Assembly (NCBI GenBank): GCA_037382465.1 | Contig: JARRPX010000030.1 | Location: 1-46,859 of the forward strand | Direction of reading: 5' to 3' | Length of the DNA stretch: 46,859 bases | Origin: Anaerolineales bacterium | Lineage (GTDB): Bacteria > Chloroflexota > Anaerolineae > Anaerolineales > E44-bin32 | Part shown: piece by piece, positions 1 through 46,859 of the stretch | Position numbering within the stretch: the stretch's first letter is position 1 | Layout: every line of letters starts with the position of its first letter | Translations under genes and position numbers: made by a program | The notes under the pieces: generated by a model | Seen by the model: the letters and a program-made list of their open reading frames with translations, nothing else | What the model was told of the DNA's origin: nothing | The model's database searches: none

Positions 1-651
1 TGGCTGGATTTCGCTGGCATGATCGAGGAGGCCGGTGCGGATGGGCTCGAGCTCAACGTGTATTATTTGCCCACCGCGGATACGCTGCTGGGCATGGACG
101 TCGAAAACATGTACATTGACATCCTGCGCGCCGTCCGGGAGCGCGTCGAAATTCCCATCGCTTTGAAATTAAGCCCCTTCTTCAGCGCGCTGCCAAATAT
201 CGCCACACAATTCGACGAAATCGGCGCAGATGCGTTGGTTCTCTTTAATCGCTTCTATCAGGCGGACATCGATGTGCGCGAGAAGGAAATCCTGCCGCGC
301 ATCAACCTCAGCCGGCCTGAAGACATCTTGCTGCCGATGCGCTGGATCGCGATCCTATACGGACAGGTATCTTGTTCCCTTGCGCTTACCAGCGGTGTAC
401 ATTCGGGAGAGGCAGTATTGAAGGCCATCATGGTGGGCGCAGATATCGCCAACGTGGCATCCGTGTTGTTGAAGAACAGTATCGAGAAATTGAGCGAGAT
501 AATTCGAGATACTGAGAACTTGATGGAAGAATTAGAGATTTCTTCCATACGAGACCTGAAAGGCAGCATGAGCCTTCAGAACTATGTCGAACCGACGGCG
601 TTCGAACGCGCAAGCTACATTAAACTGCTCCAAAGTTTCGGACGGATTTGA
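1..651 (+). CDS. Dihydroorotate dehydrogenase-like flavoprotein, 5' end missing
   Basis: The reading frame is already open at base 1 (it begins W-L-D-F-A-G before the first internal Met at base 19), so the gene starts outside the window and only about 216 C-terminal residues are present. The visible part is the second half of an FMN-binding TIM barrel: a beta strand reading ALKLSPFF, then GADALVLFNRF, and the phosphate-binding end LTSGVHSGEAVLKAIMVGAD. These match the DHODH-like family related to class 1 dihydroorotate dehydrogenase and dihydropyrimidine dehydrogenase. The catalytic loop would lie largely in the missing part, so the substrate cannot be decided; pyrimidine synthesis is possible but unproven. 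It converges on uvrB with a 30-nt gap. The family call is good, the exact reaction is uncertain. Confidence 0.8.
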   Translation, partial: WLDFAGMIEEAGADGLELNVYYLPTADTLLGMDVENMYIDILRAVRERVEIPIALKLSPFFSALPNIATQFDEIGADALVLFNRFYQADIDVREKEILPRINLSRPEDILLPMRWIAILYGQVSCSLALTSGVHSGEAVLKAIMVGADIANVASVLLKNSIEKLSEIIRDTENLMEELEISSIRDLKGSMSLQNYVEPTAFERASYIKLLQSFGRI

Positions 652-681
652 AGGTGTTCGACTCAACTCCTAGATGAGACG

Positions 682-2718
<2,037 letters not shown>

Positions 2719-2745
2719 GGCTCCTCCAAGTACGCTCCCCCAATG

Positions 2746-2759
2746 CGAACATATGATCT
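2746..2759 (-). promoter_or_regulatory. Possible LexA (SOS) box of uvrB
   Basis: CGAAC-ATAT-GATCT resembles the Gram-positive-type LexA site CGAAC-N4-GTTCG, with one perfect half-site and three matches of five in the other. It sits between the predicted uvrB -10 box and the ribosome site, covering the likely transcription start, which is where a repressor would work. Many bacteria regulate uvrB through SOS. Functional assignment is inference. Confidence 0.35.
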
Positions 2760-2762
2760 ATG

Positions 2763-2771
2763 ATTATACCA
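2763..2771 (-). promoter_or_regulatory. Extended -10 promoter of uvrB
   Basis: On the minus strand the sequence reads TGGTATAAT, a perfect TATAAT with the TGn extension. A good -35 hexamer is not evident at 17 nt upstream, which is normal for extended -10 promoters. The leader to the uvrB ATG would be about 38 nt. Confidence 0.5.
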
Positions 2772-2884
2772 CGCACCTCACCGGCGGAAAGTCGATCTTC
2801 CATCAGGACGATTTCCTACTCCAAGGTACGACAGGTCGCCGGTTGGGCAGGAAATCCGTCATCCGAAAGCGACGCTGTCGCATC

Positions 2885-3304
2885 TCACTCCCCGACGATC
2901 TTGATCAGGACCCTTTTTCGCCTGCCGCCGTCGAATTCTCCGTAGAAGATTTGTTCCCACGGACCGAAATCCAATTTGCCTTCCGTTATAGCCACGACGA
3001 CCTCTCGGCCCATGATTTGACGCTTCATGTGGGCATCGGCGTTGTCTTCACCCGTGCGGTTATGCTGGTATTGACTGATCGGCGCATGCGGCGCGAGTGA
3101 CTCCAGCCAAACCTCGTAATCCTGATGCAGCCCGCTTTCGTCGTCGTTGATGAAAACAGAAGCCGTGATGTGCATGGCATTGACGAGCACCAGGCCTTCC
3201 TGAATGCCACTTTCCACCAATGCGTCATTCACTTGGGGAGTTATGTTGATGAAGGCTCGTCTGGCCGGGACCTCGAACCAAAGTTCTCGGCGGAAAGTTT
3301 TCAT
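2885..3304 (-). CDS. yjbQ: YjbQ/UPF0047 family protein (secondary thiamine-phosphate synthase type)
   Basis: This 139-residue protein matches the YjbQ/UPF0047 family along its whole length. Diagnostic segments are [14 protein letters not shown], the run [15 protein letters not shown] with its conserved His, and the tail [19 protein letters not shown]. Family members adopt a compact beta fold with a metal or phosphate site formed by the His residues; E. coli YjbQ has weak thiamine-phosphate synthase activity in vivo, but the physiological reaction is not settled. The start ATG has an AAGGAG ribosome site 8-9 nt upstream, and a reasonable -35/-10 pair lies before it. The gene points toward uvrB with a 166-nt spacer, so they are probably separate transcripts. 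Confidence 0.92.
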
Positions 3305-3336
3305 GGAACACGCTCCTTTTGCGCTCGTGGAATTTC

Positions 3337-3366
3337 ATTATTTGCGTTCGACTGGATAAACGCCAA
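3337..3366 (-). promoter_or_regulatory. Putative sigma-70-type promoter of yjbQ
   Basis: Minus-strand TTGGCG, 18-nt spacer, AATAAT (5 of 6 to TATAAT), ending about 32 nt before the yjbQ ATG. Judged by eye only. Confidence 0.4.
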
Positions 3367-3386
3367 CTTGTATTGAATTATCAGAA

Positions 3387-3404
3387 ATGACACGGGAATG
3401 TCAT
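3387..3404 (-). repeat. Inverted repeat between the PHP gene and yjbQ
   Basis: ATGACA-6 nt-TGTCAT is a perfect 6-bp stem. It lies after the leftward PHP gene and just upstream of the predicted yjbQ promoter. No convincing U-run follows on the minus strand, so it could be a weak terminator of the PHP gene or an operator for yjbQ. Confidence 0.35.
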
Positions 3405-3458
3405 CGATGTGGTATCTGCCGCTCTCGCATCAGGCTGCAGGATCTCGCCTGGTTAAAT

Positions 3459-4523
3459 TCATGACACGTAAATGGGATTGCTGTATATCCACCCGCAGCG
3501 TCTACCTTCGAAGTCAATATGCACTTCCACGCGGTATGCACCCGGTGCATGTACCGTATAGACCGCTGTGTCTCGATTTTTCCACCTGCGTAGTTGTTCC
3601 CCGTTGTGAATGAGGCGAATCTCTGCGCGGCGCGGCGATTTGATCTGCAGGGTCACGCCGTTTCGTGCTGGTATCGAATCGCCCATAATGACCTGATCGT
3701 CTGCTCCTTGTGCGCTGAAGCGAAAGCCGTTTGTGGGCGCCGGCAGGTCGAACCCGACGAAGCATCTGCCGCGGGATATGCTGTGAAACAACAAGCGTCG
3801 GTCGTGATTCGCATCTCCGACGAGCGCGTTTCGGGTCAGGACATGCGTGTTCACCGCGCGATAGAGAAATTCGTACGGCAGGACGATCCGCTTGAAAGGC
3901 CCTTTGCGGTAAGGTGTTGCGTGTGCGTCTGCGCCTCCGATGGCGACGATGCGTTTCCCGGACGCCAGGAGTCGATCCCAGCGTTCAAGCACCTCGGGAA
4001 ACGGCCCCTGGCCGCTGCGTTTGGGACTGTATGCCAGCAGGAAGGCCACGGGCAGCGAACTGAGATGGGATTTGAATTCACTCATGAAATTCCAGATCTC
4101 GAATCCCGTATAGCCGCTCACGTCCCAATCCACCCAGGATAAATCGGATTCGCCGAACAACGGCGCTGCCGGGTCGACAGGATGGGCGATGAAGCAAAGC
4201 CCGCCCGCTCGCTGGACTTCGTCGATCAGTTGCTGTGGCTCGGCCGCAAAAGGCGCCAGTTCCTTTCGGGCTTCGAAGACGAGCAGGTGGTTTTTCTGAG
4301 GGTCACGCACCTGGTCGTGGATCTCCTCCCCCGTCAACAGCAGTACACGGTCCTTACCCAGGTAACGATATCCGTCCATGCCGTCGACCCAAACATTGTG
4401 GTCGGTTACGACGATGAAGTCCAGGCCCGCCTGGATCGCTGCGCGGGCGATCTCAACATGGCTGCCGTGGCCATCCGAATAAATGGAGTGATTGTGCATG
4501 TTGCCGGCATATTCGTGAAGCAA
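3459..4523 (-). CDS. CehA/McbA-type PHP-domain metallohydrolase
   Basis: This 354-residue protein has a PHP phosphoesterase-type domain with the expected metal ligands: HNH at residues 10-12 (NMHNHSIYSDGHG), VTDHN at 39-43, GEEI, FIAHPVD and GGADAH. After about residue 265 comes a beta-rich C-terminal domain ending in GWIYSNPIYVS, a tail typical of proteins annotated as CehA/McbA-family metallohydrolases. CehA itself hydrolyses the carbamate carbaryl, but most relatives have unknown substrates, so only a metal-dependent hydrolase role is safe. No signal peptide is seen. It is transcribed leftward, diverging from the DegV gene, with a small palindrome overlapping its possible -35 element. Confidence 0.85.
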   Translation of the reverse strand: MLHEYAGNMHNHSIYSDGHGSHVEIARAAIQAGLDFIVVTDHNVWVDGMDGYRYLGKDRVLLLTGEEIHDQVRDPQKNHLLVFEARKELAPFAAEPQQLIDEVQRAGGLCFIAHPVDPAAPLFGESDLSWVDWDVSGYTGFEIWNFMSEFKSHLSSLPVAFLLAYSPKRSGQGPFPEVLERWDRLLASGKRIVAIGGADAHATPYRKGPFKRIVLPYEFLYRAVNTHVLTRNALVGDANHDRRLLFHSISRGRCFVGFDLPAPTNGFRFSAQGADDQVIMGDSIPARNGVTLQIKSPRRAEIRLIHNGEQLRRWKNRDTAVYTVHAPGAYRVEVHIDFEGRRCGWIYSNPIYVS

Positions 4524-4535
4524 GGGAATTCTCCG

Positions 4536-4569
4536 TGTTGGAATAACTCGTGCGTAAAGGATAGCACAA
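4536..4569 (-). promoter_or_regulatory. Possible promoter of the PHP hydrolase gene
   Basis: Minus-strand TTGTGC, about 17-nt spacer, TTATTC. The -35 hexamer is embedded in the palindrome at 4560-4575. Coordinates are approximate and assigned by eye. Confidence 0.3.
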
Positions 4570-4575
4570 GCTATC
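4560..4575. repeat. Short palindrome GATAGC-ACAA-GCTATC
   Basis: Perfect 6-bp arms around a 4-nt centre, 37-52 nt upstream of the PHP gene start and overlapping its predicted -35 box. The position suits a repressor operator. There is no T-run, so a terminator role is unlikely. Confidence 0.35.
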
Positions 4576-4724
4576 TACGGCTTCAATTTCAAAGTTACCT
4601 CGCTGGAAAATTCGTGTATCATGAAGGGAGATGCTGGTCTTGTAACCTCTGCTCGCACGTGGGGTTTTAATAAGTACTGGTATCTTCGTATCCATTTTCA
4701 CACCATATTCATGGAGGAGGACTT

Positions 4725-5573
4725 ATGAGCGATTATGCAATTGTAACCGACAGTCTCTCATCGTTACCGCAGGAACTCATCGATCGTTTTCAGATCATCG
4801 TAGTGCCGCAGGTGTTGATCTGGGGTGAAGAAGAATTCCTCGATGGAGTCAACATTACCCCGACGGAATTTTATACGCGTTTGAGGACCGATCCGGTCAT
4901 GCCCACGACGTCACAAGCGACGGTCGCCTCTTTCCAATCCGTCTTCGAACCCCTGGCTTCCCAGGGGAAAGAGATTCTGACCATCGTGGGTTCCTCGAAG
5001 TTGACGGCAACATTGAATTCTGCCGAACAGGCCAAAGGCCTCTTCCCGGATGCGAGGATCGAAATACTGGACTCGATGGGAGTCGCCATGGCGCTGGGTT
5101 TCCAGGTCCTGGCAGCCGCGCGCGCCCGTGAAGCGGGGAAATCGTTCGCTGACGCCGTGGCTACGGCGAAGAAAGCGAAGGAGCAATCGGGTGTGCTCTT
5201 CGTCGTGGAGACGCTTGAATACCTGCACCGTGGCGGCCGCATCGGCGGAGCTTCGCGGCTGCTGGGGACGGCGTTGAATCTCAAGCCGCTGTTGGAATTA
5301 CAGGAAGGACGGGTTGAACCCGTTGAGCGCATCCGCACCAAGGCCAAAGCCCATAACCGGCTCGTGGAAGTGATCGTGGAGCGCCTCAAGGATCAGCCCG
5401 ACGTGCGTCTGTCAACGCTCCACGCCGACGCAGAAGTGGATGCGCACGCCTTGATGGAGGCGGCGAAGAAGCACCTCGATCCCATCGAGACCGTTTATTC
5501 CGAAGTCACTCCGGTCATCGGAACGCATGCGGGACCGGGCACCGTCGGATTGGCATACTCATACGGAATCTAA
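4725..5573 (+). CDS. DegV family fatty-acid-binding protein
   Basis: DegV/FakB proteins bind a single fatty acid; in Firmicutes they present it to the kinase FakA. This 282-residue protein has the family length and hallmarks: an N-terminal IVTDSLSSLPQEL (usually DS.....), PTTSQATVASF in the lipid-head binding loop, VETLEYLHRGGRIG in the middle and GTHAGPGTVGLAY near the C-terminus. The start has a very strong ribosome site (GGAGGAGG, 6-8 nt before ATG). No FakA-like kinase is in the window, so its partner is unknown. The gene appears monocistronic because a strong hairpin follows 34 nt after the stop. Confidence 0.93.
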   Translation: MSDYAIVTDSLSSLPQELIDRFQIIVVPQVLIWGEEEFLDGVNITPTEFYTRLRTDPVMPTTSQATVASFQSVFEPLASQGKEILTIVGSSKLTATLNSAEQAKGLFPDARIEILDSMGVAMALGFQVLAAARAREAGKSFADAVATAKKAKEQSGVLFVVETLEYLHRGGRIGGASRLLGTALNLKPLLELQEGRVEPVERIRTKAKAHNRLVEVIVERLKDQPDVRLSTLHADAEVDAHALMEAAKKHLDPIETVYSEVTPVIGTHAGPGTVGLAYSYGI

Positions 5574-5607
5574 TTTACACCACGAAGATACATCCGGGAT
5601 CAGCATA

Positions 5608-5646
5608 CCATCGACCGGGCAGCATGCGTCCGGTCGATGGACTTTT
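5608..5646 (+). terminator. Rho-independent-like terminator after the DegV gene
   Basis: A perfect 11-bp stem, CCATCGACCGG paired with CCGGTCGATGG, encloses an 11-nt loop and is followed by ACTTTTC. The stem is GC-rich and the T-run is short (4), so termination should work but perhaps not fully. Confidence 0.75.
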
Positions 5647-5811
5647 CATGAGTTTCCGCAGCTCATGATCAGATACGAGAGGCCAAATCGGCGCTGTTCG
5701 CATCAGCGGCTGGAATTCTCATACAGCTATTTTCTCCGGGTTCTCGCTGGATTCGATGTGGCGTGATTCGAAGCCCGCAACTACACTTATGGTAAGTATT
5801 TGACCTGTGAA

Positions 5812-5820
5812 TGGTATAAT
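5812..5820 (+). promoter_or_regulatory. Extended -10 promoter before the XerC/D-like gene
   Basis: TGGTATAAT is a perfect -10 with TGn extension, 36 nt before the ATG. A TTGACC lies only 9 nt upstream of TATAAT, too close to serve as its -35. Transcription would start near 5827 and probably continue into the nucleoside phosphorylase. Confidence 0.55.
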
Positions 5821-5855
5821 GACGGTCGCCGGGCGGATTTAATCAAGGAAACGCG

Positions 5856-6707
5856 ATGAATGACGTGATCGGTCGATTCCTGCGGTATCTCGAAGTAGAT
5901 CAGGAACGTGCTCAGAATACGATCTTGGCGTATGAAACTGATATCCGCCAATTCGTCCAGGTTTTGTCCGCCGTTTCCGAGCAGCCGATTGAACCCGGTC
6001 ATATCGATGAGCAGAAGCTGGACAAGTATGTTTCCTGGTTGAACCGCCAGGGGTACAAGACTTCCACCGTTGCCCGGAAGATCGCAGCCGTACGGACCTT
6101 GCTGGACTATATGCATTCCCGTGAAGGCCACGATACCCGAACGATGTTGGATATGCTGGATTTACCCCAGAATCCTCGCCAACCCCCCAAGGTGCTGACG
6201 ACGACAGAAGTAGAAAAATTACTCCGGACCGCTTCGCAGGACAGCTCGCCGCGGGCAATGAGGGATTCGGCGGCGCTGTCATTGATGTACGCCACCGGTT
6301 TACGCGCGGTCGAACTGATCTCGCTGAACGCCAGTGACATCGATCTGCAGTCCGGCGCCATTCGGGCGAATGCAACTTATTCGCACAAGATTCCCATCCG
6401 GGATGCGCTCCATCCCTTAAGAACTTACATCGAGAAAGGTCGGCCCTATTTGCTGCGAACGCCGGAAGTCAGGGCGTTGTTCGTCAATCAACGCGGCAAA
6501 CGCCTCAGCCGGCAGGGATTGTGGTTGATCGTCAAGCGCTGGGCCGAGGAAGCCGGGTTGGGCAGCGAAGTTTCCCCACAAACGATTCGACACTCACTCG
6601 TGCGACATCTTCTGGAGCAAGGCAAGTCTCGACGCGAGGTTCAAGATTGGCTGCGTCTTTCGAGTCCGAATACATTGTGGCTTCATAAGCGCTCAGATCG
6701 CCAATGA
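5856..6707 (+). CDS. XerC/XerD-like tyrosine recombinase homologue lacking catalytic residues
   Basis: The 283-residue protein has the two-part architecture of XerC/D: an N-terminal SAM-like core-binding domain (residues 1-90, beginning FLRYLEVDQERAQNTILAYETD) and a C-terminal catalytic-type domain. The first arginine is kept (YATGLRAVEL, R150), and so is the second (SPQTIRHSL, R245). However, the His of the usual HxLRH box is Gln242, the LGH His is replaced (WLRLSS), and the C-terminal segment that normally ends QIYTH reads NTLWLHKR with no Tyr at all. It should therefore bind DNA but not cleave it. Catalytically inactive XerD-like proteins are known, for example in streptococci. The next gene begins 16 nt downstream. 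No frameshift restoring the Tyr is evident. Confidence 0.82.
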   Translation: MNDVIGRFLRYLEVDQERAQNTILAYETDIRQFVQVLSAVSEQPIEPGHIDEQKLDKYVSWLNRQGYKTSTVARKIAAVRTLLDYMHSREGHDTRTMLDMLDLPQNPRQPPKVLTTTEVEKLLRTASQDSSPRAMRDSAALSLMYATGLRAVELISLNASDIDLQSGAIRANATYSHKIPIRDALHPLRTYIEKGRPYLLRTPEVRALFVNQRGKRLSRQGLWLIVKRWAEEAGLGSEVSPQTIRHSLVRHLLEQGKSRREVQDWLRLSSPNTLWLHKRSDRQ

Positions 6708-6723
6708 TCACTGGAGTGAATAA

Positions 6724-7557
6724 ATGGATCTGATTACGACAGCAGATATCGACAACACTGTAGCGTTCATACGGGCAAGAACCTCCGTTCAACCCGAGAT
6801 CGGCATGATTTTAGGTTCGGGCCTGGGCGCGATCGCCGACGCCGTGGCGGCGGATGAAAAGATTGCGACGGGGGATATCCCCGGATGGCCCGTATCGACG
6901 GTGCACGGGCATGCGGGGCGAGTCGTCGTAGGTCATCTCGAAGATCATCCCGTATTCGTGCTGCAGGGCAGGGCGCATTTCTATGAAGGTCATCCCATCT
7001 CGCAGATCGGCCTTCCCATCCGGGTCATGTATCGCCTCGGCGTACGCATACTGATCGTGACCAATGCGGCCGGGGCCGTCAATCCGGATTTCGAACCGGG
7101 CGACTTGATGTTGATCAGCGATCACATCAATCTCCTGGGAATGACCGGCAACAACCCGCTGCGCGGTCCAAACCTGGATGAGTTCGGACCTCGTTTTCCT
7201 GACATGGGGAAGGCGTACGATCCAGCTTTGGGGATGCTGGCGAAAGAAGTGGCGCTCGAAGAGGATGTTCCCTTGCGGAAGGGAGTTTATGTTTGCGTAT
7301 CCGGCCCTTCGTACGAAACGACCGCGGAACTGCGCTTCCTGCGGATCATCGGTGTCGACGCCGTCGGAATGTCCACGGCACCCGAAGTGACCGTCGCACG
7401 GCACTGTGGTATGCAAGTTCTTGGCATCTCGGGGATCAGCAACAAGGCGAATTTGGACGGTGAAACCGAGACCACGCACGAGGAAGTGCTTGAAGCTGGA
7501 AAGATCATAACCCCCAGGCTGAAGACGCTCATCTGTGGGGTGCTGCGCAGAATTTAA
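6724..7557 (+). CDS. punA: Purine nucleoside phosphorylase (trimeric PNP/PunA type)
   Basis: PNP cleaves (deoxy)inosine or guanosine with phosphate to the free base and ribose-1-phosphate in purine salvage. The 277-residue length and motifs fit the trimeric family: LGSGLGAIAD for phosphate, VHGHAGRVVVG, LQGRAHFYEGH, TNAAGAVNPDFEPGDLMLI, SGPSYETTAELRFLR around the nucleoside-binding Glu/Tyr region, VGMSTAPEVTVARHCGM and the base-contacting ISNKA asparagine. A GGAG ribosome site precedes the ATG. It is only 16 nt after the XerC/D-like gene and 12 nt before the next gene, so these three are probably cotranscribed. Confidence 0.95.
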   Translation: MDLITTADIDNTVAFIRARTSVQPEIGMILGSGLGAIADAVAADEKIATGDIPGWPVSTVHGHAGRVVVGHLEDHPVFVLQGRAHFYEGHPISQIGLPIRVMYRLGVRILIVTNAAGAVNPDFEPGDLMLISDHINLLGMTGNNPLRGPNLDEFGPRFPDMGKAYDPALGMLAKEVALEEDVPLRKGVYVCVSGPSYETTAELRFLRIIGVDAVGMSTAPEVTVARHCGMQVLGISGISNKANLDGETETTHEEVLEAGKIITPRLKTLICGVLRRI

Positions 7558-7569
7558 TGTAGAAGGCAA

Positions 7570-8298
7570 ATGGAAGATTTCCTGCTCTTCTTTGAAGAGC
7601 AACAGACGTGGATCTACCTGGCATTAGCGATCATCGGTGCGGTCTATCTGCGATTCTTATTTGTTGCTTATCGGACTTCGCGTAGGGCTTTTTATGCGTT
7701 GGAGCGGGAGCGCAGCTTGAACCACATGAGAAGATCGATCGCCATGTTGTTACTCGTTTTCGCCGGAATGACCGCCACGTTTTTGATCGTTAACTTTGCC
7801 AGCCCAAGCATCCCGGTTTCCCTCCGGCCGACGCCCTTACCGACGATCTCTTTACTGGCGACGCCGATCGGCTCGAGCGCACAGGTAGAAGAAGGTTCGA
7901 CCGACGTAACTGCGGAGATTCCTTCCGCGCCGGATGGTTCAGGATGTTTGAATGAGAATGCCACGATCCTTCAACCGCAGAACGGTGAAACAGTCAGCGG
8001 TACGATCGTCATCCTGGGCGTTGCCAACATACCCAATTTTGCGTTCTACAAGGTGGAGTATCGTCGTCTTGACGGCGAATGGGTGACCATAACCGCAGGT
8101 TCTACGGCGGTTTGTGAGACGTGCGGTGGTTCGGATGAAGAAGGCACGGGCACGCCGGAGGAAACCCTTCAATTGGGAACCTGGGACACGCGTCTCGTTG
8201 AGCCGGGAACTTATGGATTCCGTCTGGTCGTGCTGGACACGGAAGGTAATGCGCCATTGCCTTGCGAAATACAAATTCAGATCTTGCCTGCGCAATGA
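7570..8298 (+). CDS. Membrane-anchored protein with extracytoplasmic beta domain, function unknown
   Basis: I do not recognise a named family. The 242-residue protein has two hydrophobic helices (about residues 13-34 and 56-78) separated by a basic loop, then a Pro/Thr/Ser linker (RPTPLPTISLLATP) and a probably external domain from about residue 120 to the end. That domain has Ig-like strand patterning (GETVSGTIVILGVANI, YKVEYRRLDGEW, VEPGTYGFRLVVLDTEG), and four Cys (GCLNEN, CETCGG and PCEIQ) that could form disulfides. The linker style is common in secreted proteins of Anaerolineae. It follows punA by 12 nt with an AGAAGG ribosome site, so it may share its transcript. Confidence 0.6.
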   Translation: MEDFLLFFEEQQTWIYLALAIIGAVYLRFLFVAYRTSRRAFYALERERSLNHMRRSIAMLLLVFAGMTATFLIVNFASPSIPVSLRPTPLPTISLLATPIGSSAQVEEGSTDVTAEIPSAPDGSGCLNENATILQPQNGETVSGTIVILGVANIPNFAFYKVEYRRLDGEWVTITAGSTAVCETCGGSDEEGTGTPEETLQLGTWDTRLVEPGTYGFRLVVLDTEGNAPLPCEIQIQILPAQ

Positions 8299-8400
8299 GC
8301 GAATCGGTAAATCCGGCATTCACAGATGGATCTTAAATCGGGATGTTCGGCTGATCGTTCCGGTGAATAAATTACACAAGGAGTCCAGGTCAGTTTCATC

Positions 8401-8937
8401 ATGAATATGATTTCTATTCGGGAAGCTATTTCGAGTGACATACCCACGCTCATCGCTTTTGATCACGGCTATGGCACCGATCACGTTTGGCAGATGTCTT
8501 TCGAGCGAGAGCCTTCGGCGGTGGGGGCGACCTTTCGTGAAGTCCGCTTGCCTCGTGCTATGCGGGTCGGCTATCCGCGTGACGCTGAGCGGTTAGCGGA
8601 CGAATGGACGCGCCGGGCGGTTATCCTCGTAGCCGAAAATGAAGAGTCACTCCAGGGATATCTGGCGATCGTGGAAGGCCCCTCGGAGAACATGTACTGG
8701 ATCACGGATCTCGTCGTCAGCCTGCGGTCCCGGCGCCAGGGAATAGCTTCGAGGCTGATACTGGCTGCACGTGAGTGGTGCCGCCAACGAAATGCTTTGC
8801 GGTTATTTCTGGAGATGCAAAGCAAGAATTACCCTGCGATCTGCCTGGCAAAAAAGATGGGCTTTGTGTTTAGCGGGTACAGCGACCAATACTATTCGGA
8901 TCAGGACATCGCGTTGTTTTTCTCGATGTTACTTTGA
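8401..8937 (+). CDS. GNAT-family N-acetyltransferase
   Basis: The 178-residue protein shows the Gcn5-related acetyltransferase fold: an N-terminal strand MISIREAISSDIPTLIAFD, a central strand (GYLAIVEG), and the acetyl-CoA pyrophosphate loop RRQGIASRLILAAREW, followed by RNALRLFLEMQSKNYPAICLAKKMGFVFSGYSD region typical of the family's C-terminal half. The substrate is unknown. An AAGGAG lies about 17 nt before the chosen ATG, which is rather far; a second in-frame ATG two codons on gives no better spacing. The gene stands 102 nt after its neighbour, so it may have its own promoter. The next gene starts 15 nt later. Confidence 0.85.
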   Translation: MNMISIREAISSDIPTLIAFDHGYGTDHVWQMSFEREPSAVGATFREVRLPRAMRVGYPRDAERLADEWTRRAVILVAENEESLQGYLAIVEGPSENMYWITDLVVSLRSRRQGIASRLILAAREWCRQRNALRLFLEMQSKNYPAICLAKKMGFVFSGYSDQYYSDQDIALFFSMLL

Positions 8938-8952
8938 GTGTAAAAAGATTCA

Positions 8953-10887
8953 ATGCTAGAAACAATAACCTCCGTTTTAATCACTCTGAATCAGATCCTC
9001 GATGCTGGAAATACGATCACCGCATTCTCGTTACTTTTGTATACACTGACGTTCAACATCCGGGAACGCGTGGCGCAATCGCTGGCGTTGATGCTTCTGT
9101 GTGTCACCATCGTGTATTTCGGCGACGTGCTCACCAGCACGGCGACATCCAACGCCGAGATGCAGATTTGGCTTCGCTTCCAGTGGGTGGGAATCGCTTT
9201 TATTCCTGCGACCTTGCTGCAGCTTTCGGATGCGCTGCTCGCGGCTACCGGGCGTCCCTCCCGCGGGCGCAGAAGGCTTGTGATCTGGATCAGCTACATG
9301 ATTGGCAGCCTTGCTTTACTCAGTGTGGGGCGGCGGCAGGATATCGCCGTAGGCCTCCAGCAAGTGGACTCGATCGTTTACCTCACCCCGGGGCCCTGGT
9401 TTCCGATCTTTACGCTGTTCCTGCTCGTCATCGTCGGCTTCGCCGGCGTCAATCTGTGGAGATCGTACAGACGCTGCCTGACCCGAACGAGCAGGCGGCG
9501 CATGCGCTACCTGATGTTCGGATCGCTGGGTCCGCTGTTTGGATCGTTTCCGTTCATGATGGTGAGTCAATCGGCGTTCGCCGAACATACCTGGATCATC
9601 TGGGTGGCGATCACCTTGATCAACATGGCGGTTGCGATTCAAATGGTGATGGTCTCCTACTCCGTGTCCTACTTCGGCGTAAGCTATCCGGATCGGGTTG
9701 TGAAGAGTCGACTTTCGCAGTGGCTGCTGCGCGGACCGATAGTCGTTTCGACGGTGTTGGCCGTGACGGTCATTGTCAATCGTATCGGTGTGCTGATCGG
9801 CTATGAGAACAGCCGGGCCGTGCCGTTTGCCATGGTGGCGGTCTTGCTGCTGCTGCAGTACGTGATCACGATCGTGCGGCCGAAGATCGAGCGCTGGTTT
9901 TTTTACGGACGAGATCGGGGTGACGTCACGCGCTTGCAGTTGCTGGAAGACCATCTTCTGACCACCGGGGACCTGCGTCAATTCCTTGAATCGATACTCA
10001 ACGCAGGCTGCGACGTGCTCGGAGTGGGTTCGGCGTTCGTTGCCGTCGTCGGCCCGGAAGGATTGGAGCTCGAAGTTGCCGTCGGACCGGAAAACCCGTT
10101 CCGCGGTACGGATGAACCATCCCCACTTTTAATGACCCAAAATGAACGGCAGCATTTCGAGCATCTGGGCGCCGTATTCCTGTGGGACGTGTACTGGTTG
10201 ATTCCCATACATTTCATGCGCTCAGACGATGTGATCGGATTGGTCGGATTCCAGGCGCGCAGCGTGAAACCGGATTTCAGCCACGAAGAAGAGATCAGTA
10301 TCAAGGCGCTTGTCGATCGAGCGGCGGTGGCTCTGGCAGACCGGCTGCTGCAGCGTGAAGTATTCAGCGTCGTGGATCGTCTGGTTCCGGAGATGGAAGA
10401 AATTCAACGCATGCGAGCGGAATCAAGCTACGGCAGCGCGGAGTCGTTGGCGGAACCCATCGAAGATCTGCCTTCAGACAAGGATGTCGTCGAGCTCGTT
10501 CGCGATGCATTGGGGCATTATTGGGGTGGGCCGCGGCTCACGCGGAGTCCATTACTGGGATTACGCGTCGTACGCCGGGAGGTAGAGGATCACGAAAACA
10601 ACCCGGTCAACGCACTGCGGGCGATCCTGCGCCGTGCCATCGAACAGATTCGCCCGGAAGGCGACCGTCGTTTTACCGCCGAATGGATGCTATACAATAT
10701 TCTCGAGATGAAATTCCTCCAGGGACGCAAAGTGCGAGACGTTGCAATGCGCCTGGCAATGTCAGAGGCGGATTTATATCGCAAACAACGGATCGCCATC
10801 GAAGAGGTGGCCCGCGGAGTTACACAAATGGAGCGGGAAGTTGTCGCTTCGGAGTTGGGTGGGGAGGTGGATGATTCGAACGACTGA
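8953..10887 (+). CDS. 7TM-GAF membrane sensor with C-terminal helix-turn-helix-like region, no kinase
   Basis: The 644-residue protein begins with about eight hydrophobic helices (residues 1-320) arranged like the 7TM N-terminal region of some histidine kinases. A GAF-like domain follows (about 325-480: DLRQFLESILNAGCDVLG ... HEEEISIKALVDRAAVALADR). The remainder (480-644) contains no H-box, N-box or ATP lid, so it is not a kinase. Instead it ends with an element reading GRKVRDVAMRLAMSEADLYR followed by KQRIAIEEVARG, which resembles a sigma-region-4 or HTH helix pair. I infer a membrane-bound sensor acting directly on DNA or on a partner. The ligand is unknown. It lies 15 nt after the GNAT gene. 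Confidence 0.65.
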   Translation: MLETITSVLITLNQILDAGNTITAFSLLLYTLTFNIRERVAQSLALMLLCVTIVYFGDVLTSTATSNAEMQIWLRFQWVGIAFIPATLLQLSDALLAATGRPSRGRRRLVIWISYMIGSLALLSVGRRQDIAVGLQQVDSIVYLTPGPWFPIFTLFLLVIVGFAGVNLWRSYRRCLTRTSRRRMRYLMFGSLGPLFGSFPFMMVSQSAFAEHTWIIWVAITLINMAVAIQMVMVSYSVSYFGVSYPDRVVKSRLSQWLLRGPIVVSTVLAVTVIVNRIGVLIGYENSRAVPFAMVAVLLLLQYVITIVRPKIERWFFYGRDRGDVTRLQLLEDHLLTTGDLRQFLESILNAGCDVLGVGSAFVAVVGPEGLELEVAVGPENPFRGTDEPSPLLMTQNERQHFEHLGAVFLWDVYWLIPIHFMRSDDVIGLVGFQARSVKPDFSHEEEISIKALVDRAAVALADRLLQREVFSVVDRLVPEMEEIQRMRAESSYGSAESLAEPIEDLPSDKDVVELVRDALGHYWGGPRLTRSPLLGLRVVRREVEDHENNPVNALRAILRRAIEQIRPEGDRRFTAEWMLYNILEMKFLQGRKVRDVAMRLAMSEADLYRKQRIAIEEVARGVTQMEREVVASELGGEVDDSND

Positions 10888-10891
10888 CATT

Positions 10892-10919
10892 TTGCACTTT
10901 TTATGGAATAGAGTATCCT
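10892..10919 (+). promoter_or_regulatory. Possible promoter of the S1-domain gene
   Basis: TTGCAC, 16-nt spacer, TATCCT, ending 58 nt before the ATG. By-eye call with moderate hexamer matches. Confidence 0.3.
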
Positions 10920-10977
10920 ATTTTTAATTTTCGGTAGGGATACCCGCGTGAGAAATTGTAGCGATTGAGGACAGGCG

Positions 10978-11997
10978 ATGGACGAGGGTTTGGATAATGA
11001 ACGAATGGGGGGACCGCCGCAAATGGACGAATCTTGGTGGTCGGCAGTGCTGCAGGATGAAGGACGTTATCAATCGGCGGATCGAGAACGCTCGCCTCAA
11101 ACAAAGTGCGATAAAACGGACAACGTAGGCGACGCGCAGGATTGGACCTGGGCGAAAGATCTCTACGAGCGGGACGACACCGTCAATTTGAACGTCATCG
11201 GCTATAACCGCGGCGGATTGCTCGTCGAGGCTCGAAGTCTGCGCGGCTTCATTCCGGTCTCTCATCTCGTCGACGTTCAGCAGGATACCGATAACGATGA
11301 CTTTAGCGAACTGCTCGAGAGCATCGTAGGCAGTGAATTAACACTGAAGGTGATCGAGTTCGAACCAGAGCGAGGACGCCTCGTGTTTTCGGAACGCGCC
11401 GCGCTGGCCGGACCTGGAAAACGGATGGAATTGCTCGCAAATCTCAAGCCGGGAGAATGCGTGGAAGGGAAGGTCACGAACATCACCCGCTTCGGGGTCT
11501 TTGTGGACCTGGGCGGCGTCGAGGGTCTGGTCCATGTTTCCGAATTATCATGGGGCCGGGTGCGGCATCCATGTGATGTCGTCAATTGCGGTCAGACCTT
11601 AAAAGTTCACGTTCTCTCGGTCGATCGGGATCTGGGCCGGGTTGCTCTGAGTTTGAAAGATCTGCTTCCCGACCCATGGAATGCTGTCGATAGTCGTTAT
11701 CATGTCGGCGAAATCGTCGAGGGGACGGTAACCAACGTGGTCAAATTCGGGGCTTTCGTTGGCATCGAAGAAGGTTTGGAAGGCTTGATCCACGTCTCTG
11801 AACTGGGAGACGGCAACTTGCTGCACCCTCGCAACGTCGTGCGCGAGGGCGAAAAAGTGCGGGTTCGAATCATCCACATCGACGCAGAGGATCGTCGTTT
11901 GGGTTTGAGCTTACGGCAGGTGTCCCAACACGATGCTGATGATGATGCTGGCGAAGAAAACCCAGACTCCTCCGCGGATTATTCCTCAATCCTCTAG
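10978..11997 (+). CDS. S1-domain RNA-binding protein, ribosomal protein S1-like
   Basis: The 339-residue protein holds three S1 (OB-fold) repeats. The first is divergent (residues about 64-135, VNLNVIGYNRGGLLVEARSLRGFIPVSHL), the second is canonical (about 155-225, VEGKVTNITRFGVFVDLGGVEGLVHVSEL) and so is the third (about 243-315, VEGTVTNVVKFGAFVGIEEGLEGLIHVSEL region). A polar 60-residue N-terminus rich in Asp, Glu and Arg and an acidic C-terminus flank them. Full-length S1 usually has four to six repeats, so this is a short S1-like protein that probably binds mRNA, either as the organism's S1 or as a paralogue. A GAGGACAGG ribosome site precedes the ATG. Its stop is 71 nt before ftsK. Confidence 0.85.
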   Translation: MDEGLDNERMGGPPQMDESWWSAVLQDEGRYQSADRERSPQTKCDKTDNVGDAQDWTWAKDLYERDDTVNLNVIGYNRGGLLVEARSLRGFIPVSHLVDVQQDTDNDDFSELLESIVGSELTLKVIEFEPERGRLVFSERAALAGPGKRMELLANLKPGECVEGKVTNITRFGVFVDLGGVEGLVHVSELSWGRVRHPCDVVNCGQTLKVHVLSVDRDLGRVALSLKDLLPDPWNAVDSRYHVGEIVEGTVTNVVKFGAFVGIEEGLEGLIHVSELGDGNLLHPRNVVREGEKVRVRIIHIDAEDRRLGLSLRQVSQHDADDDAGEENPDSSADYSSIL

Positions 11998-12068
11998 CGG
12001 GAGACCGGTGAGTAATATCAGGGCAGCGCCTGCGCGCCCGTATTTACCTTTCTTGCGGACACAAGGGA

Positions 12069-14303
12069 ATGCGTATTACTGATTCGAAGGATGAACTTCG
12101 CAGCTCGAGCAGCGATTCGACCCCGTCGGATGCGGGAATCGGTTGGCTGATTCTCGAACGTGCCTTGCGCTACGCCGACGATATTGGAGGTATCGTTCTG
12201 GTGGCGGCGGCTCTGCTGACCGTCCTTGGTATCAGCGGAGGGACCCACGGCGGGTTGATCGATCCCTGGGCAGCTTTCATAAAGCGCTGGTTTGGCCTCG
12301 GTGCAATCTTGTTCCCGCTGGTGATGATATTTGGTGCGCTGCAGCTCTTCAACCGGCGTAGAGGCCGTCCCGTCGAGGTGAGATGGTCACAAATCATCGC
12401 CCTGGAACTGGCGATATTCGGCCTGCTGGCGATCTTCGCTTTCATTGACGGCATGGATTTGCCTCGAGCAGAGAGCGGCCATGCCGGTGGTATTGTGGGT
12501 TGGGGGATCGCCACGCTGCTGGATTCACTCGTCGGCGGAATCGTCAGCATCGCAGCGCTGCTGCTGTTGACCGCCGGCGCTGGTGTTTATGCGCTGCGAG
12601 GCGTGTTGGCGCGCTATGCGCTGCGCGTGCAGGAGACGGCAGAACGTACGACTTTACCGGCGGCGGCTTTTCCGGAGGAGGAAGTTCCGGAAGCGAGAGC
12701 CGCACGTTCGCAGTCAACACAAACGCGACAGCCCTCCATATCTCAACTTCCGCGTGCATACCGTAAGCATTTCAAGGTCGAGCAGGTGGTGGAGGACAGG
12801 CCGTCGAAACCTGCAGTGCGAGATGAACGCTTGCCTCCATTGGCCATGCTGGAAGCAGGCCGTGCGGTCAGCGTCACCGAAAAGGAAATCAACCTCGCGG
12901 CGGGCCTCATCGAAAAGACGTTGGCGGATTTTGGCATCCCGGTCCGGGTGGTGGATTTCAAAGCCGGACCTACGGTGACCCAGTTTGCCGTCGAACCCGG
13001 ATACGTCGAGACGGTCGCCATAGACGGGGAAGTACGGCGCAGCAAGGTGAGAGTGTCACAAATCTCTTCCCTGGCGAGCGACCTCGCCCTGGCGCTCTCG
13101 GCACCCACATTGCGGGTCGAAGCGCCTGTGCCGGGGCGGGCTTACGTGGGGATCGAGGTGCCAAACCGCAGCCCGGCGGTCGTGCGTCTACGGGGTATTC
13201 TCGAATCCGACGAATTCCAATCCGCCAAATCTCCGCTGACGATCGCATTGGGCCGCAATGTTTCCGGTAAGGCGGTCGTCGGCGATCTGGCTTCGATGCC
13301 GCACTTGTTGATCGCCGGTACCACGGGTTCCGGCAAGTCGGTGTGCATCACCGCCTTGACGACCACCCTGGCGTTCGAAAATTCGCCGGAAGACCTGCGC
13401 TTCGTGATGATCGATCCCAAAATGGTCGAACTGCTGCGCTTCAACGGGTTGCCGCACCTTATCGGCAAGGTTGAAACTGATTTGGAACGCATCACCGGGG
13501 TGCTGCGTTGGTGTATGATCGAGATGGATCGCCGTTATCGTCTGCTGGAGGAGGTAAAGGCGCGTGACATCGATTCCTACAATCGAAAAGTCAGGCGCAA
13601 ACGGAATGCGGAGCGTCTGCCGCGCATCGTGGTGATGATCGATGAACTCGCCGATGTGATGATGATGGCTCCCGATCAAACGGAACAAACCCTGGTGCGT
13701 TTGGCCCAGATGGCGCGTGCGGTCGGAATTCACCTTGTGCTGGCGACGCAACGGCCGAGCACCGACATCCTCACCGGCCTGATTAAAGCCAATTTCCCGG
13801 CAAGGATTTCGTTCGCGGTAGCGTCCAGCGTCGATTCGCGCGTCATTCTGGACGGCTCTGGTGCGGAAACGCTGCTGGGCCGCGGCGATATGCTCTTCCT
13901 GTCGCCCGAAGCGGGAGCGCCGGTACGCCTGCAGGGCGTTTTCGTCAGCGATCGCGAGATCGAAGGTCTGGTGGAGTACTGGCGCAATGAGGTGGGCGTA
14001 CGCTACCAGAGCGAAAAACCGCCCTGGGACGATTTGATCGCACGCATCGCCATGGTCGAGGAGCGCGATGAAATCATCGAACAGGCGATCGCGCTCGTCA
14101 AGGAAAAGCGAGAAGCCAGCGCCTCCATGCTGCAGCGCGGCTTGCGTATCGGCTATCCCCGCGCAGCCAGATTGATGGACGAACTCGAGGAATTGGGCGT
14201 GGTGGGACGTCCACAATCGGGCGGCCGCACGCGCGAGGTACTCATCGGCATGGACGACGATCCGCTCATGGATCAAGTCGAGGATGAGGACGACGATGCT
14301 TGA
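12069..14303 (+). CDS. ftsK: DNA translocase FtsK/SpoIIIE
   Basis: FtsK/SpoIIIE is the hexameric motor that pumps chromosomal DNA through the division septum. The 744-residue protein has four hydrophobic helices in residues 35-175, a linker, the alpha domain (about 255-360), the RecA-like beta motor with Walker A GTTGSGKS (417-424) and Walker B VVMIDELADVMM, and the winged-helix gamma domain at the C-terminus (ASMLQRGLRIGYPRAARLMD), the module that reads polarity sequences. This is the short-linker SpoIIIE-like form. The AAGGGA before the ATG is only a few nt away, too close for a normal ribosome site, but no better start is visible. It begins a run of envelope and lipid genes. Confidence 0.96.
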   Translation: MRITDSKDELRSSSSDSTPSDAGIGWLILERALRYADDIGGIVLVAAALLTVLGISGGTHGGLIDPWAAFIKRWFGLGAILFPLVMIFGALQLFNRRRGRPVEVRWSQIIALELAIFGLLAIFAFIDGMDLPRAESGHAGGIVGWGIATLLDSLVGGIVSIAALLLLTAGAGVYALRGVLARYALRVQETAERTTLPAAAFPEEEVPEARAARSQSTQTRQPSISQLPRAYRKHFKVEQVVEDRPSKPAVRDERLPPLAMLEAGRAVSVTEKEINLAAGLIEKTLADFGIPVRVVDFKAGPTVTQFAVEPGYVETVAIDGEVRRSKVRVSQISSLASDLALALSAPTLRVEAPVPGRAYVGIEVPNRSPAVVRLRGILESDEFQSAKSPLTIALGRNVSGKAVVGDLASMPHLLIAGTTGSGKSVCITALTTTLAFENSPEDLRFVMIDPKMVELLRFNGLPHLIGKVETDLERITGVLRWCMIEMDRRYRLLEEVKARDIDSYNRKVRRKRNAERLPRIVVMIDELADVMMMAPDQTEQTLVRLAQMARAVGIHLVLATQRPSTDILTGLIKANFPARISFAVASSVDSRVILDGSGAETLLGRGDMLFLSPEAGAPVRLQGVFVSDREIEGLVEYWRNEVGVRYQSEKPPWDDLIARIAMVEERDEIIEQAIALVKEKREASASMLQRGLRIGYPRAARLMDELEELGVVGRPQSGGRTREVLIGMDDDPLMDQVEDEDDDA

Positions 14304-14349
14304 CTGGACCGATAAGCGGCGTTAGGATTGCACGACCCAAGGAGAATTC

Positions 14350-14964
14350 ATGCAGGTTGATGACACAGCACGCGCAGAAAAGCCGACGCTCACTGACATG
14401 CTGCGGGTCCGTTTCAAGGGTGTGGTCGATCCGGCCGCTAGGTTCATCGGACGGCTTGGAATCACTCCCAACATGCTCACGTTGACCGGCCTGGCGGGCA
14501 ACATCGTTGCGGCTTTCTTCCTCTCACGGGGCGAATTGTTGGTCGGTGGATTGATCATTCTACTCGTAGGCCCATTGGATGCATTGGATGGCGCCCTGGC
14601 GCGTCTGCGGGACGAGCCATCCCCTTTCGGGGCTTTCCTCGACTCGGTAACCGACCGCTATTCGGAACTGTTCATCTTCGGCGGATTGATGCTCTATTAC
14701 GTGCAACGCGGGGATTGGCTCTGGGCTAGTGTGGTGTACGCCGCGGCTGCGGGTTCGGTTCTCGTTTCCTATACCCGCGCCCGTGCGGAAGGCGTCGGTT
14801 TCATGGCCAAGTATGGGCTGCTGACGCGCGCCGAGCGTTTTGTCATCCTGATCCCCAGTTTGATTTTCAACTTTGCAGAGATCGGTCTTGCACTGATCGC
14901 GATCTTCGCTAATTTTACGGCCCTACAGCGCATCTATCACGTCCGTCAACAAGCTCGAGATTGA
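14350..14964 (+). CDS. CDP-alcohol phosphatidyltransferase
   Basis: These integral membrane enzymes transfer a phosphatidyl group from CDP-diacylglycerol to an alcohol. The complete signature D-x2-DG-x2-AR-x8-G-x3-D-x3-D is present: D77, D80, G81, A84, R85, G94, D98 and D102. About six hydrophobic helices fit the 204-residue length. The acceptor (glycerol-3-phosphate, inositol-phosphate or another) cannot be read from the motif; the single-domain size and ITPNMLTLTGL start resemble phosphatidylinositol-phosphate or PgsA-type synthases. A strong AAGGAG site lies 7 nt before the ATG. It sits between ftsK (46 nt) and lgt (22 nt), likely an operon of membrane-biogenesis genes. Confidence 0.92.
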   Translation: MQVDDTARAEKPTLTDMLRVRFKGVVDPAARFIGRLGITPNMLTLTGLAGNIVAAFFLSRGELLVGGLIILLVGPLDALDGALARLRDEPSPFGAFLDSVTDRYSELFIFGGLMLYYVQRGDWLWASVVYAAAAGSVLVSYTRARAEGVGFMAKYGLLTRAERFVILIPSLIFNFAEIGLALIAIFANFTALQRIYHVRQQARD

Positions 14965-14986
14965 CAATTCGACTTTCGAGGTTCTT

Positions 14987-15793
14987 ATGATCACTATCGA
15001 CGCGCAAGGCATTCACATCGGTATCCTCTACTTCCGTTTCTACGGCATGATCATCATGTTCGGAGCGGTCATGGCGGCGTGGCTGGCACAGCGCATGCTG
15101 CGCAAGATGGGCCAGGATCCGGAAATGGTCTGGGATGGCTTTTTCTGGGTCATCATATTCGGCATCATCGGTGCCAGAATCTATCACGTGCTGACCCCCT
15201 CGAAATACTCTGGTATCACGACCGAGTACTACCTGCATCATCCGCTGCAGATTTTGAAGATGTGGGACGGCGGACTGGGCATGCCGGGTGCGATCATCGG
15301 CGGCGCAATAGGGATTTACATCTTCGCCAAACGACGGGGAATTTCCTTTGCCATGCTGCTGGATGCGGCTGCGCCGGGCGTCGCGCTGGCGCAAGCTATC
15401 GGCCGCTGGGGCAATTTCGTCAACCAGGAGCTGTACGGGCAACCGACCGACGTGCCGTGGTGCATCAAGATCGATCCGGCTCATCGTCTTCCGGGATACG
15501 GAGAGTTCGATTGTTTTCATCCCCTTTTCCTGTACGAGTCGATCTGGAACTTGCTGAATATGTTTTTTCTGCTGTGGCTGTTCCGCAAGTACCGGAAGAA
15601 TCTCATCAATGGGGACCTGTTCCTGGTTTACATGATTACTTACCCGATCGGACGATTCCTGCTGGAATATCTGCGTCTGGATTACGTTCAGATCGCAGGT
15701 ATCAATTTCAACCAGGCGTTGATGCTCGTCGTGGCGATCCTGGTGGCCTCCTTTCTTGTCATCCGTCATCGTCGAAAGCCGAAGACAACCTGA
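14987..15793 (+). CDS. lgt: Prolipoprotein diacylglyceryl transferase
   Basis: Lgt moves diacylglycerol from phosphatidylglycerol to the lipobox cysteine of prolipoproteins, the first step of lipoprotein maturation. The 268-residue, roughly seven-helix protein contains the Lgt signature GRWGNFVNQELYG, an upstream FRFYGMIIMFG segment, DGGLGMPGAIIGG, HPLFLYESIWN and IGRFLLEYLRLD, which supply the conserved Arg and Glu residues. At the site where E. coli Lgt has His103 (SFHGG) this protein has Pro, a position that also varies in other phyla. Its neighbour upstream makes phospholipid, consistent with supply of the phosphatidyl donor. The stop is followed by a 177-nt spacer. Confidence 0.95.
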   Translation: MITIDAQGIHIGILYFRFYGMIIMFGAVMAAWLAQRMLRKMGQDPEMVWDGFFWVIIFGIIGARIYHVLTPSKYSGITTEYYLHHPLQILKMWDGGLGMPGAIIGGAIGIYIFAKRRGISFAMLLDAAAPGVALAQAIGRWGNFVNQELYGQPTDVPWCIKIDPAHRLPGYGEFDCFHPLFLYESIWNLLNMFFLLWLFRKYRKNLINGDLFLVYMITYPIGRFLLEYLRLDYVQIAGINFNQALMLVVAILVASFLVIRHRRKPKTT

Positions 15794-15935
15794 GTCGATT
15801 TCCTTTCCAGCTTCGCGCACGTGTCGGAGATCGTCCTTCATTGGGTTGAAAATTGGTCTCCTTCACAAGTACGCTCAATGCAGCCGTACGTAGTTAAAAT
15901 GGGACGTTCTACCCGATTGTGAGCGTTTCTCCATG

Positions 15936-15964
15936 CTGATATACTTCATCGCACAGGATATGTA
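15936..15964 (+). promoter_or_regulatory. Promoter with -10 box 6 nt before the ABC ATPase start (leaderless candidate)
   Basis: CTGATA, 17-nt spacer, TATGTA, then six bases and the ATG at 15971. Transcription would start on or next to the ATG. The only AGGA lies about 12 nt from the ATG, too far for a good ribosome site. Confidence 0.45.
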
Positions 15965-15970
15965 CCGGCG

Positions 15971-16909
15971 ATGATTGAGACGTTTAATTTAACCAAGCGT
16001 TTTGGAGACCTGACGGCGGTCGACGATCTCTGTCTCCGGGTTGAACCCGGAGAAGTGTTGGCGCTGCTCGGACCGAACGGTGCCGGGAAGACGACCGCCA
16101 TTCGCATGATCGCCTCGATCTTGCAGCCAACCAGTGGACGTGCGCTAATTCTCGGATTCGATACGGCCACCCAGGCGGTGGAGATTCGTCGTTCGATCGG
16201 ACTGCTCACCGAACATCATGGCCTCTACACGCGCATGCGAGTTGCCGAATATTTGGAATTTTTTGGAAGGATCTACGGTCTCCCCGAGGAAGTCATCGAC
16301 GAGCGGATCGAGGATCTGCTACGCCGCTACGGCCTGCACGAAGCTCGAGAGCTACGTCTGGGGCATTATTCGAAGGGGATGCGCCAGAAATTGGCGCTGG
16401 TGCGGGCGATGCTTCACGATCCGCCGATATTGCTCCTGGATGAACCGACATCGGCGATGGATCCATCGAGTGCGCATATGGTGCGTGAAAGCATCCGCGG
16501 TTTCCGTTCGACGCGGCGTACGATCATCGTATGCACGCACAACCTGCATGAGGCGGAGCTGCTGGCCGATCGCATCGCCATCATCCGCAAGGGAAAGATC
16601 ATTGCGGAAGGCAGTCCTGCATACCTGAAACGATCTCTGCTCGGGTCTCCCGTGTGGGAGTTGCGTGTAGCCGACGTCCTGGACGGCGCGGTGGATGTTC
16701 TCCCGGCAGATTTAGAACCCATCGCAAGTGGTGAAAATTGGCTGCGTTATCATACGGAACAGCCGGAAACGGATAATCCCCGCATTCTTCGCGCTATGGT
16801 AGAGGCTGGATTGTCTGTCGTGACGCTTGCGGAAGTCGAGCGCAGCCTGGAGGACGTGTATCTGCAGGTCGTCGGCAGGGATGGAGTATCGAGGATAGAG
16901 GGCGAGTGA
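15971..16909 (+). CDS. ABC transporter ATP-binding protein (ABC-2 exporter type)
   Basis: The 312-residue nucleotide-binding subunit has Walker A GPNGAGKT (residues 34-41), an ABC signature written YSKGMRQK instead of LSGGQ, Walker B ILLLDEPTSAMDP, and the switch His in CTHNLHEAE. The variant signature and the roughly 90-residue C-terminal extension are usual for DrrA/NatA-like exporters. It overlaps the permease gene by four bases (GTGA), so the two are translationally coupled. Substrate is unknown; lipids, ions or antibiotics are handled by this class. Confidence 0.93.
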   Translation: MIETFNLTKRFGDLTAVDDLCLRVEPGEVLALLGPNGAGKTTAIRMIASILQPTSGRALILGFDTATQAVEIRRSIGLLTEHHGLYTRMRVAEYLEFFGRIYGLPEEVIDERIEDLLRRYGLHEARELRLGHYSKGMRQKLALVRAMLHDPPILLLDEPTSAMDPSSAHMVRESIRGFRSTRRTIIVCTHNLHEAELLADRIAIIRKGKIIAEGSPAYLKRSLLGSPVWELRVADVLDGAVDVLPADLEPIASGENWLRYHTEQPETDNPRILRAMVEAGLSVVTLAEVERSLEDVYLQVVGRDGVSRIEGE

Positions 16910-18345
16910 CACAGAGAGTCGGTATCCTGCGAAATAATTTCTACGGCGCCTGGATCATTGCCAGGCGTGAAATACGAGACCAGCTGCGCGATTGGCGCAT
17001 CCTGACCCCCATCATCCTCTTGACTTTGTTCTTTCCGCTGCTGATGAATTTCACGGCCGGTCAGGCTGTGGATTTCGTCGCCCGATACGGAGCGGACATC
17101 GTAGGCGAGCGCCTCATTCCCTTCCTGCTCATGGTCGTCGGTTTCTTCCCCATCTCTATTTCCCTCGTCATCGCCCTGGAGAGCTTCGCTGGTGAGCGTG
17201 AAAGACTCTCCCTGGAGCCTTTGTTGGCCACCCCTCTCACCGACAGCCAACTCTATCTGGGTAAAATAATCGCCTCGGTGATTCCGCCCCTGGCCGCGGC
17301 TTTTTTGGGCATAACGGTGTACCTGCTCGGGTTGGTGGTCAGTATCGGTTGGACACCCGATGCATCGCTTTTGGCGCAGATACTGACCCTCACTGCCGCG
17401 CAGGCGTTCGTGATGGTAAATGGCGCCGTGGTGATTTCTACGCAGACTACGTCCGTTCGTGCGGCAAATTTATTGGCTTCTTTCATCATCGTTCCCATGG
17501 CGGAGTTGATCATCGGCGAGAGCCTGATCATGTTCTGGGGAATCTACAGTGCGCTCTGGTGGATCGTCGTGGCATTGATCATGATCTCGATCGTGCTGAG
17601 TCGTATGGGGTTGAGATTGTTCAACCGGGAAGAACTGCTTGGAAAAGAGATCGACGTGATCGATCTGAAGCGTTTGGTGCGGCATTTTCGGCGTTCGTTC
17701 GTCGGCAACGCCGCGTCGGTCCCGGAGTGGTTCAAAGATGTCTTTTCGACTTCTCTGCCTCGATTGAAGTGGTCCATTTTAATCACCACGGGCATACTCG
17801 TGCTTGGCTACATCATTGGATTGTCATTTGCGGACCGCTACGTTCTGCCGCCCGAATTTCTAAAACTCAACGCGGTGGGCCAGGGCCTGGAAACGCGTAT
17901 GCGGGAATTTGGACTGCTCACGGAACGTGGTTTGGTGTGGATATTGTGGAACAACGTTCGCGCGCTGATTCTTGCGGCATTGCTGGGAGGTTTTACCCTC
18001 GGAATTTTGGGTCAGATCTTGCTCATGGCGCCCTACGGGATAACGGGATATCTCGCGGGAAACGTGATCCTCGCCGGCGGTGATCCACTGCGCTTCCTCG
18101 GTGCGCTGATCCTCCCGCACGCCGTCTTCGAATTTCCGGCTGCGATCATTGCCGGCGCGGCGATTCTGCAGCTGGGATTGGCAGCCCTGAGTATTCCCAA
18201 AGGGATGTCTTTGAGTGAAGGTTTTATCTCGGCGCTCGCGCAGTTGAGCCGGGTTGTGCTGGGAATCGTACTGCCGCTACTGATTGCAGCCGCCATCGTG
18301 GAGGTTTATGTGACCCCGCGAATCGCATTGATGCTATTAGGATGA
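16906..18345 (+). CDS. ABC-2 permease fused to a SpoIIM-like domain
   Basis: The GTG start overlaps the ATPase stop (GTGA), so coupling is certain enough to choose it. Residues 1-240 form an ABC-2 type permease: a cytosolic AIIARREIRDQLRD-type entry helix (WIIARREIRDQLRDWRI), then about six membrane helices, with the FAGERERLSLEPLLATPLTD loop typical of NatB/YhaP-like permeases. After a basic linker (RLVRHFRRSF), residues 285-475 form a second membrane domain with WNNVRALILAALLGGFTLG, APYGITGYLAGN and LPHAVFEFPAAIIAGAA, the hallmarks of SpoIIM (formerly DUF95). SpoIIM in Bacillus works with a peptidoglycan hydrolase complex in engulfment; the domain is widespread in non-sporulators. No sporulation genes are seen here. 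Confidence 0.85.
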   Translation: MTQRVGILRNNFYGAWIIARREIRDQLRDWRILTPIILLTLFFPLLMNFTAGQAVDFVARYGADIVGERLIPFLLMVVGFFPISISLVIALESFAGERERLSLEPLLATPLTDSQLYLGKIIASVIPPLAAAFLGITVYLLGLVVSIGWTPDASLLAQILTLTAAQAFVMVNGAVVISTQTTSVRAANLLASFIIVPMAELIIGESLIMFWGIYSALWWIVVALIMISIVLSRMGLRLFNREELLGKEIDVIDLKRLVRHFRRSFVGNAASVPEWFKDVFSTSLPRLKWSILITTGILVLGYIIGLSFADRYVLPPEFLKLNAVGQGLETRMREFGLLTERGLVWILWNNVRALILAALLGGFTLGILGQILLMAPYGITGYLAGNVILAGGDPLRFLGALILPHAVFEFPAAIIAGAAILQLGLAALSIPKGMSLSEGFISALAQLSRVVLGIVLPLLIAAAIVEVYVTPRIALMLLG

Positions 18346-18352
18346 TGCCCCA

Positions 18353-19108
18353 ATGGGCCGTCTGATCATACTTGGCAGCTCGTGGGCCGTACCGGTCGAA
18401 GACCACGCCAACACCCACATGGCCGTGGACGGTGAAGAAGGTATCGTGCTCATCGACGCTCCGGGCTCGCCGAGCGTACGCCTCGCTCATGCAGGGATTT
18501 CGTTCGACCAGGTTGAGGATTTAATCCTGACTCATTTTCACCCCGACCATATCGGAGGCGTTCCGCTACTGCTGATGAACATGTGGATGCTGGGCAGAGA
18601 TAAACCGCTAAACATCTACGGATCGCACCATTGCCTGGAACGCATCGAAGATGTGATGGGATTTTTCCATTGGGAGGCGTGGCCGAATTTCTTTCCCGTA
18701 TCATTTCATCGATTGCCGGAGCGAGAACGGATTCCTGTGCTGGAGAAGCAAGATTTTCGAATTTACGCCTCTCCAGTGAGGCATGTAATCCCTACCATTG
18801 GTCTGAGAATTGAAAGTACCACCAGTGGGCGAATCATCTCCTATTCTTGTGATACCGAGCCCTGTCCTTCGGTGGCGCGCCTCGCAGCCGGTTCCGATGT
18901 GCTCATCCATGAAGCTACCGGCGCGATCGTGGGGCACTCTTCCGCCTCGCAGGCCGGTGCCATCGCACGAGAGGCCGGTGTGGATCGATTGATCCTCATC
19001 CATTACAAAGCGGGAAAGATCCAACTGGACAAACTCATCGATCAAGCTCGTGAGACCTTCTCGGGTGAGGTCGTTCTTGCGGAAGATTTCATGGAGATCG
19101 ATCTCTGA
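18353..19108 (+). CDS. Metallo-beta-lactamase-fold hydrolase, RNase Z-like
   Basis: The 251-residue protein has the zinc-binding THFHPDHIGG motif (H61, H63, D65, H66), a later histidine in SPVRHVIP, the bridging Asp in YSCDTEPC, and HEATG...HSSASQAGAIAREAGV, which matches the C-terminal half of RNase Z/ElaC-like proteins. The long exosite arm of true tRNase Z is not obvious, so it may be an RNase Z relative or another phosphodiesterase. It begins 7 nt after the ABC permease and may be cotranscribed, though no functional link is evident. It converges on the 67-residue gene with a 39-nt gap. Confidence 0.85.
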   Translation: MGRLIILGSSWAVPVEDHANTHMAVDGEEGIVLIDAPGSPSVRLAHAGISFDQVEDLILTHFHPDHIGGVPLLLMNMWMLGRDKPLNIYGSHHCLERIEDVMGFFHWEAWPNFFPVSFHRLPERERIPVLEKQDFRIYASPVRHVIPTIGLRIESTTSGRIISYSCDTEPCPSVARLAAGSDVLIHEATGAIVGHSSASQAGAIAREAGVDRLILIHYKAGKIQLDKLIDQARETFSGEVVLAEDFMEIDL

Positions 19109-19147
19109 CGCGAGACTCCACGCTGGCTAGCGGGTCGCCAGGGTCGA

Positions 19148-19351
19148 TTAACCTTCTACGGGTTTCAAAGTTACGTGAAGATAGTTGAAATCGCCTCGCG
19201 GCGGCATGAGGGGGATGACTTCGATGACGGTGTAGCGGATCTTGTCCAACGTGACTTCATCGCCCGCCTTGGGCTCACTATTCGTGTTCGTGATGCCTCC
19301 GGGATTTTTACCCCCTAATACCACGTAGCTCACTTTGTATACTTTCGCCAC
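19148..19351 (-). CDS. Small conserved-looking protein, function unknown
   Basis: This 67-residue protein begins with GTG and has a good AAGGGA ribosome site 6 nt upstream, which supports it as a real gene. It is predicted to be mostly beta: VYKVSYVVLGG, GDEVTLDKIRYTVIEVIPLMPP and FNYLHVTLKPVE. I recognise no named domain; the pattern could be a small barrel. It lies 11 nt after the cyclic-nucleotide-binding gene on the same strand, so the two form a pair that is likely cotranscribed. Confidence 0.6.
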   Translation of the reverse strand: MAKVYKVSYVVLGGKNPGGITNTNSEPKAGDEVTLDKIRYTVIEVIPLMPPRGDFNYLHVTLKPVEG

Positions 19352-19362
19352 GGCTGTTCCCT

Positions 19363-19809
19363 TTATCGATTCGAGAAATGGCTGTGTCGCAGCTTGAATG
19401 AGAGATCTGCGGCGATGTTCCGCATCACGGTGTAGCCAAGATGATGGTTGTCCTCACACAATCGATCGAAATCGTCCCTCTGGATCACCTGAACGATAGT
19501 TTCGTTTGAGATCGCGCGTACCGTCGCAGATCGCAGACCTCGATCCACGAGCGCCATTTCGCCAACGATTTGACCGGGCCCCAGATTGACGACGGTCTTG
19601 GGCGCGGGATCCGTTTGGGACTCCTGGCGCAGCACCTCCACGAATCCGTCCTGGATCACAAAAAGTTCATCCCCCGGTCGCCCCTGTTCGGTAATGAGGT
19701 CGCCGGCTTTGAACGAGTGCTGGTGGCAAATTTCCAACACGGAATCCAATTCGGCTTCAGAGAGACCCTCGAAAAGTTCGACGCTTTTCAGCACCGCAAG
19801 CGGGTCCAT
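19363..19809 (-). CDS. Cyclic nucleotide-binding (CRP-like effector) domain protein
   Basis: The chosen start at 19809 (MDPLAVLKSVELF) has GGAGG 5 nt upstream; an in-frame ATG six codons earlier has no such site. The 148 residues are one cNMP-binding beta roll: FKAGDLITEQGRPGDELFVI, LGPGQIVGEMALVDRGLRSATV (the phosphate-binding cassette with its Arg), and the C-terminal helix. There is no HTH after it, so it is not a CRP regulator. Stand-alone domains of this kind sense cAMP or another small ligand and act through a partner protein. The partner may be the 67-residue protein encoded 11 nt downstream. Confidence 0.88.
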   Translation of the reverse strand: MDPLAVLKSVELFEGLSEAELDSVLEICHQHSFKAGDLITEQGRPGDELFVIQDGFVEVLRQESQTDPAPKTVVNLGPGQIVGEMALVDRGLRSATVRAISNETIVQVIQRDDFDRLCEDNHHLGYTVMRNIAADLSFKLRHSHFSNR

Positions 19810-19863
19810 AATGACCTCCACGTTCATCGGCGTTCTGCGACGTCGTCGGCCCGTTCAATATCT

Positions 19864-19891
19864 ATTCTACAGTATGTTCCTCGTGGCACAA
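19864..19891 (-). promoter_or_regulatory. Putative promoter of the cyclic-nucleotide-binding gene
   Basis: Minus-strand TTGTGC, 16-nt spacer, TAGAAT, preceded by a TG so that it also reads as an extended -10. The leader to the ATG is about 48 nt. Confidence 0.4.
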
Positions 19892-20082
19892 AATCTGCCT
19901 GGAGAGAAGCGTAGCGGAGATGGGGCCATGTGGTAGAATCATGCAGAATTAGGAAGATTCTATCGATTACTTGCACCGATTTGCGTCTACATGGGCTATT
20001 TTCAACCGATAAATCCGATTAACCAACCTCGGAAGTCTTGAAATGCTGCCGGGGTTCGGGGGCTTGATTGAGAGAAGCTGGA

Positions 20083-20406
20083 ATGAGTCATCCACACGTC
20101 TGGCGACCACCGACGGACATATATGCAACCGATAACGCATACGTCGTTCTGGTCGAGATTGCCGGGATGCGAGGCGCGGATTTCTCCGTAACGTTCGACC
20201 GCAGGCGTCTGATCATCAAGGGGAATCGCTCCGACACCAGCACGCGGAAAGCCTACCATCAAATGGAAATTGCCTACGGTGAATTCGAGGTGGAGGTCGT
20301 TATTCCGAGCGCCATTGACGTCGAATCGATCGAAGCAACGTACAATGACGGCTTTCTGCGTGTCGTTTTGCCCATCAGCAAGCCGCAGAATATCAAGATT
20401 GACTGA
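20083..20406 (+). CDS. Hsp20/alpha-crystallin small heat-shock protein
   Basis: Small heat-shock proteins hold unfolding clients in a refoldable state. The ATG at 20083 is chosen over an in-frame TTG 15 nt upstream, giving 107 residues. The alpha-crystallin domain covers nearly the whole protein: PPTDIYATDNAYVVLVEIAG, FDRRRLIIKGNRS, and YGEFEVEVVIPSAID followed by YNDGFLRVVLP, where the G-x-L motif is written GFL. The C-terminal tail is short (ISKPQNIKID) and lacks a clear I-x-I. It lies 29 nt before lon, so chaperone and protease probably form one stress-related transcript. Confidence 0.93.
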   Translation: MSHPHVWRPPTDIYATDNAYVVLVEIAGMRGADFSVTFDRRRLIIKGNRSDTSTRKAYHQMEIAYGEFEVEVVIPSAIDVESIEATYNDGFLRVVLPISKPQNIKID

Positions 20407-20435
20407 TCGTGTGCGGTAGATGAATGAGGCTTTGA

Positions 20436-23081
20436 ATGATGTGGAGTAGTATGGATAAATCGCCGTGGAGATTCTCATCGCGAGACGATGATCCGTTTTG
20501 GCTCGATGAGCCACGATCGGAGGACAACACGGCGTCGATCATAAAAGTAAAGCAGCTCGACGACAGCGATTCGTCGGAAAATCCGGATTTCGCAGAAATC
20601 CCCGACGAGTTGCCGATTCTGCCGCTGCGTGGGGTCGTTGTCTATCCCCACACATCGCTGCCGTTGAACATCGGCCAACCGCGCTCGATTAAATTGGTCG
20701 ACGATGTCGTCAGTTCCAAGCGGTTGATCGGGCTCGTGGCTTCGACGAATCCGGAACTCGAAACGCCGGGTCCGGAGGATCTGTACCGCATCGGCACAGT
20801 GGCGACCGTCCAACGTTTGTTCCGCACCTCCGAAGGGACGATCACGATGATCGTGCGGGGAATCGCGCGCTTTGAATTGGGTGAGTTTACCGAGCTCGAA
20901 CCCTATTTGAAGGCCAAAATTCGACTTTCCCCTGAAGTGATCGATGAGGGCGTTGAAATCGAAGCGCAGGTTCGAGCGGCGAAGGATCAGTTCCAGCAGA
21001 TCGCCGAAATCGCCCCGTCATTGCCGCAAGAAATTCTGGGCAGCATTCTCATCCTCGACGATCCGCTAGACGTGGCCTATACCATCGTCAATTACCAGCG
21101 TCTCGATCTCGAAGAAGCGCAAGCGATATTGGAAGAGAACTCGACGATCGCCAAGCTGCAGCGCGTGAATTCCCTGCTCAGCCGTGAATTGGAAGTCCTG
21201 TCGCTGGGACAGCAAATTCAGAACGAAGCCCGTACGGAAATCGACAAGGTGCAGCGGGAATATTTCCTGCGCGAACAATTGAAGGCGATTCAGCGGGAAC
21301 TCGGAGAAGGTGACGAGCAGACGGCGGAAGTCGATGAACTGCGCAAGCGGATCGACGACGCCAACCTGCCCGAGGAAGCCGAGAAACAGGCGCGCCGGGA
21401 ACTCGATCGCATGTCTCGTTTGCCGACGGCAGCCGCAGAATATGGTGTGATTCGGACCTATCTCGACTGGATCGTATCTCTGCCCTGGGACAAGACGACG
21501 AAAGACAACCTGGACCTCGAATACAGCCGCAAGGTGCTGGATGAAGATCATTACGGTTTGCAGGACGTGAAGGAACGCATCCTCGAATATCTTGCAGTAC
21601 GGAAACTGAAATCAGAGCGCACGGAAGAGCTGGAAGCCGAGCCCGAGGATGAAATTCGACGCCAGCGCGAGGGCGTGATTCTGTGCTTCGTCGGACCTCC
21701 CGGCGTCGGAAAGACCTCCCTGGGGCGGTCGATTGCGCGTGCAATGGGGCGGAAATTCATCCGCATGTCGTTGGGCGGGCTGCACGACGAAGCCGAAATT
21801 CGAGGCCATCGCAGGACGTACATCGGCGCAATGCCAGGCCGTATTCTGCAGACCATGCGGCGGGTGGAGTCGCGCAATCCCGTCTTCATGTTGGACGAAG
21901 TGGATAAGTTGGGCAGAGATTTCCGCGGAGATCCGGCTTCCGCCTTGTTGGAGGTACTGGATCCCGAACAGAACAGAGAATTTCGCGACCACTATATCGA
22001 CATCCCCTTCGATCTTTCCGAAGTGATGTTCATCACGACGGCAAATTGGTTGGAAACCGTTCCGATTCCATTGCTCGATCGTATGGAGGTCATTCGCCTG
22101 TCGGGATACACAGACAGCGAGAAACTGGAAATCGCACGCGGTTATTTGATACCGCGGCAGATACGCGAAAACGGTCTGCGCCGGGAGGAGATTTCGTTTA
22201 CGGATGAAGCCCTCGAAACGATTATCCGCTTCTACACGCGTGAAGCGGGCGTACGAAATCTCGAGCGGGAGATCGGGCGTTTGTGCCGTAAAGTGGCCAC
22301 GAACGTTGCTGAAGGGAAACTCGACCAAGCGGACATCAGCAAAGAACAAGTGCGCGCATACCTGGGCAAACCGTATTATCTCGGCAGTGAGGAACTGGCG
22401 GACCGGACTTCGGTTCCAGGGGTGGCAACCGGCCTGGCGTACACACCGGTAGGCGGTGATGTGCTCTTCATCGAAGCGACGGCGATGCCGGGAAACAAGC
22501 AATTCTTGCTGACGGGATCGTTGGGGCAGGTGATGCAGGAATCCGCCCGGGCAGCGCTGTCCTACGTACGTTCCATGTCGGACGAATTGTCCCTGGATGA
22601 TGATTATTGGGAGAAGCACGACATCCATCTGCATGTTCCTGCAGGTGCTCAACCGAAAGACGGTCCGTCTGCGGGCGTCACAATGGCGGTTGCACTGGCA
22701 TCGCTGGCCACCGGAATTCCCGTGCGTTCCGACGTCGGCATGACCGGCGAGGTCACGCTGCGTGGAAAGATACTCCCCATTGGCGGCGTGAAAGAAAAGG
22801 TGCTCGCTGCGCACAGGGCCGGGTTGAAGACTGTCTTGCTGCCACCTCGCAACGAGATGGATTTGGAAGACGTTCCGGAAGAAGTGCGCAAGGAGATGAA
22901 ATTCGTATTTACGGACACCGTGGCGGATGCGATTAAAGCCGCTCTGGTGGATCAAAAGAAACCCAGTCAACGGAAGACGAGTAGAAAATCAAACACAAAA
23001 TCGAAATCTTCGAGAAGTACGTCGAAAGCCCGGCGGAAGACGACGAAACGGACTTCAAAATCGGGCAACAAGGCTGCGTGA
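20436..23081 (+). CDS. lon: ATP-dependent protease Lon (LonA)
   Basis: LonA degrades misfolded and regulatory proteins. The protein has the N-terminal LAN domain ([20 protein letters not shown] region), a coiled-coil middle, the AAA+ motor with Walker A GPPGVGKT (420-427) and [11 protein letters not shown], and the protease domain with catalytic Ser745 (KDGPSAGV) and Lys788 (GGVKEK), spaced 43 residues as in E. coli. From about residue 839 a 40-residue tail rich in Lys, Arg, Ser and Thr is added, beyond the normal LonA end. The ATG at 20436 has GAGG at 6 nt; an ATG at 20451 with GGAG is an alternative. It follows hsp20 and precedes a receiver-domain gene. Confidence 0.97.
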
Positions 23082-23115
23082 TGTCTTTTCCTTCTTGGAG
23101 AAAGGTGAGTCCAAA

Positions 23116-23478
23116 ATGCCCAACAAAGTCCTGATCATCGATGACGATCGAACCATGGTCTCACTGCTGAGAACGCTCCTGGAAATGGACGGCTTTGAGG
23201 TGGCCGAAATTGGTAATTGGGGAACGATCCTCGAGACGATCCGCACTGAAATGCCGGACCTGGTGATCATGGATTATTTCCTGCCCCAGGTGGAAGGCCT
23301 CGACCTCGTGGTAAGCATGCGAAAAGATCCCCAATTTGCGGATGTCCGTATCATCATGACATCCGGAATGGACATGTCCGAGCAGTGCCTCGCTGCGGGC
23401 GTTGATGATTTTTTGCTAAAACCGTATACTCCAGATCAATTATCGGCGAGCATTCACGCGAATTTGATGTCTCCTTGA
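23116..23478 (+). CDS. Stand-alone response-regulator receiver (CheY-like)
   Basis: This 120-residue protein is a single receiver domain: the acidic pocket IIDDDRT (D9-D11), phosphoacceptor Asp53 in VIMDYFLPQVEG, the conserved Thr/Ser in IIMTSGMD and Lys in LLKPYTP. There is no output domain, so it signals by protein contact or as a phosphorelay intermediate. The start ATG has a GGTGAG-type ribosome site (AAAGGTGAG) and lies 34 nt after lon. The open frame extends upstream into lon, but that part is only the overlap with lon read in another frame. No histidine kinase gene is adjacent. Confidence 0.93.
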   Translation: MPNKVLIIDDDRTMVSLLRTLLEMDGFEVAEIGNWGTILETIRTEMPDLVIMDYFLPQVEGLDLVVSMRKDPQFADVRIIMTSGMDMSEQCLAAGVDDFLLKPYTPDQLSASIHANLMSP

Positions 23479-23521
23479 TTGCTCTGGGTGATAAGTTTTT
23501 TATTAGGAGATAGAAAGAATT

Positions 23522-25249
23522 GTGACGAAGAAAAAAGGAAAACGTTCTTCGCGGCAATGGCATCTTGTTGATTTACATTTGCATACCCCGGCTTCGAGTG
23601 ATTATCAAGAACCGGAGATAACCAATCTGGATATCCTGCGCAGGGCGGTCGCCCGCGGGCTGGATGTGATCGCTTTCACGGATCACAACACCGTCGCCGG
23701 ATACCGGAATATGCAGGAAGAGATCGCCCAGCTCGAATTGTTGGAAGGTTTGTCGCGATTAACGGATGAAGAACGAGAAGTTCTGAGAGAATATCGGGAG
23801 TTATTGAAGAAGATTCTGGTGCTGCCAGGATTCGAATTCACCGCAACGTTTGGCTTTCATATCCTGGGGATTTTCCCACCGGAAAAACCGGTTCGAGAGC
23901 TGGAACACCTCCTGCTGAATTTGAACATCCCCGCCGATCGATTGGACCAGGGTTCGGTGACCGTAGGCGCCAGCAGTGATGTGTTGACCGCCTATAAGGT
24001 GATCGATGACGCGGGCGGAATCGCCATCGCAGCCCACGCCAACTCCACGAACGGCGTCGCCATGCGGGGATTCAGCTTCGGCGGCCAGACGAAGATCGCC
24101 TATACCCAGGATCCACACTTGATGGCGCTCGAGGTAACCGACCAGGCGAAAAAGGGCCGGCGCTCCACGGCAGCGTTTTTCAGTGGAACCAAGCCGGAAT
24201 ACCCGCGCCGGATGCACTGCATTCAGGGCTCGGATGCCCATCGTTTGCGGACCGATCCGCAGAATAAGAAAAATCTGGGCATCGGCGACCGGGCGACGAG
24301 AATGTTGCTGTCCGAAGTCAGCTTCGAGGCGTTGAAGGACCTCTTTGCCAGCAACGACTTCGCCCGCACGCGGCCCCATTGGCCGGCGGAGAAAGAAGAA
24401 TTCGATTTCGTCCTGCAGGCGCGCGACGAAGGTCCCAGCATCATACAGGATTTTCACGAAAGTATGACCATACGCGGCGGCAGGTTGTATGCCGTCATCG
24501 CCGACGTTTGCGCATTCGCCAACACCAACGGCGGAACGCTGTTCATCGGCGTCGGTGTGGATTCAAAGAAAGAACCCCAGGGTATCGCCCGTCCCTCCGC
24601 TTCAATCTCACAGCTGCAGCAGGAACTTGCGAAACGGATCCATCCCTCACTTTCTTGTGAAGTGGACGTTCAAGAAAGCCAAGGGAAGAAGATCATCCGC
24701 GTTCTGGTGCCTCGCGGCGAAGATCCGCCCTATGCTGTGGATGACAACAAGATCTACGTTCGTGACGAAGCGGATACGGGTCTTGCAGTGCGCGATGAAA
24801 TCGTGCAGTTGGTTTTACGCGGCCAGGACCGGCACGTGCGCGAAAAGGCTGCTGAGCCGAAAGCGCCAGGCGTTAAAGACGCCGAAGTGGGCATTGCCCC
24901 TCCGAGAACGGGCGTGGAAGTCGTGGATTCCGAGGAACGAAACGGTACCCGGTATTACACCATGCGCGATCTGCGCAACGGAAACGTGGTCAAAAACGTG
25001 ACCAAGTCCTCTGCGCGGCGCCTGTGGCACTACGCCATCAAGCAGGTGATGAGTCTCCCGAAAGACCTGAACAAGGCTCCCATTGCGTGGCAGGGCGACA
25101 TCGGAGTCTTGCACGAACAGCGTCGCGGCAAACGCAAACGCTACGATCTTGCCCAACGTACATCGGGCGGAATTCGAGTCTATTTCGGGGTCACGGAAGA
25201 TGGAATCGAAGACGAATGGAAGCGCTTGGTGGGGGTCGATGGCGAATAA
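23522..25249 (+). CDS. PHP-domain and AlbA_2 (Schlafen-type) fusion protein
   Basis: The GTG start is supported by TTAGGAGA upstream and gives 575 residues. Residues 13-285 are a PHP domain with the metal motifs HLH (19-21), FTDHN (52-56), an internal GFEF, AAHANS and SDAH (237-240). Residues 285-430 match an AlbA_2/Schlafen-like nucleic-acid module: [16 protein letters not shown] (FANTNGG at 332-338) followed by [16 protein letters not shown]. Residues 440-575 form a C-terminal region I do not recognise ([40 protein letters not shown]) that is basic and may bind nucleic acid. The likely role is nucleic-acid processing or phosphoester hydrolysis. No partner enzyme is evident beside it. Confidence 0.8.
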
Positions 25250-25368
25250 GGGGCAGGCGAACCACACGACGGATGGGCAACGACATACGCCGTTAAAAGC
25301 AACGAAATGCGTGGGAATTCCAGGAAGGGGGATTGTTTCCCGTTGAAAAATGGGGAGAGAATCGTCTC

Positions 25369-25884
25369 ATGAATGTGGCAATCCTCACCGTGTCGGACCG
25401 CGCCGCACAGGGTGAGCGGGAAGACCGCTCGGGCCCCGGGTTGACAAAGCGAATCGAAGTCCAGGGATGGCGCGTGATCCGATCGCGGGTGGTTGCCGAC
25501 GATCGTAAAGGCGTCGAGCGTTTATTACGCGACTGGTCGGATTCGGGAGACGTGGATTTGATCCTGACTGCAGGGGGGACGGGTTTTTCTGCCCGCGATC
25601 AGACGCCCGAAGCGACTCGGGCGGTCGTCGAACGTCTCGCGCCGGGAATTACGGAAGCGATGCGCGCATATGGTATGAAGATTACGCCGCATGCGATGCT
25701 TTCGCGCGCGGTGGCGGGCATTCGGGGCAAGACGCTCATCATCAATCTTCCCGGCAGCCCGCGGGCGGCGTTGGAGAATCTCGAAGTGATCTTGCCTGCA
25801 CTGCCGCATGCGATCGATCTGTTGAAAGGTTCTCCGGACTCCGAAGCAGGCCACCGATTTCCCGGACCGAAGTTAAAAGCATAA
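25369..25884 (+). CDS. Molybdopterin adenylyltransferase-like protein (MoaB/MogA)
   Basis: The start at 25369 (MNVAILTVSDRA) follows a GGGAGAGA site; an upstream in-frame TTG has none. The 171-residue protein is a MoCF-biosynthesis domain: ILTVSDRAAQGEREDRSGP, DLILTAGGTGFSARDQTPEAT with the GGTG loop and catalytic Asp, and LIINLPGSPRAA. MogA adenylates molybdopterin before metal insertion; MoaB homologues do the same in many bacteria. No other molybdenum-cofactor gene lies in the window. It is separated from the PHP-AlbA_2 gene by 119 nt. Confidence 0.92.
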   Translation: MNVAILTVSDRAAQGEREDRSGPGLTKRIEVQGWRVIRSRVVADDRKGVERLLRDWSDSGDVDLILTAGGTGFSARDQTPEATRAVVERLAPGITEAMRAYGMKITPHAMLSRAVAGIRGKTLIINLPGSPRAALENLEVILPALPHAIDLLKGSPDSEAGHRFPGPKLKA

Positions 25885-25925
25885 ATCGGCTTTCGTTTTG
25901 CCCACCTCCGGCAAGTCAGCCGATT
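25884..25925. repeat. Nested inverted repeat between the moaB/mogA-like gene and csoR
   Basis: Outer arms AATCGGCT and AGCCGATT (8 bp, perfect) enclose inner arms TTGCC and GGCAA. The element starts on the upstream stop codon. No T-run follows, so it is either an atypical terminator, a processing hairpin or a protein-binding site. The csoR start is 124 nt away. Confidence 0.45.
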
Positions 25926-26048
25926 GCGACGGATCTACCGGCGGGCCCACAATTTCGGAAGCTACTCTATTACGCATCCACAGCGTTAGTTCAGCAATAG
26001 GGGAGTTGCATCCATGGCGTTTAGCGGGCAAAACGGGTCTCATTTGTC

Positions 26049-26315
26049 TTGACAGTGATACGTACGCGGCGCTTGAAAACGGTAGAAGGTCACGTGCGCG
26101 GCGTTCAGCGGATGGTGGAAGACGATGCCTACTGCATCGATCTCATCCGCCAGATACAGGCCATACAGGCAGCCCTGGGCAAAGTGACGACGATGATCTT
26201 GAACGATCATCTGAACTCATGCTTGATCACCGCGGTTCGCGGCGAGGATCAAGCGGCACGTGAGCAAGTCTTGAAGGAGATTGCCGAAGTCTACGAAATG
26301 GCCATGAAGGTGTAA
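26049..26315 (+). CDS. csoR: CsoR-family copper-sensing repressor
   Basis: CsoR represses copper-export genes and releases DNA when Cu(I) binds. The 88-residue all-helical protein keeps the three Cu(I) ligands of the C-H-C set: Cys29 (DAYCIDL), His54 (NDHL) and Cys58 (NSCL). The N-terminal RRLKTVEGHVRGVQRM helix is typical of the CsoR/RcnR family. The start is a TTG (26049) or the GTG two codons later; neither has a clear ribosome site, so the exact N-terminus is uncertain. It is followed by copZ (27-nt gap) and copA, which makes the copper reading strong rather than nickel or formaldehyde sensing. Confidence 0.92.
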   Translation: MTVIRTRRLKTVEGHVRGVQRMVEDDAYCIDLIRQIQAIQAALGKVTTMILNDHLNSCLITAVRGEDQAAREQVLKEIAEVYEMAMKV

Positions 26316-26342
26316 GGATTCAACCCTGCAGGAGGTGGAATA

Positions 26343-26549
26343 ATGACGAGCGTTACCTATTCTGTTCCCAATATTTCTTGTGGACACTGCGTGCACACGA
26401 TTCAAATGGAGCTTTCGGATTTGGCTGGCGTTTCGAACGTCGAAGCTTCCGAATCGAAGAAGCAGGTCCAGGTGGAGTTCGATTCACCGGCGACGACGGA
26501 AAAGATCAAGGCGCTTTTGGCCGAGATCAACTATCCGGTAGCCGAATAA
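26343..26549 (+). CDS. copZ: Copper chaperone CopZ-like heavy-metal-associated domain protein
   Basis: A 68-residue HMA domain with the metal site ISCGHCVHTI (C-x-x-C), the beta-alpha-beta pattern around GVSNVEASESKKQVQVEF and the terminal INYPVAE. CopZ proteins carry Cu(I) to the CopA ATPase. A near-perfect AGGAGGTGG ribosome site before the ATG suggests high translation. It lies between csoR and copA, 33 nt before the latter. Confidence 0.95.
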   Translation: MTSVTYSVPNISCGHCVHTIQMELSDLAGVSNVEASESKKQVQVEFDSPATTEKIKALLAEINYPVAE

Positions 26550-26582
26550 CCACGGATTCGATCGACGATTGGAGATGATCCA

Positions 26583-29033
26583 ATGGCGGACAGCACGCGT
26601 TACGTGACCCTTCCCATAACCGGGATGACGTGCGCCAATTGTGTGGCTACAGTGGAACGGAACATCAAGAAGCTCGACGGTGTTCGATCGGCGAGTGTGA
26701 ATCTGGCTTCCGAGCGGGCAAGCGTCGAGTATGACAGTTCGAAACTCGGCCCCGGCGAGATTGTGGCGCGCATCCAACGTGCGGGCTACGATGTGGCCAG
26801 AGGAGAAATCAACGTTCTACTGCGGTACGTCGCCGATTCCAAAGAAGCATCTCGCCTGGAACAGAAATTGCTGGCGAAGGAAGGAATCATCACGGCCAGC
26901 GTCAATCCTGCCAGCGAGAGGGTCCGTCTCGAATACATCCCCACGATCATCGAACCGATCGAAATTCAAGAGCTGATCGAGAAAGCCGGGTTCGAGGTCA
27001 TCGAATCTTCCGGAGAGTCAACCGATGCTGAGCGGGAAGCGAGGCGCAAAGAGATCGGGCGGCAGCGGCGGCTGCTCATTACAGGCCTGGTCTTCACTGT
27101 TCCGCTCTTCGTGCTTTCCATGGCGCGTGATCTGGGTTTCGTACCCGCCGTTATCGCCACGGCTGCCTGGTACGATTGGCTGATGTTTATCCTGGCAACG
27201 CCGGTGCAGTTTTACGTCGGCTGGCAGTATTACGTCGGCGCTTATAAAGCGCTTCGCAACGGCGCGGCCAACATGGACGTGCTCATCGCCATGGGATCTT
27301 CAGCGGCATACTTCTACTCGCTTCCGATCCTCCTGGGTTGGCTGAAAGGCCACCTGTTCTTCGAAACCGCCGCTGTGATCATCACGCTGATCAAACTCGG
27401 GAAATACCTCGAGGCGCGTGCCAAAGGACGTACGAGCGAAGCCATACGCAAACTGATGAATCTACAGGCCAAGACGGCCAACGTAATTCGCGACGGCCAT
27501 GAGGTGGAAATCCCGGTAGAGCGGGTGCAGGTTGGCGACCTGGTGATCGTGCGGCCCGGGGAGAAGATTCCCGTCGACGGTGTGGTCGTCGAAGGCACGA
27601 CATCGATCGATGAAGCGATGCTGACCGGCGAATCGATGCCCGTTGAAAAAGGCCCGCAGGACGAAGTCGTTGGTGCCACGATCAACAAAATGGGCATGAT
27701 CAAATTCAAAGCCCAGCGGGTTGGCAAGGACACCGCTCTGGCGCAAATCGTGCGTTTGGTAGAAGAGGCGCAGGGCAGCAAGGCGCCGATCCAACACCTC
27801 GCCGACAAGGTCGCAGCCATATTCGTACCCGCCGTGATCGGCATCGCGCTGTTGACCTTCGCCGGCTGGATGTTCCTTGCACCTCCGACGTCCGGCGACA
27901 ATTCCGCCTTTACCCGTGCGCTGATCAACATGGTGGCGGTCTTGGTTGTCGCATGTCCGTGTGCCATGGGGCTCGCCACACCTACTGCCGTCATGGTGGG
28001 AACCGGGAAGGGGGCGGAGCAGGGGATTCTCTTCAAAACATCCGCTGCGCTGGAGCGGGCCGGCAGCTTGACGACCGTCGTGCTCGATAAGACCGGGACG
28101 ATCACGCGCGGACAGCCCAGCGTTACGGATATCGAGGTTCTCGACTCGCGGGGAAATCAAGATTCGTTATTGACGCTCGCTGCGAGTGCCGAACGCGGCT
28201 CCGAACATCCCCTTGGGCAGGCGATCGTGGCCGCAGCCGGAGTGCGAGAGCTGCGGCTCGAGGAGCCCGAGGATTTCACGGCCATCGCGGGCCAGGGAAT
28301 CGAAGCGCGAGTTTCCGGCAGAAGAGTACTGGTGGGTACCACGAAACTCATGACGGAGAACCGGATCCCCGTCGATGGCGTGACGGGGCAAGTGGAAACC
28401 CTAGAGCACGAGGCGAAAACCGTGGTGCTGGTGGCCGCCGACGGTCGCCTGGTTGGGTTGCTCGGTATCGCCGACAGCGTGAAGGAAAACTCTCGGGAAG
28501 CCATTCGAGAACTCAAACAGCTGGGTCTCGAAGTGATCATGGTAACCGGTGATAACCGGCAGACGGCCGAAGCCGTCGCCCGCAGCGTCGATTTGACTCC
28601 TTCGCTGGACGGCAACCAGCCGGCTGTTTTTGCCGAGGTACTGCCGGGCGATAAAGTCTCGCACATAAAATCACTCCAATCGCAGGGAAAGGTGCTCGCC
28701 ATGGTCGGCGATGGCATCAACGATGCCCCGGCTCTGGCTCAGGCGGACGTCGGTATTGCGATCGGTACAGGGACCGACATTGCCATGGCGGCGGCGCCAA
28801 TCACGTTGATCAGTGATAATCTGCAGGGAGTCCCCAGGGCAGTGACCCTCTCCCGAGGGACGCTGCGGACGATCAAACAGAATCTGTTCTGGGCTTTCAT
28901 CTACAATATCCTGCTCATTCCAAGCGCCGCGTTGGGGATCATGAATCCCATGCTCGCAGCAGGAGCCATGGCTTTCAGCTCGATCTTCGTCGTGACCAAC
29001 AGTCTCAGGCTACGTGGAATGCGGCTTTCCTGA
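26583..29033 (+). CDS. copA: Copper-exporting P1B-type ATPase CopA
   Basis: The 816-residue pump has N-terminal HMA domain 1 with GMTCANC (C17, C20), a second HMA-like region (about 76-142) that has lost its CxxC motif, eight membrane helices, the membrane metal site CPC (C458-P-C460), TGES in the actuator, the phosphorylation motif DKTGT (D502), SEHPLG in the nucleotide domain and GDGIND (709-714). These assign it to the Cu(I)-exporting P1B-1 class, moving copper out of the cytoplasm. It is the last gene of csoR-copZ-copA. The degenerate second HMA presumably has a structural role only. Confidence 0.97.
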
Positions 29034-29212
29034 ACTTCCCTATAGTGAAGAAAGACGGTCGTCATCTTGCTACATCGTGTCCTTTCGTTTATGCTTTTAT
29101 CGTTCAGGACGCAGCAAGGATGGTTTTGTTGGTGTTACGATTGAAATGAGATTAACGAAAACTCCTCACGAATTGAGGATTGCTCGGATGCAACCAGGAA
29201 ATCGAGGTAGCC

Positions 29213-29977
29213 ATGGATAGTATTGCTGTCTCTCCCTACGGATTGGGAATCGCCGCCCTCGCTGGTCTTTTGTCTTTTCTGTCCCCCTGTGTTCTGGCGC
29301 TCGTTCCCGCCTATTTGGGGTACCTGGGAGGTCGCTCTGTCAGCGCTTCGGGGGAAATCGTCCAAAGCCGCAGGACGACGTTTCTTCACGGACTGGCCTT
29401 CGTGATCGGGTTCAGCCTGGTGTTCGTAGTGGGTGGTGCTGCGTTGGGCGTCGTGGGGAATTTACTCAGCGATTACGATGTTCGTCTATGGCTGGCGCGC
29501 GCGGGCGGCGTGCTGGTGATCGTATTTGGGTTGCACACGATGGGCGTGATCCATATCCCCTTGTTGGATTACGATACGCGCAAGCATGTCGCCCCCGATC
29601 CGCGCTTGAGCTATCTCTCCTCGGCTTTGATGGGCGTATTCTTTTCCGCCGGGTGGGCGCCGTGTCTGGGTCCTATACTTGGCGCGATCTATACCATAGC
29701 ATTGTTCGGCAGCAAAGCGCTGGATGGTGCAATTTTGCTCGTTGCCTACTCCGTCGGAATGGCGATTCCTTTTCTCCTGGCGGCGTTGGGGGTTGGCAGC
29801 GCGACCGAACTCCTTCGCAGACATGGTAAGGTCATTCGTGCACTTTCGATTGTGACCGGCGTCCTGCTCGTAATTTTGGGCGTTATGTTGTTGACCGGCG
29901 GCATAGAAAAATTCCTGGCGAAATACACTTCGATCATCCCCACGTTTGGGTTGGAAGAAAATCTACTGCAGCAATAA
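29213..29977 (+). CDS. ccdA: Cytochrome c biogenesis protein CcdA (thiol-electron transporter)
   Basis: CcdA moves electrons across the membrane from cytoplasmic thioredoxin to extracytoplasmic thiol proteins. The ATG at 29213 has GAGGTAG just upstream and gives 254 residues with six membrane helices. The two redox Cys lie in LLSFLSPCVLALVPAYLGYL and SAGWAPCLGPILGAIY, the expected places in helices 1 and 4. A 179-nt spacer separates it from copA. No thioredoxin-like lipoprotein partner is adjacent, but the next gene encodes a CxxC glutaredoxin-like domain. Confidence 0.93.
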   Translation: MDSIAVSPYGLGIAALAGLLSFLSPCVLALVPAYLGYLGGRSVSASGEIVQSRRTTFLHGLAFVIGFSLVFVVGGAALGVVGNLLSDYDVRLWLARAGGVLVIVFGLHTMGVIHIPLLDYDTRKHVAPDPRLSYLSSALMGVFFSAGWAPCLGPILGAIYTIALFGSKALDGAILLVAYSVGMAIPFLLAALGVGSATELLRRHGKVIRALSIVTGVLLVILGVMLLTGGIEKFLAKYTSIIPTFGLEENLLQQ

Positions 29978-30056
29978 CCATCCGAACGTGCATTGAAGGG
30001 ACCGCTTTGAATGAGTCGTTATCTGTGAGTTGTGATCTGAAGGTAGGTTTCGAGAA

Positions 30057-31013
30057 ATGATACGCGTTTCGCTGTTTATGCGGAAAGAATGCAAGCTTTG
30101 TGACGAAGTGAAGATCGAACTTGAGGAATTGAAGTCGGAGTACCCGCACGAATTGGTCGAGGTCGACATCGATAGCGATCCCATCTTGCAGGACCATTAC
30201 GCCGCCAAGATCCCGGTTTTGAAGGTCGGCCCTTATACCCTCGAAGCCCCATTTGACGAAACCCAACTGCGCGTGACGCTGGCTGCCGCGCAACAGGGAA
30301 GAACGCACGAAAAAGTGCCCGACGAGGACCATCGTGAGCGGGCGGTAAGTATGCACAAAGTGCTGCTTTCTCTGTCCAAACACTGGTTGGCCATTTTCAA
30401 CTTGCTTGTGTTCATGTACGTCGGGCTGCCTTTTGCTGCACCGGTAATGATGGAGTATGGCGCAACTCGTCCAGCCAGATGGATCTATGCCCTCTATTCA
30501 CCGCTTTGCCATCAACTGGCTTTTCGATCGTGGTTCCTGTTCGGGGAACAGCCGGCGTATCCCCTGGAGATCGCCAATTCACACCTCGGATCCTACGGTG
30601 AGGTCACAGGCATGAACGAGAACGATCAATGGGAAGCACGCGAGTTCACCGGAAACGACCGGCTGGGATATAAGGTGGCGCTCTGTGAACGGGACGTGGC
30701 GATATACGGCGGAATCTTCCTCAGCGGGCTGCTTTTCGCCGTTTTACGGAAACGCATAAAGCCGCTCCCCATTGGGTTTTGGATACTCATCGGCATCCTG
30801 CCGATCGCCATCGATGGTGGATCGCAGCTCCTCGCGCAACTTCCCCTTGGCTTCCTCACGCCCAGGGAAAGCACTCCGTTTCTGCGTACGCTAACCGGGC
30901 TGCTCTTTGGCGTGGCGAACGTCTGGCTCGCCTATCCATATCTGGAAGAAACCATGCAGGAACTGCGAGTGATGGTCTCGATGAAGCTGGCCGGCGCCGG
31001 CGAATCGCTTTGA
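30057..31013 (+). CDS. Glutaredoxin-like domain fused to a DUF2085 membrane domain
   Basis: Residues 1-80 form a thioredoxin fold of the glutaredoxin-like type with the CxxC site ECKLCDEVK (C12, C15) and the cis-Pro loop KIPVLKVG. From about residue 105 to 318 comes a polytopic domain matching DUF2085: YSPLCHQLAFRSWFLFG, KVALCERDVAIYGG, DGGSQLL and STPFLRTLTGLLFG are the characteristic segments, including conserved Cys and His. The DUF2085 function is unknown. The linker is charged and probably cytosolic, so the glutaredoxin domain faces the cytoplasm. Neighbouring ccdA suggests a membrane thiol-redox role, which is inference. Ribosome site GAAGGTAGG. Confidence 0.82.
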   Translation: MIRVSLFMRKECKLCDEVKIELEELKSEYPHELVEVDIDSDPILQDHYAAKIPVLKVGPYTLEAPFDETQLRVTLAAAQQGRTHEKVPDEDHRERAVSMHKVLLSLSKHWLAIFNLLVFMYVGLPFAAPVMMEYGATRPARWIYALYSPLCHQLAFRSWFLFGEQPAYPLEIANSHLGSYGEVTGMNENDQWEAREFTGNDRLGYKVALCERDVAIYGGIFLSGLLFAVLRKRIKPLPIGFWILIGILPIAIDGGSQLLAQLPLGFLTPRESTPFLRTLTGLLFGVANVWLAYPYLEETMQELRVMVSMKLAGAGESL

Positions 31014-31033
31014 CCCTCAAATTATGGATGATC

Positions 31034-31063
31034 TTGGTACATCTACTGGTGCCGTGATAGACT
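31034..31063 (+). promoter_or_regulatory. Promoter with -10 box 6 nt before pgeF start (leaderless candidate)
   Basis: TTGGTA, 18-nt spacer, TAGACT, six bases, ATG. No Shine-Dalgarno sequence precedes the ATG, so the transcript probably begins at or next to the start codon. Confidence 0.45.
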
Positions 31064-31069
31064 GAAGTC

Positions 31070-31849
31070 ATGCCGTTCCATCAGATCGAGACCCTTCGAT
31101 TTTTCCAATTTGACTCGTTAGCCGATTCTCACTTGGTCCACGCTGTTTTTTCACGCCACGGGGGAGTCAGCCCGACGCCGTGGAATTCGTTGAACGTGGG
31201 CGCGACGGTCGGTGACGAAGGCGAGCGTGTCGCTGAGAATCGGCGGCGGATTTTCTCGGTAATGCACCGGAATCCGGATTCACTCTACGATGTCTGGCAA
31301 ATCCATTCTGCACGCTGCGTCGTCGCCCGTGAACCCCGCGGGAATAAGCCCTATCATCAAGCCGACGCGATTCTCACCGACGTTCCGGGATTGACTCTGT
31401 TGATGCGATTTGCAGATTGTGTTCCCATCCTGCTCTACGATCCGGGCCGCCAGGTGATCGGACTCGCACATGCTGGCTGGATTGGAACTGCGCGGTGTGT
31501 AGCGCAGTCTGCCGTTCAGGGCATGATCGAGCATTTTTCCTGCGATCCGGCTGAAATACTCGCCGCTTTGGGGCCTTCGATCGGTCCGGACCATTACGAA
31601 GTTGGCGCCGACGTCATCTCGGCAGTTCGAAAAGTTTTTCCCGGAAAAGCGGACTTATACCTGAACTCGAACGGCGATTCTACCTATTTCGACCTCTGGG
31701 CTGCCAATCACGGTCAACTTAAAGAAATGGGCGTTCGGCACATAGAAGTGGCCGGAATCTGTACGGCTTGCCACACGGGAGATTGGTATTCCCATCGCGC
31801 TGAAAATGGACTCACCGGTCGTTTTGGCGCACTTATCGGTTTAGGTTGA
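31070..31849 (+). CDS. pgeF: Peptidoglycan editing factor PgeF (YfiH/laccase-domain)
   Basis: PgeF/YfiH removes L-Ser mis-incorporated in place of L-Ala in the muropeptide stem in E. coli; earlier work described multicopper polyphenol-oxidase activity. The 259-residue protein keeps the family metal-site motifs: WQIHSARCV, LMRFADCVPILLYD and GLAHAGWIGT, plus the C-terminal CTACHTGDWYSHR and TGRFGALIGL. It begins the group pgeF-yggT-yggU, an order found in many bacteria (often with sepF and yggS, which are absent here). Confidence 0.92.
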   Translation: MPFHQIETLRFFQFDSLADSHLVHAVFSRHGGVSPTPWNSLNVGATVGDEGERVAENRRRIFSVMHRNPDSLYDVWQIHSARCVVAREPRGNKPYHQADAILTDVPGLTLLMRFADCVPILLYDPGRQVIGLAHAGWIGTARCVAQSAVQGMIEHFSCDPAEILAALGPSIGPDHYEVGADVISAVRKVFPGKADLYLNSNGDSTYFDLWAANHGQLKEMGVRHIEVAGICTACHTGDWYSHRAENGLTGRFGALIGLG

Positions 31850-31921
31850 CCCAGATTATCGTCGGCAGGAGACCCATGATCAAACTCGTATGCTTTCCGT
31901 AAACATCGTCATTCGGATTTA

Positions 31922-31930
31922 TGGGATAAT
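31922..31930 (+). promoter_or_regulatory. Possible extended -10 promoter of yggT
   Basis: TGGGATAAT (TGn plus GATAAT) 26 nt before the yggT ATG; no convincing -35. Confidence 0.3.
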
Positions 31931-31956
31931 TAGCCCACATACGATTGGAAGGTGAC

Positions 31957-32208
31957 ATGCCATCTCTCGTTTACATCATCGCTCAACTGCTGAGTCTTCT
32001 ATCGTGGATCGTGATCGTGTACGTGTTCCTTACCTATTTCCTGGCGCCGTACAATCCACTGCGGATGACACTCGCCCGATTTATCGAGCCGATGCTGGCT
32101 CCGTTTCGGCGCCTGATACCCCCCATAAGTGGGATTGACCTCAGCCCCATGGCACTGATAATTATCTTGCAGATTTTACGTCAGTTGGTAGTAAGGTTGT
32201 TTTCTTGA
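31957..32208 (+). CDS. yggT: YggT family membrane protein
   Basis: The ATG at 31957, preceded by GGAAGGTG, gives 83 residues with two hydrophobic helices, IIAQLLSLLSWIVIVYVFLT and SPMALIIILQILRQLVV, flanking the family loop NPLRMTLARFIEPMLAPFRRLIPP. YggT proteins are small membrane proteins linked by context to cell division and envelope functions and, in some species, to osmotic tolerance. The start 12 nt earlier at a TTG is unlikely because the ribosome site lies within it. It is 15 nt before yggU. Confidence 0.93.
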   Translation: MPSLVYIIAQLLSLLSWIVIVYVFLTYFLAPYNPLRMTLARFIEPMLAPFRRLIPPISGIDLSPMALIIILQILRQLVVRLFS

Positions 32209-32223
32209 GGGAAAGGCGAACGC

Positions 32224-32547
32224 ATGCGTAAGTTTAAATTACACGACGGAAAACAGGGAGCTGCGCTTACCGTCCGTGTGACCCCTCGTGCGAGTAAAAC
32301 CACTTTCGGCGGCGTGTTGGAAGATGGTACAGTTCGGGTCCGGGTTAGCGCGCCTCCGTTGGAGGGAAGAGCCAACACTGCGCTCGTCAAATTTCTCGCC
32401 AAGGTCCTGGGTGTCAATCGGAGCAGAGTGGAAATCGTAGCCGGGGAGAAAGGTCTCGATAAAATCTTGTCGATCATCGACATGAACGCCGAGCAGGTTG
32501 AGGAAAGGATTCAATGCTGGATGGCGGAGAACCAGAAATCGAAGTAG
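32224..32547 (+). CDS. yggU: DUF167/YggU family protein
   Basis: The 107-residue protein matches the small DUF167 (UPF0235) family: LTVRVTPRASKTTFGGV, VRVSAPPLEGRANTALVKFLAKVLGV and VEIVAGEKGLDKIL. The fold is a known alpha/beta domain, but the molecular function is not established. It sits directly after yggT, the common arrangement, and is closed by a palindromic terminator. Confidence 0.93.
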   Translation: MRKFKLHDGKQGAALTVRVTPRASKTTFGGVLEDGTVRVRVSAPPLEGRANTALVKFLAKVLGVNRSRVEIVAGEKGLDKILSIIDMNAEQVEERIQCWMAENQKSK

Positions 32548-32580
32548 TCGTTTTTTGATACATCCGGGCCATGACTCGAA

Positions 32581-32611
32581 GAGCTTGCCGATCGGCAAGC
32601 TCGTTTCTTTA
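32581..32611 (+). terminator. Palindromic terminator after yggU
   Basis: GAGCTTGCC-GATC-GGCAAGCTC forms a 9-bp stem with a 4-nt loop, then GTTTCTTTA gives a T-rich tail on the plus strand. No T-run lies on the other side, so it should stop rightward transcription only. The leftward NACHT gene ends 34 nt later. Confidence 0.75.
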
Positions 32612-32644
32612 TCCCCGGTTAAACGACTTTTCTCTGCGGGTGCA

Positions 32645-35062
32645 TCAAGCCTTGCTTTGCGCGTAGGAGATCTGGTGCAATCCGGATGCGTTGATGCGCC
32701 AGAGGGCTTCGAAAGCTGAATCCTTGAGGAACTGCTGGTTGGATTTGAGGGCTTGTTGGAGTTCGAGACTCATTTCCTCGGCCGCGGTGTTGCCGATCGC
32801 TTCGAGTGCGGCAACCTTCTCCTCATCCTTGCCTTTGTTCAGGGCCTGGCGAAGCAGCTCCAAAGACGCCTTTCCAGGGGCAATCGCGAGCCCTTCACGC
32901 TTGGCGAATTCCACCAGCCACGGTGTCGTGGATAACTCCGTTTTCAGGGAGTAGACTTTCCAGGGTGGATTTTGAATGCGTTCGAGCGCTTCCGCTGCTG
33001 CACCGCGGACGATCCATTGATCGTCTTCGAGATGCATCGTCTGGAGTAGTTCGGGTATCCAATCCTCCGGGATGCGGGCCAGTCCGAACACCGCAGCGCG
33101 GCGGGTGAGGATATTTTCCACTTCGATCGCATCGCGCAGCATGTTGATGCTTTCGCCCGGCTGCGCGGCGAGAGCTTCGGCAACGGCCAGACGGACGGCT
33201 TCCTCTCCGTCGAGCAGGATTTTACCTATGCCCTCGAGTGCCGGATTCGTTCCGATGGCCGCCAAAGCCAGACAAGCCGCTTGCCGGACGTGCAGCTCCC
33301 GATCTTGATCCACCGTATCGAGCAGACGCTCGATCGATTCCTCGTCCTGAACGCCGCCAAGGCCCAGCGCGCCCAGAATTCGGCTGATGCGGTCTTCCGA
33401 AGCCAACAGACGCCGAAACAGGATTGCCGTTGACGGGTCTTCGGATCGAGTCAACGCATGGACGGCGCGCAAGCGCAAGCCGTATGGTTTGTCACTCGAA
33501 TTTGCCAGCGTAGCAAGCGAGCGGAGGATATTCGCTCTCCAGGGTGCTTTGGCCGGCGCCGCGCGCAGCCAGCGGGCTGTGATGAACAGGTTGGAATTGA
33601 GGGGATCGTCCCCTGCACCGAGATATTGACCCACGACTTGGGCAAGGTCACCGCCCAGCGCAGCGTAGAAACCCAGCGAAGTTTCGGCGGGTGTCCAGCC
33701 TGGTTCGAACACTTGTTGCGCCAAACCTTGGGACAGCATTGCCCGGGCACCCAAATAGGCGCCGATAGCCGGCACGGTGAACGAGATATGATTGTTCGCC
33801 CGACGTATCAGGATGCCGGCGGATATGAAGTCTTTTGTCGAGGTACCGCGGCCGATGGATCGTTCGGAGACGATACCCCGTCGTTCGTTGAGCCAATTCA
33901 GGCCGATGGCTTCTGCTTGCGGGCGTTCGTTGGGTGACAGCAGACGAGCGAGGTAGGCGTCTATGTTTTTCGTTGTCGTGGTATCTTTTGCGTCGCCCAT
34001 GTACGCCGACCACACACGCAGTGTCATTTCCAGGGGAGTCAGCCCGCGCGCCAGGTTGGAGAACCATCCCGAGATCAAGCTCGGGTCAACGTCGTACATT
34101 CTTTTCTTGGGCAGTAGCGGCCGAATGTGCTGTTGCCAGGCCTGGCCCCATTTCGCCAGGAACATACTCCGGTCATGCTCGGTCCAGGGCGCGATGGCGA
34201 CGGGCGCGAGTCCGGCATGGACGATCCCGTCGTAATTCCTGGCCGGCCCACTGGCGATGATACGCACGTTGGGAAAAGCCATCTGGAGATCTCCGAGCCA
34301 TTCGGTGATGGGTGTGATTTCTTCGACCGTGCATTCGTCCAGCCCATCCAGCAGGAGAAGTGCCTTCCCCTTTCGAAATAGTGGACGTAGATAGTTCGGT
34401 ATGCTTGAAGCCAGATTGGAGGAGACCGTTTTCTGCACCGCCGGAATGAGTACGTTGAGTGGGTCTTTCTCCGACCGGCGACGGAATTCCAGGTCGGCGG
34501 CGTGAACGAATATCGGAGTCATCTCCGCGGCGATTCCCGCATCCGGCGATTTGTTCAGTGCCAGGATGGCGAAGTGTGCCAGAGCGAACGTTTTTCCGCT
34601 GCCGAGTTCCCCCGTGATCATGAAGTTGGCGCCCTCGGACAGTGCGTTTGCGATGGATATCGATGGGGCGTGATAGATGCCGGATAAATAATTCCAATCG
34701 GGGAGGTTGGGGAGTACGGCTAAAGTGTATTCCGGAATCGGATCTGTGCGGACGGGATCGGCGGGGATCGGTGGAGCAAGCAGATGTGGAGGGACGGCAA
34801 TCTCGCTAACCTTGAACAACGCCTTCGATGCGTGCAGCATTTCCATGCGTTCGAGTAAATCCAGTTTGTAGGGGTCGCCGGATTTTCCGGAAATAGCGCC
34901 GCTGATAGATTGAATAACGGAGTAGATGTATTCAAAGACGTCAGAGAAATTGACACCGATTTTTTGGATTGCGAACACCAACACGGCGCCCAGAATCAAG
35001 CCGGTGATCAATTCCGGCCAATCGATCCAACTTCCATACAGCTTCCGTAATAATTCACTCAT
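32645..35062 (-). CDS. Membrane-anchored NACHT NTPase with HEAT repeats
   Basis: The 805-residue protein has one N-terminal membrane helix (about 17-33, ITGLILGAVLVFAI), a linker, and a NACHT-type STAND NTPase: Walker A GELGSGKT (151-158) and Walker B LLLLDGLDEC (235-244) with the Asp and Glu pair typical of NACHT. After the motor come roughly seven HEAT/PBS-lyase-like repeats (about 490-790; VRQAACLALAAIG, RRAAVFGLARIP and RGAAAEALERI are examples). Such proteins oligomerise on sensing a trigger; bacterial NACHT proteins include anti-phage effectors, but no effector nuclease is fused here. It starts 6 nt after the zinc-ribbon gene, so both are in one transcript. Confidence 0.85.
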   Translation of the reverse strand: MSELLRKLYGSWIDWPELITGLILGAVLVFAIQKIGVNFSDVFEYIYSVIQSISGAISGKSGDPYKLDLLERMEMLHASKALFKVSEIAVPPHLLAPPIPADPVRTDPIPEYTLAVLPNLPDWNYLSGIYHAPSISIANALSEGANFMITGELGSGKTFALAHFAILALNKSPDAGIAAEMTPIFVHAADLEFRRRSEKDPLNVLIPAVQKTVSSNLASSIPNYLRPLFRKGKALLLLDGLDECTVEEITPITEWLGDLQMAFPNVRIIASGPARNYDGIVHAGLAPVAIAPWTEHDRSMFLAKWGQAWQQHIRPLLPKKRMYDVDPSLISGWFSNLARGLTPLEMTLRVWSAYMGDAKDTTTTKNIDAYLARLLSPNERPQAEAIGLNWLNERRGIVSERSIGRGTSTKDFISAGILIRRANNHISFTVPAIGAYLGARAMLSQGLAQQVFEPGWTPAETSLGFYAALGGDLAQVVGQYLGAGDDPLNSNLFITARWLRAAPAKAPWRANILRSLATLANSSDKPYGLRLRAVHALTRSEDPSTAILFRRLLASEDRISRILGALGLGGVQDEESIERLLDTVDQDRELHVRQAACLALAAIGTNPALEGIGKILLDGEEAVRLAVAEALAAQPGESINMLRDAIEVENILTRRAAVFGLARIPEDWIPELLQTMHLEDDQWIVRGAAAEALERIQNPPWKVYSLKTELSTTPWLVEFAKREGLAIAPGKASLELLRQALNKGKDEEKVAALEAIGNTAAEEMSLELQQALKSNQQFLKDSAFEALWRINASGLHQISYAQSKA

Positions 35063-35068
35063 ACGGCG

Positions 35069-35770
35069 TCATCCTGCATACAATATGCGCCCGCATTGGC
35101 GACAGCGAATCAGATCATCACCGGTGCGGATCTCTTGGCGGATCGACCGCGCCAACTCTACGCCGCACGCACTGCAGCTCGAATCTCGTTCCAATGTGAC
35201 CACCATACCGGAGAAGCGTTTGCGTAAGGATTCGTACAACTTGAGATCCTCTGCGGTGACATCGGACACCGCCGCTTCTCGTTCGGCTTCGCAGCGGCCG
35301 ATTTCCATCGTCAGTCGTTCTCGTTCCTTAAGCAAGTCCTGGTGCAGGGATGCACGTGAATTCTCGCTTTGCGTCAGATCGTCGTTTGCCGCATCGAACG
35401 TCTTCTCGGCGTCGTCCAACTCGATCATAGCATCCAGGAGACGATCTTCAAGGGTCACTAAGTACCGTTTAAGGGATTCGGATTCCTGTTGGAGATCTTG
35501 AAGTTCCTTGGGATTTCGAACCGTACCACTGTAGAGGGTGCGCTCAGTTTGATTGACCTTGTCGCGCTGTGCACTGACAGCATCGTCGGCCTTGGTGTGC
35601 GCTTTGCGTGCAGCCTCGAGTTTACCCTTCTTGGTTTCGAGCGTTTTCTTCTTCTGCAGAATCTCTTCTTCGTCTGCGAGGGTTTGATCGATTTCCTCGA
35701 TACGCGCATGTGCGCGGTCGAGACTCAGGTCGATTTGCTGCAGGCGATAGAGGCTTGAAACGCGGCTCAT
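35069..35770 (-). CDS. Coiled-coil protein with C4-type zinc ribbon (DUF164 family)
   Basis: The start at 35770 (MSRVSSLYRLQQID) is chosen over an in-frame ATG 36 nt upstream, because a TATAAT ends just 6 nt before it. The 233-residue protein is mostly a long antiparallel coiled coil (about residues 5-180, rich in Glu, Lys, Arg and Asp), followed by a zinc ribbon with two CxxC pairs (SCSACGVEL and IRCRQCGRIL). The family, sometimes called zinc-ribbon domain protein or CdsZ, is linked to nucleic-acid or translation functions in a few species, otherwise unknown. It heads an operon with the NACHT-HEAT gene. Confidence 0.88.
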   Translation of the reverse strand: MSRVSSLYRLQQIDLSLDRAHARIEEIDQTLADEEEILQKKKTLETKKGKLEAARKAHTKADDAVSAQRDKVNQTERTLYSGTVRNPKELQDLQQESESLKRYLVTLEDRLLDAMIELDDAEKTFDAANDDLTQSENSRASLHQDLLKERERLTMEIGRCEAEREAAVSDVTAEDLKLYESLRKRFSGMVVTLERDSSCSACGVELARSIRQEIRTGDDLIRCRQCGRILYAG

Positions 35771-35776
35771 GCAGGG

Positions 35777-35806
35777 ATTATAGACGCAACTGAGACTTTG
35801 GAGCAA
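35777..35806 (-). promoter_or_regulatory. Promoter with TATAAT 6 nt before the zinc-ribbon gene (leaderless candidate)
   Basis: Minus-strand TTGCTC, about 18 nt, a perfect TATAAT, then CCCTGC and the ATG. There is no ribosome site, so the mRNA most likely starts with the AUG. Confidence 0.55.
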
Positions 35807-35860
35807 GAATTTTCGGGTCGATCGATGTTACCTGTCGTGGCGTAAGTGCCTGGCTCGACG

Positions 35861-35866
35861 TACAAT
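35861..35866 (+). promoter_or_regulatory. -10 box 7 nt before the first membrane-protein gene (leaderless candidate)
   Basis: TACAAT, seven bases, ATG at 35874. No Shine-Dalgarno sequence is visible and no strong -35 was found. Divergent from the leaderless promoter of the zinc-ribbon gene. Confidence 0.4.
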
Positions 35867-35873
35867 TCTACGC

Positions 35874-37439
35874 ATGAGCCAAAAGACCGAGCGGCGTATC
35901 GCATTCGGCCTTTGCCTTCTTGTTGCATTGGGGACCGTCGCTCCGTACGCCGTTGCGATCCAGGCCGCAAGGCCAAATACGTTCACGGGCTTTTTAATCA
36001 ACCCCGTCGATGGATTTAGTTACCTGGCGAAGATGCGTCAGGGTGCTGAGGGGGAATGGCTTTTCCGTCTTCCGTATGCGCCCAATCCGGGGAGTGCGGC
36101 CTTTTTATACGGCTACTACATATTTCTCGGGCACGTTGCCGATTTTCTACAGATTCCACTGATTACCCTTTTTCATGCAGCGAGATTTTTAGCCGGTATT
36201 GGCTTGTTCTGGCTGGGTTTCTATTTCTTCAAGACTTTCTTGCAGAATAAATTCGAAACCTGGGCTGCTTTTCTGCTTTCGTTATTCGGCGCTGGAATGG
36301 GTTGGATCTTCGGCCTTCTGAGGATTCAAACGAGTGACCTTTCAATCCCGGAATCCATTCCTTTCCAGACGGCATATACCAACGCGCACTTTCCGTTGGC
36401 GAACCTTCTGCTGCTTGGCGCCGTTCTCGCGATCGTGAAGGAGGGCAGCCTTCGCAAACGAGTTCTCGTTGCCGGGGTGTGCGGTTTGCTTCTGGCGATC
36501 GTGCTGCCTTTCTCCCTGGCAAGTCTCTTTGTCTTCCTGATCCTGTGGCTGGTTTGGGAGAGCGACATTCTTCTTCACAAACAAAACTGGCGGGGTGCCT
36601 GGAGGAACAATCGGGCCCGCTTCACGTCTTTTCTGGCGTTGGCAGTCGGTGCGGGGCCGTTCCTGCTGTATGATTTATGGCTGACGAAAAATCACCCCGT
36701 CATCGCGCAGTGGACGCAGCAGAATCAAACCCCCTCGCCGCCGATATCCGCCTATTTGATCGGCTACAGTCCGGTTCTCTTGTTGGCCATCGCCGCCGCC
36801 GTTCGCCGCGACAGTCGATCCTCAGCGAGGGGAAGATTGCTGATCGTCTGGTCAGTCAGCAATTTCCTGTTTCTCTACGCACCGTTCGATTTGCAGCGTA
36901 GACTCTCACTCGGCCTTTACTTTCCCCTGGCCTGTCTCGCCGCGATCGGGCTGAACACTATCGTCTCGAATCCTGCACGTCGACGTCTGCTCTTGATCGC
37001 CGCGATCCTCATCACGTTCCCCTCGAACCTGGTCGTGGTCCTGACCGGGATCGACCGCGTGAATCGATCGGACCCCAATTTCATCTACCGGCCGGGTGAA
37101 GTGGCCGATTATTGGTTGCTCAATCTTATCCCGCATGGCTCGTTGATACTCGCTGCGCCGGATACCGGCAACCGTTTGCCGGCGTTTGCCGACGTGCGCG
37201 TGCTGTATGGTCATCCGTTCGAAACGCCCGACGCCGGGCCGCAGGAAGCGTTGATCGACGAGTTATTCCGTTGGGACGGCCCCGGCGATGTGGGTTTCGA
37301 ACGTTTGATTTCCCTCGACGTGGATTACGTGTATTACGGCTGGCGGGAAAGAAGCATCGGCTCCCCGACGTGGCTTTCATTATGCACGACGGTATTCGTG
37401 GGACACGACGTTCGCATCCTACGGGTGGACGACTCATGA
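35874..37439 (+). CDS. Polytopic membrane protein A1 (GT-C-like, function unknown)
   Basis: The 521-residue protein has about ten to twelve membrane helices and no name I recognise. It shares a common plan with the gene at 39577: an acidic motif after the first helix (VDGFSYLAKM here, NDGNSYIAKM there), an internal LQRRL, and the ending DTGNRLPAFADVRVLYGH and YVYYGWRE. An acidic residue in the first external loop is the catalytic hallmark of GT-C glycosyltransferases, so a lipid-linked sugar transferase is a reasonable guess. It ends with ATGA, overlapping the start of a YfhO-family gene. Confidence 0.65.
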   Translation: MSQKTERRIAFGLCLLVALGTVAPYAVAIQAARPNTFTGFLINPVDGFSYLAKMRQGAEGEWLFRLPYAPNPGSAAFLYGYYIFLGHVADFLQIPLITLFHAARFLAGIGLFWLGFYFFKTFLQNKFETWAAFLLSLFGAGMGWIFGLLRIQTSDLSIPESIPFQTAYTNAHFPLANLLLLGAVLAIVKEGSLRKRVLVAGVCGLLLAIVLPFSLASLFVFLILWLVWESDILLHKQNWRGAWRNNRARFTSFLALAVGAGPFLLYDLWLTKNHPVIAQWTQQNQTPSPPISAYLIGYSPVLLLAIAAAVRRDSRSSARGRLLIVWSVSNFLFLYAPFDLQRRLSLGLYFPLACLAAIGLNTIVSNPARRRLLLIAAILITFPSNLVVVLTGIDRVNRSDPNFIYRPGEVADYWLLNLIPHGSLILAAPDTGNRLPAFADVRVLYGHPFETPDAGPQEALIDELFRWDGPGDVGFERLISLDVDYVYYGWRERSIGSPTWLSLCTTVFVGHDVRILRVDDS

Positions 37440-39580
37440 AACGCCGCGATCTCCGCTTGATTCTCGTTCCCCTCTTCTTCCTTCTCGTCTGCGTACTCTG
37501 GCTGGTAAAAATCATCCCGCGTCCCGGTGATCTGCTCGTCTGGCGGGGCGCGGAATACTCCGACATCCTCATATCGCATTGGCCGAACGCCTATTTCCTG
37601 CGACGGAGCCTGCAAACCTGGACACAGGTCCCACTGTGGAACCCGATGATTCTCAGTGGAATGCCCTTTGCCGCCGATCCGCTTTCCGGCCTCTGGTATC
37701 CGCCCAATTGGCTGGCGGTGGTCCTGCCGATTCAACTTGCTTTCAACCTGTTGTTCTGGGTGCACCTCGCCTGGGCGGGCTGGGGGATGTATTGTTGGAT
37801 GCGCTCGCTTGGGTTCGGCAATGCAGGCGCGCTCACCGCCGGGTTGGCGTGGTGTGGAGCGCCGAAATGGTTTGCGCATATCGGACTGGGCCACTTCGGT
37901 TTTGTCTGCGCCGTGAGTTGGACACCGTGGGTGCTGCTTCTGCTGCGAAAAGCGATGAATGCAGAACGCAGCGGCGAAAGGCGTTGGGTGCGGTGGAGTG
38001 CTTTGACGGGCGTGATCTTTGGTCTCTCGTTTATTGCGGATCCGCGCTGGGCCGTTCCACTTGCTTTGCTCTGTCTGGCCTACGCGATCCATTACACACT
38101 CACCGCTGAGTCGCCTGAAGCACGTATCAAAGCCTCGATCAGATCGCTGCTTACAACCGGGTCCATATCCGCTATCATTGCCGTGGGGTCGGCTGCGGTG
38201 TTGCTCCTGCCCATGGGTGAACTCGTGGTCAACTCCACGCGGTCCCTGCTCACGATCCGGGATATGACCACGCTGTCGATGCCGTATTCTCGGCTGGTCG
38301 GCATCCTGGTGCCGTTTTTCGATCAGCCGGAATGGCTTGCGTACGCCGGAATCGGAGTCCTGCAGCTGGTGCTCGTGGCGTTGATCGCAGAGCGGACGAA
38401 CGCCCGTTTCTGGGTTGGGGTCGTAATCGCGTCGTGGCTTTTGGCGCTCGGAGACCAATTCCCACTCTATCCGCTTTTGATCCGAATCGTTCCCGGAATG
38501 AAGCTGCTCCGCGTTCCGCCACGATTTCTTTTTGTAGCTGCGTTCGGACTGGCCGTTCTTGCAGGGATCGGCATGGACCAAATCGCACGGGCGAGGTGGC
38601 GTACGAAGGATCTCCCTGCGATACACCTTGCGTCGTTGGCTCTCAGCGCGCTCGTCGTAATGTTCGGCGTCGGATTGTGGCTGGCCACACAAGAGGGATC
38701 GGGGATCTTGCTTGGCGTCGCTCTCGTCGCCGTGCTGGCTTTCCTGTGGGTGAATATTTCAACGCAAAATCGTCTCCAGCCTCGTTCGCTGGTAATTATT
38801 TGGGTGCTGCTCATCGCCGCAGATTACTCTCTCGTCGGCTTCCGCGCGCTCGAGGTGCAGCCTATGACTGGAAAATTGAGCGAGCGATCCGGTGTCGCCC
38901 GTCTCGCGGCGAAACTTCAAGGGGAGCGGACCTTTTCCCCTTCCTACAGCATCCCGCAGCAGACTGCGGCTTTATTTGAGATCGAACTGGCCGATGGCGT
39001 GAATCCCTCGCAGCTTCGACGTTATCAGGAGTATCTGGCTTCGGCTGTTGGTTTCTCGTCGCGAGAATACTCTGTTTCTCTTCCGCCTTTCCCGACAGGC
39101 GGTCCTGGACAAGCCAGAAGCCTCGATTTGAACATGGAGAAACTGGGGTATTTAAGCGTCGCTTCGATTGTCTCGGATTTTCCGATAGAAGCGGATGACG
39201 CCCCGCTCGAGACAGTCGTCGATGGCGTGTATATCTACCGCAACGAAATGGTCAAGCCGCACGCCTGGATGATCTCCGAAGATGCGGCGATCGAACCCGA
39301 GACAATCGAAATTTCATTGTGGACGCCCAATCGCATCCTGCTCAACGCAACCGGTCCTGGCCGGCTGATTCTGTCCGAAGTAGACTATCCGGGCTGGTAT
39401 GTCGAAATCGATGGTATTCCCGGCGAAATCCAACGCGTATACGAACTTCTGCGCAGCGTTGACGTACCGCAGGGCCGGCACGAAGTCGTTTTTTCCTTCG
39501 AGCCTCCGTTGGTTCGCTGGGGTGGATTCATAAGCGTACTCACTCTATTCTTTATTGCGCTCCTATGGGTAAAACGATGA
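37436..39580 (+). CDS. YfhO family membrane protein, copy 1
   Basis: The ATG at 37436 overlaps the upstream stop (ATGA), so I prefer it to an open frame extending far upstream. The 714-residue protein has about twelve helices and the YfhO C-terminal beta region: PGRLILSEVDYPGWYVEIDG and VDVPQGRHEVVFSFEPP. An acidic first-loop segment (GAEYSDILISHWPN) fits the GT-C architecture. YfhO in Bacillus glycosylates lipoteichoic acid, so a role in decorating a cell-envelope polymer is likely but unproven. It ends with ATGA into the next gene. Confidence 0.78.
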   Translation: MKRRDLRLILVPLFFLLVCVLWLVKIIPRPGDLLVWRGAEYSDILISHWPNAYFLRRSLQTWTQVPLWNPMILSGMPFAADPLSGLWYPPNWLAVVLPIQLAFNLLFWVHLAWAGWGMYCWMRSLGFGNAGALTAGLAWCGAPKWFAHIGLGHFGFVCAVSWTPWVLLLLRKAMNAERSGERRWVRWSALTGVIFGLSFIADPRWAVPLALLCLAYAIHYTLTAESPEARIKASIRSLLTTGSISAIIAVGSAAVLLLPMGELVVNSTRSLLTIRDMTTLSMPYSRLVGILVPFFDQPEWLAYAGIGVLQLVLVALIAERTNARFWVGVVIASWLLALGDQFPLYPLLIRIVPGMKLLRVPPRFLFVAAFGLAVLAGIGMDQIARARWRTKDLPAIHLASLALSALVVMFGVGLWLATQEGSGILLGVALVAVLAFLWVNISTQNRLQPRSLVIIWVLLIAADYSLVGFRALEVQPMTGKLSERSGVARLAAKLQGERTFSPSYSIPQQTAALFEIELADGVNPSQLRRYQEYLASAVGFSSREYSVSLPPFPTGGPGQARSLDLNMEKLGYLSVASIVSDFPIEADDAPLETVVDGVYIYRNEMVKPHAWMISEDAAIEPETIEISLWTPNRILLNATGPGRLILSEVDYPGWYVEIDGIPGEIQRVYELLRSVDVPQGRHEVVFSFEPPLVRWGGFISVLTLFFIALLWVKR

Positions 39581-41178
39581 ACCGGAATGAGCTGAAGTGG
39601 ACCTTAGGCCTGGCGGGGATTCTGATCTTGATCACCTCGCTGCCGTACTTTTTGGGTTTCGCCAATCAAAATTCAGAGTGGGTGTTTTCGGGGTTTGTCT
39701 TCGGCGTCAACGATGGGAATTCGTATATAGCCAAGATGCTTAGCGGTTCTTCCGGCGCCTGGCTGTTCAAAACGCCGTATTCCAGTCTGGATCAGCGCGG
39801 CGTGATCGCCTTTTTGCCCTACCTGCTGCTTGGCAAACTCGCCTCGGGCGAAGCTATGCACCTTCAATTGGTATCGATCTTCCACCTGTTTCGAGTGTTG
39901 ACGATCCCGCTGGTCGTCCTGGCGGTGTATCAGTTCATCTCCCTGTTCATCGAATCAAGTTTCTGGCGTCGATGGGCGACGGTGCTGGTTACATGCGGCG
40001 GCGGGCTGGGCTGGCTACTCGTTCTCTCGGGCAATGCGGCGTGGCAGGGCGATCTGCCCCTCGATTTTTATTCTCCGGAGTCGTTCGGCTTCCTGGCCAT
40101 CTACGGCCTACCGCATTTGGTGCTGGCCAGGGCTTTGCTGCTTTTCGGCATGACCAGTTACCTGTGCGCCTTCGAATCTGCACGCCGTGGCTGGATCGCG
40201 GGCGTTTGTTTCCTCGGCCTCACGTTGGTACAACCGCTCTCCGTCGTCACGGCGTTTGTGATCATTGGCGTGCATCAGTTGCTGCTTTTACTTCTCTTCA
40301 TCCGCCGGCGCGCGATGGATGAATGGCGACCGTGGTTTTTCGCCGCACTGCGCAGCGGAATACCTGCCTTACCGCTCGTGATCTATATCGGCATTTCCTT
40401 CACACAGGATCCTTTCCTGAAGAAATGGACCGAACAGAATCGCATTCTCTCGCCGCATCCGGGTCATTATTTGTTTGCTTACGGACTACTTCTGATCCCA
40501 ATGATCGCCGGCATACGCAGCCAGTTTCGGCGTCATTGGGCTGCTGCATTGCTGCCGCTTGCCTGGGTCATTGCATTCCCGTTTCTGGCGTATGCTCCGC
40601 ACAACCTGCAACGCCGCTTGCCGGAGGGCATTTGGGTTGCCATCGTTCTCTTTGCGGCGCTTGGCTTTTCGGAATGGAAATTCAATCGAAGCACGGCGAA
40701 GCGCTGGATCATCGCGGTCGTTACGCTGTGTAGCCTGCTTTCATCGCTGATCCTGATCCTTGGCGGGATCCGCCAGGTACTTGTGCCGGACGCGCCTATC
40801 TACCAGCCGGCGGAAGAGGTAAACACTTTCAAGATGCTGGCACGTATCGTCGAAACAGACTCGGTCGTCTTGACCGGGTTCGAGACGGGAAATGCATTGC
40901 CCGCCTACGCGCCGGTGCGCGTCGTCATCGGCCACGGGCCGGAGAGCGCGGATTTGAGTCTGCTCGAACCGCAAGTCGAGCGTTTCTATGCGGGCGCGAT
41001 GAACGAAGACCAGGCGGATGATTTTCTTTCAGCGTGGAAGGTAAACTACGTCTGGTACGGTCCACGTGAAAAGGTGTTGGGCGGCTGGGAACCGGTATCG
41101 AATCTCGCCCTTGAATTGGTGCTCGAAAACGGCCAATATTCTGTATACCGGTACCGGCCGGATGCTTCAGGTCGTTGA
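39577..41178 (+). CDS. Polytopic membrane protein A2 (paralogue of A1)
   Basis: The ATG at 39577 overlaps the previous stop and is preferred to an ATG 12 nt upstream. The 533 residues contain about eleven helices. It is clearly homologous to the product of the gene at 35874: NDGNSYIAKMLSGSSGAWLF, EQNRILSPHPGHYL, APHNLQRRLPEG, GFETGNALPAYAPVRVVIGH and VNYVWYGPRE align with the corresponding parts there. The order A1-YfhO-A2-YfhO suggests a tandem duplication. Function is unknown; GT-C enzyme is a guess. Confidence 0.65.
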   Translation: MNRNELKWTLGLAGILILITSLPYFLGFANQNSEWVFSGFVFGVNDGNSYIAKMLSGSSGAWLFKTPYSSLDQRGVIAFLPYLLLGKLASGEAMHLQLVSIFHLFRVLTIPLVVLAVYQFISLFIESSFWRRWATVLVTCGGGLGWLLVLSGNAAWQGDLPLDFYSPESFGFLAIYGLPHLVLARALLLFGMTSYLCAFESARRGWIAGVCFLGLTLVQPLSVVTAFVIIGVHQLLLLLLFIRRRAMDEWRPWFFAALRSGIPALPLVIYIGISFTQDPFLKKWTEQNRILSPHPGHYLFAYGLLLIPMIAGIRSQFRRHWAAALLPLAWVIAFPFLAYAPHNLQRRLPEGIWVAIVLFAALGFSEWKFNRSTAKRWIIAVVTLCSLLSSLILILGGIRQVLVPDAPIYQPAEEVNTFKMLARIVETDSVVLTGFETGNALPAYAPVRVVIGHGPESADLSLLEPQVERFYAGAMNEDQADDFLSAWKVNYVWYGPREKVLGGWEPVSNLALELVLENGQYSVYRYRPDASGR

Positions 41179-41192
41179 TTTGAAGATCCGGA

Positions 41193-43511
41193 ATGGAAGA
41201 CGGAATGGAAGGTAGACTCGAGCGCGTCTCCGAAGCATTATCTCGCCTTCGGATCAAGGATCGATTTGGATGGTTTTTGGTCATCCTCGGGCCGTCGATT
41301 CTATTCGGCCCAATGTTGGTCCGCGGGCGTGCGTTGTTTTGGGGCACTCCTGTTCTGCAGTTCGTCCCGTGGCGTACTTACGCATTCGAGATTCTCAAGC
41401 GAGGCCACCTGCCGCTCTGGGATCCACTTCTGGGCATGGGGGCTCCACTGTTTGCAAATTACCAAATCGCACTCCTGTACCCTCCAAACGTCCTGCTCTA
41501 TTTCGTAGGTCCGATCTGGGGCCAAGGACTCCTCGTGGGACTGCATTTGATCTGGGCGGGTCTGGGGATGTATTTCCTCGCGCAGCGTTTGGGATTGGGG
41601 GTACTGTCGAGGGCAATCGCCGGAATGGGATTCAGCCTTTCCGGTTATCTCGTCGCCCGCAGCGGATTTCTGTCGATCAACGCTGCGGCAGCGTGGCTTC
41701 CCTGGATCGTTCTTGCGGCCGATCGCCTCGTTCACCTGAGCCGAAGTGCTGCAGACCGAAGTGAGATCATAAAATCGGGATGTTTGCTGAGCATCGTGTT
41801 GAGCTTTCAGTGGCTGGCGGGACACGCTCAAACTGCCTGGTACACCGCGACCGTCCTCGTCGCCTGGGTATTATGGAGGTTGGCCGGCAGCAGGGATCTC
41901 AAGCAAGCAATAAAAGTCGTGTCGTATGTTGGGCTTGCTGGTTTGGTTGCCTTTGCACTCTGCGCCGTTCAGTTGGTTCCCACACTCGAGTACACGCTGC
42001 ATTCGTATCGGGCGGACACGTTGGATGCCGAATTCGCCTTGAATTACTCGTTTTGGCCCTGGCGGCTGCTTTGTCTGGTGCTGCCCGGCTTGTTTGGCAG
42101 TCCCGCTCTGGGCGATTATTGGGGATACGGACATTATTGGGAGGACGCCGTCTATTTTGGCGTGCTGCCGTTCCTGCTCTCGGTTTACGCCGTGATTTCG
42201 GGCTGGCGGAAGAAAAGCGATCGACGGGGCACGATCCGTTTCTTGACCGTTCTGGGCGTCTCTGCGCTCGTCCTGGCGCTGGGCAGAAACACACCGATCT
42301 ATCCTTTCCTGTTTCAACCTGTGCCGACGTTCAATATGTTCCAGGCCCCTTCGCGTTGGAACATCGTCTTCGTGTTTTCGTTTGCATTACTCGCTGCTTT
42401 CGGCATCGACCGGTTGAAAAAACCAACCGGGCGTGCCCTGTATTGGATACGGCTTGGAACGGCGGGAGCCGGTATCATCGGCGTGGCGGCGGTCGCATCG
42501 ACGAAGCTGCTCGGTGGTGTCGAAGCGAGTTTCGTGCGAGCTTTTATCCTCGCCGGAGTCTGGTTCGTCACTTCCGGAATCCTGGTGCTTTTGAAACCTG
42601 AACGTACATCGCTGCGCTGGAATCTCCTGGCAGGGTGCATCGTCTTGCTCGATCTTCTCGTCGCCAGCCGCGGCTTGATTCCTTCCGTTTCACCATCCTT
42701 TTTTGAGGATCCAGGCGTTACGATGAAGTCGTTGGGAAGCGATCATCGTGTCTACATGGATGCAGAAGTCGAGGACGAACTCAAATTCGAGTGGACGCAC
42801 CGCTTCGCTACGTACTTGAACAAGGAGGATTGGCATCTCGTGCGTAAATACGGTTTACCCGACACGACTCTCCTGGATGGTATACCCTCGGCGAATAATT
42901 TCGATCCGCTTCTGCCCCAGCGGTACGTCCTGTGGATGAATGGGCTGCAGGATGTATCGAGCGCCCACCAGACCAAGCTGCTTGCGCTCATGGATGTGCG
43001 CTGGCAGGCCGTCATCGATCCATCCGGAGACATGTCATTGATCTATAGGGAGATTCCCGCTCCCCAGCGCGTGCGTTGGATTTCGCGCGCGATTCTCGCG
43101 CCTTCATACGACTATGCATTCGAGACGGTCATGGACGAGGAATTCGATGTGCAGGAGACCGTCGTCCTCGAATGGGCGTTCGACACGGAGGAAGTCGATA
43201 AGGTGGAGAGGGGAAGTGCCTCAATCGTAGAAACCGACGACCCCAACGTGGTAATCATTCGATCGATCGCTCCGGTCGACGGCTGGGTCGTGCTGTCGGA
43301 CACATGGTTTCCGGGATGGGAAGCCAGCATTGATGACGTTCCGACGGAAAACTACAGGGCGGATTTTCTCTTTCGAGCGGTCCGGGTTCCCGCCGGAGAA
43401 CATTATATTCGCTTCGAGTATCGACCATTATCACTCCGGATCGGTTTTTACCTGAGCATCATGGCAGTTTGCCTGTTGATCGTGCAGGGATGGCGATGCT
43501 TTCGAGACTGA
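41193..43511 (+). CDS. YfhO family membrane protein, copy 2
   Basis: The 772-residue protein has about thirteen helices and a clear YfhO layout: ALFWGTPVLQFVPWRTYAFE and HLPLWDPLLGMGAPLFANYQ near the N-terminus, a middle with DYWGYGHYWEDAVYFGVLPF, and the C-terminal SDTWFPGWEASIDD and VRVPAGEHYIRFEYRPLSL. It starts 14 nt after A2. It is likely an envelope-polymer glycosyltransferase; substrate unknown. Its stop overlaps the next gene by 16 nt. The gene is about 60 residues longer than copy 1. Confidence 0.8.
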   Translation: MEDGMEGRLERVSEALSRLRIKDRFGWFLVILGPSILFGPMLVRGRALFWGTPVLQFVPWRTYAFEILKRGHLPLWDPLLGMGAPLFANYQIALLYPPNVLLYFVGPIWGQGLLVGLHLIWAGLGMYFLAQRLGLGVLSRAIAGMGFSLSGYLVARSGFLSINAAAAWLPWIVLAADRLVHLSRSAADRSEIIKSGCLLSIVLSFQWLAGHAQTAWYTATVLVAWVLWRLAGSRDLKQAIKVVSYVGLAGLVAFALCAVQLVPTLEYTLHSYRADTLDAEFALNYSFWPWRLLCLVLPGLFGSPALGDYWGYGHYWEDAVYFGVLPFLLSVYAVISGWRKKSDRRGTIRFLTVLGVSALVLALGRNTPIYPFLFQPVPTFNMFQAPSRWNIVFVFSFALLAAFGIDRLKKPTGRALYWIRLGTAGAGIIGVAAVASTKLLGGVEASFVRAFILAGVWFVTSGILVLLKPERTSLRWNLLAGCIVLLDLLVASRGLIPSVSPSFFEDPGVTMKSLGSDHRVYMDAEVEDELKFEWTHRFATYLNKEDWHLVRKYGLPDTTLLDGIPSANNFDPLLPQRYVLWMNGLQDVSSAHQTKLLALMDVRWQAVIDPSGDMSLIYREIPAPQRVRWISRAILAPSYDYAFETVMDEEFDVQETVVLEWAFDTEEVDKVERGSASIVETDDPNVVIIRSIAPVDGWVVLSDTWFPGWEASIDDVPTENYRADFLFRAVRVPAGEHYIRFEYRPLSLRIGFYLSIMAVCLLIVQGWRCFRD

Positions 43512-44542
43512 AACGCTCTTGGCCGCTGTGGGTCACTTTCATCGTTGCCGGCGCGTACATCGTCGCGCGGCTGGCTGTTTACGATTGGAACGTTGTGGCG
43601 CTGGCGGAAATTGGCACGCAGTTCTCGGAGGGCGATCCAGCAGGAACCGAGGGCTACGATGGGCAGTTCACCTACTACATCGCGGTCGATCTGAATCCCG
43701 CCACGGTCTCCGATAAACTCGATGTCCCGGCTTATCGCTATCAGCGAATCCTGCTGCCCGCTTTGGCGCATTTCTTTACGGGAGGACACGCAACCGCAAT
43801 TCCTTGGGCGCTTTTGGCGATCAATTTACTCGCCCAGACACGATATGCATTGAGCTATGGGTTGTGGGTAGGTCTGGTTTCCGCCGTAGGCCTGCAACTG
43901 CATGAGCCACTGGCCTACGGCCTGGCAGCCCTCGCCTGGCTGGCCCGGAAACGCGGTAAGTCGGTTTTGAGTGCGGTTTTGATCGGGCTGGCGCTTTTCG
44001 CCAAGGAAACCATTCTGATTATTTGGCTTGCGCTGTTCCTCTCCGACCTGATCGGAAAACGCCGCTGGAAGGCGGTTTTGCCCTGGATCGTCGTGGGTGT
44101 CCTTTACGCCGGCTGGCAGGTTTGGTTGTGGCGCGTTTTTGGCGCTCCCGGTATTGGCAGTGGAGGCGCCAAATCGACGCCGTTCGAGTGGATCCCGTTG
44201 ATGGGCCTCTGGCGCATCGGCTTTGTGTCCCTTCCGGCGCTGGGATTGTTTATCGTCATCTTCGGGCCGACGATTTTTCTTCCTGCGATCTGGGGAATTT
44301 GGGTCTCGGCGCGGGAGCTTTGGCGGCGGCGAATCGCCGCGGAGAACGTCAACCTTCTCATCAACGGCATGGTGATTCTGTTCCTGCCTTTTTCAACGAT
44401 TCGGGAACCGCTGGGACTTTTACGCTTTGCGAGCGGCTTCGTGCTCGCGGTTTTGCTATTCGCGGCTCGCAACAAGCTGCACAAACCGCTAAACTATACG
44501 CTCTTATGGATCCCGCTGATCGCAGTGCTGCTCAACGGTTGA
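43496..44542 (+). CDS. Polytopic membrane protein, GT-C-like, function unknown
   Basis: The ATG at 43496 has AGGGATGG just upstream; two other in-frame starts (43490 and a TTG at 43469) are possible. It overlaps the preceding gene by 16 nt. The 348 residues hold about eight or nine helices and an acidic external segment EGYDGQFTYYIAVDL, followed by PAYRYQRILLPALAH, a pattern common in uncharacterised membrane proteins that look like GT-C enzymes. It is the last of five linked membrane genes and probably shares their pathway. Confidence 0.6.
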   Translation: MLSRLKRSWPLWVTFIVAGAYIVARLAVYDWNVVALAEIGTQFSEGDPAGTEGYDGQFTYYIAVDLNPATVSDKLDVPAYRYQRILLPALAHFFTGGHATAIPWALLAINLLAQTRYALSYGLWVGLVSAVGLQLHEPLAYGLAALAWLARKRGKSVLSAVLIGLALFAKETILIIWLALFLSDLIGKRRWKAVLPWIVVGVLYAGWQVWLWRVFGAPGIGSGGAKSTPFEWIPLMGLWRIGFVSLPALGLFIVIFGPTIFLPAIWGIWVSARELWRRRIAAENVNLLINGMVILFLPFSTIREPLGLLRFASGFVLAVLLFAARNKLHKPLNYTLLWIPLIAVLLNG

Positions 44543-44562
44543 AAAACGATTGGCCGCGCCGG

Positions 44563-44592
44563 TAGACACAATAAGGGAATCTGTACTAGAAT
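44563..44592 (+). promoter_or_regulatory. Putative promoter of the moxR-DUF58 operon
   Basis: TAGACA (5 of 6 to TTGACA), 18-nt spacer, TAGAAT (5 of 6 to TATAAT). The leader to the moxR ATG would be about 90 nt and contains a hairpin (44615-44636). Confidence 0.5.
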
Positions 44593-44614
44593 AATTTCCA
44601 CGTTCGAATGAACA

Positions 44615-44636
44615 GTCCCGAAAGCGTATACGGGAC
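44615..44636 (+). repeat. Hairpin in the moxR leader
   Basis: GTCCCG-10 nt-CGGGAC is a perfect 6-bp GC-rich stem. No T-run follows, so it is not a plain terminator. Just before it is GTTC-GAAT-GAAC, a second small palindrome. Confidence 0.4.
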
Positions 44637-44687
44637 GTATCGTCCGTTGTGAGGTATGCTTTAATCTCATCAGCGAATGGAGTATCG

Positions 44688-45634
<947 letters not shown>

Positions 45635-45635
<1 letters not shown>

Positions 45636-46859
45636 TGACGAGTCGTGCTCGTGTCGTTGTTGCACTTTTCACAGTCAGCATATTGGGGGCGTTTATCACC
45701 GGGCGAGACCTTTTCTATAACCTGGTTTACCTTTGGGGTTTTCTCCTCGTAAGTTCATATACTTGGGCGCGGTTGACCTTGCTCGGTGTCCGGCTTGAGC
45801 GGGAAGCATTCTCCACGCGTGCCCAGGTCGGCCAGTTGTTCACGGAACGGTTTACGTTGGTGAACGAGAGCCGGATTCCCAAGATCTGGATCGAAGCAAG
45901 GGACAAATCCGAATTGCCCGGATATAAAGTCACCTCGACGGTGGCGGGGCTTGGGCGCCGCGGGCTGGACGATCGGAGTGGTCATCGTGCTTCCACCGTT
46001 ACGATCAACCTCGGGTCACATCATCGTCGAACCTGGATCCAACGTACGGTGTGTACACGGCGCGGACGCTATAGAATTGGCCCGTTGGAGCTGCATTCCG
46101 GGGATTTGTTTGGGTTGTTCCCGGTGAAAAGGGATGTCCCTTCCTCCCAACATCTGCTGGTCCTGCCGATGGTCGTCCCCATCCGGAGATTTTCGACTCC
46201 GACCGGCCGAATTTCAGGCGGAGAGGCGATCCGAAAACGCACGCATCAGGTGACTCCCAACGTCGCTTCGGTCCGTGATTATTCGGCCGGCGACAACCTC
46301 AATCGCATCCATTGGCCTTCAACGGCAAAACGTCAAAGGCTGATCGTAAAGGAATTCGAGCTGGATCCACAAGGAGAAGTGTGGCTGCTTCTCGATGCCG
46401 CTCGAAAGAATCGATATGTGAAAACGGATCGACTCGACCAGGACGAGCGAAGCGTGTGGATCGTCGGGGAGACGCGCCTTCCGCTTGCTTCAGATGAATA
46501 CGGCATCGCTGCCGCAGCTTCGCTTGGCATTCATTTTTTGGATCTCGACCGATCGGTGGGGCTGATCGCATACGGTGACGCCAGGCACGTGATTCAACCA
46601 GATCGTGGAGAAGCGCAGCGTTATCGGCTGCTGGAATCTCTGGCAGTTTTGAATGCGGACGGTGTCCACGACCTTGATCAAGTCTTGCGTGTCGAATATC
46701 CCCGGATTCCTCGAGGATCGACGGTGATCGTCATCACCGCTGCTGCGGGTCCGGTCGTGATGAGCGCAATCCGCAGACTGATGATCGGCGACCGCCGCCC
46801 GATCCTGGTCTCCCTGGACGCCAGCTCTTTCGGTGGACCGGGTGACTCGAGTGCCCTGC
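45635..46859 (+). CDS. DUF58 domain protein, 3' end cut by window
   Basis: The frame is open from the ATG at 45635 to the last base, about 408 residues, and no stop occurs. The first 50 residues give two membrane helices (ARVVVALFTVSILGAFIT and LFYNLVYLWGFLLVSSY). The DUF58 motif is VRDYSAGDNLNRIHWPSTAK at about 213-232, after a beta-rich section with CTRRGRYRIGPLEL. Downstream the VWA-like fold begins (EVWLLLDAAR). DUF58 proteins pair with MoxR, often with a transglutaminase next; that gene would lie outside the window. The role is not established. Confidence 0.9.

Follow-up and report, generated by a model that had tools for sequence, protein, structure and literature searches.

Two co-varying pairs of predicted GT-C-fold proteins at a conserved Anaerolineales locus: an unnamed membrane family interleaved with two YfhO proteins, one apparently lacking the expected catalytic aspartate

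YfhO proteins and GT-C enzymes are known kinds of protein, and transmembrane glycosylation by YfhO has already been described in Firmicutes (PMC5836110, PMC8035078). In GT-C_A enzymes the first juxtamembrane helix carries a shared, essential aspartate at its tip (PMC12041299), and for the smaller GT-C enzymes a split of sugar transfer and acceptor recognition between different proteins has been speculated upon (PMC8035078). Among the papers searched, none treats YfhO together with Chloroflexi. Here we analyse a stretch of 46,859 nucleotides from an Anaerolineales bacterium of the Chloroflexota (the window; contig JARRPX010000030.1, assembly GCA_037382465.1), in which two YfhO genes alternate with two genes of a second membrane protein family, termed A. 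The features of the locus are:

35874..37439, plus strand: A1, unnamed membrane protein of predicted GT-C fold, 521 aa
37436..39580, plus strand: Y1, YfhO family (PF09586), 714 aa
39577..41178, plus strand: A2, second A paralogue, 533 aa
41193..43511, plus strand: Y2, second YfhO (PF09586), 772 aa
43469..44542, plus strand: C, optional fifth membrane protein, a relative of NF046093 below its cut-off
44649..45635, plus strand: MoxR-type AAA ATPase (Pfam AAA_3, E 2e-64, and synteny), conserved neighbour downstream
at 45635, plus strand, after the MoxR gene: DUF58 gene (domain match and synteny), also conserved downstream
35069..35806, minus strand: CT398-like coiled-coil/C4 zinc-ribbon protein (Pfam PF24481 and PF02591, and synteny)
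32645..35062, minus strand: NACHT-like NTPase with HEAT repeats (HEAT_2, E 1e-20, and synteny)

The gene coordinates bear out the head-to-tail run of A1, Y1, A2, Y2 and C, with short overlaps or gaps, that the original prediction had described. ATGA overlaps are found at both the A1/Y1 and the Y1/A2 junctions, 14 bases separate A2 from Y2, and the start of C lies inside the 3′ end of Y2, its position being uncertain (TTG at 43469, or ATG at 43490 or 43496). The zinc-ribbon and NACHT-like genes, both conserved neighbours upstream, diverge from A1, and the NACHT match of the protein at 32645..35062 falls just below the Pfam cut-off (E 3e-5). The locus shows no excess of promoter-like sites over shuffled sequence. 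Elsewhere in the window, one protein (30057-31013) combines a glutaredoxin-like domain with DUF2085 and adjoins a DsbD-like gene, and another (23522-25249) has both PHP and Schlafen AlbA_2 domain matches.

The relatives of the window are Anaerolineae, mainly Anaerolineales, and include Anaerolinea thermophila, Leptolinea, Levilinea, Bellilinea, Longilinea and Ornatilinea as named carriers. An A1-like protein is present in 47 of 61 genomes (that of the window and 60 relatives), and the arrangement across the order places the NACHT-HEAT and zinc-ribbon genes on the minus strand, followed on the plus strand by A1, Y1, A2, Y2, in some genomes C, and then MoxR and DUF58. Y1 follows A1 in 59/66 loci and, in the set of loci centred on A2, immediately precedes A2 in 61 of the 69 testable ones (A1 in 6), whereas downstream of A2 the gene Y2 is found directly in 64 of 75 loci and within 6 kb in 6 more (70/75); all these counts are of loci from related genomes, which are not independent events. 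The recurrence of this gene order in dozens of genomes of Anaerolineales places the arrangement far beyond chance, and the order-wide arrangement of four GT-C genes is new here. Some loci carry wider spacings between A2 and Y2, namely gaps of 0.8 to 4 kb in L112, L116, L121, L124 and L165, and approximately 3 kb with other genes in L098, which lies on the same contig as L041. The MoxR and DUF58 genes (44649-46859), a common envelope-linked chaperone pair, stand after the cluster in many genomes, and the NACHT/HEAT and CT398-like genes flank A in another order of the class as well (L191, where A lies beside a Bac_transf gene).

In a phylum-wide draw, an A match above 200 bits was obtained in 61 of 301 genomes. 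None of the out-of-order loci that were fetched carries a YfhO gene beside A, as judged with a profile of this order's YfhO, which distant YfhO proteins could escape. Thus, the recurring A-YfhO adjacency that had been predicted is confirmed throughout Anaerolineales, but does not extend to A outside the order. The scanned neighbours of out-of-order A instead include four PMT_2 GT-C proteins, one sub-threshold Wzy_C match and one Bac_transf protein. Because A stands here without YfhO and near such genes, it is a GT-C family that belongs to polysaccharide loci in general, and the link with YfhO is a feature of this order. The PMT_2 genes directly adjoin A (L171, L170, L176 and L083, all outside the cluster), and GT-C doublets may be a general habit of the A family.

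A1 and A2 share 28% identity across 506 residues (E 7e-46), and every motif named in the original prediction is found in both, in agreement with the proposed homology of the first and third genes. The view that A is an unnamed family likewise stands, as neither protein gives a Pfam match below E 0.1 or an NCBIfam match below E 1, and no Pfam or NCBIfam model matches any of ten divergent A proteins sampled phylum-wide either. Membership of A in Pfam STT3 (PF02516) was tried and rejected, as neither A1 nor A2 matches that model at E 1. The conserved residues of A1 are D46 in the first juxtamembrane helix, E160, H172, QRR at 341-343, H447 and E450, and A2 carries the same invariant residues. D46 is present in 100% of A1 (n=80) and of A2 (n=95) sequences, and the QRR motif and the glutamate of H-x-x-E also occur in every one of these. 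Part of a protein of 2681 aa (L235:890-8932), in which two DUF2298 regions are combined with a PMT_2 region and TPR repeats, shows a weak match to the C-terminal portion of the A profile.

The AlphaFold2 models of A1 (pLDDT 96.1, pTM 0.94) and Y1 (pLDDT 93.7) support the GT-C fold proposed for both families. The A1 model superposes on yeast STT3 with Z 21.3 over 456 residues, followed by DPY19 (Z 20.4), AglB (19.8), AftA (19.4), ArnT (17.3) and PglB (17.0), all strong matches being GT-C enzymes. The Y1 model resembles STT3 (Z 21.6) and also AftD, the latter with Z 19.4 over 554 residues that span Y1 residues 7 to 714 and include the C-terminal part. Both models display the GT-C transmembrane fold with juxtamembrane helices after TM1, and by homology to A1 and Y1 the same fold is expected for A2 and Y2. 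In direct profile comparison, A and YfhO give a probability of 11%, and their alignment does not follow the register of the shared fold. For A, which has neither a name nor a Pfam model, the analysis supplies a fold, a predicted catalytic residue and a conserved place in the genomes of a bacterial order that has been little studied; this unnamed GT-C family with its confidently predicted fold is new here.

These structural matches also bear on whether A is a bacterial oligosaccharyltransferase that glycosylates proteins at the cell surface and resembles STT3 not only in fold but also in function. STT3, AglB and PglB are among the top matches, they align with A1 and Y1 over the full-length fold, and for A the likeness extends to the C-terminal domain, which on its own superposes on AglB-S2 (3vu0) with Z 8.2 and an rmsd of 2.4 over 110 residues. 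A sequence-only search with the A profile also ranked 3vu0 first, with a weak E of 0.53, in an alignment that sets the GN motif of A opposite the WWDYGN of AglB. However, the stretch of A aligned with the WWDYG of STT3, AglB and PglB is varied around G(N) and has no WW, and this lack of conserved tryptophans argues against sequon recognition. Moreover, A has no Pfam STT3 match, and scores nearly as high as those of the oligosaccharyltransferases are reached by DPY19, AftA and ArnT, whose donors are lipid-phosphate monosaccharides. We thus regard an oligosaccharyltransferase function as highly unlikely.

Y1 and Y2 exceed the curated PF09586 cut-off of 28.5 bits with 59 and 66.3 bits, respectively, and are 24% identical (E 1e-31), so that the second and fourth genes are both YfhO, as had been claimed. 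They differ at the site of the GT-C_A aspartate, which is present in A1, A2 and Y1, and absent from Y2. The A1 model places D46 within the first turn of helix 44-58, and in the Y1 model D43 opens helix 43-62 at the tip of the first juxtamembrane helix. An aspartate occupies the D43 position in all 73 unique Y1 sequences readable by pattern (4 more went unread), and in 96% of Y1 by alignment. In the window's Y2 the first-loop aspartate is replaced by T52, in a GTP motif, and the 83 unique Y2 sequences carry Thr (65), Leu (7), Ile (6) or Ala (5) here, with no Asp or Glu (0/83), whereas the 12 unlinked YfhO proteins with a readable motif keep GD at this position. The beta-rich C-terminal domain and last TM helix are present in Y1, and Y2 retains its large C-terminal domain with the YfhO C-terminal signature, including YPGW. 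An order-wide YfhO without the expected catalytic aspartate would, judging from these alignments, be new here, although Y2 might use another acidic residue in place of the one lost.

To investigate whether the genes act together, distances among 39 loci were compared for the four genes (Mantel p), with partial r controlling for the other two genes, both divergent neighbours and composition. Partial r is 0.51 for A1-Y1 and 0.41 for A2-Y2 (each p 0.0005), whereas Y1-A2, which are equally adjacent on the DNA, give 0.05 (p 0.31), and the remaining gene pairs 0.13 to 0.15. A rank-based version and an earlier simple-distance version give the same picture. This evidence for two co-varying pairs, A1-Y1 and A2-Y2, is new here and lends support to the prediction that each A partners its neighbouring YfhO, here the one downstream, although joint replacement or linked inheritance of gene segments could also cause such a correlation of distances. 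We favour, with a probability of roughly 55%, an envelope-glycan GT-C module of A1/Y1 and A2/Y2 pairs, in which Y2 is a non-catalytic partner of A2.

The same data weigh on a reading of the locus as four independent GT-C enzymes, physically unpaired, that would extend the same envelope glycan one after the other by a sugar each, their adjacency reflecting no more than a shared pathway. Separate glycosyltransferases are lined up in many polysaccharide loci, A homologues elsewhere have no YfhO nearby, and Y1 or A1 can be lost singly with the rest kept. Several lineages that keep A1 lack Y1, among these a genome (G046; 96% complete, 2 contigs) with the order A1-A2-Y2-C, in which Y2 gives the only YfhO matches and Y1 is present in another genome of the same genus; conversely, L075, L078 and L163 have Y1-A2-Y2 without A1 at the locus. 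These single losses imply that neither pair is obligate. Independent action is nevertheless rather unlikely in our estimate, as it does not account for covariation that singles out A1-Y1 and A2-Y2 and is missing between Y1 and A2 despite their adjacency, and loss of the aspartate from 83/83 Y2 would be odd for a stand-alone enzyme.

In the favoured module of two pairs, A1, Y1 and A2 would take sugars from polyprenyl-phosphate carriers at the outward side of the membrane and add these to an envelope polysaccharide or glycolipid. The genes would act as the pairs A1/Y1 and A2/Y2, and in the second pair A2 would carry out the chemistry, whereas Y2, with its presumed GT-C fold, large outer domain and no catalytic aspartate, may position the acceptor or stabilise A2. 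A more specific version is a two-protein GT-C enzyme, in which A2, with its short outer domain, is catalytic and Y2 is the acceptor or scaffold chain, A1 and Y1 both being potentially active; we put this forward as a tentative possibility. If true, it would represent the split about which PMC8035078 speculates. The locus lends itself to testing, in a natural setting, whether two chains of a GT-C enzyme can share out sugar transfer and acceptor binding, which has been asked for teichoic-acid glycosylation but has so far had no answer. Records of Anaerolinea, Leptolinea, Levilinea and Bellilinea carry the cluster, so that material for such tests exists. Proteins are less likely as acceptors. The cluster continues into a Bac_transf gene in two relatives (L105 and L114), and in L114 GT4 and Wzy_C genes lie beyond it, a continuation that fits an envelope polysaccharide. 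Protein C is a sub-threshold relative of NF046093, the AZOBR_p60025 cell-surface glycopolymer family (E 1.6e-35, 122 bits against a cut-off of 150 bits), for which a literature search on AZOBR_p60025 returned no paper. Its YDGQ motif is kept in 29 of 34 relatives, and C itself is absent from many Anaerolineaceae.

The original prediction had derived the A-Y-A-Y order from duplication of a two-gene unit at this locus followed by divergence, an origin to which the homology of A1 with A2 and of Y1 with Y2 would also be suited. The trees, however, run counter to it. In the YfhO tree Y1 forms one clade (99/97) and Y2 another (100/99), unlinked YfhO proteins of Anaerolineales group with Y2 at 96/97 support, and forcing Y1 and Y2 into one clade is rejected (AU p 0.0058). 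For A, in which A2 forms a clade of its own, a protein from another part of the phylum (L172) groups with A1 (99/96), so that A1 and A2 are not exclusive sisters, and forcing them as such is rejected (p 0.009), whereas one clade of A1 and A2 plus three out-of-order relatives is not rejected (p 0.46). Local tandem duplication is thus unsupported, and we consider it very improbable; what is left of it is an ancient co-duplication of A-YfhO before the order arose, which is possible. More probably, the two pairs would have been put together from different A and YfhO lineages.

No STT3-family match is present in the window's genome. Weak C-terminal A-profile matches fall on proteins that carry DUF2298 (PF10060) in 3 of 4 examined, whereas A itself has no Pfam match to DUF2298. 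The mycobacterial arabinosyltransferases AftA and AftD, which are polymer-modifying, have the GT-C_A fold in common with the proteins described here, AftD resembling Y1 and AftA resembling A1 (Z 19.4), but at 10-15% identity, and nothing in our data points to arabinan. With respect to the CsbB-GtcA-YfhO systems that act on LTA and WTA in Bacillus, Listeria and Staphylococcus, the teichoic-acid parallel drawn in the original prediction holds insofar as Y1 and Y2 share a Pfam family with the YfhO of these systems, and is otherwise loose, as the scanned neighbours of the locus include neither a CsbB-like GT-A C55-P-sugar synthase nor a flippase; the one GtrA-family flippase match in the genome lies unlinked on another contig (C2), beside an epimerase. 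Outward-facing GT-C transfer would be the expected chemistry in both (PMC5836110, PMC8035078). Unlike the CsbB-GtcA-YfhO systems, the Anaerolineales locus has two YfhO proteins, one of them without the catalytic aspartate, and an additional, unnamed GT-C family interleaved with these.
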